Positions 1 through 64,000 of a stretch of 64,000 bases of DNA are shown here, one piece after another. Below the pieces are notes generated by a model that did not search any database, was not told the DNA's origin, and saw only the letters and a list, made by a program, of their open reading frames with translations. Made by a program: the position numbers and the translations under genes. Location: contig NZ_JAMLJK010000001.1 of assembly GCF_023700005.1 (NCBI RefSeq), forward strand, positions 62,001 through 126,000, read 5' to 3'. Position 1 is the first letter of the stretch; each line of letters starts with the position of its first letter. The DNA is from Larsenimonas rhizosphaerae. Lineage in GTDB: Bacteria > Pseudomonadota > Gammaproteobacteria > Pseudomonadales > Halomonadaceae.

Positions 1-66
1 GATCGACAGGCCGTCGAACAGCGTTACCGGCCCTGTGTCATGGGTATCCAGATCTCGATAATTCAT
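1..66 (-). CDS. Partial CDS at left edge, unrecognised (first 22 codons only)
   Basis: An ATG at 66 on the minus strand opens a frame that stays open to the window edge and begins MNYRDLDTHDTGPVTLFDG. It lies 96 bp after the mnmE stop on the same strand. In many relatives the next gene would be mnmG, but this start has no resemblance to the MnmG N-terminus and its FAD-binding GGGHAG motif. No strong ribosome binding site is visible. Only 22 residues can be read, so neither function nor the reality of the gene can be settled here. Confidence 0.35.
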   Translation of the reverse strand, partial: MNYRDLDTHDTGPVTLFDGLSI

Positions 67-162
67 TAAGCCCAATCATAGTGGGCACTCACTTTTATAT
101 TTTCTGTCCTTCCCTTGTCAGTGCCATGCTGCTGACAGCGTCGTGCGTTTTGTGCACAGGAT

Positions 163-1524
163 TTATTTGCCGATACAAAAGTTGCCGAATATTTCTCCGA
201 GAAGGTCATCGGCAGTAAATTCACCGGTAATCTCACCCAGGGCTTCCTGAGCTGCCCGCAGGTCTTCGGCCAGAAGTTCACCGGCAGAGGCGCCATGCAG
301 TTGATCAATGCCACTGTCCAGCGCTCGTCCCGCTCGATCAAGCGCATCCAGGTGGCGCCGACGGGCCGAAAACCGGCCTTCGGTAGTTGATGAAAAGCCC
401 ATGACATCCTTCAGGTGAGCCTTCAGGTGCTCCACGCCATCGCCATTCTGGGCGGAGATCCGCACTACAGGAGGCGTAGAGTGCAAGTCAGCACTTACTT
501 CTTCACCGGTTGTGTCTACCTTGTTGCGCACCAGTGTCAGCCGCGCCGGATCCGGCAATCGGGAAACAAATTCCGGCCAGATGACCATTGGGTCCAGTGC
601 CTCGGTCTCAGCGGCATCTACCATCAGCAACACTCGATCTGCCTTTTCGATCTCCTCCCAGGCCCGCTGTACGCCGATACGTTCGACAGCATCCGGAGTG
701 TCTCTAAGCCCGGCCGTATCCACAACATGCAGCGGCATACCGTCGAGGTGAATGTACTCACGCAAGACGTCTCGCGTCGTGCCGGCGATGTCGGTCACGA
801 TGGCAGTGTCCTGTTCGGTGAGCCGGTTCAGCAGGCTGGACTTGCCCGCGTTGGGTCGCCCAGCAATGACGACGGTCATGCCTTCGCGCATCAGTGTGCC
901 CTGTCCTGCGGCCTTTCTTACCGAAGTGAGTACTTGCTTTACTTCGGAAAGCCTGTTGGCGACATGGCCGTCACTCAGAAAATCGATTTCCTCTTCCGGA
1001 AAATCCATGGCGGCTTCAACATAGACACGCAGTTCGATCAGCTGCTGTACCAGTGCCGAAACACGCCTGGAAAAGTCACCCTGAAGCGAACGCAGGGCAT
1101 TTTCAGCGGCCTGGCGCGAGCTGGCATCAATCAGGTCGGCAATGGCTTCGGCCTGGGCAAGGTCGAGCTTGTCATTCAGGAAGGCGCGTTCAGAGAACTC
1201 GCCGGGTCTGGCGAGTCGGGCGCCCAGTTCGATGGCGCGCTCCAGGAGCCAGTCCATGATGACTGGGCCGCCGTGGCCCTGAAGCTCCAGGACATCTTCG
1301 CCGGTGAAGGAGTTGGGCCCCGGAAAGTAAAGCGCCAGCCCCTCGTCCAGTACCTGCCCTGTTGCGCCCATGAATGGGCCGTAATGAGCATGCCGAGGGG
1401 CAGGTTCGAACCCGAGCAGTGCATTGGCAAGCGAGGGAACCCTGGGGCCGGAGAAACGGATGATACCTACACCGCCCCGCCCCGGAGGGGTGGCCAGTGC
1501 ACAGATGGTGTCCTGATCGAGCAT
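163..1524 (-). CDS. mnmE: tRNA uridine-5-carboxymethylaminomethyl modification GTPase MnmE
   Basis: A 453-residue GTPase that works with MnmG to place the cmnm5 group on U34 of certain tRNAs. The N-terminal tetrahydrofolate-binding domain starts [20 protein letters not shown]. The G domain has GRPNAGKSS near residue 223, [13 protein letters not shown] and NKVD. The protein ends in the family's CIGK, which holds the catalytic cysteine. A longer frame runs upstream to 1602, but I chose the ATG at 1524 because it matches the family start and has AGGA about 8 nt upstream. Length is normal. It is downstream of the rpmH-rnpA-yidC block on the same strand, separated from yidC by pgm and a flavin-reductase-like gene. 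Confidence 0.96.
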
Positions 1525-1694
1525 GAAATGTCCTGAGTCATGAAAGGCGAGCGGGTATGGCCGCAGTGGATGTATTGTCGATGCTCTCCAGGTGTCTCGC
1601 AAGGCCGGGTCATCGGGCCGCTGCTATAGTGCCTGCATGGTTTGCCGGTTGCTGCAGCGGCCGGCAGAGAGTCAACGATACGTCAGGAGACCGT

Positions 1695-2333
1695 ATGTCC
1701 CGTTCCTTCCATTTTTATGAACCACGTCATGGGCATGAGTTGCCGCATGACCCCTTCAATGCCATCGTGGCACCCCGCCCCATCGGGTGGATTTCATCTC
1801 ATGACGCCGAGGGGAGGCTCAACCTGGCGCCATACAGTTTTTTCAATGCCTTCAATTACACGCCGCCGTTGATCGGGTTTTCAAGCATCGGCTGGAAGGA
1901 CAGTGTGCGTAATATCGAGGCGACCGGGGAGTTCTGCTGGAATCTGGCCACACGTACCCTGGCCGAGCCCATGAACACCAGTTGTGACAGCGTCGATGCC
2001 TCGGTAGATGAGTTTGTGCTGGCGGGGCTTACGCCCGAGCCCTCTCGCGTTGTCAGCGTGCCGCGGGTCAGGGAAACGCCCGTTTCATTTGAATGTCGGC
2101 TATCGCAGTTGATCCGTCTGGAATCGGCTGACGGGACGGCGCTGGATACATGGCTGGTAATGGGTGAGGTTGTCGGTGTTCATATTCAGCAGAACCTGCT
2201 GGATGACGGGGTTTACCAAACGGCCGCCGCGGAGCCCATCATGCGTGCTGGTGGCCCGGCAAGTTACTTCACGGTCAGTGAACAGCAACGTTTTGACATG
2301 TATCGGCCCGGAGCGGCCCCGGGGAAGCGTTGA
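1695..2333 (+). CDS. Flavin reductase-like FMN-binding split-barrel protein
   Basis: A 212-residue protein of the DIM6/NTAB flavin reductase-like family. Near the N-terminus it carries the FMN-binding pattern NAIVAPRPIGWISS, followed by NLAPYSFFNAF and a segment with SIGWKDS typical of these split barrels. The physiological substrate cannot be read from sequence; members reduce FMN or serve as small oxidoreductases. The start at 1695 has CAGGAGA 7 nt upstream, so the 46 extra codons of the longer frame are unlikely to be translated. It is divergent from mnmE and convergent with pgm. A TATAGT hexamer at 1625-1630 may be its -10 box, though no clear -35 is visible. Confidence 0.82.
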   Translation: MSRSFHFYEPRHGHELPHDPFNAIVAPRPIGWISSHDAEGRLNLAPYSFFNAFNYTPPLIGFSSIGWKDSVRNIEATGEFCWNLATRTLAEPMNTSCDSVDASVDEFVLAGLTPEPSRVVSVPRVRETPVSFECRLSQLIRLESADGTALDTWLVMGEVVGVHIQQNLLDDGVYQTAAAEPIMRAGGPASYFTVSEQQRFDMYRPGAAPGKR

Positions 2334-2345
2334 TCCAGTAACATG

Positions 2346-2370
2346 AAAAAGGCCAGCGCATGCGCTGGCC
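2346..2370 (-). terminator. Rho-independent terminator of pgm
   Basis: A perfect 20-bp palindrome (GGCCAGCGCA then TGCGCTGGCC, 2351-2370) is followed on the minus strand by five T. It lies between the convergent flavin-reductase-like gene and pgm. The T-tract shows that it mainly serves pgm; read on the plus strand the hairpin lacks a proper U-tract. Confidence 0.8.
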
Positions 2371-2390
2371 TTCCGTCGAGGGAAGAGGGC

Positions 2391-4055
2391 TCAGCCGGCC
2401 AATACCTGGTCAACCAGCGCCTTGGCTTCTTCCTGAATCTGCTTCAGGTGGCCTTCGCCTTCAAAGCTTTCTGCATAGATCTTGTAAACATCTTCCGTGC
2501 CGGAGGGGCGTGCGGCAAACCAGCCCGCATCCGTTTCCACTTTCAATCCCCCGATGGAGGCGCCATTCCCCGGGGCTTCCGTCAGGATTCGTGTGATCGG
2601 ATGACCTGCCAGGCTGTCAGCAGTCACCTGGTCGGGAGACAGCTTGCCCAGGCGCGCCTTTTGATCCCTGTCTGCGGGGGCATCCACGCGCGCGTAGACT
2701 GGAGCGCCATGCTGTTCGGTCAGTGCCTGATAGCGCTGGCCCGGGTCCTTGCCGGTCACCGCCGTGATTTCAGCGGCCAGCAGACCCAGGATAATGCCAT
2801 CCTTGTCCGTGGACCAGACGCTGCCATCCTTCGTCAAAAATGACGCCCCGGCGGATTCTTCGCCGCCAAATCCCAGACTGCCGTCAGTCAGGCCATTGAC
2901 GAACCATTTGAAACCTACCGGAACTTCCACCACCTGACGGCCCAGCCCCTTGGCAACCCGGTCGATCATTGATGACGATACCAGTGTCTTGCCGATGGCC
3001 ATGTTGTCGCCCCACTGAGGGCGATGAGTAAACAGGTACTCGATGGCAACGGCCAGGTAGTGATTGGGGTTCAGCAGGCCGGCAGAACGAGACACGATAC
3101 CGTGACGGTCATGGTCGGTGTCACAGGCAAAGGACACGTCAAACCGATCCTTGTTCTCGATAAGACCGGCCATGGCATAGGGCGAGGAGCAATCCATGCG
3201 AATTCTGCCATCCCAGTCCAGCCGCATGAAGCGGAAGGTCGGGTCGACCGTGGTCGAGATGACTTCAAGCGGCAGGCTGTAATGTTTGGCAATGCGTGGC
3301 CAGTAATGTACTCCGGCGCCCCCCAGGGGGTCGACACCGAAACTCAGGCCGGACTCGCGGATGGCATCCATGTCGATGATCTGGTCCAGCCCGCTGATGT
3401 AGCTGTCCATGAAGTCAAAGCGCTGGGTGGTCTCTGCAGCCAGTGCGTCGGCGTAGCTGACCCGTTTGACGCCCTCTAGCCGGGCTGTCAGCAGCGCATT
3501 GGCGCGCTCCTGGACCCATTTGGTAATGTCGGTATCTGCCGGGCCACCGTTGGGTGGGTTGTATTTGAAGCCACCATCTACCGGCGGATTATGTGAGGGG
3601 GTGATGACGATGCCATCCGCCAGGCCACTTTCGCGGCCCTGGTTGTATTCGATAATGGCATGCGACAGGGCGGGCGTAGGGGTATACCCGGGCTCACCGC
3701 CTGTTTCCTCACACCCTGCATCAATGCGTACTTCAACACCGTTGGCGGCCAGGACTTCAAGTGCTGAAACAAACGCCGGCTCGGAAAGGGCGTGAGTATC
3801 CATGCCAATGAACAACGGCCCGCTGATACCTTCCCTGTGGCGATATTCACAGATGGCCTGTGTGGTTGCCAGGATATGCCACTCGTTGAAGCTGGTCTTC
3901 AGAGACGACCCTCTGTGGCCTGAGGTGCCAAAGGCCACCTGTTGTGCAGGGTCCGAGGGATCGGGCTGTTCGCTGTAATAGCGCGACACCAGACGCGGCA
4001 GGTGGGCGAGATCCTGCGCCTCTGGGGAGTGTCCGGCATGAGGGTTGATGCTCAT
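2391..4055 (-). CDS. pgm: Phosphoglucomutase, alpha-D-glucose phosphate-specific
   Basis: Interconverts glucose 1-phosphate and glucose 6-phosphate, linking glycolysis to glycan and nucleotide-sugar synthesis. The 554-residue protein has the four regions of the alpha-phosphohexomutase family in order: TSGHRGS near the N-terminus, the phosphoserine loop TPSHNPP, the Mg-binding loop DTDHDRHG, the sugar loop GEESAGAS and the phosphate loop [12 protein letters not shown]. The ATG at 4055 has AAGGA upstream and matches the family start, so a 13-codon extension to 4094 was dropped. It is monocistronic, with its own terminator at 2346-2370. The length is close to the roughly 546 residues of E. coli Pgm. 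Confidence 0.94.
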
Positions 4056-4175
4056 TTCTCGTTCCTTTGATGAAGACGTTGTTAACGTTGCCAATACTGA
4101 CCTGCAGTCTAGCAGGAGGGCGGGCAGGATATTATGCCTGGTAGCCTCAATGACGCGTCTGACCCCGGTACCATG

Positions 4176-4202
4176 AAAAACGCCCCCGCAGATGCGGAGG
4201 CG
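4176..4202 (-). terminator. Rho-independent terminator of yidC
   Basis: An inverted repeat at 4181-4202 (CGCCCCCGCA, 2-nt loop, TGCGGAGGCG; one mismatch) is followed on the minus strand by a run of T. It sits just after the yidC stop codon. Confidence 0.75.
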
Positions 4203-4220
4203 TTCGAGGCAGGGAAGGCA

Positions 4221-5921
4221 TTAGCTCTTGACGGGTTTACTTCCCTTGTCGCTGTCATCCTTGTCGCCACGTTCAACCTGCCTGGTGACAAAGTACTGCT
4301 GCGCGATTGACAGGCAGTTGTTGGTGATCCAGTAAAGGACCAGGCCTGCCGGGAACCACAGGAAGAAGAAGGTGAAGATGATCGGCAGCATCTTCATGAT
4401 CTTCGCCTGAGTCGGGTCCGGCGGTGTCGGGTTCAGCTGCTGCTGCAGGAACATCGACAGGCCCATCAGAATCGGCAGGATGAAGTATGGATCCTGTGCG
4501 GACAGGTCATGAATCCAGAGCATGAACGGCGCATGGCGCAGCTCGATGGATTCCATCAGCATCCAGTACAGGGCGATGAAGACCGGCATCTGAATGACCA
4601 TCGGGAGACAGCCGCCCAGCGGGTTGATCTTCTCCTTCTGATAGAACTTCATCATTTCCTGCGACATCTTCTGGCGATCATCGCCGTGCAGTTCCTTGAT
4701 GCGTTGCATCTCGGGCTGCATCTTGCGCATTTTTGCCATGGACTTGTAAGCCTTGGCAGACAGCGGGAAGAGAACGGCCTTGACGAAACAGGTCAGCAGA
4801 ATGATGGACCAGCCCCAGTTGCCGATGATGCCGTGAATGAACTTCAGGATCAGAAACAGCGGAGTAGCGATAAACCACAGCCAGCCGAAATCGATGGTGC
4901 GGTCAAGCTTGGGCGCCAGCGCTTCCAGACGTTCATGAATCTTGGGCCCGACGTAAAGCGTGGCATCCAGTGTGGCCTGCTGGCCGGGTGCGACACTTTG
5001 AGACGGGCTTGCAAAGGCAGCCACGTTGCGTTTCTGGCCGTCAACGGTGGCGTAATACAGGTTCTGCTCGTTGGCGTCAGGTACCCAGGCCGCCACGAAA
5101 TAGTGCTGAATCATCGCCAGCCAGCCGGCGCGGCTTTCAACATTCTTGAACGCGCCATCCTGAATGTCTTCAAAGCTGACCTTCTGGTAAGGCTCTTCAG
5201 ACGTCGAGAATGCAGCGCCCAGATAGGAATGAACACCCACGCCTGCACCGCTGGTGGGGTCATCGCTGTTATCGCGTGCCAACTGACCTATGAAGCGTGC
5301 CGATACCGGCTGCTGGCCATTGTTATTGACCAGATATTCGACCTTGATGGCATAGCTGTCACGATCGAGGATAAAGCGCTTGGTAATATCCAGACCTTTA
5401 AGCGACGTTTTCAGATCGACGGTAAGTGTCTTCTGATCATCGCTCATCCGGTAGTCGGTCTTTTCCGGCGTATAGGTCAGGCGACCCTTGTGATTGTTCA
5501 GCTCAAGACCGGACTTGGCGACATAGTCGAGTGTCTTGCCATCGGCCAGAAGGATAAAGGGACGATCAGAGCCCAGACGCTGGGTATGTTTCGGCAGGGA
5601 AGCAAAGACAATATCGCCTCCTCGCGGATCGATACGAAGATTCAATACGTCCGTATCGACGCTGATGAGCCGGCTTTCGCCATTGGCGCTTGAAGGCTTG
5701 CCATCGGCTGACAAGGCATTGTGGCCACTGCCGGACAGTTCGCTGGTGTGCTCGGGAGCATCCAGGCCCTGTGCCTGATTCGCATCGCTGCCCTGGCTTG
5801 CCAGTGCCGGAGTATTCGGGGCGTTATCTTGCGGCTGGTGATAGTCCTGATTCCACTGAATGACCATCAGATAGGTCACCACGGCAAGAGGTATCACGAA
5901 AAGGAGTCGTTTCAGGTCCAT
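4221..5921 (-). CDS. yidC: Membrane protein insertase YidC (OxaA family)
   Basis: An inner-membrane insertase and chaperone acting alone or with SecYEG. The 566-residue protein begins with a membrane segment (LKRLLFVIPLAVVTYLMVI). A large periplasmic domain follows, with the usual Gly/Ser/Asn-rich linker and a beta-sandwich. The C-terminal Oxa1 core, from about residue 350, has several hydrophobic helices and the conserved stretch NPLGGCLPMVIQMPVFIALY. The tail is rich in lysine and aspartate. It lies in the conserved rpmH-rnpA-yidC order. The gap to rnpA is only 125 bp and holds no recognisable yidD, which is unusual. Confidence 0.97.
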   Translation of the reverse strand: MDLKRLLFVIPLAVVTYLMVIQWNQDYHQPQDNAPNTPALASQGSDANQAQGLDAPEHTSELSGSGHNALSADGKPSSANGESRLISVDTDVLNLRIDPRGGDIVFASLPKHTQRLGSDRPFILLADGKTLDYVAKSGLELNNHKGRLTYTPEKTDYRMSDDQKTLTVDLKTSLKGLDITKRFILDRDSYAIKVEYLVNNNGQQPVSARFIGQLARDNSDDPTSGAGVGVHSYLGAAFSTSEEPYQKVSFEDIQDGAFKNVESRAGWLAMIQHYFVAAWVPDANEQNLYYATVDGQKRNVAAFASPSQSVAPGQQATLDATLYVGPKIHERLEALAPKLDRTIDFGWLWFIATPLFLILKFIHGIIGNWGWSIILLTCFVKAVLFPLSAKAYKSMAKMRKMQPEMQRIKELHGDDRQKMSQEMMKFYQKEKINPLGGCLPMVIQMPVFIALYWMLMESIELRHAPFMLWIHDLSAQDPYFILPILMGLSMFLQQQLNPTPPDPTQAKIMKMLPIIFTFFFLWFPAGLVLYWITNNCLSIAQQYFVTRQVERGDKDDSDKGSKPVKS

Positions 5922-6046
5922 GCGTGTTAAGCCCGGTTAGGGTGTATGTCGGGTCCAGACGAAGAAGCGCCCGAGCCAGTCACTGTGACATGCTGGTCGG
6001 GCGGAGCATCTGACGTCTGTAGGCCATGACCTTCGTACTCGCATGA

Positions 6047-6430
6047 TCAAGCGGGAGAGACCTTGCGGTTTTTCCGTTTGACGTCCTGTTCAAGCCGCCG
6101 CCACATGCCGTCAAGCTGGCGCTGCAGGGTCTCGCTGTCCAGGTCTGCCACACCACGTTTGGAAATCACTACGATATCCACGGCGGGTAGCCAATGCTGA
6201 CGAAGGCGAATGGATTCGCGTGTCAGACGTTTTAATCGATTCCGATCGACGGCGCGTCGCATGGATTTCTTGCCAAACACCATGCCCGCCCGGACATGGT
6301 CCAGGTCGTTGGCACAGGCCAGAGCCAGTAGCCCCTTGCCGTGCACCTTGAAACACGCGTTGTCAAAGACATGCTGAAACTCCCGGCTACTCAAGAGTCG
6401 CAAGGAGCGTGTATAGCCATACGTTGCCAT
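6047..6430 (-). CDS. rnpA: Ribonuclease P protein component
   Basis: The 127-residue basic protein subunit of RNase P, which helps the RNA subunit mature tRNA 5' ends. It contains the family signature as KSMRRAVDRNRLKRLTRESIR (split here: KSMRRAVDRN then RLKRLTRES), with the usual N-terminal pattern RLLSSREFQHVF. It starts 10 bp after the rpmH stop, as in most bacteria, so the two are very likely co-transcribed from the rpmH promoter region. No good ribosome binding site is visible, which fits translational coupling to rpmH. Confidence 0.95.
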   Translation of the reverse strand: MATYGYTRSLRLLSSREFQHVFDNACFKVHGKGLLALACANDLDHVRAGMVFGKKSMRRAVDRNRLKRLTRESIRLRQHWLPAVDIVVISKRGVADLDSETLQRQLDGMWRRLEQDVKRKNRKVSPA

Positions 6431-6440
6431 CAGGAAACGA

Positions 6441-6575
6441 TTACGCGCTCAGACGCTTGCGACCTTTCGCACGACGACGAGAGATGACCTGACGGCCGTT
6501 TTTGGTTGCCATACGAGCGCGGAAACCGTGATTACGCTTGCGCTTGAGCACGCTGGGCTGGAATGTGCGTTTCAT
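6441..6575 (-). CDS. rpmH: 50S ribosomal protein L34
   Basis: A 44-residue, very basic ribosomal protein read from 6575 to 6441. It begins [19 protein letters not shown] and ends [12 protein letters not shown], which matches bacterial L34 at full length. It is the first gene of the rpmH-rnpA-yidC block, divergent from dnaA across the probable origin. The start has a purine-rich site (AGGAG region near 6586-6590 on the minus strand). Confidence 0.97.
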
Positions 6576-6776
6576 AGCTGATTCCCAGGAGGTAGTTGGG
6601 GTGAAAAACAGTTCGGAAAATCGTGGAGGTTCCTTGCGGACACGCTCCGGTCAAGAGCGGGGATTCTAGTGAATTCGGGCCCTGGGTGCAATTTTTATTG
6701 AGCACACGACTTGCATTGGCACGCAACAGGGCGCGCCAGTACGGGGTTTTGACCTGTACGAAAGTGCAAAACAGGG

Positions 6777-6785
6777 TGTGGATAA
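6777..6785 (-). promoter_or_regulatory. DnaA box 1 (exact TTATCCACA)
   Basis: The plus strand reads TGTGGATAA, an exact match to the DnaA 9-mer on the minus strand. Confidence 0.75.
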
Positions 6786-6804
6786 TTTTGTGGGTACTTC
6801 AATG

Positions 6805-6830
6805 ATAACTTCTCTCGCTACTGAAGTTAT
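6805..6830. repeat. Inverted repeat in probable oriC
   Basis: ATAACTTC (6805-6812) and GAAGTTAT (6823-6830) are perfect inverted arms separated by 10 bp. It may be a protein-binding site or an unwinding-region structure; nothing in the sequence tells which. Confidence 0.5.
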
Positions 6831-6874
6831 GGGTCAAATTCTGTGGTTATATCAGTTGGTTGGGGCTCAATAAC

Positions 6875-6883
6875 TTATCCACA
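6875..6883 (+). promoter_or_regulatory. DnaA box 2 (exact TTATCCACA)
   Basis: An exact TTATCCACA on the plus strand, 90 bp upstream of dnaA. Confidence 0.75.
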
Positions 6884-6906
6884 TGCGGTTTTGTCGACTG
6901 ATATGA

Positions 6907-6915
6907 TGTGGATAA
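6907..6915 (-). promoter_or_regulatory. DnaA box 3 (exact TTATCCACA)
   Basis: The plus strand reads TGTGGATAA, an exact 9-mer on the minus strand. It lies 24 bp from box 2 and in opposite orientation. Confidence 0.75.
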
Positions 6916-6972
6916 CCCTTGCGGTAATCGCTACAATGCCGGCTTTGCTCAGGTCAATCCCCGTGAGGTCAT

Positions 6973-8472
6973 GTGTCTATCGCGCTATGGCAGAAATGCC
7001 TTGACTATCTGCAGGATGAATTGAGCTCCCAGCAATTCAATACCTGGATACGCCCCCTGCAGGCCGATGCCGTCGACGCTTCCAATGAAGTGTCCCTTCT
7101 GGCGCCCAACCGCTTTGTCCGGGACTGGGTCAGGGACAAATACCTGAAACGCATCAACGAAATAATGCGTGAGCTATCGCCGGGCAGGCCGCCAAAGGTG
7201 ACGCTGGGTATTGGTAGCCGTCGCAGTGTATCAAATCCTGTGGCTGACCCGGTGGCTGCCGAGCCGGCGGTGCCGGAGCAGCCCGAGGCAGCGCCACCGC
7301 CCAAGATGCCTTCTGCCGGGCGGATGAGCATGCCCAGCCGACAGGAACGCTCCTTTGCCGAGCCGCACGCACGTGGCTCCCAGTCTGCACCGGCCGTTCC
7401 CCGTGCCTTTGGCAGCGAGCGTCATGTTCAGGTTGAAGGCAGCCTGAATCACCACAGTGGTCTGAACCCCAATTTTACCTTCGAGACGTTTGTTGAGGGC
7501 AAGTCGAATCAGCTTGCCCGAGCCGCCTCTCGTCAGGTTGCCGAAAATCCGGGTGGCGCCTACAACCCGCTGTTCCTTTACGGGGGAGTGGGGCTGGGTA
7601 AAACCCACCTCATGCATGCGGTTGGCAATCACCTTGCCGGTCTTCGGGATAATGCACGTGTTGTCTATCTACATTCCGAACGCTTTGTAGCAGACATGGT
7701 CAAGGCGCTGCAGCTTAATGCCATCAATGACTTCAAGCGCTTTTATCGCAGTGTCGATGCGCTTCTGATTGATGACATTCAGTTTTTTGCCGGAAAGGAG
7801 CGCTCACAGGAAGAGTTCTTTTATACCTTCAATGCGCTTCTTGAAGGTGGGCAGCAGATGATTCTGACCTCGGATCGTTATCCTAAAGAGATCATCGGTG
7901 TTGAAGAACGTCTGAAATCGCGCTTTGGCTGGGGGTTGACGGTTGCCATCGAGCCTCCGGAGCTGGAAACCCGTGTGGCTATTCTGATGAAGAAGGCCGA
8001 TCAGGCCAAGGTCGATCTTCCTCATGATGCTGCCTTTTTCATTGCCCAGAAAATTCGTTCCAACGTGCGTGAGCTTGAAGGCGCCCTCAAAAAGGTCATC
8101 GCTGATTCCCACTTCATGGGCCGGCCAATCGATCAGGACTTCATCCGAGAGTCATTGAAGGATCTGCTGGCACTGCAGGACAAGCAGGTGGGTGTGGATA
8201 ATATTCAGCGTACGGTAGCCGAGTATTACAAGATCAAGGTGGCTGACCTGCATTCCAAGCGCCGCACCCGTTCGGTAGCCCGCCCTCGCCAGGTGGCCAT
8301 GGCGCTTGCCAAGGAACTGACCAATCACAGTCTGCCGGAGATTGGCGACGCCTTTGGCGGTCGCGACCACACCACGGTACTGCATGCCTGCCGGAAGGTG
8401 GCCGAACTGAAGGAAGAAAACGCCGACATTCGCGAAGACTACAAGAATCTTCTGCGGTTGTTGACCAGCTGA
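6973..8472 (+). CDS. dnaA: Chromosomal replication initiator protein DnaA
   Basis: The 499-residue AAA+ initiator that binds DnaA boxes and opens oriC. Domain I starts [16 protein letters not shown]. Domain II is a Pro/Ala-rich linker, about residues 85-165. Domain III has Walker [10 protein letters not shown] (about 204-212), Walker [10 protein letters not shown] (about 263-271), sensor LTSDRYP and the arginine-finger region RLKSRFGWG. Domain IV has the DNA-binding signature [15 protein letters not shown] (about 462-476). The start is GTG at 6973, with GAGGT upstream; the ATG at 6971 is in a different frame. The linker is somewhat longer than in E. coli (467 residues). A hairpin followed by six T lies between dnaA and dnaN (8483-8511) and could attenuate read-through. 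Confidence 0.98.
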
Positions 8473-8542
8473 TGGGCGACGAGGCGACGTTGTCGCCACA
8501 CTCCCTTTTTTACCCCATTATTCGATGCGAGAGTGACGTGTC

Positions 8543-9646
8543 ATGAAATTTTCCATCTCCCGTGAAGCCCTTTTGCGTCCACTGACGCTTGTGGCAGGTG
8601 TCGTCGAGCGTCGTCAGACCCTGCCGGTGCTGTCGAACGTATTGATCGATGTAAAAGATGATTCCGTGTCCCTGACCGGTACTGATCTTGAAGTTGAACT
8701 GGTAGGACGTACCGTGCCGGCTACGGTAGATGTTGCCGGTTCGGCAACAGTGCCGGCGCGCAAGCTGATGGATATTTGTAAATCCCTTGCAGAGGGGTCT
8801 GATATCACCATCGCTGTTGAAGAAGGTCGGGCCATACTGCGTGCCGGTCGTTCACGCTTCACATTGTCGACACTTCCAGTCGCGGAATTTCCCAACATTG
8901 ATGAAGGCCAGGGCGAAGCCGAAATTACGCTGACCCGCGGGACGCTCAAGCATTTGATTGATGCAACATCCTTTGCCATGGCGCAGCAGGATGTTCGCTA
9001 TTACCTCAACGGTATGCTCATTGATCTGCGTGATCAGTTGGTACGTGCAGTGGCCACCGACGGACATCGCCTTGCCGTATGTGCCCGTGATGCCGAGTTC
9101 ACGCTGGACAAGCCGTTCAAGATGATTCTGCCGCGCAAGGGTGTACTGGAACTGGCACGCCTGCTGGATGACAGCGACGAGCCGCTGACGCTGACGCTGG
9201 GGAACAATCACCTGCGAGCGCACACCGGTAATTACACGTTTACGTCCAAACTGGTTGACGGCAAGTTTCCGGACTACGAGCGTGTTGTCCCCAAGGGAGG
9301 AGACAAGCAGTTCTGCGCGGATCGAGCAGAGCTTCGTCAGGTCCTTTCGCGCACCGCGATTCTTTCCAATGAGAAGTATCGTGGTGTTCGCCTGAATCTG
9401 GATGAAGGTAACCTGCGGGTCACCGCCAATAATCCCGATCAGGAAGAGGCCGAGGAAAATGTGTCGGTAGAGTATCAGGGCAGCGCACTTGAAATCGGCT
9501 TCAACGTTGGTTACCTGGTGGATGTTCTGAATGTTCTCGGGTGTGAGCAGGTCCAGATGACCCTGTCCGACCCCAACAGCAGTGCTCTGCTGGAAGCTCA
9601 GGGTGGCAGTGACGCGCTGTATGTTGTCATGCCGATGCGCCTTTAA
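8543..9646 (+). CDS. dnaN: DNA polymerase III subunit beta (sliding clamp)
   Basis: A 367-residue beta clamp that forms a ring dimer around DNA and tethers polymerase III. The N-terminus MKFSISREALLRPLTLVAGVVERRQ (first 20: MKFSISREALLRPLTLVAGV) and the C-terminal YVVMPMRL are typical, and the length matches the family (366-367). It starts 70 bp after dnaA and is followed by a hairpin before recF, keeping the standard dnaA-dnaN-recF-gyrB order. Confidence 0.98.
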   Translation: MKFSISREALLRPLTLVAGVVERRQTLPVLSNVLIDVKDDSVSLTGTDLEVELVGRTVPATVDVAGSATVPARKLMDICKSLAEGSDITIAVEEGRAILRAGRSRFTLSTLPVAEFPNIDEGQGEAEITLTRGTLKHLIDATSFAMAQQDVRYYLNGMLIDLRDQLVRAVATDGHRLAVCARDAEFTLDKPFKMILPRKGVLELARLLDDSDEPLTLTLGNNHLRAHTGNYTFTSKLVDGKFPDYERVVPKGGDKQFCADRAELRQVLSRTAILSNEKYRGVRLNLDEGNLRVTANNPDQEEAEENVSVEYQGSALEIGFNVGYLVDVLNVLGCEQVQMTLSDPNSSALLEAQGGSDALYVVMPMRL

Positions 9647-9663
9647 TCTGCCATTCCTTGATA

Positions 9664-9687
9664 ACGGGGCCCAAGGGCCCCGTTTCT
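9664..9687 (+). terminator. Hairpin terminator/attenuator between dnaN and recF
   Basis: A perfect 9-bp GC-rich stem (ACGGGGCCC, AA, GGGCCCCGT; 9664-9683) is followed by a short run TTCT. The weak U-tract suggests partial termination between dnaN and recF. Confidence 0.6.
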
Positions 9688-9702
9688 GGTTGATGCCTGC
9701 CT

Positions 9703-10788
9703 ATGCCACTTGATCAATTTCGCTGTACCGGGCTTCGTAACCTCGCCTCGGTAGACATGACACCCTCGGCCCATATCAATCTTATTACCGGAGCCAATGG
9801 CAGCGGTAAGACCAGTCTGCTTGAAGGTATTCATATTCTGGGCCTGGCTCGTTCCTTTCGAACGCATCAACTCAAGCAGGCGATCATGCATGACGAAGCT
9901 GCCCTGACGGTATTTGGCCGCCTCGCAGGTGAAGTGCCTGTACCCCTGGGAGTTCGCCGACTGCGGCAGGGGGAGGGCGTCGAGCTCAAAATGGATCGTC
10001 AGCGGGTAGACCGTGTTGCGGTACTGGCTGAAAAACTTCCCTTGCAACTGATCAATCCGGACGCCTTCAGACTGATTGATGGTGCTCCGGCAGCCCGTCG
10101 TGAATTCCTCGATTGGGGCGTGTTTCACGTGAAACATGAATTCTTCGATCTGTGGCGTGCTGCCCGCCGGGCACTGAAACATCGGAATGCGCTGCTCAGA
10201 CATGATAGAATGGACGGTCAGACACTTGACGCCTGGAACGTAGAGCTGGCGCGGTATGCAGAGCAGCTTGATGTGCTGCGACGTGACTATATTCAGTCCT
10301 TTCTGCCGGTGTTCGAGCAGTTGCTGAGCAGATTGATCAGCCTGCCGGATCTGCAGCTGCGTTACTACCGTGGATGGGACAAGGCACGTTCGCTGATTGA
10401 GGTGCTTGAGCAAAGCGCCACAACAGATCGGCAAATGGGCTTCACCCAGCAAGGCCCCCAGCGTGCTGATCTACGGCTCAGGGTGGGTACACGCCCGGCG
10501 GCACAGGTTCTGTCGCGCGGGCAGCAGAAGCTTGTAGTCAGTGCCATGAAGCTGGCCCAGGGGTGGTGGCTCGAACAGGCGACGGGGCGTCAATGCATCT
10601 ATTTGATTGATGACCTGGCAGCTGAACTTGACGAGGAGCACCGACAGGCATTCTGCGGTCTTCTTGAACACATGAAATGTCAGACTTTTCTTACCGGCAT
10701 TGATCGACATCTGCTGGATGACGTGTGGAGTGTGCCCGCTGATGTGGCCCACTTTCACGTCTCGGACGGACGATTAACGGCGGCGTGA
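9703..10788 (+). CDS. recF: DNA replication and repair protein RecF
   Basis: A 361-residue SMC-like ATPase that helps load RecA at gaps, with RecO and RecR. It has Walker A GANGSGKTSLLEGI (about residues 29-42), a signature region LSRGQQKLVVSAMKLAQ and Walker B IYLIDDLAAELD. Length fits the family. The ribosome binding site is poor, suggesting coupling or low expression. The stretch encoding VFHVKH (about residues 140-145) is an exact parS palindrome, so the coding sequence carries a second, non-coding signal. It ends 18 bp before the chosen gyrB start. Confidence 0.97.
   Translation: MPLDQFRCTGLRNLASVDMTPSAHINLITGANGSGKTSLLEGIHILGLARSFRTHQLKQAIMHDEAALTVFGRLAGEVPVPLGVRRLRQGEGVELKMDRQRVDRVAVLAEKLPLQLINPDAFRLIDGAPAARREFLDWGVFHVKHEFFDLWRAARRALKHRNALLRHDRMDGQTLDAWNVELARYAEQLDVLRRDYIQSFLPVFEQLLSRLISLPDLQLRYYRGWDKARSLIEVLEQSATTDRQMGFTQQGPQRADLRLRVGTRPAAQVLSRGQQKLVVSAMKLAQGWWLEQATGRQCIYLIDDLAAELDEEHRQAFCGLLEHMKCQTFLTGIDRHLLDDVWSVPADVAHFHVSDGRLTAA
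10121..10136. other. parS site 1 (exact), inside recF
   Basis: TGTTTCACGTGAAACA, a perfect 16-bp palindrome identical to the widely conserved chromosomal parS that ParB binds (known from Bacillus and many other bacteria). It lies within recF codons for VFHVKH. Confidence 0.85.
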
Positions 10789-13224
<2,436 letters not shown>

Positions 13225-13239
13225 GTTCTGATGAATCAA

Positions 13240-13255
13240 TGTTTCACGTGAAACA
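13240..13255. other. parS site 2 (exact), between gyrB and its terminator
   Basis: TGTTTCACGTGAAACA in the 16 bp right after the gyrB stop, directly before the terminator hairpin at 13261. Perfect match to the parS consensus. Confidence 0.85.
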
Positions 13256-13260
13256 TTCTG

Positions 13261-13286
13261 GCCGGCGCATTGCGCCGGCTTTTTTT
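13261..13286 (+). terminator. Rho-independent terminator of gyrB
   Basis: GCCGGCGCA and TGCGCCGGC form a strong GC stem with a very small loop, followed by seven T. Confidence 0.88.
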
Positions 13287-13368
13287 ATGCATATTCGGAC
13301 TCGGAGGCCTGCCTGAATCTACGTTATGATGATCAAAGTCATCGAGATAATCAGATAGGGAGAATTGC

Positions 13369-14325
13369 ATGGCACCGAAGGTATATGTAGATGGTCAGTC
13401 AGGTACAGCCGGACTTCGTTTGATGGATTATCTCGCTGTACGCGATGACATCGAGCTGCTGCGCATTGATGAAGAAAAGCGCAGGGACGCCAGTGAGCGG
13501 GCGCGACTGATCAACGCCTCCGATATTACATTTCTCTGCCTGCCCGACGATGCATCACGCGAAGCCGTGGCAATGCTTGAAAATCCTGATACCACTGTCA
13601 TCGATGCCAGTACGGCATTTCGTACCGATCCATCATGGGCTTATGGACTGCCCGAACTTGCCAGCGGGCAACGCGAAGCGATTCGTGCCAGTCATCGCAT
13701 TGCCAACCCGGGATGTCATGCAACGGCGTTCATTCTTCTGACACGCCCTTTGGTTGATGCCGGCCTTCTCCCTGAAGACAGTCTGTTAAGTGCGACGTCA
13801 CTGACCGGGTACAGTGGTGGTGGCAAGCAGATGATTGCCCAGTACGAGGCCGCAGATAATTCTCGCCTTGATAGCCCGCGGAGCTATGCGCTTGGGCTTG
13901 AGCACAAGCATCTTCCGGAAATGTCACTTCATGCGCGACTGGGTCATGCCCCAGTCTTCGTGCCAGTCGTAGGCTCTTTTCTGAAGGGACTGACGGTCAG
14001 TATCCCGTTGCATGCGGCGCAGCTGAAAGGCGGCACCACTACGCTGGATATCGTCAATGCCTACAAGGCTCACTACGACGGAGAACAGTTCGTTCGAGTG
14101 ATGAATGCAGACGACGATGCTTCCAATCTTGATCAGGGATTTTTTGATGTTCAGGGATGCAATGATACCAATCGGGTCGACCTGTTCGTGTTTGGTAACA
14201 GCCAGCGCATGACCCTGATGGCCCGCCTGGATAACCTGGGCAAGGGCGCGGCTGGAGCGGCGGTCCAGTGCATGAATATCCGACTGGGAGTCGACGAATC
14301 ACGAGGTCTTGATATCGAGCGTTAA
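13369..14325 (+). CDS. argC: N-acetyl-gamma-glutamyl-phosphate reductase, short (type 2) form
   Basis: Reduces N-acetylglutamyl phosphate with NADPH in arginine synthesis. The 318-residue protein is the shorter type 2 ArgC. It has an N-terminal nucleotide-binding region beginning [19 protein letters not shown], the catalytic cysteine in NPGCHATA (about residue 117), TGYSGGGKQ and the region [17 protein letters not shown] lies 6 nt before the ATG. It stands alone between the gyrB terminator and a bidirectional terminator shared with gmhB. Confidence 0.93.
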
Positions 14326-14345
14326 GTGATCAGCCAATTAAATAA

Positions 14346-14361
14346 TGTTTCACATGAAACA
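14346..14361 (+). other. parS-like site 3 (one substitution)
   Basis: TGTTTCACATGAAACA differs from parS by one central base (CACATG for CACGTG). The same variant, in the other orientation, occurs at 27385, and again at 32924, which argues against chance. Confidence 0.65.
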
Positions 14362-14366
14362 TGGAA

Positions 14367-14394
14367 AAAGATGCCCCTCAGGGGCATCTTTCTT
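14367..14394. terminator. Bidirectional terminator between argC and gmhB
   Basis: AAAGATGCCCC, loop TCA, GGGGCATCTTT, with T-rich flank on both strands. It serves argC on plus and gmhB on minus; the last base of the gmhB stop codon adjoins it. Confidence 0.85.
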
Positions 14395-14960
14395 TACGGT
14401 GTGTCTGCATGACAGTCAAGAAGACGAGCAGCAAATTCTGCCAGTGATTCGCTCACGATTACGCTATCTGGATGTGACAGGGCGGCAAGCTCATGACTTG
14501 TTTTTTCACCCTTCCCGGTCCTGACCAGCGCCAGACGACACCCAACCCTGTCGCCTGCCTGAAGATCGCGCAGGCTGTCACCAACCATCCAGCTGCTTTT
14601 CAGGTCCTGATAGCCAAGTGTGTCGCGTATGCTTTCCAGCAGGCCAGGGGACGGCTTTCTGCAGTGGCAGTTGTCTTTCGGGCCGTGGGGGCACCAGGCA
14701 ATATGCGAAATATGACCGCCTGCCTTCTCTACCAGTGAGCACATTTTGCTGTGCATCGCCGCCAGGGTTGCTTCATCAAAAAGCTGCCGAGCGATACCTG
14801 ACTGGTTGGTCGCGACAGCAATTGTATACCCTGCATTATAGAGTGCTGCGATAGCCTCGATAGCACCAGGTATCGGTATCCACTCATCTACCGATTTGAT
14901 GTAATGTGGGGAGTCTTCATTAATGACGCCATCACGGTCCAGAATAATCAACGAATGCAT
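14394..14960 (-). CDS. gmhB: D-glycero-beta-D-manno-heptose 1,7-bisphosphate 7-phosphatase
   Basis: Removes the 7-phosphate in ADP-heptose synthesis for the lipopolysaccharide inner core. The 188-residue HAD-family protein has DRDGVINED at the N-terminus (catalytic aspartates), ATNQSGIAR, the Zn-binding cysteine/histidine loop CPHGPKDNCHCRKPSPG and VGDSLRDLQAG. I chose the ATG at 14960, which begins MHSLIILDRDG, instead of the 17-codon longer frame. It works with HldE and HldD encoded at 39-40 kb and 31 kb. It is separated from them here, as gmhB often is; its divergent neighbour is gbdR. Confidence 0.93.
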   Translation of the reverse strand: MHSLIILDRDGVINEDSPHYIKSVDEWIPIPGAIEAIAALYNAGYTIAVATNQSGIARQLFDEATLAAMHSKMCSLVEKAGGHISHIAWCPHGPKDNCHCRKPSPGLLESIRDTLGYQDLKSSWMVGDSLRDLQAGDRVGCRLALVRTGKGEKTSHELAALSHPDSVIVSESLAEFAARLLDCHADTP

Positions 14961-15224
14961 GGCGGACAGGCTTCCTGATGCGGGACAGATCCAAAAAAAG
15001 CCATGACACATAGCTTTGGATGCAGTGGTTATAAGAAGGGGCTATCCGCCATCGTATCAACGATGGAGATAATTGATATAACAGAGCGACTTAAAGGTGT
15101 GATTATTTACCCTGACCTGATGTTGTAACGCACACCTGCCTTGCACACTCCACCGGACACGCACTTCCGGGCCAGAATATCCGATAACAAGCAATAAATA
15201 GAAAAATGGTTGAGGAGATATTTC

Positions 15225-16355
15225 ATGACAAACAGTACGTTGTATCAGGGCGCAGACCCGTCTCCCCACCCACGATGTATGGGATTCCTGCTTCTTGAAA
15301 ATTTCACCCTGATTTCACTGGCTTCTGCGATTGAGCCCTTGCGTATGGCCAATCAACTGGCAGGCGAGGAATTGTATCGCTGGTATACCATCAGCGCCGA
15401 TGGTCAGCCCCTCCGTGCCAGTGACGGCTTGATGGTCACGCCCGATGAATCCTTCAGTACGGTGCCGTCGCTGGATGATGTAGTGGTTTGCGGTGGCGTT
15501 GCTCCTGGTCGCTACGTTACGCGAAGCCATGTGGTATGGCTTCAGCAGCAGGCGCGACGTCTTTCCCGCATGGGGGCTGTTTGTACCGGCAGCTGGGCGC
15601 TGGCTCGAGCCGGTCTGCTTGATGGATATGAAAGCAGCACGCACTGGGAGTGCATGGCCTCCATGCAGGAAGCCTTTCCCGGTATTGCGCTGACGACACG
15701 GTTATTCTGTATTGACCGGAATCGGTTCACCGCATCAGGTGGCACGGCGCCGATGGACATGATGCTCAACGTCATTGCTCACGATCATGGGCGTGAACTG
15801 GCGGCTGGCATATCGGAAATGTTTATTTATGAGCGAATGCGTAACGAGCAGGATCACCAGCGTGTTCCCCTCAAGCACGTCCTTGGAACGACCCAGCCCA
15901 AGTTGCTTGATACCGTGGCATTGATGGAATCCAATCTTGAAGAGCCGATCAGCCTGTGTGAGCTGGCGCGCTATGTTGATGTATCACGTCGTCAGCTTGA
16001 GCGCCTGTTTCAGAAATACCTTCAATGCTCGCCTTCCCGATATTATCTGAAGCTTCGCCTGACGCGTGCCAGACAGCTGCTCAAGCAGACATCCCTGTCG
16101 ATCATTGATGTCGCCTCGGCCTGCGGGTTTGTTTCCACGCCCCATTTTTCCAAGTGCTACCGGGAGTTCTTTGGTGTCCCCCCCCGTGATGAACGCCTGG
16201 GCGTACTGTCTCGCAAGCAGCAGGAACAGACATTGGCCATTAGCCAGGCGCCACCGGTGCTTTCCCTGACGGAAACGCGGTTTTCAAGTGCCCAGCTGGC
16301 GCTTTCAAATGCCCTTGGCGAACCGACCTACGCCAGTATTCGTGTACCTCATTAG
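15225..16355 (+). CDS. gbdR: GbdR-like AraC-family activator of glycine betaine catabolism
   Basis: A 376-residue regulator with an N-terminal DJ-1/PfpI-like domain (MGFLLLENFTLISLASAIEPL; GAVCTGSWALARAGLLDG around residues 115-135) and a C-terminal AraC helix-turn-helix pair (SRRQLERLFQKYL; IDVASACGFVSTPHFSKCYR). This architecture and the position beside dgc and gbc genes match Pseudomonas GbdR, which senses betaine and dimethylglycine and activates these genes. GAGGAGA precedes the ATG at 15225; a 5-codon TTG extension was dropped. The 50-bp palindromic terminator follows. Confidence in the family is high; in the exact effector, moderate. Confidence 0.88.
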   Translation: MTNSTLYQGADPSPHPRCMGFLLLENFTLISLASAIEPLRMANQLAGEELYRWYTISADGQPLRASDGLMVTPDESFSTVPSLDDVVVCGGVAPGRYVTRSHVVWLQQQARRLSRMGAVCTGSWALARAGLLDGYESSTHWECMASMQEAFPGIALTTRLFCIDRNRFTASGGTAPMDMMLNVIAHDHGRELAAGISEMFIYERMRNEQDHQRVPLKHVLGTTQPKLLDTVALMESNLEEPISLCELARYVDVSRRQLERLFQKYLQCSPSRYYLKLRLTRARQLLKQTSLSIIDVASACGFVSTPHFSKCYREFFGVPPRDERLGVLSRKQQEQTLAISQAPPVLSLTETRFSSAQLALSNALGEPTYASIRVPH

Positions 16356-16370
16356 CAGGAAGTATTATTC

Positions 16371-16420
16371 CCCGCTGACAAAAAAGGCCCGGTGATCACC
16401 GGGCCTTTTTTGTCAGCGGG
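16371..16420. terminator. 50-bp perfect palindrome, terminator of gbdR
   Basis: 25 bases from CCCGCTGACA to GGTGA at 16371-16395 are followed by their exact reverse complement at 16396-16420, with no spacer. It includes A6 and T6 tracts around GGCCCGGTGATCACCGGGCC, so it can terminate in both directions. It lies between gbdR and the betaine operon, both on plus, so insulation of the operon from gbdR read-through is the likely role. The length and perfection are unusual. Confidence 0.88.
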
Positions 16421-16540
16421 TCCATTATGCCTGAGCGCGACAATGTTGACGCTTTTGGAATGATCTTCGTCGCATACAGGCGTCGTGGGGCAGGGGGGCG
16501 GGGATATGCTGGCCGCATAACCTGATTAGTGGAGAACACC

Positions 16541-17518
16541 ATGACCCCGTCCGAACTGCACGACGACGCTATCATCATCGATGGCCTGATTATCGCTAAA
16601 TGGGAGCGCGCGCTGCTGGAAGACATGCGTAAAGGCGGTCTTACTGCGGCAAACTGCACTGTGTCAGTGTGGGAGGGGTTCAAGGCCACCGTCGATAATA
16701 TTGTCCGCACTCAGGCGTTGATGGATGAGTGCAGTGACCTTGTTCGTCCGGTGCATACCACGGCGGACATTACCAAAGCCAAGGAAGAAGGCAAGACAGG
16801 CATCATCTTCGGCTTCCAGAACGCACAGGCGTTTGAAGACCAGATCGGTTATGTCGAGATCTTCAAGAAGCTTGGCGTGGGCATCGTTCAGATGTGCTAC
16901 AACACCCAGAATATGGTCGGTACCGGCTGTTACGAGCGTGATGGCGGTCTGTCAGGGTTCGGTCGCGAAATCGTGGCGGAAATGAACCGGGTCGGCATGA
17001 TGTGTGATCTGTCTCACGTCGGTGCCAACACCAGCAGGGAAGTCATTCTCGAGTCCAAGCAACCGGTCTGCTACTCACACTGTCTGCCATCCGGCCTGAA
17101 GGAACACCCGCGCAACAAGTCCGACGAGGAACTGAAATTCATCGCCGATAACGGCGGCTTTGTTGGCGTCACCATGTTCACTCCTTTCCTGCGTGCCGGT
17201 GTTAACGCCACCGTGGACGATTACGTTGAAGCCATCGAGTACATCATGAATATCGTGGGCGAAGACGCGATCGGTATCGGCACCGATTTCACACAGGGCC
17301 ACGATCAGCAGTTCTTCGAGTGGCTTACGCATGACAAGGGCTATGCACGTCGCCTGACCAGCTTTGGGGAAATCATCAATCCCAAGGGTATCCGTACCGT
17401 TGGCGAGTTCCCGAACCTGACTGAAGCGCTTCTCCGTCGCGGCATGAGCGAGCGACAGGTCCGCAAGATCATGGGCGAAAACTGGGTGCGCGTACTGCGT
17501 GACGTCTGGGGCGCCTGA
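16541..17518 (+). CDS. M19 (membrane dipeptidase)-like protein of the dgc operon
   Basis: A 325-residue protein of the renal/membrane dipeptidase family, first gene of the dimethylglycine operon. As I recall, P. aeruginosa PA5396 occupies the same position. It retains DLSHVG, the YSHCLPSGLKEHPRNKSDEE region and GIGTDFTQGHD, which carry later metal and substrate residues of M19 enzymes. However, the N-terminal DGHNDL-type metal motif is replaced by DGLIIAKW (residues 14-21), so the first His and Asp ligands are absent. The substrate is unknown and may not be a dipeptide. GGAGA precedes the ATG at 16541. A poor promoter candidate (TATGCT at 16505-16510) lies upstream. Confidence 0.82.
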   Translation: MTPSELHDDAIIIDGLIIAKWERALLEDMRKGGLTAANCTVSVWEGFKATVDNIVRTQALMDECSDLVRPVHTTADITKAKEEGKTGIIFGFQNAQAFEDQIGYVEIFKKLGVGIVQMCYNTQNMVGTGCYERDGGLSGFGREIVAEMNRVGMMCDLSHVGANTSREVILESKQPVCYSHCLPSGLKEHPRNKSDEELKFIADNGGFVGVTMFTPFLRAGVNATVDDYVEAIEYIMNIVGEDAIGIGTDFTQGHDQQFFEWLTHDKGYARRLTSFGEIINPKGIRTVGEFPNLTEALLRRGMSERQVRKIMGENWVRVLRDVWGA

Positions 17519-17577
17519 TACGCCACCAGAGTACTGGATTCATCTGAAACAACGACAAGAACATGAGGTTAGACACC

Positions 17578-18111
17578 GTGACGACTACTGCTCCCCAACT
17601 GCCGATCGAAGTCGACAGCGAAACAGGCATCTGGACCACCGATGCACTGCCGATGCTGTATGTACCGCGCCATTTCTTCATCAATAACCATGTGGCCGTG
17701 GAAGAAGCGCTCGGTGCCGAGAAATATGCCGAAATTCTCTATCACGCCGGTTACAAGAGTGCCTGGCACTGGTGTGAAAAGGAGGCTGAAATTCACGGCC
17801 TTCAGGGCGTGGACGTCTTCGAGCACTATATGAAGCGTTTGTCTCAGCGTGGCTGGGGATTGTTCATTACCGAAGAGATTGATCTCGAGAATGGTACCGC
17901 GAGCGTACGCCTTGAGCACAGTGCCTTCGTTTATCAGATGGGCAAGGTCGATCGGAAGATCGAATACATGTTCACTGGCTGGTTTGCCGGTGCCATGGAT
18001 CAGATTCTTGCAGCTGGTGGAAGCAGTCTGCGTACCCAGGCCGAGCAGGTCCAGAGCGGCGCCGAATCCGGGTGTGATGTTGGCCGGTTCAAGGTTGCGC
18101 CGACTAGCTGA
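17578..18111 (+). CDS. DUF5943-type conserved protein of the dgc operon, function unknown
   Basis: A 177-residue soluble protein with no catalytic motif that I recognise. Conserved-looking features are VDSETGIWTTDALPMLYVPR near the N-terminus, a central HWCEKEA segment, and GLQGVDVFEHYMKRLSQRGWG. A related protein sits at the same place in the Pseudomonas dgc operon (PA5397, as I recall; family name from memory). The fold may resemble the 4-vinyl reductase/heme-NO-type domains, but that is only an impression. I chose the GTG at 17578, with GAGGT 8 nt upstream, over an ATG at 17563 that lacks a site. It lies 59 bp after the M19-like gene and 11 bp before dgcA. Confidence 0.72.
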   Translation: MTTTAPQLPIEVDSETGIWTTDALPMLYVPRHFFINNHVAVEEALGAEKYAEILYHAGYKSAWHWCEKEAEIHGLQGVDVFEHYMKRLSQRGWGLFITEEIDLENGTASVRLEHSAFVYQMGKVDRKIEYMFTGWFAGAMDQILAAGGSSLRTQAEQVQSGAESGCDVGRFKVAPTS

Positions 18112-18122
18112 GGAGAGAGAAT

Positions 18123-20195
18123 ATGGCCTTTGAAGCAATGTTTGAGCCGATCAAGATCGGTAGCCAGACAATCCGTAACCGGGTAGTGAGCACCGCGCAT
18201 GCCGAGGTGTATGCCACCGACGGCGGAATGACATCCGAACGTTACGTCAAATACTACGAAGAAAAAGCCAAGGGTGGGTGCGGACTGTGCATCTGTGGTG
18301 GCTCATCGGTCGTATCGATCGATAGTCCTCAGGGCTGGTGGAGTTCGGTCAACCTGTCGACGGATCGGATCATTCCGCACTTTCAGAATCTGGCAGATGC
18401 CGTGCACAAGCATGGCGGCAAGATCATGATTCAGATTACCCACATGGGGCGCCGCTCTCGCTGGGACGGATACGACTGGTCAACACTGCTGTCTCCTTCA
18501 GGTGTACGCGAACCGGTTCACCGCTCGACCTGCAAGACGATCGAAGAAGAAGAGATCTGGCGCATCATCGGCGACTTTGCCCAGGCAGCACGCCGGGCCA
18601 AGGAAGGCGGTCTGGACGGGGTTGAGCTGTCGGCAGTGCATCAGCACCTGGTCGACCAGTTCTGGAGTCCTCGCGTCAACAAGCGTACCGACCAATGGGG
18701 TGGCAGCTTTGAAAACCGGATGCGCTTTGGCATGGAAGTGCTGAAGGCGGTTCGGGAAGAAGTCGGCGATGAATTCGTGGTCGGCATGCGTATCACCGGC
18801 GATGAGTTCCATCCGGACGGTCTGGATCACGAGGAAATGAAACGGATCGCGGCTTATTACGACGCGACCGGCAAGGTCGATTTCTTCGGCGTTGTAGGGT
18901 CGGGTTGTGATACTCACAATACGCTCGCCAACGTTATTCCGAACATGAGCTATCCGCCGGAGCCCTTCCTGCATCTGGCCGCCGGTATCAAGACGGTCGT
19001 CTCGGTTCCGGTCATTCACGCCCAGAACATCAAGGATCCAAACCAGGCCACTCGTATCCTGGAAGCGGGCCACGTTGACCTGGTCGGGATGACTCGTGCG
19101 CACATTGCTGACCCGCATCTGATTGCCAAGATCAAGATGGGGCAGACGGATCAGATTCGTCAGTGTGTGGGTGCCAACTACTGCATCGACCGCCAGTATC
19201 AGGGGCTGGATGTACTGTGTATCCAGAACGGAGCAACGTCTCGCGAATACATGGGGCTGCCTCACATCATCGAAAAGACCAGGGGACCGCTTCGCAAGGT
19301 GGTTGTGGTCGGCGGTGGCCCCGGCGGGATGGAGGCAGCGCGCGTCAGTGCCGAACGTGGCCATGATGTAACACTGTTTGAAGCCAAGGATCAGATCGGT
19401 GGTCAGATCACCACGGCGTCACGTGCGCCGGGCCGCGATCAGATGGCGGGTATCACGCGCTGGTATCAGCTCGAGCTGGATCGCCTGGGGGTGGATATTC
19501 GCCTCAACACGCCCGCTGATGAAGCGACCATCAAGGACCTGCGCCCGGATATCGTTCTGCTGGCTACAGGTGGTGCGCCGCACATGACACAGGTGGCAGA
19601 CTGGGGATTTGATGAAGATCCCGAGAAAAGCCTGATTGTCAGCAGCTGGGATATTCTTGATGGCAAGGTTGAGCCGGCCAAAAACGTGCTGGTATTCGAT
19701 ACGATCTGTGAATTTTCCGGGGTGTCCGTAGCGGACTACATGGCCGACAAGGGCTCCCGGGTCGAGATCGTCACCGACGACATCAAGCCAGGTGCTGCAG
19801 TAGGAGGCACTACGTTCCCGACGTACTACCGCACGCTGTATGAGAAAGAAGTCATCATGACCTCCGACCTGGCCCTTCACAAGGTCTATCGCGAGGGCCC
19901 GGCGCTGGTGGCGGTACTCGAAAACGAGTACACCGGCCAAATGGAAGAGCGGGTCGTGGATCAGGTCGTGGTTGAAAACGGGGTCAAGCCCAGCGAAACG
20001 CTGTACTACACCCTGAAGCCACAATCGCGTAACCGCGGCCAGATGGACCTCGAAGCGCTGTATGCCATTGAACCCCAGCCCTGCCTGAGTGAGCCGGGAG
20101 AAGGCTTCCTGCTGTTCCGGATCGGCGACTGCACTGCACCGCGCAATACGCACGCTGCCATCTACGACGCCTTGCGCCTCTGCAAGGATTTCTGA
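18123..20195 (+). CDS. dgcA: Dimethylglycine dehydrogenase subunit DgcA (flavin/Fe-S oxidoreductase)
   Basis: A 690-residue protein with an N-terminal old-yellow-enzyme-type FMN barrel (FEPIKIGSQTIRNRVVSTAH; DGVELSAVHQHLVDQFWSP) and a C-terminal FAD/NAD-binding half starting KVVVVGGGPGGMEAARV (about residue 394). This is the trimethylamine dehydrogenase/dienoyl-CoA reductase architecture. It demethylates dimethylglycine to sarcosine together with DgcB. Between the halves is the Fe-S region CVGANYC then LC: cysteines at about 348, 354 and 366, but residue 351, a cysteine ligand in trimethylamine dehydrogenase, is alanine. GAGGAGAG precedes the ATG. A GC-only hairpin separates it from dgcB. Confidence 0.9.
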   Translation: MAFEAMFEPIKIGSQTIRNRVVSTAHAEVYATDGGMTSERYVKYYEEKAKGGCGLCICGGSSVVSIDSPQGWWSSVNLSTDRIIPHFQNLADAVHKHGGKIMIQITHMGRRSRWDGYDWSTLLSPSGVREPVHRSTCKTIEEEEIWRIIGDFAQAARRAKEGGLDGVELSAVHQHLVDQFWSPRVNKRTDQWGGSFENRMRFGMEVLKAVREEVGDEFVVGMRITGDEFHPDGLDHEEMKRIAAYYDATGKVDFFGVVGSGCDTHNTLANVIPNMSYPPEPFLHLAAGIKTVVSVPVIHAQNIKDPNQATRILEAGHVDLVGMTRAHIADPHLIAKIKMGQTDQIRQCVGANYCIDRQYQGLDVLCIQNGATSREYMGLPHIIEKTRGPLRKVVVVGGGPGGMEAARVSAERGHDVTLFEAKDQIGGQITTASRAPGRDQMAGITRWYQLELDRLGVDIRLNTPADEATIKDLRPDIVLLATGGAPHMTQVADWGFDEDPEKSLIVSSWDILDGKVEPAKNVLVFDTICEFSGVSVADYMADKGSRVEIVTDDIKPGAAVGGTTFPTYYRTLYEKEVIMTSDLALHKVYREGPALVAVLENEYTGQMEERVVDQVVVENGVKPSETLYYTLKPQSRNRGQMDLEALYAIEPQPCLSEPGEGFLLFRIGDCTAPRNTHAAIYDALRLCKDF

Positions 20196-20200
20196 GACCT

Positions 20201-20225
20201 GCCCGCGCGGTAATGCCGCGCGGGC
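20201..20225 (+). promoter_or_regulatory. Intercistronic hairpin between dgcA and dgcB
   Basis: GCCCGCGCGG, loop TAATG, CCGCGCGGGC: a perfect 10-bp GC-only stem just after the dgcA stop, with no U-tract. It sits 18 bp before the dgcB start and just upstream of its ribosome site. It is more likely an mRNA stability or processing element than a terminator. Confidence 0.6.
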
Positions 20226-20243
20226 TGTCCGGGAGGCTTTCCG

Positions 20244-22199
20244 ATGCTGAATATTCTAATACCGCTGTTACTGGCGGTGTCGCTCGTTTTGGGTGCTGTT
20301 GGTGCGTTTCGTCGCATCGCCATGTGGCGCCGTGGTCGACCATCCCCTGTCAACATCATGAAAGGGCTGGCTTCGATTCCACGGCGCTATCTTGTTGATC
20401 TCCACCATGTCGTCGAACGTGACAAGTACATTGCACATACTCACGTGGCTACGGCCGGTGGTTTCGTGGCCTCCATGGTCCTTGCCATCATCGTGCATGG
20501 TTTCGATCTGGCCAGTGGTATCTTGGGCTGGCTGCTGCTCGCCTTCACGGCCATCATGTTCGTCGGCAGCGTGCTGGTTTATCGCCGCCGCATCAATCCG
20601 CCTGCGCGTTTGTCGAAGGGGGCGTTTCAGCGCCTGCCGAAAAGCCTGATTGCATTTTCACTCGGCATGTTCCTGACGACGCTGCCGGCTGTTGGCCTGA
20701 TGCCGGAAAATGCTGGAAGCTGGGTATTTGCGCTGGTGCTGGTGGTACTGGTGGCGTGGGGCCTGTCGGAACTGGTCTTCGGCATGACCTGGGGCGGGCC
20801 CATGAAGCACGCCTTCGCCGGCGCCCTGCACCTCGGGTTCCACCGCCGCCAGGAACGTTTCGGCGGTGGCCGCTCGACAGGTCTCAAGCCGCTTGATCTG
20901 GATGACAGGACAGCGCCATTGGGTGTGATCAAGCCGGAAGAATTTACCTGGAACCAGCGGCTCGGGTTTGATGCCTGCGTTCAGTGCGGACGGTGCGAGG
21001 CTGTATGTCCGGCCTTTGCTGCGGGGCAGCCGCTCAATCCCAAGAAGCTGATTCAGGATATGGTTGCCGGCATGACGACCGGCACTGATGCCAAATACGC
21101 CGGCTCACATTATCCGGGCCAGTCCGGTGAGCATCAGATAGGCTCCGGCGGCGTGCTGGTGGCTCGCAAGGGCGAGGCACTGGTTGATCCGGATACCCTG
21201 TGGTCCTGCACGACCTGCCGCGCCTGTGTTGAAGAATGCCCAATGATGATTGAGCACGTTGACGCCGTGGTGGACATGCGTCGTCACCTGACACTTGAGT
21301 ATGGCGATACGCCGGGCAAGGGCGCGGATGTACTGGATAATCTGATAGCAACCGACAACCCTGGTGGTTTCTCGCCCACTTCACGCATGAACTGGGCAGC
21401 CGACCTTGAACTGCCGTTGATCAAGGATCGTGAGCGTACCGAAGTACTCTTGTGGCTGGGTGATGGCGTCTTTGACATGCGCAACCAGCGCACGCTACGC
21501 GCCCTGATCAAGGTGCTGAGAGCCGCAAGGGTTGATTTTGCCGTGCTGGGCAATGACGAGCGTGACAGTGGGGATCTGGCTCGGCGCCTGGGGGATGAGG
21601 CAACGTTCCAGTCGCTGGCCAAACGCAATATCGCCACGCTGGCGAAGCATCAGTTCGATTGTATCGTGACCTGTGACCCGCACAGCTTCCATGTTCTCAA
21701 AAACGAGTACGGTGATTTTGGCGGCCATTACACGGTCTATCACCACAGTGGTTATCTTGATCGCCTGATCGGTGCGGATCGTCTGTCCTTTGCGCCGGCC
21801 ATGCCGGGTACCGTGACGTATCACGATCCCTGCTATCTGGGTCGCTACAACGGTGAATACGAAGCACCACGGGCGGTATTGAAGGCACTGGGCCTGAATG
21901 TCAACGAGATGGTGCGGTCCGGATACCGGTCACGCTGCTGTGGCGGCGGTGGGGGAGCTCCGGTTGTTGATGTGCCTGGAAAACAGCGTATTCCGGACAT
22001 GAGGATGGACGATATTCGCGAGACCGGCGCCGAAATTGTTGCAGTAGGCTGTCCGCAGTGTACGGCAATGCTTGAAGGGGTGGTCGAGCCACGCCCTCAG
22101 ATCAAGGACATTGCTGAACTGGTCGCTGATGCCTTGACCGACAGGCCTGACCCTCGCCACAAGGCAGATCAACAGGAACCGCTGGAGGTGATCGCATGA
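20244..22199 (+). CDS. dgcB: Dimethylglycine dehydrogenase subunit DgcB (membrane Fe-S protein)
   Basis: A 651-residue protein with about five or six hydrophobic segments in the first 180 residues (for example ILIPLLLAVSLVLGAVGAF and LLLAFTAIMFVGSVLVY). Two 4Fe-4S motifs follow, CVQCGRCEAVCP and CTTCRACVEECP. The C-terminus has two cysteine-rich CCG-type segments, HDPCYLGR and CCGGGGGAP, as in GlpC/HdrB-type subunits. It probably takes electrons from DgcA and the ETF-like pair and delivers them to the quinone pool at the inner membrane. GGGAGG precedes the ATG. Its stop codon overlaps the start of the next gene (ATGA). Confidence 0.9.
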   Translation: MLNILIPLLLAVSLVLGAVGAFRRIAMWRRGRPSPVNIMKGLASIPRRYLVDLHHVVERDKYIAHTHVATAGGFVASMVLAIIVHGFDLASGILGWLLLAFTAIMFVGSVLVYRRRINPPARLSKGAFQRLPKSLIAFSLGMFLTTLPAVGLMPENAGSWVFALVLVVLVAWGLSELVFGMTWGGPMKHAFAGALHLGFHRRQERFGGGRSTGLKPLDLDDRTAPLGVIKPEEFTWNQRLGFDACVQCGRCEAVCPAFAAGQPLNPKKLIQDMVAGMTTGTDAKYAGSHYPGQSGEHQIGSGGVLVARKGEALVDPDTLWSCTTCRACVEECPMMIEHVDAVVDMRRHLTLEYGDTPGKGADVLDNLIATDNPGGFSPTSRMNWAADLELPLIKDRERTEVLLWLGDGVFDMRNQRTLRALIKVLRAARVDFAVLGNDERDSGDLARRLGDEATFQSLAKRNIATLAKHQFDCIVTCDPHSFHVLKNEYGDFGGHYTVYHHSGYLDRLIGADRLSFAPAMPGTVTYHDPCYLGRYNGEYEAPRAVLKALGLNVNEMVRSGYRSRCCGGGGGAPVVDVPGKQRIPDMRMDDIRETGAEIVAVGCPQCTAMLEGVVEPRPQIKDIAELVADALTDRPDPRHKADQQEPLEVIA

Positions 22200-23467
22200 G
22201 CCTGCCACGTAAGAACCCGCGGCTTGAATGGATTGCTCGTAACCGTCTGCACCCGGATCATGCCCAGGTCATGGCTGAACAGGGTGCTTCAGCCTCCCCT
22301 TCACAGTGGATGGGGCCTGCCGGACTTGTGCGTCGTGACCCGCACCGGATTGGCAGCATCGGGCCCAACGGTATCAAGCGTATTGACCGCAGTGGGCTGC
22401 TTTCAAGCCAGGCCGCTGCCTCTCCCGGCCGTCAGGCGAAAAGCGAGCCGCAGAAACCGCTGGTCACTATCGATGAGCCGGCATTTATCATCGCTGTTGT
22501 GCCTGATATGGCCGGAGGTGAACTGACCAGTCATGACCGGGATGTACTGGGCATGGCCCGTCAGCTGGCAGATGCTGATCCTGCCCGCCAGGGCGCGGTT
22601 CTGGCGGTAGTATTTGGCAGCCACCGTGAGACCCGGTTCGAGCATGCCGGTGTAGACCGTCTATTGCATCTCGGCGATGAACGTCTGGAAGGGTACAGCC
22701 CGGAACGACGACTGGGACAGCTTGAAGCACTTGAACGCGAGTATTCACCGGAGCGCTGGGTGTTCCCGGATTCCCAGCTGGGTGGGGCTGAGCTTGGCCG
22801 TCGCCTGTCGGTACGGCTCAGGGAACGTCCGGCAACGCAGGTCTGGCAGCTGCTGTCACGGGACAACGAGTGGGCCTGTGAATGTCGTGGTGCCCGTGAG
22901 CGCTCGGACATTGTCAGAACACTCCCGCGCTGCATTCTGGCACTGGAAGAGTGTGCCGAACCGGTATCGGAAACCCGTCATGAAGTGAGGGCGGTGGAAC
23001 TGGAAGGCAGCGTGCCGGAAGCCATGATTCGCATTGATAACCTGGGCCAGGTTGCTGTTGACCCGGCCAGCGTGGCCCTGGGCGAAGCCGAGTTTATCCT
23101 GTCAGGAGGGAACGGCATCAAAAACTGGGATCGCTTCCATCATGCTGCGGTTCAGCTGCGCGCGGCCGAAGGTGCCTCTCGTGTGGCCGTGGACAACGGA
23201 TTCATGCCTCGTGAGCGGCAGGTAGGGGCTACCGGAACATGGGTGAGTGCCCGTGTGTATATTGCCGTGGGCATTTCCGGCGCGATCCAGCACCTTCAGG
23301 GTATCGAACGCTGTAACAAGGTAGTGGCCATCAACCGTGATATGGGGTGCGATATGGTCAAACGGGCTGATCTGGCTGTCATTGGTGATGCCGAGGAAAT
23401 ACTGGAAGCCCTGGTGGCGTTGATTGATCAGAAACGTACCGAGGAGGCGCGTCATGAAGCGGCATGA
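22196..23467 (+). CDS. Electron transfer flavoprotein alpha-like subunit of the dgc operon
   Basis: A 423-residue protein whose C-terminal half is a clear ETF alpha FAD-binding domain: [49 protein letters not shown] and VVAINRD. The N-terminal 90 residues are an extra Ser/Pro/Arg-rich extension that ordinary EtfA (about 310 residues) lacks. The start overlaps the dgcB stop by 4 nt. With the next gene it should form a dedicated ETF shuttling electrons from methyl-group oxidation to the membrane. ETF genes occur in the same operon in Pseudomonas (known family context). Confidence 0.86.
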
Positions 23468-24269
23468 ATCAATGGCCAGTGGCTCTTCCGGGCTGTCGGT
23501 GGCGGTACTGGTATCAACCGGGCGTCATTCCCTTACCGGACGCCCGGGGCGTGCCGATCAGGATGCACGTGCCGTCGAACTGGCCCTTAACGTAGAGAAC
23601 AGCCATATCCGCCTTTTCCATGCCGGTGAGCCAGGCGAGGAGTGCCGTGAGGCGCTGCGTGGCTATCTGGGGATGGGCATCGATAGTATCTCGCTCATCG
23701 AGCAGTCGGCAGATGCTGATGTCAGTGCTGCGCTGGAAGAAATACTGCGGGAGAGCAAGCCTGGGCTGGTACTGACCGGCACTCAGGCGGAGCAGGGCGA
23801 AGGTTCCGGGTTATTGCCCTATATGCTGGCGGAATCTCTGGGATGGTCACTGATCGCAGGGCTTGTCAGTATCGAATCGATCGAGGGTAACCAGGCGACA
23901 ATCCTGCAGGCCCTGCCGCGCGGTCAGCGACGGCGCCTGAAGGTGCGCCTCCCGGCGATTGCCACGGTTGATGAGAGTGCGGCGAGAGCACGACAAAGTG
24001 CGTTTGGCCCGGCGCAGCGGGGGCGAATAGATACCATCAGCCATGACAGCAGCACTGACGAAGCGCTGGCAGGGCTCAGTATCAAGGCAGCGCGTGTTCG
24101 TCCTAAACGGCTCAAGATCGTAAAGTCCAAATCGGCTCGCGATCGGTTCAAGGCTGCGGCGGCAAAGTCGGAAGGTGGCGCGGGACAGGTACTTTCGGAA
24201 GTGAGTGCTCAGGAAGGTGCTGAAGCGATATTCAAGCTTCTTCAGGACGAAAACGTACTGAGTATATAG
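23454..24269 (+). CDS. Electron transfer flavoprotein beta-like subunit of the dgc operon
   Basis: A 271-residue protein with ETF beta-type features: an N-terminal alpha/beta fold with TGRHSLTGRPGRADQDARAVELAL, the region VLTGTQAEQGEGSGLLPYML and LVSIESIEG. Its Lys/Ala-rich C-terminus differs from standard EtfB. GAGGAGG lies 5 nt before the ATG at 23454, inside the end of the alpha-like gene, giving a 14-nt overlap and probable coupling. A 10-codon longer frame was dropped. The divergence from housekeeping EtfB is typical of pathway-dedicated pairs. Confidence 0.82.
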   Translation: MKRHESMASGSSGLSVAVLVSTGRHSLTGRPGRADQDARAVELALNVENSHIRLFHAGEPGEECREALRGYLGMGIDSISLIEQSADADVSAALEEILRESKPGLVLTGTQAEQGEGSGLLPYMLAESLGWSLIAGLVSIESIEGNQATILQALPRGQRRRLKVRLPAIATVDESAARARQSAFGPAQRGRIDTISHDSSTDEALAGLSIKAARVRPKRLKIVKSKSARDRFKAAAAKSEGGAGQVLSEVSAQEGAEAIFKLLQDENVLSI

Positions 24270-24281
24270 GAGGATCCTGCA

Positions 24282-24527
24282 ATGATGCTGGTTGATCTGA
24301 TAGATGAAGTGGATTTCAGGGTGGCACTGCAGGTGCACAAGGTGCCTGTTCAGGATCCGAAGGCATCGGTGGATGTCCTCGCCCGGGAAGCCTTTGAAGC
24401 CTGGGAGGCCGGTCAGGCAGAAGGGCTCAAGCCACTGTTTGAACAGTGGCTGGCCTGTGCCGATGCCATTCATCCTGATGTGCTGAGTGCCATTGAGCGC
24501 TGGTGGGGCCCTGTCCTCAGGCAATAA
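24282..24527 (+). CDS. Small protein at the end of the dgc operon, function unknown
   Basis: An 81-residue acidic protein (MMLVDLIDEVDFRVALQVHK at the start, RWWGPVLRQ at the end) with a strong ribosome site (AGGAGGA, 7 nt before the ATG), 12 bp after the ETF beta-like gene and just before the operon terminator. It has no membrane segment or signal peptide and no cysteine motif beyond a single Cys. Placement and translation signal make it a real gene. A similar-sized hypothetical protein lies in the corresponding Pseudomonas operon, as I recall, but its role is not known to me. Confidence 0.75.
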   Translation: MMLVDLIDEVDFRVALQVHKVPVQDPKASVDVLAREAFEAWEAGQAEGLKPLFEQWLACADAIHPDVLSAIERWWGPVLRQ

Positions 24528-24543
24528 GGCTGCTCAGGTATAA

Positions 24544-24571
24544 AAAAGGCCCGTCCATGGACGGGCCTTTT
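24544..24571. terminator. Bidirectional terminator between the dgc operon and gbcA
   Basis: AAAAGGCCCGTCCA followed directly by its reverse complement TGGACGGGCCTTTT, a perfect 28-bp palindrome. It ends the plus-strand dgc operon and the minus-strand gbcA gene. Confidence 0.88.
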
Positions 24572-24594
24572 CGTATATTGCATTGCGCTGGTGA

Positions 24595-25884
24595 TCAGCC
24601 CTTCGCCAGTTTCAGATCAGGCGCATCATTGGACAGGTTTTTCTGCATCTGCTCGCTGTACCACGTCACGAATTCAATAACACCAAACTCATAGGTCTTT
24701 GAGTAGGGGCCGGGCTGGTAGGCCTTTGAGTTGATGCCGCGCTGGTTGTTTTCAGCGAGCTTGCGGTCCTGATCGTTGGTGGCGTCCCATACACGGCGCA
24801 TTTCAGCCGGATCGTAATCCACACCTTCAACCGCATCCTTGTGCACCAGCCATTTCGTGGTAACCAGGGTTTTCTGGGCACTGATGGGCAGAACACGGAA
24901 CACGATCGAATGATCACCCATGAAATGGTTCCACGAGTTCGGAAGGTGAAGAATTCGCAGTGACCCCATGTCCGCGCTTTGAAGGCGTCCCATCAGCTTT
25001 TTGGAGGCCGGCTTGCCATCCATGGTCATCGATACCACACCGTTCAGTAGCGGGGTACGCGTCAACCGGTTACGACGGTCGATACGCTTGAGTTCGAAAG
25101 GCACGCTCTGGGCGCTCCAGTCCGCCTGTTTTCTGGCTACAAGCGCCTTGTAGTCGTCCGTGGCACGCGGGTCATCGGTATCATCGAACTCGATCAGTGA
25201 GTTCAACAGTTCCGGATGGGCGCCGTTGCAGTGATAGCACTCACGGTTGTTTTCCAGTACCAGCTTCCAGTTGGCATCTTCAACGATGTTGGACTCCACG
25301 GCGACCTTGGTGTTTTCCATGTCATATGGCTCAAGGTAGTGGTCAAGCGTCTCGAGAAATTCATCGAAGGCCGGTGGCTCATCGCTGGAAATACAGACGA
25401 AGATAAAGCCACCTGAGGTGCGAACATGGATCGGCTTCAGGCCGTAGGCCGTCATGTCGAAATCCGAGCCCATGTCGGTACCGGCATATAGAAGCTTGCC
25501 GTTCAGTTCATAGGTCCACTGGTGGTAGGGGCACACCAGCCGTGCGACCTTGCCCTTTTCTTCAAGGCACAGCTTGGAACCGCGGTGGCGGCACACGTTG
25601 TGAAAACCATGCACGGTATCCTGGTCGCCACGCACGATCACGATGGGATTGTCGCCAATGTTCATCGTCATGTAGTTCCCCTTTTTGGGAACTTCACACG
25701 TCATGCCGGCAAACAGCCATTCCTTGCCGTAGATTTCCTTCATGTCCAGAGCAAAGAAACGCTCATCGTTGTAAAAGGGCTGGGGCAATGAGAAGGACGG
25801 TTCACGCTCACTCAGCATCTGAGCGCAGGCTGTTCCGATGTCATTGAGGGAGTCTTCAAGCCGTTCGTGGTCGATCAGATGCAT
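24595..25884 (-). CDS. gbcA: Glycine betaine monooxygenase oxygenase subunit GbcA
   Basis: The Rieske-type oxygenase component that removes one methyl from glycine betaine to give dimethylglycine and formaldehyde. The 429-residue protein has the 2Fe-2S Rieske motif as CRHRGSK and CPYHQW (CxH...CxxH) around residues 98-122. The mononuclear-iron site region NNRECYHCNGAHPE has the two histidines (about 215-226). Length and motifs match Pseudomonas GbcA. It is divergent from gbcB across a 370-bp regulatory region where GbdR is expected to act. GAGGA lies about 11 nt before the ATG at 25884. Confidence 0.93.
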   Translation of the reverse strand: MHLIDHERLEDSLNDIGTACAQMLSEREPSFSLPQPFYNDERFFALDMKEIYGKEWLFAGMTCEVPKKGNYMTMNIGDNPIVIVRGDQDTVHGFHNVCRHRGSKLCLEEKGKVARLVCPYHQWTYELNGKLLYAGTDMGSDFDMTAYGLKPIHVRTSGGFIFVCISSDEPPAFDEFLETLDHYLEPYDMENTKVAVESNIVEDANWKLVLENNRECYHCNGAHPELLNSLIEFDDTDDPRATDDYKALVARKQADWSAQSVPFELKRIDRRNRLTRTPLLNGVVSMTMDGKPASKKLMGRLQSADMGSLRILHLPNSWNHFMGDHSIVFRVLPISAQKTLVTTKWLVHKDAVEGVDYDPAEMRRVWDATNDQDRKLAENNQRGINSKAYQPGPYSKTYEFGVIEFVTWYSEQMQKNLSNDAPDLKLAKG

Positions 25885-26254
25885 AGTGTGTACGTCCTCA
25901 TAAACTAAGCCTCCCGACCTGCATGGTTCGGGGTAGGGGCCATGACGATAATGATTGTTATATGATCAGGAGCTGCCGCATTGTTTTTCAGGGGCTGGTC
26001 GGGCTTACTACTGGCACTGATGAAATGGAGTTTGCGGCAACCCTTATGGGGTGATTTATCTGCCGACGACTTCTGCTGACACCAGAACGGCATGGTGCCT
26101 CGGATTCTTTTGTCTGAGTGGCTGTGAGGGGTATGTTGATGTCGCTCAAAGGCAAGTTGCAAAAACAATGCATCGCCAGAATGCCTGAAACGTGAGCCGA
26201 TCTCCATGATGGACATCGAATTCGAGAAAGCCTGACCGGCAGAGAGTGACCATT
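25885..26254. promoter_or_regulatory. gbcA-gbcB divergent regulatory region with candidate operator repeat
   Basis: A 370-bp non-coding region between divergent gbcA and gbcB. It must hold both promoters and, by analogy with Pseudomonas, the GbdR site. A direct repeat TCTGCCGAC (26059-26067) and TCTGCTGAC (26072-26080), spaced one base over a helical turn, is the best candidate operator that I see. I do not recall the GbdR consensus well enough to score it. No clear sigma-70 promoter could be assigned. Confidence 0.4.
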
Positions 26255-27361
26255 ATGAGCAGCAGTTTCCTGAACCCGGTAACGACCCAAACCTGGACCA
26301 ATGGCCGGCATGCAGTACGCTGCGTCAAGATGATCCAGGAGACGCGTGATGTGCGTACTTTCTGCTTCATGGCCGATCAGCCGGTCATGTTCTTCTTCAA
26401 GCCCGGTCAGTTCGTGACGCTGGAACTTGAGATCAACGGCCAGACGGTGATGCGTTCCTACACCATCTCAAGCTCACCTTCTATCCCATATAGCTTTTCC
26501 ATTACTGTCAAACGGGTACCTGGCGGTGAAGTGTCGAACTGGCTGCATGATCACCTGAACGTCAACGACCGTCTGGCCGTGCATGGGCCCGTGGGCAACT
26601 TCAATGCAATCGACTATCCAGCGGACAAGGTACTGTTGCTGTCCGGCGGGGTCGGCATTACACCGCTGATGTCCATGACGCGCTGGTTCTTTGATACAAA
26701 TGCGGCCGTCGATCTTGACTTTGTTCATAGTGCGCGCTCACCCGGTGATGTAATTTATCATCGTGAACTGCTGCATATGTTCTCCCGTATTCCCGACTTC
26801 AAGCTGCATCTGGTCAGTGAGCGCAAGGATGATCTGGGTGAGACATGGTCCGGCTATCGCGGCTTTTTGACCGAGCCCATGCTTCGGATGATGGTGCCCG
26901 ATTTCCTTGAGCGTGAAATCTTCTGCTGTGGCCCGACGCCGTACATGAATGCCATCAAGAACATTCTCGTGGCCAATGATTTCAACATGGATCATTACCA
27001 TGAGGAATCGTTCGGTGCGACGCCGGTTGACGTTCGTGAGGAGGCTGAAGAGTGGGCCGAACAGGCAGAAGCCGAGGCAGAAGAGATCGATGATCGCGAT
27101 CTGCTGAGTGTTCAGTTCGCGGCCTCCGGCAAAAGCGTTCGTGTACAGCGTGCCGAGACCGTCCACACGGCGGCGGCCAAGCTGGGGCTTCACATTCCCA
27201 AGGCCTGCGGTATGGGGATCTGCGGTACCTGTCGAGTTGCCCTTAAATCCGGCGAAGTGGAAATGGAGCATAATGGCGGGATTACGGAAGAAGATATCGA
27301 AGAAGGGTATATTCTTTCCTGCTGCAGTCGCCCGATCGGCGATGTTGTCATCGATTTCTGA
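26255..27361 (+). CDS. gbcB: Glycine betaine monooxygenase reductase subunit GbcB
   Basis: The 368-residue NADH-dependent reductase that feeds electrons to GbcA. In order it has a flavin-binding barrel with RSYTISSSP, an NAD-binding domain with SGGVGITPLMSM and FCCGPTPYMN, an acidic linker, and a C-terminal plant-type ferredoxin domain with CGMGICGTC and a final LSCC (2Fe-2S ligands). I chose the ATG at 26255 with AGAGAG upstream; a GTG three codons earlier is possible. Length is close to Pseudomonas GbcB. Confidence 0.92.
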   Translation: MSSSFLNPVTTQTWTNGRHAVRCVKMIQETRDVRTFCFMADQPVMFFFKPGQFVTLELEINGQTVMRSYTISSSPSIPYSFSITVKRVPGGEVSNWLHDHLNVNDRLAVHGPVGNFNAIDYPADKVLLLSGGVGITPLMSMTRWFFDTNAAVDLDFVHSARSPGDVIYHRELLHMFSRIPDFKLHLVSERKDDLGETWSGYRGFLTEPMLRMMVPDFLEREIFCCGPTPYMNAIKNILVANDFNMDHYHEESFGATPVDVREEAEEWAEQAEAEAEEIDDRDLLSVQFAASGKSVRVQRAETVHTAAAKLGLHIPKACGMGICGTCRVALKSGEVEMEHNGGITEEDIEEGYILSCCSRPIGDVVIDF

Positions 27362-27377
27362 TAATCGTTCTGACGCC

Positions 27378-27407
27378 GTGTACATGTTTCATGTGAAACA
27401 TGTACAC
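27378..27407 (-). other. parS-like site 4 (27385-27400) within a 30-bp inverted repeat
   Basis: The core TGTTTCATGTGAAACA is the reverse complement of the variants at 14346 and 32924, so the same one-base variant of parS. Here the pairing extends outwards to GTGTACATGTTTCA / TGAAACATGTACAC, 14-bp perfect arms around a TG centre. It lies 17 bp after the gbcB stop. No T-tract follows, so this is not an obvious terminator. Confidence 0.65.
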
Positions 27408-27435
27408 GCATAATGATGGTGTTGATCTTTATCTG

Positions 27436-27472
27436 AAGGGGCATGGCGTGAAAACGCGATGCCCCTTTTTTC
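27436..27472 (+). terminator. Rho-independent terminator of gbcB
   Basis: AAGGGGCAT and ATGCCCCTT enclose an inner GCG/CGC hairpin and are followed by a run of T. From here to the next parS (27644) I see no gene or other element. Confidence 0.8.
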
Positions 27473-27643
27473 AGTATTTCTCCTGTCGTCACGGCGCTGT
27501 GCAGTTCAGAAGCAGGGCGCTCGATGGCTGAGGGGAAGTGGCGATTCGCGCATTTGAATCAAAGCCTGAGTCGGCTGGCGAAACGGGTGGATACCCCTGG
27601 CTGAAGAGCGTGCATGTTCCATGGGAAAAATCGGGCAGATCCA

Positions 27644-27659
27644 TGTTTCACGTGAAACA
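27644..27659. other. parS site 5 (exact), between gbcB and glyS
   Basis: TGTTTCACGTGAAACA in the intergenic space between convergent gbcB and glyS. Confidence 0.85.
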
Positions 27660-27691
27660 CATGATCTGACCGACCATGAAATCCAGACATG

Positions 27692-27715
27692 AAAAAGCCC
27701 CCGTAAGGGGGCTTT
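27692..27715 (-). terminator. Rho-independent terminator of glyQS
   Basis: AAAGCCCCC, loop GTAA, GGGGGCTTT, followed on the minus strand by T5. It sits 16 bp after the glyS stop. Confidence 0.87.
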
Positions 27716-27730
27716 CAAGTAGTACTGTTA

Positions 27731-29806
27731 TCAGCCCTGGGGCAGCAGGGAGATATCCGCTATTTCCAGAAACAGCTGCTGAAGTGAGGCCAGAATCGCC
27801 AGCCGATTGCGGCGGATCTGATCATCTTCGGCCATGACCATGACCTGATCAAAAAAGGCGTCAACCGGGCCTTTCAGTTCCGCCAGAGCGTCCAGGGCCT
27901 GGGCATAGTCACCTTCGCCTATGAGCGGAAGAGCGCGGTCACTGGCGCTGACGATCGCATCATGAAGCGCCTTTTCGGCGGGCTCGGTCAGCAGGGCCAC
28001 ATCAACCTCATGAGCGACTTCACCGTCCTGCTTTGACAGGATATTGGCGACACGCTTGTTGGCGGCTGCCAGTGCGCGTGCCTCATCCCGCTGGCTGAAG
28101 TGATGTACGGCCTTCAGTCGGCGTTCAAAGTCGTAGGGGCGAGTGACCGGCCGAGCTCGAACAGCCTGGTACACTTCCACCGGCATGCCGGCATCCTGTG
28201 CCCATGTGCGGAAGCGATCAAGCATATACTCCAGCACATCATTGACTACAGTGTCGGCGTTCGGCAGGTTGCTATGCTGTTTGGTTGCCAGACCGAGCAG
28301 TTCACGCAGGTCGAGGTTGTATTCTCCGCGAACCAGAATGCTCAGTACACTGATGGAGGCGCGACGCAGTGCAAATGGGTCACGCGTTCCGCTGGGCCGC
28401 TGGCCGATCCCGAAGATACCGGTGAGGGTGTCCAGTCGGTCTGCCAGTGCCAGTGCTACACCGGTGGGTTCGTCTGGTGTTTCATCACCGGCAAACCGGG
28501 GCAGGTACTGCTGATATAGCGCCCGAGCGACGGGCTCGGCTTCTTCATCAAAGCGGGCATAGTAGGCGCCCATGATGCCCTGAAGCTCGGGGAATTCGAG
28601 GACCATTTCAGTGACCAGGTCACATTTGGCCAGTTCGGCGGCGCGCTCGGCATGTTCGATCGGGCTGCCGATGGACGACGCTATGGCAGCAGCCACCACG
28701 CGGGTCCGGCGGCTCTTGTCCGCCAGGGTGCCCAGTTTCTGCTGGAATACCACCTTGCTCAACTCATCGCAGCGGCTTGCCAGGGTGCGCTTTCTATCGG
28801 TTTCAAAGAAGAAGGCGGCATCGGCCAGACGGGGGCGAATAACGCGCTCGTTCCCTTCAATCACCTGGCGTGGGTCACGGCTTTCAATATTGGAAATAGT
28901 GATGAACGCCGGAATCAGGTTGTCCTGCTCATCAAGCAGGTGAAAGTATTTCTGATTGGCCTTCATGGACGACACGAGACATTCCGGCGGCACTTCCAGG
29001 AAGCGCTCGTCAAAACGGCCAGCCAGCGCAACGGGCCATTCCACCAGTCCGGTTACCTCGGTCAGCAGGTCGTCATCGATGACGGCCGTGGCCTTGAGTG
29101 CCTTTGCCTGATCCTGAACCTGCCTCAGGACTTCCTGGCGACGGCGGTTCATGTCAGCCAGTACCTTGCCGCGGGTTTCGAGAACCTCCAGATAGGTGTC
29201 GGCATTGACAAGCTCGATGGCCTCTGGCGCGTGAAAACGGTGGCCGTAGGTGATCCTGTCAGAGGTCAGGCCCAGAATGGTGGCGGGGATGACATCTTCA
29301 CCGTGCAGCATGACCAGCCAGTGAACCGGGCGTGAAAACTCTACGCGTGAATCGCCCCACCGCATGTTCTTGGGTACCGGCAGTTCGTTGACGGCACTCT
29401 CGGCGATGGCTGGCATGAGTTCGCAGGTCGACTGGCCTGTCTCGACATGGCGGTGCCCCAGACGCAGCCCCTTGTCTGTATCGATTTCCTCAAGCTCGCT
29501 GATATCAACGCCACAGGAGCGGGCAAAACCCAGTGCTGCCTTGGTAGGCTCACCGTCCTTGTAGGCCGCCTTGAGGGCCGGGCCAAGCTTTTCGATATGG
29601 CGGTCGGGCTGGATATCGGCCAGACGTTCGATGGCCACGGTCAGACGGCGAGGCGTGCCCCAGGCATGCACCTCACCATGGGGAAGTTCAGCATCGTCCA
29701 TCTTGCGGCACAGGCCGGCAGCCAGTGCTTCAGCCAGCGGGGCAATGGCGCCGGGCGGTAGCTCTTCGCAGCCCAGTTCGATCAAAAAAGTGCGTTCGTT
29801 CGCCAT
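27731..29806 (-). CDS. glyS: Glycyl-tRNA synthetase beta subunit
   Basis: The 691-residue beta chain of the heterotetrameric bacterial glycyl-tRNA synthetase, which binds tRNA and is needed for charging. It has the family N-terminus FLIELGCEELPPGAI, the region HRFHAPEAI, the HD-like segment AKCDLVTEMVLEFPELQGIMG, DRLDTLTGIFGIG and a C-terminal anticodon-binding part. The ribosome site AAGGAGA lies in the end of glyQ, whose stop is 3 bp before this ATG, so the two are coupled. Length is normal. Confidence 0.96.
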   Translation of the reverse strand: MANERTFLIELGCEELPPGAIAPLAEALAAGLCRKMDDAELPHGEVHAWGTPRRLTVAIERLADIQPDRHIEKLGPALKAAYKDGEPTKAALGFARSCGVDISELEEIDTDKGLRLGHRHVETGQSTCELMPAIAESAVNELPVPKNMRWGDSRVEFSRPVHWLVMLHGEDVIPATILGLTSDRITYGHRFHAPEAIELVNADTYLEVLETRGKVLADMNRRRQEVLRQVQDQAKALKATAVIDDDLLTEVTGLVEWPVALAGRFDERFLEVPPECLVSSMKANQKYFHLLDEQDNLIPAFITISNIESRDPRQVIEGNERVIRPRLADAAFFFETDRKRTLASRCDELSKVVFQQKLGTLADKSRRTRVVAAAIASSIGSPIEHAERAAELAKCDLVTEMVLEFPELQGIMGAYYARFDEEAEPVARALYQQYLPRFAGDETPDEPTGVALALADRLDTLTGIFGIGQRPSGTRDPFALRRASISVLSILVRGEYNLDLRELLGLATKQHSNLPNADTVVNDVLEYMLDRFRTWAQDAGMPVEVYQAVRARPVTRPYDFERRLKAVHHFSQRDEARALAAANKRVANILSKQDGEVAHEVDVALLTEPAEKALHDAIVSASDRALPLIGEGDYAQALDALAELKGPVDAFFDQVMVMAEDDQIRRNRLAILASLQQLFLEIADISLLPQG

Positions 29807-29809
29807 GGC

Positions 29810-30775
29810 TTACGCGTCTCCTTGCTGTTGTGTATCGTCCTGCATGAGGGCCTCACGTATATGCGCCGGTGCCATGGGGAAACCTGCTGCCTTGCGGGAG
29901 GCGTAATAGGCGCTGGCAACATCACGAGCCAGGGTACGCACTCGCAGGATAAAGCGCTGTCGTTCGGTGACGGAAATGGCGTGGCGTGCATCCAGCAGGT
30001 TGAAGGTATGTGACGCCTTCAGGACCATTTCATAAGCGGGCAGGGGCAGCGGAGTATCCAGTGCCAGCAGTTTGTTGCATTCGCGCTCGTAGTAGTCAAA
30101 GTTGTCGAACAGCGTTGGTACATCGGCATGTTCAAAATTGTAGGTTGACTGCTCTCGCTCGTTTTGAAGGTACACATCCCCGTAGGTGACGATGGAACCG
30201 TCCGGTGCCCGCGTCCATACCAGGTCGTAGACGCTATCGACATCCTGCAGGTACATTGCGAGGCGCTCAAGGCCGTAGGTCAGTTCGCCGGTTACCGGGT
30301 AGCACTCCAGGCCGCCGGATTGCTGGAAGTAGGTGAACTGCGTCACTTCCATGCCATTGAGCCATATTTCCCATCCCAGCCCCCAGGCGCCCAGTGTCGG
30401 GGATTCCCAGTTGTCTTCCACGAAGCGAATATCGTGTGTGAGCGGGTCAAGCCCCAGCGCTTCCAGAGAACCCAGGTACAGGGCCTGGAAGTCGGCAGGG
30501 GAGGGCTTCATTACGACCTGAAACTGATAATAGTGCTGAAGCCGGTTGGGGTTCTCACCATAGCGCCCGTCGGTAGGGCGGCGTGAGGGTTGTACGTAGG
30601 CCGCATTCCAGGACTCCGGGCCGATTGAGCGCAGGAAGGTCGCCGGATGGAAAGTGCCGGCGCCCACCTCCATGTCCAGCGGCTGCATGATTACGCAGCC
30701 CTTGTTGGCCCAGTATTGCTGCAGGGCAAGAATCAGGCCCTGAAAAGTACTAACGTCCGGTATCGCCTGTGTCAT
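29810..30775 (-). CDS. glyQ: Glycyl-tRNA synthetase alpha subunit
   Basis: The 321-residue catalytic alpha chain (class II). Family features are [19 protein letters not shown], the stretch [17 protein letters not shown], the sequence [20 protein letters not shown] around motif 2 and [10 protein letters not shown] in motif 3. It is the first gene of the glyQS operon. It is divergent from hldD across 138 bp, in which no riboswitch or T-box-like leader is evident. Confidence 0.97.
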
Positions 30776-30913
30776 CGGGAAAACACCCCTGTCCCATGTT
30801 CATGAATTAATCTGCCGGCAAGTATACAATTAGCGGCTATCGGGTTATAGAGCCGCGTTTAACGCGGCCATTTGCAGACATCCAGTACCAACAGCATTCA
30901 ACGGAGCAATGTC

Positions 30914-31864
30914 ATGATTGTGGTGACAGGCGGGGCCGGCTTCATCGGGGCCAATATCGTCAAGGCGCTCAATGCGCGTGGACGGACAGATATCGTGGTG
31001 GTGGATGACCTCACTGACGGCACCAAGTTTGTCAATCTGGTGGATTGTCAGATCGAGGACTACCTCGACAAGGATGATTTTCTGGCGAGGGTGAAGGCTG
31101 CCAGTCTGCCGCCTGTCGATGCCATCTTTCATGAAGGCGCCTGCTCCTCCACGACCGAGTGGAATGGCAGGTTCATGCTCGAGAACAACTTTGAATACTC
31201 CAAGGTGTTGCTGCACTACTGCAACGACCGTGGTATTCCGTTTTTGTACGCCTCGTCGGCAGCCACCTACGGTGACAGCGACGTCTTTGTTGAGTCACCT
31301 GATTACGAAAAGCCGCTGAATGTGTACGGCTACTCGAAGCTGTTGTTTGATCAGTACGTTCGTCATCACTGGGAGCGGCTGACAACGCAGGTCGTGGGTT
31401 TTCGCTATTTCAACGTGTATGGCCCGCGCGAGCAGCACAAGGGCAGCATGGCCAGCGTTGCCTTTCATCATCACACTCAGGTGCTGGCTGGCGAGAACCC
31501 GAAGCTTTTTGGAGCATGGGACGGGTATGACGCAGGCATGCAGAGCCGTGACTTTGTCTATGTCGGTGATGTGGTCAGCGTTAATCTATGGTTTCTGGAT
31601 CATTCGAATATTTCCGGGATTTTCAATCTGGGCACCGGGCGTGCCGAGCCGTTCAAGGCCATCGCCGACACGGTCATCGGTTACTACGGCAAGGGCGCAA
31701 TTGACTTCATCGACTTCCCCGATCATCTGAAAGGGCGTTATCAAAGCTACACCCGTGCCGATATTACGGCGCTGCGCGAGGCCGGGTATCAGGCACCGTT
31801 CAAGACCGTGGCCGAAGGCGTAAGTGAATATCTTGGATGGCTCAACGGCGAGGGTGGCACCTGA
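30914..31864 (+). CDS. hldD: ADP-L-glycero-D-manno-heptose-6-epimerase
   Basis: Converts ADP-D,D-heptose to ADP-L,D-heptose, the donor for lipopolysaccharide inner-core heptose. The 316-residue SDR protein has [11 protein letters not shown] at the N-terminus, catalytic YGYSK and the family's [20 protein letters not shown] chose the ATG at 30914, where the nucleotide-binding strand begins, with GGAG upstream; the 14-codon extension is unlikely. One base separates its stop from waaF, so they form an operon. Confidence 0.95.
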
Positions 31865-31865
31865 T

Positions 31866-32867
31866 ATGTCAGAGGTGCCGGAACGTATTCTTGTAGTTGG
31901 GCCTTCCTGGGTCGGCGACATGGTCATGGCGCAAAGCCTGTTCAAGACACTGAAGCGCCACAACGGTGCGGCAGTCATTGATGTGATGGGCCCTCGCTGG
32001 TCGCTCCCGATTCTGGCGCGCATGCCGGAGGTGCGTCATGCACTGACGCTTGATACCAGCCATGGTCAGTTCGGTCTCAAGGCGCGCTGGCAGCTAGCCC
32101 GGCAACTGCGTGGTAAATACGATCGTGCGATTGTGTTGCCAAGGTCATGGAAGTCGGCACTGGTACCTTTCCTGGCCGGCATTCCCCGACGTACCGGCTT
32201 TCTGGGTGAGCAGCGCTATGTTGTTCTGACCGAGCGACGCACGCTCGACAGAAAGGTACTGGATCAGACCGTAAAGCGGTTTGTGTCCCTGGGACTGCCG
32301 GTAGAAGATGGGATGCCGCCGTCGGAGATCCCTGTACCATCCCTTGAGCGTGATCCGGACAATCTGGCGTCGCTGGTCACTACGCTGGGGCTGTCATCGG
32401 CGCCCAGAATCGGGATGATGCCAGGTGCTGAGTATGGTCCAGCCAAACAGTGGCCATTGACCCATTACCACGCGCTTGCAGCCCGGCTGGTAGCAAAGGG
32501 CTATGACGTCATCGTGCTGGGTGGCCCAAAGGATGTTGAGGCCGGGGAGGTTATTGCCGAAGGGCAGCAGGGTGTCTTCAATCTGTGCGGTAAAACCCGG
32601 CTTGCCGATGCGGTGGACCTGCTGGGAAGCTGTGAGCAGGTCGTCACGAATGATTCCGGGCTGATGCACGTGGCGGCCGCCACAGGAGTCAGGATTCATG
32701 CCATCTATGGTTCATCCTCACCCGCCTATACTCCTCCGCTGACCACTGACGCGACGATTCACACGCTGGCACTCTCCTGTTCTCCCTGTTTCGAGCGGAA
32801 ATGCCCGCTGGGGCATACTGATTGTCTCAACAAGCTGTCGGTTGAGCGGATTGCAGCGTCGATGTAA
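31866..32867 (+). CDS. waaF: ADP-heptose:LPS heptosyltransferase II
   Basis: A 333-residue family-9 glycosyltransferase that adds the second heptose of the inner core. It begins RILVVGPSWVGDMVMAQSL and has the acceptor-side LPRSWKSALVPFLAGIPRRTGF. The nucleotide-heptose-binding region is PGAEYGPAKQWP, TNDSGLMHVAAA and FERKCPLGHTDCL, typical of WaaF rather than WaaC. The start overlaps a 14-codon longer frame inside hldD; I chose the ATG at 31866, right after the hldD stop. A palindromic terminator follows. Confidence 0.92.
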   Translation: MSEVPERILVVGPSWVGDMVMAQSLFKTLKRHNGAAVIDVMGPRWSLPILARMPEVRHALTLDTSHGQFGLKARWQLARQLRGKYDRAIVLPRSWKSALVPFLAGIPRRTGFLGEQRYVVLTERRTLDRKVLDQTVKRFVSLGLPVEDGMPPSEIPVPSLERDPDNLASLVTTLGLSSAPRIGMMPGAEYGPAKQWPLTHYHALAARLVAKGYDVIVLGGPKDVEAGEVIAEGQQGVFNLCGKTRLADAVDLLGSCEQVVTNDSGLMHVAAATGVRIHAIYGSSSPAYTPPLTTDATIHTLALSCSPCFERKCPLGHTDCLNKLSVERIAASM

Positions 32868-32911
32868 ATCCCCCTCTTTACCGGATTACCGGAAATACGA
32901 GGTGGCGTCTG

Positions 32912-32951
32912 AAAAAGCCCGAATGTTTCACATGAAACATTCGGGCTTTTT
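32912..32951. terminator. Bidirectional terminator that contains a parS-like core
   Basis: AAAAAGCCCGAATGTTTCA (32912-32930), CA, then the exact reverse complement (32933-32951) with T5 on each strand. It ends waaF on plus and can stop the minus-strand tautomerase gene. The loop-proximal part is the parS variant TGTTTCACATGAAACA (32924-32939), so the palindrome appears to serve two roles. Confidence 0.82.
32924..32939 (+). other. parS-like site 6 (one substitution), inside the waaF terminator
   Basis: TGTTTCACATGAAACA, identical to the variant at 14346, forming the top of the terminator stem described at 32912-32951. Confidence 0.62.
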
Positions 32952-32976
32952 GTCATGTCAGTACCGCTGCCTGTCA

Positions 32977-32992
32977 TGTTTCACGTGAAACA
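32977..32992. other. parS site 7 (exact)
   Basis: TGTTTCACGTGAAACA, extended to a 22-bp palindrome (TCATG arms, 32974-32995). It lies 37 bp from site 6 and 12 bp after the tautomerase stop. Confidence 0.85.
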
Positions 32993-33004
32993 TGATGGAA
33001 TGGT

Positions 33005-33370
33005 TCAGTCAGTCACAAACTGCGCGATGCCATCGGAAAAGGACCAGTCAATATCCTGATTTTCCGTAATGACGATCATTATATTTTCGGAAGACACACC
33101 GATTTTTTCCGACAGGGCGGCAACTACATCCTGATAAAAGGCTTTCTTCTGGGCATCCGTACGCCCGCTGCGCATGGTCAACTGAAGCGCGACCCGTTCT
33201 CCCTGCCGTGTCTGAAGCTCAAGGGCATCAGGGGTCATGGTATTGATAAGGTGGTAGCGGTCATCATCCGGAAAATCCATGGTGCGAATGACAGATGCAT
33301 TAACGAGGTCAGCGATATCCTTCCGGCGTTCGGCCAGCCCTTCGGTAATGGAAATGGTGACGAGTGGCAT
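33005..33370 (-). CDS. Tautomerase-family protein
   Basis: A 121-residue protein starting MPLVTISITEGLAERRKDIA. Removal of Met would expose Pro-1, the catalytic base of the 4-oxalocrotonate tautomerase superfamily. The length suggests a fused double-beta-alpha-beta form, related to longer tautomerases, rather than the 60-residue type. The substrate is unknown. AGGAG lies 9 nt upstream of the ATG at 33370; the 17-codon upstream extension was dropped. A possible minus-strand promoter (TTTTCA, 17 bp, TATGAT) lies at 33444-33472. It seems to be a single-gene unit between parS site 7 and the glycosyltransferase cluster. Confidence 0.8.
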   Translation of the reverse strand: MPLVTISITEGLAERRKDIADLVNASVIRTMDFPDDDRYHLINTMTPDALELQTRQGERVALQLTMRSGRTDAQKKAFYQDVVAALSEKIGVSSENIMIVITENQDIDWSFSDGIAQFVTD

Positions 33371-33676
33371 GCGGGTAGCTCCTGGGTTGGCGTGTGACGA
33401 AGTTACTTTGGCGAACGTCATCGTATTGATGCGTTACCTGAACATCATAGAAGTCTTCGTCCACTGTGAAAAACACGCAGGTAGTCTTTTGATGCAATGC
33501 AGGAATGAACGGGAGGTTTCATAAGGATTCAGCGCAGGATGGACATTAATGGTCCCGGTTATATTCGTGCTTTCTGGTCGGCGCTTGCAGGGCATGCATC
33601 AAGGGGCGGGGAATGGGGCTGCTATCGAATACGGTGCGTTACCGATTTTTCAGTAGAGCCCCTGGAAGAGACAAGG
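33371..33676. other. Intergenic gap between tautomerase gene and glycosyltransferase cluster
   Basis: About 306 bp without a supported gene. On the minus strand there is a plausible sigma-70 promoter for the tautomerase gene (TTTTCA at 33472-33467, 17-bp spacer, TATGAT at 33449-33444). Nothing else is recognisable, including no clear terminator for the upstream operon. Confidence 0.45.
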
Positions 33677-34729
33677 CTATGTGCGTGCCAGTATTCGGTG
33701 ATACAGGGCGTGATAACTATCTGCCATGGCTTCCGGCGAAAATTCGACCAGGCGTTGATCGGCACCCTGTACCAGGGCATGACAAAGGGCAGGGTCCGTC
33801 AGCATTCGATCGAGCCCCTGGGTCAGCGCCGAGGCATCACCGGGTGAAAATAGCAGGCCGCTTTTTTCGTGAGTGATGATATCGGGAATACCATCCACGT
33901 CGCTGGCAATGATGGGGACGTGGTGGTCGATGGCGTCCAGAAGGGTGGAACCCAGCCCTTCGTTGCGAGATGGGAAGGCAAAGATATCCATGATGTCGAA
34001 ATAGTTTTCGACATCCGGCTGGAAGCCTTCCCAGGTCACGTTTTCAAGATCGACGCTTTCGCGTCGCAATTCCTGGGCATCTTCTCCCTCACCCAACAGC
34101 AGAAACACCACGTCAGGATGGGAAGGCCCAAGACGCCGGGCTGCTTCCAACAGCACGCGCTGCCCCTTGTGACGATCTACCAGTGCACCGACATGGCCGA
34201 TGACTGTCTTGCCGGCAAATCGTGTCCTGAGCTCGCTGACCCGCTTGGGGTCAGACGGTACATGGGAGTAGGCGCTGGGAATCAGGGCCGTACGGGCCCA
34301 GTGACGTGATTCAAGATGACGCTGGATCACGGAGGAAATGGCAACTGCGACGCTGGCATTGCTGTAGGTAAGCCTGTTGAAGGGCTTGTCCCTGACCGGC
34401 TGGGGGACGCGACGGGTCAGCAGGTAAGGGGGGCGCCGCAGTCTGTGATGTACCCAGGCCCAGTGCACTCCCTTGGCTTCATGGGCGTGCACGATATCTG
34501 CGGGGACGCCCTGGTAATGCCCCTGTAGCTGGTGGCCGGCAGCAATGACGTGCACGTCCACGTCGGCAAGTCTTTCCGGCAATTCGGAGTCGGAACGACA
34601 CACCAGACTTTGAGTCAGTTGGCCCTTGTAGCGTATGGCCAGCTGCTCAATCAGCAGAACGGTCTGTCGCTCGCCACCGCGGAAGCCGCGGGCAAGATTA
34701 ACGTGTCGAATATGCAGGGGTAATGTCAT
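33677..34729 (-). CDS. Family 4 glycosyltransferase, lipopolysaccharide core type
   Basis: A 350-residue GT-B enzyme that probably adds a sugar to the lipopolysaccharide core. It has the N-terminal region ARGFRGGERQTVLLIEQLA, VHAHEAKG, the linker with IGHVGALVDRHKGQRVLLEA, and the donor-binding FAFPSRNEGLGSTLLDAI (E...E motif). The sugar donor and acceptor cannot be read. The ATG at 34729 overlaps the stop of the preceding gene by one base (TGATG); a GTG one codon earlier is also possible. It is the last gene of a four-gene minus-strand operon starting with kdkA. Confidence 0.85.
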   Translation of the reverse strand: MTLPLHIRHVNLARGFRGGERQTVLLIEQLAIRYKGQLTQSLVCRSDSELPERLADVDVHVIAAGHQLQGHYQGVPADIVHAHEAKGVHWAWVHHRLRRPPYLLTRRVPQPVRDKPFNRLTYSNASVAVAISSVIQRHLESRHWARTALIPSAYSHVPSDPKRVSELRTRFAGKTVIGHVGALVDRHKGQRVLLEAARRLGPSHPDVVFLLLGEGEDAQELRRESVDLENVTWEGFQPDVENYFDIMDIFAFPSRNEGLGSTLLDAIDHHVPIIASDVDGIPDIITHEKSGLLFSPGDASALTQGLDRMLTDPALCHALVQGADQRLVEFSPEAMADSYHALYHRILART

Positions 34730-35538
34730 CACCAGACCTTATCAAAGTTTTCAGCATCACGGACACGCGCATCACGCTGAAACTCAAGCAGTTTGGCGTA
34801 CTTCAGGTAGGCATTGGTGGCGGCAGACAGTGACACGGAAAGTCCATCTACGCCTGCAAGACATCCGCCCTGGGCAATGTACTTGCGTAGAAAGGCATTC
34901 GCACCGTGGAGTAACGGAGACCAACTGGTGGCACGTTTGCCCTTCAGGTACATGACCTTGGCCGACCGGTTGGAAAAACGGCCGCTGGCCTTGGTGAAAA
35001 GCTCGCCCAGGTTCTTGAACGAGTAGTGCTCGATATCTGCATCCAGCCGGCAGGGCGAGGCAGCCTTTACAGAGGCATGCTGGCGGGTTTCGCTGAAACC
35101 GGTTCGAGTACGGTCGTACAGGCGGATGCAATAGTCCGGGTACCAGCCGCATCGTTTGATCCAGCGTGAGCCAATGAAGTTACGGCGACGCAGGGCGAAT
35201 CCGTCATGAGATGTCGAGTCCAGATCAAGTGACTGCAGGACGGCTACGGCCTCATCCGTCAGACGCTCGTCGGCATCCAGCGATAGTACCCAGGTGTGAG
35301 AAGCCGCAGCAGGGCCCACATTCTTTTGATAGCCATCACCCAGATACGGTTGATGAATAACCCTGGCACCTGCCTTTTCCGCGAGGTGGCAGGTGTCATC
35401 GGTCGAGCCTGAATCCACCACAATCAGTTCGCTGCAGACCCTGCCGAGCGAGGCAAGACAGGCCTCGATGCGCTCGGCTTCATTAAGCGTGATGACCACG
35501 CCTGTCAGGGGCAGGGGATTGGCCCGGTGTGTGCTCAT
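34729..35538 (-). CDS. Family 2 glycosyltransferase (WaaE/KdtX-like)
   Basis: A 269-residue GT-A enzyme with VVITLNEAERIEACLASL, LIVVDSGSTDDT and the metal-binding LSLDADE. The middle region KRCGWYPDYCIRLYDR and HYSFKNLGE are typical of WaaE-type enzymes, which add glucose to the first heptose. Assignment to that linkage is by family resemblance only. Its ATG overlaps the end of the upstream lapC-like gene by 4 nt and its stop overlaps the next gene's start, so expression is coupled. Confidence 0.82.
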   Translation of the reverse strand: MSTHRANPLPLTGVVITLNEAERIEACLASLGRVCSELIVVDSGSTDDTCHLAEKAGARVIHQPYLGDGYQKNVGPAAASHTWVLSLDADERLTDEAVAVLQSLDLDSTSHDGFALRRRNFIGSRWIKRCGWYPDYCIRLYDRTRTGFSETRQHASVKAASPCRLDADIEHYSFKNLGELFTKASGRFSNRSAKVMYLKGKRATSWSPLLHGANAFLRKYIAQGGCLAGVDGLSVSLSAATNAYLKYAKLLEFQRDARVRDAENFDKVW

Positions 35539-37409
35539 GTTCCTGCTCCGGTGTAAAAACGTGACATTTGTCGCACGGCTTCAAAGACGGCCGGGGAGAA
35601 CGCCTGAGTGGGAGCGGGGTTCATGTCAGGATCGTAGATTTCCCACGCACCATTATCCTTCACTTCGGTAATTCGGTCCGATTCGATAATGCCATACCCC
35701 AGATAGCTGTGCGCAATGACCCACGGATGATCCAGTGTGGGGTCGAGCATGTCGCTACCCATGCTGTAATCGGACGGTGGGTTGCTGCAGTTCAGGGCGT
35801 GACGCATCAAGGTTGGCACGACATCGAGGTGGCTGGTAGTGCCTTCATGTACTCCTTTTTCCACGCCGGGTCCGTGAATGATCATGGGCACCTGCGTCTG
35901 GTAACGGCTGAAATTGCTGTTATGGCCCCAGAAATTGTGACCGGTATCATTAAATGACTGACCGTGATCAGACGTCACGACGATCCAGGTATTGTCCCAC
36001 TCTCCATGACGTTTAAGGTCGGCAATGACCTGCGCGATCAATGCATCGTCGTAATGGGCGGCATTGCGATGAAGGTTACGCACCGGGATCGGGTCTGTAT
36101 CCTGCCCCAGTTCGGCATATTCCATGCCTTCGCGCGAGGGCTGCCATGGGGCCTCGGCGCCTTCAGGTACACTGTAACCATGGGGGGCGTCGTAGAATAA
36201 AAAGCCGAAATACGGTGTGCCATTTTCTGTCTGACGACGAGTGGCCTGCCATTTCAGCCACTCCGATGTCATGTTGCGGTCCCGTTCGGCGGGTGTTGCT
36301 CCCTGATAGGTACGAAGCCTCAGGTCAGGGACCGAAGAAAAGACGGTACGGTCAAAACCTACGCCATCGAAACTGGCCGAGCCAAACAGTCCCAGTGGAT
36401 AATCATGTTTTTGAAGGGTGCGAATGAAGAGGCTGCCTATTTCATTATCGTTCATGACGCCCCAGTAATTGCCGGTCAGGCCATAAAACAGGCCGAAAAT
36501 GCCATTACGCGTGGCGTTTCCGCTACTGACGTGATGGTTGAAACGAAGGGCGTCCTGCTCGAATGCACTGTAAAGATGCGGCGTGGTCTTCTGGCTGTAT
36601 TCATCGAACCGCCATGAATCAAGCGCAATGATGATGATATTGGGTGGGTTTTTTCCGGGAGTGCACTGAAGCGAGTGAGCCGGCCAGTCGAGTGTCGCGG
36701 CATTCGGGGTTTTGCTGACATCCAGACCGCGAGAGCGGGCAGCCCGGGGATCAAGCCAGCCATGGTCTTCCATGAACCCCTTGGCGGTGGCCGGGAACAG
36801 CAGGGGGTAGATACTGGCCTGCGCTGTCACGCTGCGCTTGTAGCGGGCATCGGCCACGATATGAATGGCATGGCTGGCCAGCGCCATCACCAGCAGGGTC
36901 AGAAAACCTTTCCAGACGGGAAAGCGAATACTCTGTGCCCTGCCGATGATGCGCCATGCAAGCCATGCTTCAAACAGCAGCAGTCCTGCCATTACACCGA
37001 TGCCGGTGGCCCAGGTGGTGGCAGAAAAGCTGACGATATCGCCGTCCTCGTTGTGCAGGAACAGGGACAGCATGAAATGATTGATATGGAAGCGATACTG
37101 GCCGAAGACGACGGTATCCAGGGCCAGTACCCATAGCCCGATACCGGCAAGAACTGTCAGGGCGATGATAAGCGGACGTTTTGGCAGTATCAGGGCCAAC
37201 AACCCCATCGGTAACCAGGCCAGCATCACCAGTAGACCGAAGTGGCCAATCCAGGTGGTCACCAGATAGGCAATGCCCCATGGGTCATCAGGCGTCTCGA
37301 GCCAGGGGAGGTATCGGGTCGCGATGGCCCACACCACGAATAGATTGATCAGCGCAAAAAAGGCGCTGCCACGCAGGTAAAAACGTCGGTTGGGGATGAA
37401 CTTTTCCAT
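35535..37409 (-). CDS. LapC/YejM (PbgA)-type inner-membrane alkaline-phosphatase-fold protein
   Basis: A 624-residue protein with five hydrophobic segments in the first 200 residues, then a periplasmic sulfatase/phosphatase-fold domain. Similarity to E. coli YejM is clear in the ADARYKRSVTAQ region before the domain and in VSSGNATRNGIFGLFYGL. YejM senses lipopolysaccharide and controls LpxC through LapB and FtsH. Unlike what I recall of E. coli YejM (AGRG), this protein keeps an intact TSDHG and IIALDSWRFD, the usual metal-ligand motifs, so it may be enzymatically active. It is encoded in an operon with core glycosyltransferases and kdkA, which fits a role in lipopolysaccharide control. Confidence 0.8.
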   Translation of the reverse strand: MEKFIPNRRFYLRGSAFFALINLFVVWAIATRYLPWLETPDDPWGIAYLVTTWIGHFGLLVMLAWLPMGLLALILPKRPLIIALTVLAGIGLWVLALDTVVFGQYRFHINHFMLSLFLHNEDGDIVSFSATTWATGIGVMAGLLLFEAWLAWRIIGRAQSIRFPVWKGFLTLLVMALASHAIHIVADARYKRSVTAQASIYPLLFPATAKGFMEDHGWLDPRAARSRGLDVSKTPNAATLDWPAHSLQCTPGKNPPNIIIIALDSWRFDEYSQKTTPHLYSAFEQDALRFNHHVSSGNATRNGIFGLFYGLTGNYWGVMNDNEIGSLFIRTLQKHDYPLGLFGSASFDGVGFDRTVFSSVPDLRLRTYQGATPAERDRNMTSEWLKWQATRRQTENGTPYFGFLFYDAPHGYSVPEGAEAPWQPSREGMEYAELGQDTDPIPVRNLHRNAAHYDDALIAQVIADLKRHGEWDNTWIVVTSDHGQSFNDTGHNFWGHNSNFSRYQTQVPMIIHGPGVEKGVHEGTTSHLDVVPTLMRHALNCSNPPSDYSMGSDMLDPTLDHPWVIAHSYLGYGIIESDRITEVKDNGAWEIYDPDMNPAPTQAFSPAVFEAVRQMSRFYTGAGT

Positions 37410-37418
37410 AAGTAGTGC

Positions 37419-38114
37419 TCAGGCGTTGTATCCGTGAAGTAGGGCGGTGTACAGGCGTTGTGAGTGGGTACCTGCAAACTTTTCGAACGAGCGAGAAAGC
37501 CGCTCCAGGTTGCGGGCCTTGAAGCGTTCACCGGCGCGAAGCTGACAGCGATCAAGATCAATGAGCCAGGGCGTATGGGCTTCGTCGATCAATATATTGC
37601 GTGCGTTGAGGTCTACATGATCCAGACCGTGATCATGAAAGCGTCGGATCATTCGGCCGACGTCATGAAGAAGCGCATGATCCGCTCGGCCTTCTTCCAG
37701 GCAGGTTGCCAGGGCGTGTGCCCCTGAAATACGGACGGTCAGAAGGGCGGCCCGATACGTGAGACCATGGCGCCATACACAGGCACCGACAGGCGCGGGA
37801 ACCGGCAACCCTGCCTGCTGAAGGCGGGCCGTCAGGCGGCATTCCCTGAAGGCTCGGGTAGCCTCGAGTCTCGTCCAGACGTAGTGCTCCCTGACGACGC
37901 GACCGATCAAGCCGCCCCGTCTGTAGGGTCTTAATACCCACTGTTGATCCTCTCGGGAGAGAAAAAGACTTTCGCCTCGACCCGGGGCCCGGCCAGTGAT
38001 GGCCTGCTGATTTTCCCACCACTCGGGCATAAACCAGTCAGGCTCTATTTGTGGGGCTCTTTCAGCATCATATAGAATGGCTGTATTTGCTTTCCGGGAT
38101 ATCTGTAACCGCAT
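37419..38114 (-). CDS. kdkA: 3-deoxy-D-manno-octulosonic acid kinase
   Basis: A 231-residue kinase that phosphorylates the Kdo residue of the inner core. The active-site region is DHVDLNARNILID (about residues 165-178), followed by LIDLDRC, the metal-binding aspartate. The N-terminal GRAPGRG and PYRRGGLIGRV match Haemophilus-type KdkA, which supports the start at 38114. That ATG overlaps the ATG of the divergent glycosyltransferase gene on the other strand (shared CATG). It is the first gene of the minus-strand operon leading through the lapC-like gene. Confidence 0.88.
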   Translation of the reverse strand: MRLQISRKANTAILYDAERAPQIEPDWFMPEWWENQQAITGRAPGRGESLFLSREDQQWVLRPYRRGGLIGRVVREHYVWTRLEATRAFRECRLTARLQQAGLPVPAPVGACVWRHGLTYRAALLTVRISGAHALATCLEEGRADHALLHDVGRMIRRFHDHGLDHVDLNARNILIDEAHTPWLIDLDRCQLRAGERFKARNLERLSRSFEKFAGTHSQRLYTALLHGYNA

Positions 38115-39192
38115 GAAGCATCCTTTGCCTGTTCGCCCGACACATCTTTGTGTACTGCGGCTTTCCGCCCTTGGCGATGTCTGTAATCTGGTCCCTACCG
38201 TACGTGCGCTGCAGCGTCAGTGGCCGGACACGCGAATCACCTGGATCATTGGTAAAGGTGAGCACAGTTTACTTACCGGCCTCTCGGGGGTCGAGTTCAT
38301 CGTGTTTGACAAGGCGTCGGGCCTTGCAGGCATGCGTGATATCTGGCGCCGACTGGAAAATATCCGGTTCGATGCGCTGCTGCACATGCAGCAATCCATT
38401 CGTGCCAGTGTCCTGTCACTGGGTCTCAAGGCCGATATTCGCCTTGGCTATGATGCAGACCGTGCCAAGGACAGGCAGACCTGGTTTACCAATCGGCGGC
38501 TGGCGCCCCACCCGCGGGCGCATGTGCTGGAATCCTTCATGGATTTCGCTCGTGCTCTGGGTGTCGAGGACACCTCCCTTGCCTGGGATATTCCGATTCC
38601 GCCCGAGGCCCACGCGGAGGCCGAGCGCATTTTGAGCGCCAGGCCCGGTCTGGTCATCAGCCCCTGTGCCAATCCGCGGCTGCGCAACTTTCGCAACTGG
38701 TCTCCCGAGGGCTACGCCGCCGTCATCGATCATGCCTGGCGCGAGCACGCGCTGACGACCTTCCTGACAGGGGGCGGGAGTGATCAGGAGCAGGAAATGG
38801 TATCTGTCATTCGCAGTTGCTGCGAACAGGCCGAGCCAGTCAATCTGCTGGGCAAAACGTCACTCAAGGGGATGCTGGCGCTGATCCAGCAAGCCAGGGC
38901 AGTAATTGCACCGGACTCGGGGCCTGTACACATGGCCAATGCCCTGGGGACGCCGGTTGTCGGGTTGTATGCCACAACCAATCCCGAGCGGGCTGCTCCT
39001 TATTGCTGGCAACAGTACGTGGTGAATCGCTATCCTCAGGCCGTCGCTACCTATCAGAAAAAGAAGGATGCCACTCGCTGGGAAGCACGTGTGCGTCACC
39101 CAAAGGCCATGTCACTGATTCTTCCTGAAGATGTGACGAAGCAGCTGGACCGTTTGTTACTGGACACCGCCACTCAAAGAGTACCGGAATGA
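38113..39192 (+). CDS. Family 9 glycosyltransferase (heptosyltransferase, WaaC-like)
   Basis: A 359-residue GT9 protein with [20 protein letters not shown] at the N-terminus, [15 protein letters not shown], and the donor region [42 protein letters not shown]. With waaF already present, this is likely heptosyltransferase I or a third heptosyltransferase; sequence alone does not separate them. The start at 38113 overlaps the kdkA start codon. A 12-codon longer start at 38077 is possible and would lie inside kdkA. Its stop overlaps the hldE start (ATGA), so it forms an operon with hldE and waaA. Confidence 0.85.
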
Positions 39193-40622
39193 TGAAACTG
39201 GATTTCAAGGCCCTGGAACAGGCTCGCGTACTGGTCGTGGGCGATGTCATGCTGGATCGGTACTGGTTTGGACCGACATCCCGAATCTCTCCGGAAGCCC
39301 CGGTGCCGATTGTCCGCGTGGATGGCAGTGAGGACCGGCCAGGTGGCGCTGCCAACGTAGCGTTGAACATTGCCTCGCTGGGTGCACATGTCACGCTTTC
39401 CGGGCTGGTCGGGCAGGATGACAATGCTGCCCTGCTGGAGCAGGCATTGAGTGCTGCTGATATCGTGACGGACTTTCAGCACAGTGAGCTGGCTCCGACG
39501 ATCACCAAGCTGCGGGTCATGAGTCGCAGTCAGCAGCTGATTCGTCTTGATTTCGAGCAGTCCTTTGCAGACATCGATACCACGCCCCTGACCGGCAAGG
39601 TTACCGAGGGGATGGCCCAGGCGGATTTGCTGATCCTGTCGGACTATGGCAAGGGCACTCTGGCTCAGGTGCAGGATCTGATTCAGGCTGGCCGGGCGGC
39701 AGGCAAGCGGGTGCTTGTGGACCCCAAGGGCGTGGATTTCGAGCGCTACCGTGGTGCCAGCATCATTACTCCCAACCTGAGCGAGTTTGAAGCCGTGGCA
39801 GGCCCTTGCCCGACAGACGACGCAGTGGCGGAAAAGGGAGAAGCACTGCGCGCCTCGCTGAATCTGGAAGCGCTGCTGGTCACGCGCAGTGAGCGAGGGA
39901 TGACACTGATCCGCGAGCAAATGGCGCCGCTTCATTTACCTACTCATGCCCAGGAAGTCTTTGATGTTACCGGTGCCGGGGATACGGTCATCGGGGTGCT
40001 TGGTCTGGCGCTGGCCGCCGGCCATGAACTGCCGGAAGCCATGATGCTGGCCAATCTGGCTGCCGGGCTGGTGGTGGCCAAGCCTGGGACGGCCACCCTG
40101 TCGATTGCCGAACTCTATACTGCGCTTCACGGCGACCGCCTGGCAGAATATGGCGTTTCCGATGCTGCGACCCTCAAGGTATCCCTCAGGGCTGCTCAGG
40201 GACGGGGCGAGAAGGTGGTCATGACCAATGGGTGTTTTGACATCCTCCATGCCGGCCATGTGGCTTATCTTGAGCAGGCGCGTCGCCTGGGGGATCGCCT
40301 TGTAGTGGCTGTCAATGATGATGCTTCCGTGCGGCGCCTCAAGGGCGAGAAGCGACCCATCAATGCACTGGCGCGACGCATGCAGGTGCTGGCCGGTCTG
40401 TCTGCCGTGGACTGGGTCGTGCCTTTCAGCGAGGACACACCGGCGGAGCTGATCGAGGAGCTTCTGCCGGATATCCTGGTCAAGGGCGGTGATTATCGGC
40501 CCGAGGATATCGCTGGTGGTGATGCCGTGCGACGTCATGGCGGTGAAGTGCGTGTGCTCGGGTTCGAGGATGGTGTATCGACCACCGCAATGATTTCCAC
40601 CATTCTGGGCCGGGGAGTCTGA
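39189..40622 (+). CDS. hldE: Bifunctional heptose 7-phosphate kinase/heptose 1-phosphate adenylyltransferase
   Basis: A 477-residue fusion. The PfkB-type kinase covers about residues 1-315 ([26 protein letters not shown] near 255). The nucleotidyltransferase covers about 345-477 ([33 protein letters not shown]). It makes ADP-heptose with GmhB acting between its two reactions. The length equals that of E. coli HldE. It overlaps the preceding GT9 gene by 4 nt and is followed 3 bp later by waaA. Confidence 0.96.
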
Positions 40623-40625
40623 TTG

Positions 40626-41885
40626 ATGGGGCGCGGGCTTTACAGTGCACTGCTGTATTTGTTGTCACCGTTCATATGGTGGCGTATCTGGCGTGAGTGG
40701 CTGCCCACTTACAAGCGTCGGCAGCGATTGGGCTGGATCTCGCGCGCCCCTCATCGTCCGCTCTGGATTCATGCCGCATCAGTCGGTGAGATCATGACGG
40801 CCAGACCCCTGATCAAGGCGCTTATTGATCGCTATCCCGACAGTCCCGTGGTGGTTACTACCATGACGGCAACTGGCGCAGAACAGGTGAAAACCCTGTT
40901 CAAGGGCGAAGTGAGTCATTACTTTCTGCCACTGGACTTTCCTTGCGCCACAGCCCGGTTTGTCGAGCGCCTGTCACCACGGATCGGCATTATCGTAGAG
41001 ACTGAGCTATGGCCGAATCTGGTCCATGCCTGCGCGCGGCGCCAGGTTCCTCTGGCGCTGGTCAACGGGCGATTATCTGCAGGCGCTACGCGTCAATACG
41101 CGAAGGTAGCTCGCCTGATGGCGCAGACGCTGAACCATTTTGACTGGCTGGGCATCAAGGATGCCGTAGATGCAGAGCGATTCACGGCACTCGGGGCCCC
41201 GACGGAAAAAATGGTTATTACCGGTGGTCTGAAATTTGACCTTGCCCAAAGTGACGAGGCTCAGAAGGCGAGTGAGTACTTGCTTGATCAGTGGGGAGGC
41301 CGCTTCGTATGGGTGGCTGCGTCCACGCATGACGGCGAGGATGAGCAGGTGCTGGCGGCTCACCGACGGCTTCTTGCAGTGGTGCCTTCGGCTTTGCTGG
41401 TGCTGGTGCCTCGCCACCCGCAGCGTTTTGATGACGTAGCACAGCTTGTAAGCCACCATGGCCTGGCGATGGCACGTCGTTCCCGCGGAGAAGGCGTCAC
41501 GCCGGACATCCGAGTGTATCTGGGAGATACCATGGGTGAGGTCATGACCTTCTACGGGACAGCCAGTGCCGCATTTGTAGGAGGCAGTCTGGTGCCTGTT
41601 GGGGGGCATAACCTGCTGGAGCCGGCTTCGCTTGGCGTGCCTGTCATCAGTGGCCCCTATCTGGACAACTTTACCGAGATTGCCGCCCTGCTTGATGACG
41701 CCGATGCGTTGACCCATGTCAGCTCATCGGAACACCTCGGTCAGGCGCTGCTGGCTGTGCGTGCCGATCCGGCTACGGCACATGCCCAGGGCGCGCGGGG
41801 TCAGGATGTTGTGGTAGCCCATCGAGGGGCGCTGGCAGCCACCCTCGATGGGCTGATACCGCTGTTGCCTCAGGAGGCGGTGTAG
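40626..41885 (+). CDS. waaA: 3-deoxy-D-manno-octulosonic acid transferase
   Basis: A 419-residue inner-membrane enzyme that transfers Kdo to lipid A precursor. It has an N-terminal membrane anchor ([18 protein letters not shown]), [27 protein letters not shown], the region [15 protein letters not shown] and the donor-binding [25 protein letters not shown] precedes the ATG at 40626; the in-frame TTG one codon earlier is less likely. Its 3' end overlaps that of convergent rpiA by 16 bp. Whether one or two Kdo residues are added cannot be read, though a KdkA downstream activity suggests phosphorylated single Kdo (inference). Confidence 0.95.
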
Positions 41886-42553
41886 CGGGCGACGCCATCC
41901 TCGCGTCCCAGCAGCAATATATCGGCACCTCGCACGGCAAAGATGCCATGCGTGACAACGCCCACCAGGCTGTTGATGCGAACCTCCATGTCCAGCGGGT
42001 CATCGATCATGAAGTTGAAGATGTCGATGATCTGGTTGCCGTTATCGGTTACCACGCCTTCCCGATATACAGGGTCGCCACCAAGCTTGACGATCTCGCG
42101 GGCAACATATGAGCGAGCCATGGGAATGACTTCGATCGGCAATGGAAACCCGCCCAGCCGGTCCACATGCTTGGAGCCATCCGCGATGCAGATGAAGGTC
42201 TGCGCACAGGCTGCCACGATTTTTTCTCGTGTCAGGGCCGCACCTCCTCCCTTGATCATGTGAAGCTGATGATTGATTTCATCCGCGCCATCGACATACA
42301 CCGGCAGCGTCCCTACGCCGTTAAGGTCATAGACCGGGATATTGTGCTTTTTAAGGCGATCGGCAGTGGCCTGAGAACTGGCAACGGCACCGTCAAAGTC
42401 ATGGCGGTATTCTGCCAGGGCATCAATGAAGCAGTTGGCAGTGGAGCCCGTACCAATCCCGACGACGGTCTGGCGATCAAGCATGGGAAGAATTTCATCG
42501 ACCGCAGCGCGGGCGACAGCGTGTTTGAGCTGATCCTGAGAAGACAAGGCCAT
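41870..42553 (-). CDS. rpiA: Ribose-5-phosphate isomerase A
   Basis: A 227-residue enzyme interconverting ribose 5-phosphate and ribulose 5-phosphate. It has [15 protein letters not shown], the catalytic region [20 protein letters not shown] and [25 protein letters not shown] precedes the ATG at 42553. The frame continues 41 codons upstream without family similarity, so that part is not translated. It is tail-to-tail with waaA (16-bp overlap) and divergent from ilvA. Confidence 0.96.
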
Positions 42554-42738
42554 GGTGTTTCCTGCATTGGGGGGTGAATGACCAGAGCGTGTCGCCCCTG
42601 CGGCGAGAGGCGTATTATACGTAAGCTCACCTGCACGTGTAGACGCAGTCTGCCCGGACTCGTAGGCTGTTGTCATGGCGTTTTGAATGAAAGCGTCCCG
42701 CTCCGCCCCTTTCAGTAATGCACCACCAGGACACGAGA

Positions 42739-44256
42739 ATGCTTGAAGCGTATGTGAAGAAGATCCTCCAGGCGCGCGTCTATGAAGCCGCCATCGAAAC
42801 GCCCCTGTCTGCGGCGCCTATGCTGTCCAAACGCTTCGATAATCAGATATGGATCAAGCGGGAGGACCTGCAGCCGGTTTTTTCCTTCAAGGTGCGCGGT
42901 GCCTATAACAAGATGGCCACGCTGACCGATGAGCAGAAGGCTCAGGGGGTCATTGCGGCCTCGGCGGGCAACCATGCTCAGGGGCTGGCCCTGTCGGCCA
43001 AAAAGATGGGGGTACGGGCCATTATCGTCATGCCATGCATTACCCCCGATATCAAGGTTCAGGCCGTTCGCGCACTGGGGGCGGAAGTCATTCTGGCCGG
43101 TGATGCCTTCAGTGAAGCACTGGCGCATGCCCGTACCCTGATCGAGAAGCATGGCTATACCTACATTCCGCCCTATGATGACCCGGATGTGATCGCCGGT
43201 CAGGGCACGGTCGGGATGGAAATCCTGCGCCAGCATCCGGATGACATCGATGCCATCTTCGTACCGGTAGGCGGTGGCGGACTGGCTGCGGGCATTGCAG
43301 CCTACGTGAAGTACCTGCGTCCGGAGATCAAGGTGATTGCCGTTGAGCCGGCCGATGCGGCCTGCCTCAAGGCGGCTCTCGATGCTGGTGAACGTGTGGT
43401 GCTTGAGCAGGTTGGCATCTTTGCGGAGGGGGTGGCCGTTGCGCAGATCGGTGAAAAGCCTTTCGAAATCCTCAAGGATTACATTGATGGTGTCATTACC
43501 GTGACCGCGGATGAAATGTGTGCGGCGGTGAAGGACATCTTTGAAGATACCCGGGCAGTATCGGAAACTTCCGGAGCGGTGGCGTTGGCGGGGCTCAAGA
43601 AATACGTTCAGCAGACCGGTGCGCAAGGCCAGTCACTGGTATGCATCAACTCGGGGGCCAACACCAATTTTGACCGTTTGCAGCATATCGCCGAACGTAC
43701 GGAACTCGGTGAGCAGCGTGAAGCCATCCTTGCCGTGACCATTCCCGAACGTCCCGGCAGCTTCAAGCAGTTCTGCAACGTGATCGGCGATCGCATGGTA
43801 ACGGAATTCAATTACCGGTATGCCCAGGGCGACAAGGCACATATCTTTGTCGGGGTGCGCACTCAGCCTGGTGGCCAGGACCGTCAGGCACTGATCGATC
43901 AGCTGCGAAGTGCCGACTACCCGGTGGAAGATCTGACCAGCAACGAACTGGCCAAGCTGCACATTCGTCACCTGGGGGGAGGGCGGGCTCCGTCGGCGCT
44001 GCCCGAGGAAGCCTATCGGTTCGAGTTTCCCGAACGTCCGGGAGCCTTGATGCGTTTTCTGTCCTTTCTACCGGAAGGCTGGAACATCTCGATGTTTCAT
44101 TACCGCAACCATGGTGCGGCGTATGGCCGCGTATTCGTAGGGCTTCAGTTGCCCCCGGACGATCTTCCACAGCTGGAACACCAGCTGGACAGCATCGGGT
44201 ATCGCTACTGGAAGGAAACGGATAACCCGGCCTATCGTCTTTTCACCTCTCAATGA
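42739..44256 (+). CDS. ilvA: Threonine ammonia-lyase, biosynthetic
   Basis: Converts threonine to 2-oxobutanoate at the entry of isoleucine synthesis. The 505-residue protein has the PLP-binding lysine in [21 protein letters not shown], and the phosphate-binding [13 protein letters not shown]. Two C-terminal ACT-like regulatory domains follow (about residues 325-405 and 420-500; [18 protein letters not shown] and [15 protein letters not shown]), giving feedback control by isoleucine. I chose the ATG at 42739, matching [10 protein letters not shown] of the family, with AGGA upstream. It ends at a strong terminator. Confidence 0.96.
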
Positions 44257-44259
44257 TCC

Positions 44260-44288
44260 AAAACAGCCGCATAAAATGCGGCTGTTTT
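44260..44288 (+). terminator. Rho-independent terminator of ilvA
   Basis: AAAACAGCCGCAT, loop AAA, ATGCGGCTGTTTT. It lies 3 bp after the ilvA stop and is symmetrical enough to work in both directions. Confidence 0.88.
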
Positions 44289-44398
44289 GTGAATACGTAC
44301 GGCGAGGGATGGGATAATCTGGTTATAAAGGGCTAAAGGCGATGTGGGCGTGGTCGTTCATGAAGCTGAAGGTCTGAATAAAAAGTACGGTTGACTAC

Positions 44399-44428
44399 TT
44401 GCGGGGCGCGGCTTTCTACTCCTATAGT
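44399..44428 (+). promoter_or_regulatory. Candidate sigma-70 promoter before the 31-aa membrane protein gene
   Basis: TTGCGG (44399-44404), an 18-bp spacer, and TATAGT (44423-44428). It would give a transcript starting near 44435, 36 bp before the small gene. Confidence 0.35.
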
Positions 44429-44470
44429 GCGATCGTTTTTTTCATCCCTGTTACAGTGAACTCCGCCACC

Positions 44471-44566
44471 ATGAAGCGTAAGCCTGATCTTGTAGTGACT
44501 CTCGTGTTTCTGTTCGGTATTGGTGTTGTAGCGACCGGTTATGCGCAGACACTCATGGGTGCATGA
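44471..44566 (+). CDS. 31-residue single-pass membrane microprotein
   Basis: An open frame from ATG 44471 to TGA 44566, beginning MKRKPDLVVTLVFLFGIGVV and ending GYAQTLMGA. A positively charged start is followed by one hydrophobic helix of about 17 residues, typical of a small inner-membrane protein with cytoplasmic N-terminus. It resembles small proteins that I recall from Pseudomonas, but I cannot name the family. No strong ribosome site is seen. It lies between the ilvA terminator and the 3' end of fau, with a plausible promoter upstream. Confidence 0.6.
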   Translation: MKRKPDLVVTLVFLFGIGVVATGYAQTLMGA

Positions 44567-44573
44567 CCGACAT

Positions 44574-45188
44574 TCATTGTCCGGTATCCAGTACTGACCG
44601 ATCAGTCACGATAGCATTCAGCGGTACATCCCAGGGCTGGTTCGGCAGTTGATCTACCTCCTGCCCGGCATGTGCCAGCCCGATAAGGTGCGGAGCGGGT
44701 CGTTGCCTGCGCGTGAAGGCAAAGGTTCGATCGTAGAACCCTCCACCCATTCCCAGCCTGTTTCCCTTTCGATCAAATCCCACCAGTGGCATCAGAACGA
44801 CATCCAGCCCCCAGGGTGGTAAACGCCGTGCGCGGTGCGCATTCAGGCGCGTATGCGGCTCGCTGATATTGAAACGGTTCACGCTCATTGGCGTTGCGTC
44901 ATCATATCGCACGAACCATAGACGGTTATCCGACAGCGGACGCAGGACGGGCAGGTATACGCGGGTTCCTCGCCTGGAAAACCAGTTCAGCAGCGGACGT
45001 GGATCAATTTCACCATCATTGGGCAGATAGAGTGCGACACGTCGGGCGCGCTGTACGGCAGGCAGGTTCCGAAGGTGACGACACAATGCAAGGCTGGCGT
45101 CTCGCTGGCCTGATGAGGACAGGCTGCGGCGATGTTGCCTGAGTGTCTGGCGCAATTGACGTCGGGTCAGTCCGGTAGAGTCAATCAT
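44574..45188 (-). CDS. fau: 5-formyltetrahydrofolate cyclo-ligase
   Basis: A 204-residue enzyme that converts 5-formyl-THF to methenyl-THF using ATP. It has the N-terminal RRQLRQTLRQHRRSLS, a central LYLPNDGEIDPRPLL and the nucleotide/substrate loop NRLGMGGGFYDRTFAF. It is also called YgfA. The gene follows 6S RNA on the same strand after 34 bp. In E. coli and many gammaproteobacteria the ssrS-fau pair is co-transcribed, so that is expected here. Confidence 0.92.
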   Translation of the reverse strand: MIDSTGLTRRQLRQTLRQHRRSLSSSGQRDASLALCRHLRNLPAVQRARRVALYLPNDGEIDPRPLLNWFSRRGTRVYLPVLRPLSDNRLWFVRYDDATPMSVNRFNISEPHTRLNAHRARRLPPWGLDVVLMPLVGFDRKGNRLGMGGGFYDRTFAFTRRQRPAPHLIGLAHAGQEVDQLPNQPWDVPLNAIVTDRSVLDTGQ

Positions 45189-45222
45189 GGGATATCCAGG
45201 CGGGGGATATAGAAGGAAAAGG

Positions 45223-45400
45223 GTTCTCCAGAATGCCGCTGCTGTTTCTGCCCTGAACCTACTGGTTCAAGGTGGGTGGTCTCATGCAGACCATCAGGCT
45301 TTCCGACGCGCGGACATGCACACAAGTCTGCAAATGTGACCCCCTGGGTATTACGCATAGGCTCAAGGGACTACAACAGCTGGCGCACATTCCAGAGAAC
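45223..45400 (-). ncRNA. ssrS: 6S RNA
   Basis: About 178 nt on the minus strand between zapA and fau, the conserved place for 6S RNA. GUUCUCUGGAAUG at the 5' end pairs with CAUUCUGGAGAAC at the 3' end, with two G-U pairs, giving the closing stem. Internal conserved parts are GTCCCTTGAGCC and CCACCTTGAACC...GGTTCAGGG, as in E. coli and Pseudomonas 6S. It binds sigma-70 RNA polymerase as a promoter mimic. A promoter candidate, TTGGGC, 17 bp, TTAAAC, lies just upstream. The ends are set from the stem, so they may be off by a few bases. Confidence 0.88.
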
Positions 45401-45476
45401 AGGAACAAGTTTAACAGATTCCCGGGGCTGCGCCCAAAGGTTAAGCGCCTCAAAGGTACGCTGTTCGGGTGACAGC

Positions 45477-45785
45477 CTAGGAGCGAGGTGTGCCCCTGGC
45501 ACGTCGCACGGCGCGCTCCAGCGCATCACCGGCTCGCTCGGCAACGTCTTCAGCCTCGCGACGCTTCTGCCGCTCCTCCATCAACTCGTGTGTGATGTTG
45601 AGCCCTGCCATCAGCGCTACCTTGGTGATATCAGTGACCTTGCGCTGACCATGAATGCCTTCAAGTGCCGTGTCGAGGTAGCGCGCTGCGTCCACAAGAG
45701 CACTTTCTTCCTCGTCAGAGCAGTTAACAAGGTAGGTTCGACCCAGAAGGGTCACTTCAACGGTATGGCGGGACGCCTCGCTCAT
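45477..45785 (-). CDS. zapA: Cell division protein ZapA
   Basis: A 102-residue FtsZ-ring-associated protein. The N-terminal beta-hairpin part has VEVTLLGRTYLVNCSDEEESAL; the centre has ARYLDTALE. A C-terminal coiled coil follows (THELMEERQKRREAEDVAE). I chose the ATG at 45785, with GGAG 9 nt upstream; a start 6 codons earlier is possible. It is divergent from ygfB and followed by 6S RNA, the standard gammaproteobacterial order. Confidence 0.9.
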   Translation of the reverse strand: MSEASRHTVEVTLLGRTYLVNCSDEEESALVDAARYLDTALEGIHGQRKVTDITKVALMAGLNITHELMEERQKRREAEDVAERAGDALERAVRRARGTPRS

Positions 45786-45936
45786 GGGGATCAGCTCCGG
45801 CATGGGCCTTTGACGGCCAGTGCGCTAAGATGGTGGGTCAACGATGTTACGCACTATAGAGAGCCACTATCGGGCGGTCAACGCACGGCCCGTATGGCTA
45901 CCCTCTCATGATCCGGCGACGCACTACAGGACGCCC

Positions 45937-46545
45937 ATGTCGATTCAAGATAATCCCCTCGATTTTTCGCTGATTGGCGATATTTTTCTCGCCCACGGCA
46001 CACTGCAGTCCCCGGCCTTTCTGGATGGCCGGCTATGCGCCCAGCTGGCACTGAAGGACATCACTCCGGACGGCTGGCTGGAAGAAGTCTGTGCCACCCT
46101 GGGAGTGGAAGAACCCCGTGACCGGGAAGACGCCGCGCAGCTTCTCGAATGGCGTCGCCGTACTCAGGCCCGCCTTTCTGCCAGTGAGCTGGAATACGAG
46201 CCGCTGTTGCCGGATGACATGTATTCCCTTGGGGAGCGGGCTCAGGGGCTGCGCGACTGGTGCCTCGGCTTTTGCGAACCCCTGGATGAATGTGATGAAA
46301 AGACGCAGTCACAGTGGCCGGCCGCGCTTCGCGAAGCGCTCGAGGATGTCAGGCAGATGTGTGCGATCGAAACGGATATTGATGACAGCGCTGAAAACGA
46401 GAACGATCTGTTTGCCTTGACAGAACACGCACGAATGGCAGCGATGCTGTTGTATACCGAGCAGCACCCCGGGACGCCTGACGTTGAAAAGGTCGATGAT
46501 CAGACGCTTCCCGACAGCGATGCGATGTCGGACACTCACCACTAG
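45937..46545 (+). CDS. UPF0149 (YgfB/YecA-type) family protein
   Basis: A 202-residue helical, acidic protein of the UPF0149 family, equivalent in position to E. coli YgfB. Typical stretches are LDFSLIGDIFLAHGTLQSPAFLDG near the start (first 20: LDFSLIGDIFLAHGTLQSPA) and GLRDWCLGFCEPL in the middle. In Pseudomonas YgfB influences expression of an amidase, but I cannot transfer that here. The ATG at 45937 has ACAGGA upstream; the frame opens 31 codons earlier without family similarity. It precedes ubiH, and pepP, usually between them, is absent. Confidence 0.82.
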   Translation: MSIQDNPLDFSLIGDIFLAHGTLQSPAFLDGRLCAQLALKDITPDGWLEEVCATLGVEEPRDREDAAQLLEWRRRTQARLSASELEYEPLLPDDMYSLGERAQGLRDWCLGFCEPLDECDEKTQSQWPAALREALEDVRQMCAIETDIDDSAENENDLFALTEHARMAAMLLYTEQHPGTPDVEKVDDQTLPDSDAMSDTHH

Positions 46546-46568
46546 GCGATACATACGCGGGGAATGCC

Positions 46569-47750
46569 ATGACGCACACGGATATAGCCATCATCGGCGG
46601 AGGGCTGGTCGGTGCCAGCATGGCCTGCGCGCTCGCGCCGTTGATCTCGCGTTACGGCCTTGATGTGACTGTGATCGAACCTTCTCCGGTGCAACACGGC
46701 CAGCCGCAATCAAGCTTTGACGACCGCTCAAGTGCCATCGCCTACGGGTCGCGGCGCTGCTTCGAATCACTGGGTGTGTGGAAGGGCATGCAGGAAAAGG
46801 CCTGCCCGATTACCTCCATTCATGTCAGCCAACGGGGGTATCTGGGTGTGACGCGTCTGTCCTGTCGCGATACTCACACGGAAGCGCTGGGTTATGTCAT
46901 CGGCAACCGCTGGATGGGACATGTGCTGCATCAGCGCCTGGCCGAGCTGCCGATCTCGTGGCGTTGTCCGGCATCGGTGCAGCGGATTGTGCCGGAGAAG
47001 GAAGGGCACTGCCTGACGCTGGACGATGGCAGTACCCTGAACGCCGCGCTTACCGTCATGGCGGACGGCGGTCGCTCGGGGCTCAAGGGGCAGCTTGGGA
47101 TCAGGGATGATGTGACACCCTATGAACAGTATGCCCTGATCGCCAACGTGACCCTCAGCACACCTCACCAGGGGGTGGCCTATGAGCGTTTCACGTCTGA
47201 GGGACCCATCGCGCTATTGCCATTGCAGGGCCGCAGGATGGCGCTGGTCTGGACACAATCGCTCGAAGGGCTCACGCGCACCAGGGCGTTGTCGGATGCC
47301 GGATTTCTGGAACAGCTTCAGCGCTGCTTTGGTGACCGTGTCGGCCGGTTTGTCGAGGTGGGCCAGCGCATGGATTACCCGCTGGCGCTTCGACAGGCGC
47401 GGGAGCAGACGCGGCCTTATCTGGCCATGCTGGGAAATGCAGCTCACACGCTGCACCCTGTTGCCGGCCAGGGGTTCAATCTGGCACTGCGTGGCGTGCA
47501 GGACCTGACCCGCGAAATTCAACAGGCCCTTGAGCAGGACGAGGCCATAGGCAGTGCCTCGGTAATGGGGCGCTTCGATGCGCGTCGCCAGCAGGATCGG
47601 GATCAGATCATTCGCTTCAGTGACGGGCTGGTGCGACTGTTTGGTGTCGAGCACCCGTTGCTGGCCCATGCCCGTGGGCTTGGGCTGATCGGCATGAATC
47701 TGTTTTCACCTGCCCGGCGCCTGCTGACGCGCCGTGCCATGGGGCTTTGA
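46569..47750 (+). CDS. ubiH: 2-octaprenyl-6-methoxyphenol hydroxylase
   Basis: A 393-residue FAD monooxygenase of ubiquinone synthesis. It has the N-terminal dinucleotide-binding IIGGGLVGASMACAL, DDRSSAIAYGSRR, and the second FAD motif in the form GNAAHTLHPVAGQGFNLALR (usually GDAAH). Length fits. It starts 23 bp after ygfB and is followed 12 bp later by ubiI, so the three are probably one operon. Choice between UbiH and its paralogues is supported by gene order. Confidence 0.9.
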   Translation: MTHTDIAIIGGGLVGASMACALAPLISRYGLDVTVIEPSPVQHGQPQSSFDDRSSAIAYGSRRCFESLGVWKGMQEKACPITSIHVSQRGYLGVTRLSCRDTHTEALGYVIGNRWMGHVLHQRLAELPISWRCPASVQRIVPEKEGHCLTLDDGSTLNAALTVMADGGRSGLKGQLGIRDDVTPYEQYALIANVTLSTPHQGVAYERFTSEGPIALLPLQGRRMALVWTQSLEGLTRTRALSDAGFLEQLQRCFGDRVGRFVEVGQRMDYPLALRQAREQTRPYLAMLGNAAHTLHPVAGQGFNLALRGVQDLTREIQQALEQDEAIGSASVMGRFDARRQQDRDQIIRFSDGLVRLFGVEHPLLAHARGLGLIGMNLFSPARRLLTRRAMGL

Positions 47751-47762
47751 TGGGGAATCAAC

Positions 47763-48977
47763 ATGTTTGATGTAGTCATTGTCGGCGCCGGTATGGTGGG
47801 AAGCGCTCTTGGGCTGGAGCTGGCGCGTGGTGGTCTGCGCGTGGCACTGGTGGATGCCGGGTCAGGGGAGGCGGCCTGGTCCCCTGACACGGTGGATAAT
47901 CGCGTCAGTGCCATTACCGAGGCCTCGAGACTCTGGCTGAAGCGTCTGGGCGTGTGGGATGCCATTGCCTCACGCCGTATCAGTGGCTATGAGCACATGA
48001 CGGTCTGGGATGGTGAAGGAACCGGCGAACTCGGATTTCATGCCGACGATATCAGCGTGGATACCCTGGGGCATATTGTTGAAAACAGCGCGATTACCGA
48101 TGCACTGCATGACGCGTTGCGCGACTGTGACGAGGCGACGCTCCTTTTCGGTTGTCGCGCCGAGGCGCTGGTCTGTGATGACGCGGCTGCCGGTATCCTG
48201 CATCTTGACGATGGTCGGCAGCTGACGGCAGGTCTGATCGTGGGGGCCGATGGTGCACGTTCCCGACTGCGTGCGCTGGCCGGTATCGAGACACGGGAAT
48301 ATGCCACCGGACAGGTAGCGCTGGTAGCCACCGTTACTCATGAAAGATCACATGACGCTACGGCGCGTCAGGTCTTTTTACCGACCGGACCACTGGCCTT
48401 CTTGCCCCTGTCCGTATCAGGCAATACCCATACCAGCTCTATCGTCTGGTCCTGCGACGAGGCATTTGGCCATGTTCAGAATGAGCGGAATGATGACGAC
48501 TTCCTGCGGGAGTTGTCCGTAGCGTTTGAACACCGACTGGGCTCCTTTCATACCGTGCAGTCGCGTGCCTGCTTTCCACTGGTGCAGCGCCATGCGGTGC
48601 GCTACACCCAGGCCGGGCTGGCCCTGGTCGGCGATGCGGCACACAACATTCATCCGCTGGCAGGTCAGGGCGTCAATCTGGGATTTCTGGATGCGGCCGT
48701 ACTGGCCGAAGAGGTGCTTCAGGCACGCAAGCGGGGCATCGCCATGGGGGATGCCAGAATCCTGGCCCGCTATTCAAGGCGCCGTCGTGGTGACAACCAG
48801 CAAATGCTGTGGATGATGGATGCCTTTCGTCGAGGGTTCGGAAGCCGCCTGACGCCAGTCCGGTTGCTGCGGAACCTGGGGCTGCAGGGCGTAAACCGCA
48901 TGGCGCCCATCAAGCAGTTTTTTGCACGTCAGGCGCTGGGGCGCCGGGGCGACCTTCCCCGGGTCATGAAGCCCTGA
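47763..48977 (+). CDS. ubiI: Ubiquinone biosynthesis FAD hydroxylase UbiI/VisC type
   Basis: A 404-residue FAD monooxygenase, paralogue of UbiH, thought to hydroxylate C5 of the ubiquinone ring. It has VVIVGAGMVGSALGLELA at the start, DNRVSAITEAS and GDAAHNIHPLAGQGVNLGFLD. Placed directly after ubiH as in E. coli. GGGGAA precedes the ATG. It converges with ctpA with 19 bp between the genes, with no clear terminator in that space. Confidence 0.87.
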   Translation: MFDVVIVGAGMVGSALGLELARGGLRVALVDAGSGEAAWSPDTVDNRVSAITEASRLWLKRLGVWDAIASRRISGYEHMTVWDGEGTGELGFHADDISVDTLGHIVENSAITDALHDALRDCDEATLLFGCRAEALVCDDAAAGILHLDDGRQLTAGLIVGADGARSRLRALAGIETREYATGQVALVATVTHERSHDATARQVFLPTGPLAFLPLSVSGNTHTSSIVWSCDEAFGHVQNERNDDDFLRELSVAFEHRLGSFHTVQSRACFPLVQRHAVRYTQAGLALVGDAAHNIHPLAGQGVNLGFLDAAVLAEEVLQARKRGIAMGDARILARYSRRRRGDNQQMLWMMDAFRRGFGSRLTPVRLLRNLGLQGVNRMAPIKQFFARQALGRRGDLPRVMKP

Positions 48978-48996
48978 CATGCATGCCCTGCCGGTA

Positions 48997-50277
48997 TTAT
49001 CGAGTACCTGCCTGTTGCCAGGCGGCCAGCCCCTTCAGCAGATTGAGTGCTTCGCCAAGCGGGTAATCCTGTTCGGCAAGGGCCGAAGCCGGTGCAGGGA
49101 GTGCTGCGCTGGTTTCGGTACTGTCGAGATGGTTCTCGAGTGAGCGCTCACGTACCTCAGGTGCCTGAGCATCGTTCAGCATCAGCTCGCCGCGTTGCAG
49201 TCGGACATCAGGCACAATGCCTTCGGCCTGAATCGAGCGCCCGCTGGGTGTGAAATAGCGGGCGGTGGTCAGTTTCAGGGCACCGCCATTGTCCAGCGGC
49301 ATGACCGTTTGTACCGAGCCCTTTCCAAAGGTGGGTTCGCCCATCACGATGGCTCGATGGTTGTCCTTCAGGGCGCCTGCCACGATTTCCGCTGCCGAGG
49401 CGGTGCCGGCATTGACCAGCACTACCACGGGTATCTTCCGAAGACGTGTCGTGTCCCGGGAGGCGTTGAAACGTACTTCACTGTTTTCGATCCGTCCATG
49501 GGTATACACGATCAATCCGGTATCCAGAAACAGGTTGGTTGTTTCCACGGCGCTTTCCAGCAGACCACCGGGGTTATTGCGCAAGTCCAGTACCAGCCCC
49601 TTCAGTGCCTGCCTGCCTTCGAGATCGGACAATGCTGATGCCAGATCATCGGCGGTGCGTGCCTGGAACTGGCTGATGCGGGCGTAGGCATACCCTGGTG
49701 ACAGTATTCGGCTCGTCACGCTGTCCTGGCGAATGATGGCCCGCTCAAGGGTGACTGTGCGTGGCGTGTTGCTTGCTTCCGATAGAACACCGAGGGTCAT
49801 GGTGCTGCCTTCCTTGCCCCGCATTCGTTCGACGGCGTCGCTCAGGCTCATATCATTGGTTGATGTGCCATCAATGCTCAGAATGCGGTCATTGGGCTGC
49901 AGTCCGGCACGCGCGGCGGGCGTGCCATCCATCGGGGCGATGATGACAATGTGGCCGTTTTTTTCGCTGACCTGAATGCCTACACCGGCAAATTCGCCTT
50001 GAGTGGCCTCCTGCAGATCGCGAAAGCCGGCCTCGTCCAGATACGCCGAGTGCGGATCCAGATTGGACACCATGCCACGCAGGGCATTATCGAAAAGCGT
50101 TTTGTCATCCACGGGATCGACATAGGTTTGTCTGATCTGCTCGAAGACCCGGGAAAAGGTGCGGATATCCTCGATGGGAAGCGCGCCATCTTCGGGGGCG
50201 GTATCCTCTGCGTAAAGTGGTATCTGGAAGACCAGTAACAGCAGGCCTGTCAGCGTGGCCCATGGGCGCGCGTGCAT
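48997..50277 (-). CDS. Carboxyl-terminal processing protease (S41 family, CtpA-like)
   Basis: A 426-residue periplasmic protease. It has a signal peptide (TLTGLLLLVFQIPLYA, cleavage near residue 23), an S41 N-terminal segment, a PDZ domain at about 85-165 (GIQVSEKNGHIVIIAP; AARAGLQPNDRILSIDG) and the catalytic serine-lysine pair in NAGTASAAEIVAGAL and FGKGSVQT. It is the third gene of the gpmI-envC-ctpA operon, a conserved order in which EnvC and this protease act on cell-wall metabolism. AAGGAT precedes the ATG. Confidence 0.92.
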   Translation of the reverse strand: MHARPWATLTGLLLLVFQIPLYAEDTAPEDGALPIEDIRTFSRVFEQIRQTYVDPVDDKTLFDNALRGMVSNLDPHSAYLDEAGFRDLQEATQGEFAGVGIQVSEKNGHIVIIAPMDGTPAARAGLQPNDRILSIDGTSTNDMSLSDAVERMRGKEGSTMTLGVLSEASNTPRTVTLERAIIRQDSVTSRILSPGYAYARISQFQARTADDLASALSDLEGRQALKGLVLDLRNNPGGLLESAVETTNLFLDTGLIVYTHGRIENSEVRFNASRDTTRLRKIPVVVLVNAGTASAAEIVAGALKDNHRAIVMGEPTFGKGSVQTVMPLDNGGALKLTTARYFTPSGRSIQAEGIVPDVRLQRGELMLNDAQAPEVRERSLENHLDSTETSAALPAPASALAEQDYPLGEALNLLKGLAAWQQAGTR

Positions 50278-50328
50278 AACGAATCCTTGTCCGGCGACGC
50301 CAGGGCGCCTTCCTGATGTGATGAGTCC

Positions 50329-51540
50329 TTAATGCCGGGACAGCCAGCGCCCCGGATCGACCGGATTACCCTTGCTTCTCACTTCAAAATACAGTGCAGG
50401 CTGGCTGAGCCCGCCTGAATCACCCACCGTAGCCAGGGCAGCCCCCTTCTCAACCTGATCACCGGTAGTGACGTTGATCCGCTGATTATGTGCATACAAG
50501 GTAAGCACGTTATTTCGATCAGCGACAATCACCAGGTACCCGAAGCCACGCATCCAGTTGGCGAATACCACCTGGCCCGCCACCATGGCCCGAACGGTGG
50601 TGCCTGCGCGTGCGCCCAGCAGGACACCATTTCTGTGGACGCCTTCGCCCTTGCCATAGGCAGACAGCATGCGTGCTCCCGCTATGGGCCACTTGCCCGT
50701 GGTCGCCTTGCCGGCCCGCACGACGCGAGAGGGCTGCGCGGGTGCCTCGGCGCTGGCTTCCTCGGCGGTCAATTCGCCGGTGCCGGTTGTTTTACGGGCT
50801 CTGGCCAGCTGTTCCTGCATGGCATTGAAGGTCTTTTCGGCCTGTGTCTGCTCGCGCTTGAGGGCGGCCAGACGTGACTGGCGGGAGCCGTATTCGGCAT
50901 TCAGTGTCGCCACGGCCTGTTCGCGCTCCCTTCGCTGGCTATCCAGTGTGGCCTGCTGGCGGGTCAGGGTCGCTCTGGTGGTATCCAGTGATGCCTGTTG
51001 TTCGTTCAGCTGGTGTTCATTGCGGGCCAGATCGAGATTCAGCGATGCCAGGGCATCCAGTCGTGCCTGGCGAGCCTTGTTCAGCGCGTTGAGATAATGC
51101 TGAAAGCGCGCGGCCTGTGCCGGGTCCTGTTGATTGAGCAGCAGTTTCATTCGCGGATCACGGCCAAGGCGATAAAGGCCTGCCAGCTGTCGGGCAAGCC
51201 CTTCTCGCTGATCACTGCGCTCCTGCTCGAGGCTGGCGCGCTGCGTATTCAGAGTGCGTAGCGAGGATTCTATCTCGCGTTGCCGGTCGGCCAGATCATC
51301 AAGACGCTTGTGGGTGGCTGCGAGCTGCCGCTCGGCCTTTTCCAGCGCCTGACGCGCCTTGCGGCGCTTTGACGAGGTAGCGTCCAGACGGTTTTCGGCC
51401 GCCTCGACAGTCGCGCCGATGCGTTCGAGCTGTGCTTTTGATATATCGGCCGCAAGAACGCCCGGAGCAAGTCCGGGCGTCATTATCAGCAGGGCGAGCA
51501 CAAGCAGGCTTCCCCTGCGGCGCAGACAGGTAACGATCAT
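50329..51540 (-). CDS. envC: Murein hydrolase activator EnvC family
   Basis: A 403-residue periplasmic protein with a signal peptide (LLVLALLIMTPGLAPGVLA), a long coiled coil rich in Glu, Arg and Gln at about residues 35-250, and a C-terminal LytM domain. The LytM domain lacks the usual catalytic histidine pair near its end (HLH is replaced, PALYFEV), as in EnvC, which activates amidases and does not itself cut. I chose the ATG at 51540; a TTG start at 51567 would overlap gpmI. It helps septal peptidoglycan splitting. Confidence 0.88.
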   Translation of the reverse strand: MIVTCLRRRGSLLVLALLIMTPGLAPGVLAADISKAQLERIGATVEAAENRLDATSSKRRKARQALEKAERQLAATHKRLDDLADRQREIESSLRTLNTQRASLEQERSDQREGLARQLAGLYRLGRDPRMKLLLNQQDPAQAARFQHYLNALNKARQARLDALASLNLDLARNEHQLNEQQASLDTTRATLTRQQATLDSQRREREQAVATLNAEYGSRQSRLAALKREQTQAEKTFNAMQEQLARARKTTGTGELTAEEASAEAPAQPSRVVRAGKATTGKWPIAGARMLSAYGKGEGVHRNGVLLGARAGTTVRAMVAGQVVFANWMRGFGYLVIVADRNNVLTLYAHNQRINVTTGDQVEKGAALATVGDSGGLSQPALYFEVRSKGNPVDPGRWLSRH

Positions 51541-51553
51541 GCGCAATGTCGCT

Positions 51554-53107
51554 TCACGAGATCTCAAGAAGTGAGCGGCCGGTCATTTCCTCGGGCTGTG
51601 ACTCACCCAGCATGGTCAGCAGGGTAGGGGAGAGATCGCACAGGCTGCCATCTTCGGCCAGATGATCAGCGCGTTCGCCTACATAGACCAGCGGCACCAT
51701 GAACGTGGTATGTGAGGTATGCGGATTGCCCGACTCGGGATCGACCATCATTTCACAGTTGCCATGATCTGCAGTGACCAGGCATTCACCGCCGACTTCC
51801 CGCAGGGCGTCGAGTACCTGGCCCAGGCAGGTATCCACGGTTTCGACCGCCTTGATGGCGGCGTTCAGATCCCCGGTGTGACCGACCATGTCGCAGTTGG
51901 CGTAGTTGCAGATGATCAGGTCAAACCGCCTGGCACGAATGGCGTCGACGAGTTTTTCCGTAATGCCGTGAGCACTCATTTCCGGCTTTTCGTCGTAGGT
52001 CTTCACGTCTCGTGGCGAGGGAACAAGAATGCGCTCTTCGCCTTCGAACTCCTTTTCTTCCCCGCCGGAGAAGAAGAAGGTGACGTGAGGATACTTCTCG
52101 GTTTCGGCGATCCGCAGCTGACGCAGGCCTCGTTTGGAGGCCACTTCACCCAGGGTATTGCCAAGCTCCGCGGGAGCAAACGCCACCGGAGCCTTGATGT
52201 CCTCGGCATACTGGGTCATCGTCACGAAATTGACCTTCGGCGGGGTGCGCGTGAAGCCATCAAAGTCGTCCGACAGAAAGGCACGGCTCAGCTCACGGGC
52301 CCGATCCGAGCGGAAATTGGCAAAAATGACACTGTCACCGTCTTCGATGGTGACCGGGCTACCGTCCGGCTGAATGCTGGTGGCTTCCACGAATTCGTCG
52401 GTTTCATCACGCTCGTAGGCAGCGTCCAGCGCCTGTGTGGCACTTTCTGCCGTGTGACGCCCCTTGCCTTCGGTGACGACGCGATAGGCATCCTCGACCC
52501 GCTCCCAGCGGTTATCGCGATCCATGGCATAAAAGCGGCCCACGATTGAGGCAATCCGACCGTTCCCCAGCTCTTCGAACAGGGCATCGGCGCGATTCAA
52601 GGACTCGCCTGCGCATTTTGGTGCCGTGTCACGGCCGTCGGTAAAGGCGTGCAGGTAAATGCGTTTTGCACCGCGATCGCTGGCCAGTCTGATCAATGCC
52701 AGGACGTGATCTTCGTGGCTGTGTACTCCGCCCGAGGACAACAGCCCCAGGACATGAACGGCCTTGTCGGCGTCAACGGCCTGGTCGATTGCCTTCGTCA
52801 GAACCTCATTGCTGTCCAGTTCGCCATCATTGACTGCCTTGGTAATGCGTGTCAGTTCCTGGTAGACCACTCGGCCGGCACCAAGGTTCATGTGGCCGAC
52901 TTCGGAATTACCCATCTGGCCATCCGGCAGCCCGACATACCCGCCGTCCGTATGAATCAACGTATGAGGGTAACGGGATTTCAGGTCATCCATGACCGGT
53001 GTGTCGGCATTGTCTACCGCATTGTTTTCCGAGGCATCATTCTGGCCATAGCCGTCAAGAATGATGAGTGCCACGGGACGTGGACCGGTTGTCGCTTCCT
53101 TCGTCAT
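51554..53107 (-). CDS. gpmI: 2,3-bisphosphoglycerate-independent phosphoglycerate mutase
   Basis: A 517-residue Mn-dependent glycolytic mutase converting 3-phosphoglycerate to 2-phosphoglycerate. It has [10 protein letters not shown], the catalytic serine in [11 protein letters not shown] (about residue 68), [36 protein letters not shown] and TADHGNCE. The length is as in the family. GAGGCGA precedes the ATG. It is first of the operon with envC and the S41 protease. Confidence 0.96.
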
Positions 53108-53292
53108 GAAATCGCCTCGATTAGCTGGTTCGCGAAAGGTGCCCTTTCAGGCATCATACCCCACGCCTGTTTGGACGTCAGCCGGACGCACGGCCTCGGC
53201 TTGTGTATACTGGGCGCGTTTTTTCCAGGCTACGCCAAAGGCCGTGTCTTCGGCGTATTCAGAATTCGTTATCCTCCAAGAGTGTAGGCCCA

Positions 53293-53715
53293 ATGATCGA
53301 TCAGTTTTTGGAGTTTGCCCAGAATCATCTGGTGCTCGTGAGTGTATTTGCCCTGATACTGCTGGCCTGGCTGGCATTCGAGGCCAAACGCAATGGGGAA
53401 GGTGGGGTTACCTCCGGCGAGGCGACCCGGCTGATCAACCGCGAGGACGCCGCAGTGGTTGATATCCGCGAGCCGAAGGAATTCAAGACCGGGCATATTG
53501 CCGGTGCCGTGAATATTCCAGCGGGCAAGCTCGATAGCCGTATGCATGAACTTGATAAACACAAGGACAAGCCGGTCATTGTGGTCTGCAAGTCAGGCCA
53601 GACGGCGGGGCAGTCAATGACCCAGCTCAAGGCTGCCGGTTTCAGCCGTGCCGCCAAACTCAAGGGTGGCATGTCCCAGTGGCAGGCCGATGAGTTGCCG
53701 GTAGTGCGTCGCTGA
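53293..53715 (+). CDS. Membrane-anchored rhodanese-like protein (YibN type)
   Basis: A 140-residue protein with one N-terminal membrane helix (LVLVSVFALILLAWLAF, about residues 13-30) and a single rhodanese domain. The domain has VVDIREPKEFKTGHIAGAVN and the active-site cysteine in VCKSGQTAG. It resembles E. coli YibN, encoded next to secB and gpmI. It may transfer sulfur or interact with membrane-protein insertion partners. The chosen ATG at 53293 is the first with the family's start; the 30-codon upstream frame is not convincing. Confidence 0.86.
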   Translation: MIDQFLEFAQNHLVLVSVFALILLAWLAFEAKRNGEGGVTSGEATRLINREDAAVVDIREPKEFKTGHIAGAVNIPAGKLDSRMHELDKHKDKPVIVVCKSGQTAGQSMTQLKAAGFSRAAKLKGGMSQWQADELPVVRR

Positions 53716-53763
53716 CGCCGGGCCTGCGCTCTTCATTCATCATTTTCAGGGGAAATAACACGC

Positions 53764-54234
53764 ATGTCGGAAGAAAATGCCACTGCCCAGGGGCAGGAAG
53801 ACATCCAGTTCGCACTTCAGCGTATTTACGTCAAGGATGTGTCCTTCGAAGCACCGAACTCACCGTCCGTTTTCCAGCAGCAGTTTCAGCCTCGGGTAAA
53901 GCTGGATGTTGATAACAGCTATACGCAGGTGGACGAAGGTGTTTACGAAGTCACCGTCAAGGTAACGGCACAGGTCTTCAATGGCGAGCAGCAGACCACG
54001 GCGTTTCTGGTCGAAGTCGAGCAGGCTGGCCTGTTTACCATCATGGGACTTCCTGATGCACAGCTCGATCACACCCTGAATGCCTTCTGTCCGAACGTGC
54101 TGTTTCCCTATGCGCGTGAGTGCATTGATAACATGGTCGGCCGTGGCAGCTTCCCTGCGTTGATGCTGGCTCCGGTCAACTTCGACGCCATGTATGCCCA
54201 GAAGCAGCAGGGCAACCAGCAGGCCGCCAACTAG
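53764..54234 (+). CDS. secB: Protein-export chaperone SecB
   Basis: A 156-residue tetrameric chaperone that keeps precursors unfolded and hands them to SecA. It has [19 protein letters not shown], the beta-sheet region [20 protein letters not shown] and [20 protein letters not shown] near the end. AGGGGAAA precedes the ATG. The neighbours, rhodanese and rsmE, are on the same strand. The stop is 3 bp before rsmE. Confidence 0.97.
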
Positions 54235-54237
54235 GCC

Positions 54238-54966
54238 ATGAGCATTCGCCTTTACGTTGACGAAACGCTGCCCCTCGGGCGGCGTTTTTCCTTGCCGGAA
54301 GGCCCGGCAAGGCATCTGGCTGCTGTATTGCGTGCCAGACCCGGCGATCAGGTCAGTCTGTTTGATGGCCGGGGTCATGAGGTGCTGGCACAGGTGCTGG
54401 AGGTCGGACGCCGACAGGTGGATGTCGAAATTGTAAGTGAGTATTCGCCTACGCCAGAGTCGCCGTTGGTAGTGCATCTGGGGCAGGCGATCTCAAAGGG
54501 TGACCGCATGGATTATGCAATCCAGAAGGCGGTCGAGCTGGGCGTGGCATCAGTTACCCCGCTGTACACCGAGCGTGGCGATGTGCGGCTCAAGGGCGAT
54601 CGGGCCGACAAAAAACTGACGCATTGGCAAAACGTGGCGATCAGTGCCTGCGAGCAGTGCGGCCGCGCAACGGTGCCTGCGATTCATCCGCCAATGGCCC
54701 TGCCTCAGTGGCTGGCCGAGCGGGATGATCCCCTGAGACTGGTATTGCATCCCGGGCAACCCGGCTGGCAGGAGCAGCAGGCTTCGCCAGCGCGCGTGGC
54801 GCTGTTGATCGGCCCGGAAGGCGGCCTTTCTGCTGATGAAGTGAGTGCTTCCTTGCATCATGATTTCATTCCCCTGGGGCTTGGTCCGCGCATCCTGCGA
54901 ACAGAGACGGCTCCGGTGGTTGCGCTGACCCTGTTGCAATCGCGCTACGGCGATCTGCTTCCCTGA
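54238..54966 (+). CDS. rsmE: 16S rRNA (uracil(1498)-N(3))-methyltransferase
   Basis: A 242-residue SPOUT methyltransferase with the knot motifs LLIGPEGGLSADEV and GLGPRILRTETAPVVAL, and the N-terminal PUA-like domain. YAIQKAVELGVASVTPL is typical. It starts 3 bp after secB with little ribosome site, so translation is probably coupled. A hairpin with 8-bp arms (54974-54994) follows without a U-tract. Confidence 0.94.
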   Translation: MSIRLYVDETLPLGRRFSLPEGPARHLAAVLRARPGDQVSLFDGRGHEVLAQVLEVGRRQVDVEIVSEYSPTPESPLVVHLGQAISKGDRMDYAIQKAVELGVASVTPLYTERGDVRLKGDRADKKLTHWQNVAISACEQCGRATVPAIHPPMALPQWLAERDDPLRLVLHPGQPGWQEQQASPARVALLIGPEGGLSADEVSASLHHDFIPLGLGPRILRTETAPVVALTLLQSRYGDLLP

Positions 54967-55030
54967 TGCAGCTACCTGCCGTGTCTCGGCAGGTCCTGCA
55001 GGCGCGTCTTCTGTATCCCGGCTAGACTTT

Positions 55031-55040
55031 TGTCTATACG
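55031..55040 (+). promoter_or_regulatory. Possible -10 of poxB (sigma-S-like)
   Basis: TGTCTATACG contains CTATAC, close to the -10 element seen at sigma-S-dependent promoters. PoxB is sigma-S-regulated in E. coli, so this is suggestive. The -35 region has no strong match. Confidence 0.3.
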
Positions 55041-55087
55041 CCCTGCCTGTGGGCAGAGGCCTTGGATGAACAATACCAGGAGATGAT

Positions 55088-56812
55088 ATGGCGACGGCAA
55101 CCGTAGCTGATGTGTTGATCGAAACATTGCATCAGGCAGGAGTGCGCAGCATCTGGGGGTTACCAGGTGATTCCCTGAACGGGCTGACAGAAAGCCTGCG
55201 TACCCGGGAAGACATTTTCTGGCGAGGAGTGCGCCACGAGGAAACCGCGGCGTTATCGGCCAGTGCCGAAGCGGATGCCACCGGCCGTCTGTCGGTCTGT
55301 GCCGGCTCCTGCGGGCCGGGCAACCTCCACCTGATCAACGGGCTTTATGAGGCGCAGCGGGCCCATGTGCCCATGCTGGCCATTGCGGCCCAGATTCCCT
55401 CCAGCGAAGCCGGCCTTGGGTATTTCCAGGAAACCCATCCAGAACGCCTTTTTCAGGAGTGCAGCGATTACTGTGCACTGGTATCCAGCCCCGAGCAGTT
55501 ATCGCGGGTGCTGGAAACGGCGATGCGCTCCGCCATCGTGAACCGCAGTGTCTCGGTGATCGTGCTGCCGGGGGATGTAGCGCTTCAGCCTGCCAGTGAC
55601 AGCAGGGTGAGCTGGTCTGACCCGGTACTGCCGGTCGTGGTACCGCCGGACAATGAGCTGGATGCGCTGGCCGAGCTGCTCAACGGGCAAAAGAAGGTAA
55701 CACTGCTGTGTGGCTATGGCTGTGATAATGCCCACGATGAAGTGGTCGCACTGGCCGAGCGGCTCAAGGCCCCGGTGGTACATGCCCTGCGCGGCAAGCA
55801 GTCCCTTGAATACGATAATCCCTATGATGTTGGCATGACGGGACTGATCGGGTTCAGCTCCGGCTATCACGCCATGATGGAATGTGATTTTCTGGTCATG
55901 CTGGGCACCAACTTTCCCTACCGCGACTTTTTCCCCGAACACGGCAACATTGTTCAAATCGATAACCGGGGTGGGCATCTCGGGCGTCGCTGTCCGCTGC
56001 TGAAAGGGCTGGTCGGGGATATCCGGCCAACCCTTGCTGCCCTGCTTCCGCGCCTTGAATCACAGGATGATACGGCGTTTCTGGATGCAGCTCGCAAGCA
56101 CTACCGCAAGGCGCGTCAGGGGCTGGATGATCTGGCCTCGCCACGTGACGACGACATTCCCCTGCACCCGCAGTACCTGACTGCCCGCATCAGCGCGCTG
56201 GCTGCTGATGATGCCCTTTTTACCGCCGATGTGGGCACGCCCACCGTCTGGGCGGCACGTTATCTGAAAATGAATGGCCAGCGTCGGCTGACCGGCTCCT
56301 TCATGCACGGCTCGATGGCTACCGCCATGCCGCAGGCAATGGGACTGCAGGTGGCGCATCCGGACCGGCCGGTCATCTCGTTATCGGGGGACGGCGGCAT
56401 TACCATGCTGATGGGGGATCTGATCACGCTGTCAGAGCAGCAACTGCCGGTAAAGGTGGTGATCTACAACAACGGCAGCCTGGGGTTTGTCGCCATGGAA
56501 ATGAAGGCGGCAGGGTTCGTGGATCACACCACCAATCTGAGCCAGCCGGATTTCAGGGCGCTGGCCGAATCCCTCGGTATCAAGGGTGTGAGAGTGACAT
56601 CATCCCGCGCGCTGGATGATGCACTGACCGAAGCGTTCGAACATGACGGCCCGGTCATCATCGATGTACATACAGCGAAGCAGGAGCTGTCGATGCCGCC
56701 GAAGATCGAGGCCGCGCAGGCCCGCGGGTTCAGCCTTTACATGCTGCGTGCCGTTATGAGTGGTCGTGGCGATGAAGTCATCGAACTGGCGAAAACCAAC
56801 CTGTTGCGCTAG
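55088..56812 (+). CDS. poxB: Pyruvate dehydrogenase (quinone) / pyruvate oxidase
   Basis: A 574-residue peripheral membrane flavoenzyme that decarboxylates pyruvate to acetate and CO2 and reduces quinone. It follows E. coli PoxB along its whole length: [50 protein letters not shown] and [17 protein letters not shown]. It also has thiamine-diphosphate GDGG...N around [12 protein letters not shown] and the C-terminal [20 protein letters not shown], the lipid-activated membrane-binding tail. CAGGAG precedes the ATG. It stands alone between rsmE and gshB. Confidence 0.95.
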
Positions 56813-56861
56813 TCAGCCATGGTACGGGCTGATGGGCTGACGCATACTGTTCTTCATTCAG

Positions 56862-56879
56862 CGGGCCGCATGCGGCCCG
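56862..56879. terminator. Weak hairpin after poxB
   Basis: CGGGCCGCA and its reverse complement TGCGGCCCG in direct contact, followed by TTG only. It may act as a weak terminator or RNA stabiliser after poxB. Confidence 0.35.
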
Positions 56880-56934
56880 TTGTCACGAGACAGGCACCGA
56901 ATTTGAAACACCCCCCTGGAGAGAAGAGACACCC

Positions 56935-57906
56935 ATGGCAACAAGCACTCTGAATGTCGGGATCGTGATGGATCCCATTGCCGATATCAGCTTCAAGAAG
57001 GACACCTCGCTGGCGCTGCTGTGGGCCGCCCGAAAACGGGGCTGGAACCTGTTCTACATGGAACAGCGCCACCTGTACCTGGCCAACGGGCGAGCCATGG
57101 CGCGCATGGCACCACTTGAAGTGCATGAAGACCCTGCGCACTGGTACGATCTGGGCGAGTTCGAGGCCCGTGCCCTTGCCGAGCTGGATGTGATCCTGAT
57201 GCGCAAGGATCCGCCGGTCGATCACGAGTTCATCAACGCTACTCACCTGCTGGGATTTGCCGAACGTGAAGGCGTGCTGGTGGTGAATCCCACTCAGGCG
57301 CTCCTTACCTGCAATGAAAAGCTCTATGCCCAGCAGTTTACCCAGTGCCTGGTGCCGACGGTGGTGTCCTGTGATGACAAGGTGCTGCGGGCGTTCCAGG
57401 CTGAACAGGGCGATACCATTTTCAAGCCGCTCGACGGCATGGGTGGCACCGGTATTTTCCATATCGGGCCGGACGGTCGAAACATGGGGGCGGTCATCGA
57501 GCAGCTGACCCTGCGTGGCGAGCGCCAGATCATGGCTCAGCGCTACATTCCGGAAATTCGTGACGGGGATACCCGTATCCTGTTGATCGACGGTGAACCG
57601 GTGCCCTACGGTTTGGCACGTATCCCCAGTGCCGGTGAAGTCCGCGGCAATCTGGCCGCAGGTGGCCGCGGAGTTGCCCGTGAGCTGACCGACCGCGACT
57701 ACTGGCTGGTGGACCAGGTCAAGGCGTCCATCAAGGCGCAGGGGCTGATGTTTGTCGGTCTGGACGTGATAGGGGATTACATCACGGAAATCAACGTGAC
57801 AAGCCCGACCTGTGTGCGTGAAATCGATGCCCAGAAGGGTACCGATATCCCTGGCCTGTTGATGGATGCCATCGAACGTCGCCTTGCAGCCCGCAACAGC
57901 GCATAA
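56935..57906 (+). CDS. gshB: Glutathione synthase
   Basis: A 323-residue ATP-grasp ligase joining gamma-glutamylcysteine and glycine. It has GIVMDPIADISFKKDTSLAL at the start, MRKDPPVDHEFI, KPLDGMGGTGIF, the glycine-rich loop GNLAAGGRG and the metal-binding EINVTSPT. Length is typical. It heads the gshB-yqgE-ruvX-pyrR-pyrB series, an order well known in Pseudomonas. Confidence 0.96.
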   Translation: MATSTLNVGIVMDPIADISFKKDTSLALLWAARKRGWNLFYMEQRHLYLANGRAMARMAPLEVHEDPAHWYDLGEFEARALAELDVILMRKDPPVDHEFINATHLLGFAEREGVLVVNPTQALLTCNEKLYAQQFTQCLVPTVVSCDDKVLRAFQAEQGDTIFKPLDGMGGTGIFHIGPDGRNMGAVIEQLTLRGERQIMAQRYIPEIRDGDTRILLIDGEPVPYGLARIPSAGEVRGNLAAGGRGVARELTDRDYWLVDQVKASIKAQGLMFVGLDVIGDYITEINVTSPTCVREIDAQKGTDIPGLLMDAIERRLAARNSA

Positions 57907-57999
57907 AGCGGTGTTACACTAGCAGGCTGCGATTTTTATACCGGGCATGGCGTTGCCATGCCTTTCACTGATGTGTGCCCCGGGCACCAAGGGAGGCTC

Positions 58000-58557
58000 A
58001 TGCAGGGTTTGCAGGATCATTTTTTGCTGGCAATGCCTCACCTCGATGACGAGCAGTTTGCCGGAACGGTCAGCTACCTGTGCGACCACGATGACAAGGG
58101 GACGCTGGGACTGATTATCAACCAGCCATTGGCCCTGACACTCAAGGGGCTGTTTGATCAGCTCGAGCTGGGAGGCGAAGGCTCCCGTCACGCCGATCTG
58201 ACCGTCTTTTACGGCGGGCCGGTACACAAGGATCGCGGGTTCATCCTTCACCGCGGACAGGCTGCCGACTGGGATTCCAGCCTGCAGGTGACGCCGGATA
58301 TCGCGTTGACTACCTCGATGGATATCCTGCACGCCCTGGCCGAGGATCGGGGGCCGGATGAGGTGCTGGTCTGTCTGGGCTGTGCCGGCTGGGAATCCAA
58401 TCAACTGGCGCAGGAGCTCAAGGACAATACCTGGCTTACCGTCGAAGCAACGCCGGACATCCTGTTTCATGCCCCGCCGGCCGAGCGGCTGGAGCTTGCC
58501 GCGCGCTCTCTGGGCGTGGATTTGAGCCTCCTGTCGCGCGAGGCAGGTCATGGCTGA
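58000..58557 (+). CDS. UPF0301 family protein (YqgE/AlgH)
   Basis: A 185-residue protein of the YqgE/AlgH family. It has LQDHFLLAMPHLDDEQFAG at the start, GLIINQPLALTLKGLFDQL, FYGGPVHKDRGFILH and LVCLGCAGWESNQL. The molecular function is unknown. GGGAGG lies 4 nt before the ATG at 58000, which I preferred to a 14-codon longer frame. It lies in the conserved gshB-yqgE-ruvX series. Confidence 0.9.
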   Translation: MQGLQDHFLLAMPHLDDEQFAGTVSYLCDHDDKGTLGLIINQPLALTLKGLFDQLELGGEGSRHADLTVFYGGPVHKDRGFILHRGQAADWDSSLQVTPDIALTTSMDILHALAEDRGPDEVLVCLGCAGWESNQLAQELKDNTWLTVEATPDILFHAPPAERLELAARSLGVDLSLLSREAGHG

Positions 58558-58572
58558 TACGGCGGAGGCTTC

Positions 58573-59031
58573 ATGAGCAATGGGCAACGGCTGGTCATGG
58601 CCTTTGATTTCGGCTCGCGTCGCATCGGGGTGGCGGTCGGGCAGGAAATGCTGGGATCGACCACGCCCCTCGAGCCGCTGGCGGCGCGTGATGGCATTCC
58701 GGACTGGACGATCATCAGTCGACTGCTTCAGGAGTGGGAGCCGGACCTGCTGGTAGTAGGGCTGCCGCTGAACATGGATGATACCGAATCCGAGATGAGC
58801 CGGCGTGCCCGCAAGTTTGCCAATCGCCTGCACGGCCGTTACGGCCTTCCATTCGAGATGGTGGACGAGCGTGGCTCGACCCGGGAAGCCAAGGCCATCG
58901 CCCATGCCCGCGGGCACAAGGGTAACTACCGTCAGCACGGGGTGGACGGCATCGCTGCCCAGCTTATTCTGGCGGGATTTTTCGGGCGTGACGATGTCGT
59001 CGGCATGCTGCTTTCGGAGATAAACCAATGA
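58573..59031 (+). CDS. ruvX: Putative pre-16S rRNA nuclease / Holliday junction resolvase RuvX
   Basis: A 152-residue RNase H-fold protein (YqgF family). It has MAFDFGSRRIGVAVG, VVGLPLNMDDTESEMSRRA, VDERGST and HGVDGIAAQLIL, which carry the acidic residues of the family. In E. coli it acts in 16S rRNA 5'-end maturation. GGAGG precedes the ATG. The last codons overlap pyrR by 4 nt. Confidence 0.94.
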   Translation: MSNGQRLVMAFDFGSRRIGVAVGQEMLGSTTPLEPLAARDGIPDWTIISRLLQEWEPDLLVVGLPLNMDDTESEMSRRARKFANRLHGRYGLPFEMVDERGSTREAKAIAHARGHKGNYRQHGVDGIAAQLILAGFFGRDDVVGMLLSEINQ

Positions 59032-59534
59032 CCCTTCCCGATGTTTCTTCCCTGCTGGATGTGCTGGTCTCGAAGACCCGGGCGCACTTTTCGACCATGC
59101 CGGAGGCGCTGCAGAACGTGCAGCTGGTTGGCCTGCATACCGGTGGCGTCTGGGTGGCCGAGGCAATCGCCAGGGAGCTTGAATTGCCCCGTCCGGTCGG
59201 CACGCTGGATATCGGCTTCTGGCGTGATGACTTCTACCATCAGGGCCTGGCCCCCAATCGTCGTTCCACCTCGCTGCCCTTTGGTATCGAAGGTGCGCAT
59301 ATCCTGCTGGTCGATGATGTCATCATGTCAGGGCGAACCATTCGCGCAGCCATGAATGAGCTGTTTGATTTCGGCCGTCCTGAACGCATTACGCTGGTCA
59401 GTCTGATTGCCCTGCCTGGACGAGAATTACCGATTCAACCCGACGTTGTCGGGCTGGATCTGTCACTGCCTGCCGGACAGCGCATCAAGCTGACCGGGCC
59501 GGACCCGCTTATGTTGACGCTCAAGGAGACCTGA
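59028..59534 (+). CDS. pyrR: Bifunctional pyr operon regulator / uracil phosphoribosyltransferase PyrR
   Basis: A 168-residue protein with the PRPP-binding loop [17 protein letters not shown] and the region [16 protein letters not shown]. In Bacillus PyrR controls pyr mRNA; in Pseudomonas PyrR is also placed before pyrB, with a regulatory role. It overlaps the ruvX end by 4 nt and lies 1 bp before the pyrB start, so it is in the pyr operon. I see no PyrR-type attenuator in the leader, because there is no leader between the genes. Confidence 0.92.
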
Positions 59535-59535
59535 G

Positions 59536-60528
59536 ATGCAGATATGTCCCCCTGCCCTGCCTGGTGATGTTCAGCTTGATGAGCAGGGTCGCCTGCGTCA
59601 CTTTCTGGATATTCAGGGACTGCCTCGGGCACTGCTGACCGATATTCTGGATACCGCAGACAGCTTTCGTGGTATCGGTGATGCGCAGGTCAAGAAGGTG
59701 CCTCTGCTGCGTGGGCGTACTGTCGTCAATCTGTTTTTCGAAAACTCCACCCGCACCCGTGCCACCTTCGAACTGGCCGCCAAGCGCCTGTCGGCGGATG
59801 TGCTCAATCTGGATATTGGTACGTCTTCTTCCTCAAAGGGTGAAACCCTGAGAGATACCCTGTTCAATCTGGAAGCCATGCAGGCCGATGCCTTTGTCGT
59901 GCGTCATAGCGACTCCGGCGCGGCTCACTTCATCGCAAGCCAGGTAACGCCGCACGTGGCGATCATCAATGCCGGTGACGGGCGCCATGCCCACCCGACG
60001 CAGGCCATGCTCGACATGCTGACGATTCGCCGCCACAAGGGCGAGTTCTCGAACCTCAAGGTGGCCATTGTCGGCGACATTCTGCACTCCCGGGTAGCGC
60101 GCTCTCAGGTTCATGCATTGAAAACGCTGGGGGCTGGTGAGGTTCGGCTGGTGGCACCGCTGACACTGTTGCCCTCTCAGGTGGATGCCATGGGATGCCG
60201 GGTGTTTACCAACCTGCGTCAGGGCCTGAAGGATGTGGATGTCGTGATCATGCTGCGCCTGCAGAAGGAGCGTATGGACGGCGCGCTGTTGCCGTCTGAA
60301 GGCGAATTTTATCGCTACTATGGCCTGACACGTGAAACGCTGGCCTACGCACGGCCTGATGCCGTGGTCATGCATCCCGGCCCGATGAACCGTGGTGTCG
60401 AGATCGAGTCTGCCGTGGCGGACGGCCCGCAGTCCCTGATCATGGATCAGGTTACCAACGGCATAGCCGTTCGCATGGCCGTGCTGTCGATGGCGGTCAG
60501 TGGTCAGACGCAGAAAGGCGCTGCCTGA
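59536..60528 (+). CDS. pyrB: Aspartate carbamoyltransferase catalytic subunit
   Basis: A 330-residue enzyme of pyrimidine synthesis joining carbamoyl phosphate and aspartate. It has [19 protein letters not shown] (carbamoyl phosphate site), [27 protein letters not shown], and the substrate loop [17 protein letters not shown]. Length is that of the longer Pseudomonas class, which forms a complex with inactive PyrC'. AAGGAG precedes the ATG. In relatives pyrC' follows at once, but here it comes after about 870 bp. Confidence 0.96.
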
Positions 60529-60555
60529 AGCGTCTCGGGATCACCTGTGTTGCTG

Positions 60556-60582
60556 CGCCGCCTTCGGGCGGCGTTGTTGTTT
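60556..60582 (+). terminator. Rho-independent terminator of pyrB with UUCG tetraloop
   Basis: CGCCGCC, TTCG, GGCGGCG (60556-60573), then TTGTTGTTTT. It indicates that the gshB-to-pyrB transcript ends here and does not reach pyrC'. Confidence 0.8.
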
Positions 60583-60802
60583 TCGTTGTCTGAAAAGTCG
60601 CGGAGCCGGTAGCCGGAAACATGTCGGTACGGGTGCCCTCGAACTTCCCATCGTAAATCGCTGAGACCAGGCGTAATGGCATGAGCCCTCCGGTCGACTA
60701 CCCCATGGTTTGAGCGCGCACTGCCGGCATGCCGGAAAATCCCTGTCTTCGAGTACCCCTGATACTTCAGTTCGCTGGTCAGTTCGGGATGCCCTGTCGG
60801 GC

Positions 60803-60833
60803 AAAAAAAGCGCGCCATCGAGCGCGTTTTTTC
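60803..60833. terminator. Terminator-like hairpin in the pyrB-pyrC' gap
   Basis: A7, GCGCG, CCATCGA, GCGCG, T6. A/T tracts on both sides make it symmetrical. On the plus strand it would end a short transcript begun between 60583 and 60800; on minus, one coming from the right. Confidence 0.55.
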
Positions 60834-60853
60834 GTTTGAATACCCGAGTGAGT

Positions 60854-60958
60854 ATGCCACTGTATTTCTACGCGTTTGGCGCGTTTGGCGCGTTTGGCGT
60901 TTTTTGGGCGTTAAATGGCGCAGGATCGGCGCTTTTTGTGTTGTCCTTTTTCTGGTGA
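60854..60958 (+). CDS. Possible 34-residue hydrophobic peptide gene with FGA repeats
   Basis: An ATG frame starting MPLYFYAFGAFGAFGVFWAL and ending LFVLSFFW, hydrophobic throughout. Three copies of CGCGTTTGG encode the repeated Ala-Phe-Gly. There is no clear ribosome site and no known similarity. It may be a small membrane peptide or a chance frame over a tandem repeat. Confidence 0.2.
   Translation: MPLYFYAFGAFGAFGVFWALNGAGSALFVLSFFW
60871..60897 (+). repeat. Tandem repeat, 3 x 9 bp (CGCGTTTGG)
   Basis: Three exact copies of CGCGTTTGG in a row, followed by a partial copy. Such a unit can vary by slippage. It is 9 bp, so copy changes would keep any reading frame. Confidence 0.75.
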
Positions 60959-61214
60959 AGCGGGTGCGGACATCGTTTGAGCAGCATAGGAGGTCATGCG
61001 CTCTTTTTATTGGTCATGGTGGGAGGGGCAAGCACTGACGACTGCATGCATGAAATGACGAATTCAATGTCTTTACGGCGTCGCGACGATTTTCAGAAAT
61101 ATAAGCATTCGCCGGTCAATATCATGCATGGTTCATCATTACTGCCTCGGTTATCAAGGCTATTTTCTCCCCGTTACAAGTTAGCAGCCTATCAGTTTTC
61201 ACGTCTTTATCTAA

Positions 61215-61248
61215 TTACGTAATTAAATACGTAAAGTTGCCGTATAAT
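61215..61248 (+). promoter_or_regulatory. Inverted repeat operator candidate with TATAAT -10 before pyrC'
   Basis: TTACGTA (61215-61221) and TACGTAA (61228-61234) are perfect inverted arms around ATTAAA. Nine bp downstream is a consensus TATAAT (61243-61248). The arms cover the place where a -35 box would be, which fits repressor or activator control. The start would be near 61255, about 147 bp before pyrC'. A second, weaker -10 (TATACT, 61359-61364) lies nearer to pyrC'. Confidence 0.45.
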
Positions 61249-61401
61249 CTTCTGTCACGCTGGCGGACAGGTGCTCTGCCGTGTGAAACGATGCCATTGC
61301 ATCGATCAGGGAAGTGAGGCGACAGGGGCTGTTCGTTTTTCCGCCTGGCAAAGGGCGCTATACTCTGGCGCGACGTCGATCCACCACATGAGAGGCCGCC
61401 C

Positions 61402-62712
61402 ATGCCGCGTATTGCCCTTGCACCAGATAACTTGCCACGCCGCTACAGTTTGAGCGGTGGCCATGTGCTGGATCTGACCCAAGGAATCAATGAGGTGGCC
61501 ACGCTCTATATCGACGATGGCCGGATTGCGGCCATCGATACGCCGCCGGAAGGGTTTGACGGTGTGCAGGACTTTGACGTGGCTGGCTTGCTGGTGACGC
61601 CGGGGCTCATCGACATTGCTCCTCATCTGCGAGATCCGGGGCCGAGGTACAAGGGACAGTTGACCAGTGAAGTGCAGGCGGCGCTGGCCGGTGGCTATAC
61701 CACCCTGTGCCCTCGGCCGGATACGTCACCGGTACTGGACAACCCGTCCCATATTCAGACCCTGCTGAGCAAGGCCGAGGCGCTGGGGTCGGTGCGGGTG
61801 CTGCCGCTGGGTGCGCTGACGCAGGGGCTTTCCGGACAGCTGTTGACCAATATGGCCGGCCTCAAGCAGGCAGGCTGCGTGGCGCTGACCAACCTGCGCC
61901 AGCCCATCGCGGATACCCGCGTCATGCTGCGCTGCCTTGAATATGCGGCCACCTTTGATATCCCGGTTCATATTCAGCCGGAGGATGCCGCTCTGGCGGC
62001 CGGAGGGTGTGCCCATGAAGGGGTTATTTCCGCACGTCTGGGGCTTTCCGGAATTTCGGATACGGCCGAGATCATGGCGTTGTCTCAATGGCTGATGCTG
62101 ATCGAGCAGACCGGGGTGCGGGCCCACTTCTCCCTGCTGTCGGCCGGGCGAAGCGTTGATCTGATCGCACAGGCCAAGGCCCGGGGTCTGGATGTGACGG
62201 CTGATGTCGGCATTGCCCACCTGCACTGGACAGACCGATTGCTCGAAGGGTTTGACAGCCGCTTTCACTTCCAGCCACCGCTGCGGGACAAAAGTGATCG
62301 CACGCTTCTGCGAGAAGGGCTCAGTGAAGGGATCATTGATGCGATCGTGAGCGATCACCTGCCCCATGAGGCAGCCGCCAAGCTGGCACCCTTTGCTGCT
62401 TCACAGCCGGGCATGGCAAGTCTTGAAACCTGTTTCAGCATGGGCATGGCGCTGGTGGACAAGGGCGTGCTGGGTTTACCGCGTCTGGTCGAGGCGCTGA
62501 CTCGAGGACCTGCCATGGTGCTCGGCGAACCGCTGGGCCATCTGAGCCCGGGGAGCCCGGCCGATCTGGCACTGTTTGATCTTGAGCGGACATGGACGCC
62601 GGCCGAGTCCGACTGGCACTCGGCCGGCTTCAATACGCCGCTGGCTGGCGTAGCTCTCAAGGGGCAGTGTGTGGCCACACTGACCCGCGGCGTGGCCCGT
62701 TACGTCGCGTGA
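61402..62712 (+). CDS. Dihydroorotase-like protein PyrC' (probably inactive)
   Basis: A 436-residue amidohydrolase-fold protein. In Pseudomonas such a PyrC' is catalytically inactive and is needed for assembly of the aspartate carbamoyltransferase complex with PyrB. Here the metal-binding HxH is lost: the motif reads IDIAPHLRDPG instead of the usual DxHxHLRxPG. Later residues such as HIQPED and SDHLPH remain. Usually pyrB and pyrC' adjoin; here they are separated by a terminator and about 820 bp. GAGAGG lies upstream of the ATG. It converges with the next gene (22 bp). Confidence 0.86.
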   Translation: MPRIALAPDNLPRRYSLSGGHVLDLTQGINEVATLYIDDGRIAAIDTPPEGFDGVQDFDVAGLLVTPGLIDIAPHLRDPGPRYKGQLTSEVQAALAGGYTTLCPRPDTSPVLDNPSHIQTLLSKAEALGSVRVLPLGALTQGLSGQLLTNMAGLKQAGCVALTNLRQPIADTRVMLRCLEYAATFDIPVHIQPEDAALAAGGCAHEGVISARLGLSGISDTAEIMALSQWLMLIEQTGVRAHFSLLSAGRSVDLIAQAKARGLDVTADVGIAHLHWTDRLLEGFDSRFHFQPPLRDKSDRTLLREGLSEGIIDAIVSDHLPHEAAAKLAPFAASQPGMASLETCFSMGMALVDKGVLGLPRLVEALTRGPAMVLGEPLGHLSPGSPADLALFDLERTWTPAESDWHSAGFNTPLAGVALKGQCVATLTRGVARYVA

Positions 62713-62734
62713 TGCATCACGCCACGGGAGCAGG

Positions 62735-63607
62735 TTATTTTTCCAGCCAGCGATAAATGCCGGCAATATCTTCCTTGGACAGGCCATTCTCGTCGGCTTC
62801 TGTCCACAGGGATTCAATGCGCTCAAGCCCCGGCATCGGTTGATCGCCGGCGGCCTGAAGTGCCAGGCGGGCATCCTTCAGCCCCCATTCCAGCGCCATC
62901 TGAGCGTCAAAGTCACCGCTTTTGATCATGTCGAGCTTGGCCTTGACGTAGGGGGCTGCCAGTGGGCCGCCGTCGAGTACGGACCAGAAGTCATCGGTGG
63001 AAAATCCCAGTCTTTCGGCCAGTCGAGCGCTCTCGGCAATGCCCTGCATCATTTCAATCAGCCAGGCATTGACCACCAGTTTCATGCGCGAGCCGGCACC
63101 GGCCTCACCCAGCCAGCGGGCCCCCTTGGAGATGGCGCCAAATACGGCGTCGATGTGGGGTGACCTGTCGCGTTCACCACTGGCCAGTACCAGTACCTGC
63201 GCCTTTTCGGCCGGGGCCTTGGTGCCGGATACCGGGGCATCAATGAAGACAACATCCGGCCGCTGCTGCTGAACGGCGTTCATCAGCGTTTCGGTCGGCT
63301 CAACGCCGAGTGTGCCCATCTGCAGCAGCGTCGCACCCTCCGGCATGGCTTCAAGGGCCCGGCCGCTGTCCAGCAGTACGTCGCGTGTGGTCTCCATGTC
63401 CGGCAGCATGGTCAGTACTACCTGCGCTCCCTTGACCGCTTCGGACGGCGTATCGCACAGGGCGGCCCCCTTCGCTTCCAGATCCTCGCCACGGGCGCGG
63501 GTACGGTTCCAGAGTCGAACGGTCATGTTGCTGGCCAGCAGATTCGCGGCAAAGGCGTGGCCCATGGCGCCCAGGCCCAGTACGGCAATAGTCGGTGTGT
63601 CGGACAT
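62735..63607 (-). CDS. NAD(P)-dependent beta-hydroxyacid dehydrogenase (HIBADH/GlxR-like)
   Basis: A 290-residue enzyme of the 3-hydroxyisobutyrate/tartronate semialdehyde reductase family. It has the nucleotide-binding VLGLGAMGHAFAANLL, the substrate region FIDAPVSGTKAPAEKAQ (usual DAPVSGG), and the catalytic lysine in GAGSRMKLVVNAW. The substrate cannot be decided. It is a single gene, convergent with pyrC' and divergent from the transporter that follows. Confidence 0.85.
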   Translation of the reverse strand: MSDTPTIAVLGLGAMGHAFAANLLASNMTVRLWNRTRARGEDLEAKGAALCDTPSEAVKGAQVVLTMLPDMETTRDVLLDSGRALEAMPEGATLLQMGTLGVEPTETLMNAVQQQRPDVVFIDAPVSGTKAPAEKAQVLVLASGERDRSPHIDAVFGAISKGARWLGEAGAGSRMKLVVNAWLIEMMQGIAESARLAERLGFSTDDFWSVLDGGPLAAPYVKAKLDMIKSGDFDAQMALEWGLKDARLALQAAGDQPMPGLERIESLWTEADENGLSKEDIAGIYRWLEK

Positions 63608-63823
63608 GATGTGCTCGTGATGTTATGAAGGTCCATTGAGCGTACCAGGTGTGAGAGCGGGCTTCCACGTGCAATGTCCTGGCTGGCTGTGCCCGATCGT
63701 TTTTTCCTGCTGACGTCGAATGCTTCGTATATACAGCGCTTTATTAGCTACATTTGAAATCAAGCCTGTTGAGCCCAGGGCCTGGCAGGTTGCCTGAAAC
63801 AATAACAATATCCGGAGGGCAGG

Positions 63824-64000
63824 ATGAGTCAGTTCACGATATGGGATACGTTGGTGCTGGTGGTTTACATCGCACTGACGGCAGCCGTCGGGGCCTGGGT
63901 GGGCCGCAAGCAGGGATCGACCGAGGATTATTTCCTTGGCGGACGCAGGATTCCCTGGTGGGCGGTAGGGCTCTCGGTCATGGCCACCCAGGCCAGTGCC
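63824..64000 (+). CDS. Sodium:solute symporter, partial (window ends inside gene)
   Basis: The first 59 codons of a membrane transporter, beginning MSQFTIWDTLVLVVYIALTA. The first membrane helix is followed by GRKQGSTEDYFLGGRRIPWW and GLSVMATQASA. This is the start of SSS-family symporters, where sodium and substrate sites lie in the second helix. GGAGG lies 6 nt before the ATG. The substrate is unknown from this fragment. Confidence 0.88.
   Translation, partial: MSQFTIWDTLVLVVYIALTAAVGAWVGRKQGSTEDYFLGGRRIPWWAVGLSVMATQASA

Follow-up and report, generated by a model that had tools for sequence, protein, structure and literature searches.

A palindrome between two convergent genes

Larsenimonas rhizosphaerae is a member of the Halomonadaceae, and the window analysed here is a stretch of 64,000 nucleotides of its genome. 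Near the middle of the window a waaF-like heptosyltransferase gene and a tautomerase gene converge, and a 40-bp palindrome lies between them, 44 bp past the waaF stop and 53 bp from the tautomerase stop. The features of this junction are as follows.

31824-32867, plus strand: waaF-like heptosyltransferase gene, reading into the element (Pfam Glyco_transf_9)
32912-32951, no strand assigned: perfect inverted repeat of 40 bp that ends in A5 and T5, a predicted two-way intrinsic terminator (arms, folds of both strands, retention in two sister species)
32924-32939, no strand assigned: parS variant TGTTTCACATGAAACA, which makes up the loop and upper stem of the hairpin (one mismatch to parS; CACGTG in the sister species G001 and G002)
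32977-32992, no strand assigned: exact parS, 37 bp from the site at 32924-32939 (motif search)
33005-33421, minus strand: tautomerase gene, reading into the element from the opposite side (Pfam Tautomerase_2)

The two arms of the inverted repeat (32912-32930 and 32933-32951) are 19 nt long, 100% complementary and separated by a spacer of 2 nt. The outer stem is GCCCGAA/TTCGGGC and the ends are runs of A5 and T5. Folded as RNA, the hairpin reaches -27.6 kcal/mol on the plus strand (z -7.5) and -27.0 kcal/mol on the minus strand (z -8.5), a stability attained by 0 of 200 shuffles. A T5 run is present on the 3' side of both strands, where it pairs with the A-tract, since A5 and T5 are themselves the ends of the arms. 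A simple terminator scan of the window did not list the element, most likely because its rule requires the T run to lie 3' of the stem. A G/C-containing hairpin, a 3' T-tract and a position after gene ends, all found here, are features of an intrinsic terminator. Elsewhere in the window, a 50-bp perfect palindrome at 16371-16420 (25-bp arms, no spacer, A6/T6 runs), directly after an open reading frame at 15210-16355, resembles a two-way terminator free of parS.

The inner 16 bp differ from TGTTTCACGTGAAACA, which we take to be the 16-bp parS consensus, by a single central change, CACATG for CACGTG. The first-pass annotation of this DNA had read the palindrome after waaF as a bidirectional terminator with A5/T5 flanks and a GCCCGAA stem, and its inner 16 bp as a variant of parS. 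The perfect arms and the folds of both strands bear out the first reading; the single mismatch, together with the exact core in two sister species, agrees with the second.

The parS sites and ParB of the genome

A search of the window at up to 3 mismatches returned seven parS sites, all with 0-1 mismatch, against a shuffle expectation of 0.19. Across the whole genome (9 contigs), eight places match at up to 2 mismatches; the seven with 0-1 mismatch all lie inside the window. These seven lie inside 23 kb beside dnaA, which we take as the marker of the origin, and the first is some 3 kb away from where dnaA starts. The names dnaA, recF, gyrB, argC and glyS are provisional. Besides the two sites at the waaF junction, the set comprises:

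10121-10136, no strand assigned: exact parS inside recF (motif search)
13240-13255, no strand assigned: exact parS after gyrB, with a separate T-run hairpin adjoining (motif search)
14346-14361, no strand assigned: parS variant CACATG after argC, with a separate T-run hairpin adjoining (motif search)
27377-27408, no strand assigned: extended palindrome with arms of 15 bp and a CATGTG variant of parS at its core, without a T-tract, between convergent genes (palindrome search, fold)
27644-27659, no strand assigned: exact parS downstream of glyS (motif search)

The ParB family model has one match above its cut-off in the genome (G000:C1:38873-39388). This protein aligns to Caulobacter ParB and carries R, L, A and G at the counted equivalents of residues 173, 179, 184 and 201, of which R173 and G201 are described as absolutely conserved among ParB orthologs (PMC7383237, accessible part). 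The site at 32924-32939 accordingly combines the 16-bp consensus (with one central mismatch), membership of an origin-proximal cluster and a cognate ParB in the same genome. Caulobacter parS sites have one conserved half, GTGAAA, in common (PMC5815017, as far as its accessible text goes), and the CACATG version retains a GTGAAA half on one side.

Conservation and recurrence in the Halomonadaceae

The same stem and tracts are found in G001 and G002, the two other species searched (2/2), around an exact CACGTG core. Their element departs from that of the window solely at its centre and in the length of the tracts, whereas the flanking junction diverges much more. The two sisters are very similar to each other at this locus and therefore do not count as independent witnesses. 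Both have a second parS nearby, a palindrome with 15-bp arms and no T-tract, which lies on the waaF side of the terminator at a gap of 41 bp; the partner in the window lies on the opposite side. Of the tight pair proposed at first, the exact parS 37 bp away stands, but the status of the pair as a conserved unit is weakened.

The pattern AAAA-N2-16-parS-N2-16-TTTT was searched in 250 genomes of 24 genera of the family, the present genome (G000) included, and was found in 11 genomes of 8 genera. Ten of these 11 matches, from seven genera, carry at least five uninterrupted perfect pairs beyond parS, and the remaining one (G018) has a mismatch adjoining the core. In four matches (G003, G120, G103 and G223) the two tracts are not both directly on the stem. 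The mirror pattern TTTT-parS-AAAA occurs in 13 of the same 250 genomes, all of one genus, and two of the 13 (G152 and G248) are palindromic by eye.

A further view is offered by a sample of relatives that was collected through waaF and not through parS (33 loci which, with the window, make 34 sources). It contains 81 parS sites in 29 of the 34 sources, and 71 of the 81 have fewer than five extra pairs. At least five extra pairs are present at 10 of the 52 sites outside similarity-mapped genes, against a mean of 0.45 and a maximum of 3 in 2000 rounds of shuffled flanks, and at 0 of the 29 sites inside such genes. Cores are altered in 5 of the 10 hairpin sites compared with 4 of the 71 others; once two sites of genus g7 are moved to the hairpin class, the figures become 7/12 and 2/69.

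A parS-terminator within 700 bp after waaF was found in 3 of 39 entries, all of this genus, which rules out a family-wide arrangement at the end of waaF; the parS-terminator of g7 sits further from waaF than 700 bp.

Distribution in other bacteria

Genome contigs were scanned with the pattern AAAAGS-N0-12-parS-N0-12-SCTTTT, which yielded at least 122 sites in at least 119 stretches. Among the 122 sites listed, 105 have six or more perfect extra pairs, whereas random re-pairing of the flanks gives a mean of 3.8 such sites and a maximum of 12. The extended sites among the matches listed belong to several phyla and include Shewanella, Methylotenera, Paenibacillus, Clostridia, Bacteroidales, an actinobacterium and a Pirellulaceae MAG. 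Crude trimming of the first 80 of at least 119 loci gives 49 stems, and among the matches listed 5 of the 105 extended sites have altered cores. Near position 6761 of one Methylotenera locus (L101), a parS whose palindrome is perfectly extended by 16 bp, with no T-tract, lies in a divergent intergenic region.

Some of the sites are found repeatedly at a single junction. In tests of 80 of the at least 119 loci, with the query locus included in each count, 12 parS-terminators follow the same amidohydrolase gene in Shewanella and 6 follow a DUF1924 gene in Methylotenera and others (both genes assigned by Pfam). Among the same 80 loci, six different Bacillota (L134, L161, L130, L096, L124 and L100) have parS 12-36 bp past the end of the match to rsmG, a gene recognized by eye. 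At two Paenibacillus loci of this last set a noc-like gene, likewise identified by eye, follows.

These fusions are a minority arrangement: under a strict pattern, 4 of 349 genomes in a phylum sample carry one. All four are perfect, and two of them are G000 and G016 of the family considered here; the mirror pattern is found in 0 of 349. Shuffles and mirror-pattern controls together rule out a chance origin. The locus is also not unique, since the same arrangement occurs in other genomes, and the first proposal, that one palindrome has the anatomy of both a terminator and a parS, holds well beyond the window: the anatomy is real, is conserved in two sister species and has counterparts elsewhere.

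Position at gene ends

Gene orientation around the sites on the scan contigs was derived with a simple ORF caller. The counts below are given in the order convergent, tandem, divergent, intragenic, undecided.

Extended sites, 105 listed: 49, 30, 4, 7, 15
Non-extended parS on the same contigs listed, 85: 10, 30, 7, 33, 5
Further parS extended by at least 5 pairs outside the pattern, contigs listed, 20: 1, 9, 5, 4, 1
Non-extended pattern sites among the matches listed, 17: 1, 10, 1, 3, 2

Among placeable intergenic sites in the matches listed, 49 of 83 extended sites are convergent compared with 10 of 47 non-extended ones (Fisher p 4e-5, uncorrected for relatedness); the rows of the scan are related, and p values therefore overstate their independence. 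The 20 extended sites outside the pattern, of which only 1 is convergent, speak against any simple rule. A wider parS pattern applied to the 33 relatives' loci gave, for extended sites, 6 convergent, 1 tandem and 1 intragenic and, for other sites, 16 convergent, 31 tandem, 3 divergent and 48 intragenic.

Which part of the palindrome is constant

Three genera allow the parS core and the surrounding stem to be followed separately. In genus g15, glyS was looked up in 10 genomes, and all 10 have the 16-mer 556-579 nt past the end of the glyS match. Its variation is confined to the two central bases, which give CACGTG in four genomes and CATGTG or CACATG in six. Its surroundings range from a two-way terminator (G016) through an A/T tract on one side only (G092 and G102) and a stem of 5-6 pairs without tracts (G081, G036 and G129) to one or two pairs (G070, G110, G117 and G123). 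A separate hairpin stands beside the 16-mer in G036 and G070, and the altered 16-mer persists without an adjoining T-tract in G036, G070 and G110. Relatives were compared for a core that drifts freely under a kept stem, and this is not what they display: the 16-mer is present in 10/10 while stem and T-tract differ. It follows that parS persists, altered cores included, without the terminator shell.

In genus g7, all six genomes examined have an A/T-tract hairpin between waaF and a glycosyltransferase gene, with parS half-sites in its arms. The loop completes one full CACATG parS in 6/6; five genomes have this full copy on one arm, and G088 has it on the other. The g7 hairpin, near 13597 in L050 and near 1002 in L210, bears one full parS plus an extra half-site, and the arm with the full parS differs by species, as though by an inversion of the loop.

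In genus g51, 30 loci out of 40 genomes were examined. At one junction, three of the 30 carry a parS-terminator with the same exact core, enclosed by the stem GCCATG in two loci and by GCCGG in the third; of the remaining loci, one has an exact parS without extension, 14 have a site with 1-2 mismatches and 12 have no site. Comparison of these genomes indicates that parS is the more constant part, around which the terminator shell has apparently been gained and lost. No compensated change was seen within the parS arms, a weak result in that nearly all searches required those arms.

A proposed role for a centromere site as the top of a terminator hairpin

We consider it likely that a parS site at 32912-32951 was recruited to form the apex of a bidirectional intrinsic terminator. 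Because parS is itself a 16-bp palindrome, its transcript already provides some six pairs, mostly A/U, and a loop of four bases. Complementary G:C-rich pairs, few in number, with an outer A-tract and T-tract would then complete a terminator usable from both convergent genes. RNA polymerase is predicted to terminate there, and the ParB of this genome to bind the CACATG version. The main driver would be economy rather than coupling of the two functions; economy is reason enough, since a parS that lies between convergent genes brings the top of the hairpin with it. As judged from sequence comparison, the palindrome is composite, it lies at gene ends, it has emerged repeatedly on different stems and its core is retained where the stem differs. 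Points on the other side are the minority status of the arrangement, the simple terminator scan that did not list the element, and the extended palindromes that lack the tracts.

A more ambitious reading is that this fusion of centromere and terminator has arisen repeatedly because it is useful. The terminator would keep RNA polymerase off the point at which ParB loads and so shield it, or ParB, once bound, would form a roadblock and in this way strengthen or tune termination of the flanking genes. We regard this as a tentative and rather unlikely explanation. The bias to convergent junctions among the scan matches listed is in keeping with it, but any bidirectional terminator is expected at such junctions. 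In Pseudomonas aeruginosa, ParB represses genes beside the intergenic sites parS3 and parS4, and ParB at parS can therefore affect transcription (PMC5521831, accessible text). Against this, the binding of plasmid F ParB is described as undisturbed by active transcription (PMC6238139, likewise in its accessible part), and the genome studied here also has a parS inside recF.

The opposite possibility, which we hold to be improbable, is that only the terminator matters and that the inner 16 bp, once a parS, are now in decay and are retained solely for their pairing in RNA. The CACATG of the window copy and the enrichment of altered cores in the relatives' hairpin sites speak for it; this excess could mean that hairpin sites of the family are weaker ParB sites, and it counts against an intact double role. 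Decay is harder to reconcile with the exact core within the same stem in the sisters, with the altered 16-mer that stands without an adjoining T-tract in three g15 genomes, or with the g7 loop, which should be dispensable for termination and still completes a full parS in all six genomes. The lack of compensated changes in the parS arms weighs, weakly, on the same side.

It is less probable still that template switching at parS lengthens the palindrome by mutation, with no selection for termination. Extended palindromes free of tracts do exist, at 27377-27408 and at the second site of G001 and G002, and others are tandem, divergent or intragenic. Such a process predicts both orientations of the tracts equally, whereas the mirror is absent from the phylum sample (0/349 against 4/349), and in the family two palindromic mirror genomes of one genus stand against ten genomes of seven genera; the bias toward convergent gene ends among the scan matches listed is a further point against it. 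The excess of AAAA-TTTT over TTTT-AAAA and the gene-end bias therefore favour selection on termination over simple lengthening of the palindrome. A lineage-specific longer parS, with the flanks as part of an extended ParB operator, is very improbable: it would suit the Peptococcaceae MAG L123, where four further parS in 8 kb (1163, 2965, 4725 and 7877) share the flanks ttgcaaa/tttgcaa inside and outside ORFs, but the seven sites of the window genome have no flanks in common, and among the scan matches listed many different stems surround the core.

Relation to known systems

Co-option of parS into a terminator, the reading preferred here, joins two familiar elements. The site resembles chromosomal parS of ParABS systems in its 16-bp palindrome, in the several origin-near copies and in the presence of a parS-specific type of ParB in the genome; what sets the copy at 32924-32939 apart is its place within a terminator-like hairpin and a single change at its centre. 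The element likewise has the G/C stem, the A-tract and T-tract and the convergent genes on both sides of bidirectional intrinsic (Rho-independent) terminators; unlike these, the apical half of its stem is a centromere site, which is kept where the stem changes.

A precedent is offered by the DNA-uptake-signal terminators of Neisseria and Pasteurellaceae, in which a DNA-level signal has been put to use as the stem of a terminator; the hairpin there is made of complementary copies of the uptake word that lie close together, and a genome contains hundreds of copies (PMC1852404, accessible part). The present element falls outside that class, as one parS palindrome makes the stem and the genome has seven copies with 0-1 mismatch. 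P. aeruginosa parS3 and parS4 are also intergenic parS sites that touch transcription, but they lie in promoter regions and act through ParB repression (PMC5521831, same text), whereas the site here lies in a predicted terminator.

The kinds of element are all known, namely parS, intrinsic terminators and DNA signals recruited into terminators; in the literature searched, no centromere site was found to serve as the stem of a terminator. The titles and abstracts covered, few of them from subscription papers, gave no report of parS inside a terminator, and a search for the variant 16-mer turned up no paper. The word 'terminator' is absent from the accessible part of a paper on repABC parS sites (PMC9040568).

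Implications for chromosome segregation and gene ends

parS is usually treated as a DNA loading site and terminators as RNA signals, and yet the fusion of the two recurs in distant bacteria. Simple terminator predictors can miss hairpins of this kind, and deletion of parS in species that carry them may also remove a terminator. Related species with parS alone, or with a one-way or two-way terminator at the same junction, constitute natural experiments, and allow direct tests of whether transcription through the centromere matters and whether ParB affects termination. If the two functions are coupled, chromosome segregation would be linked to gene ends.
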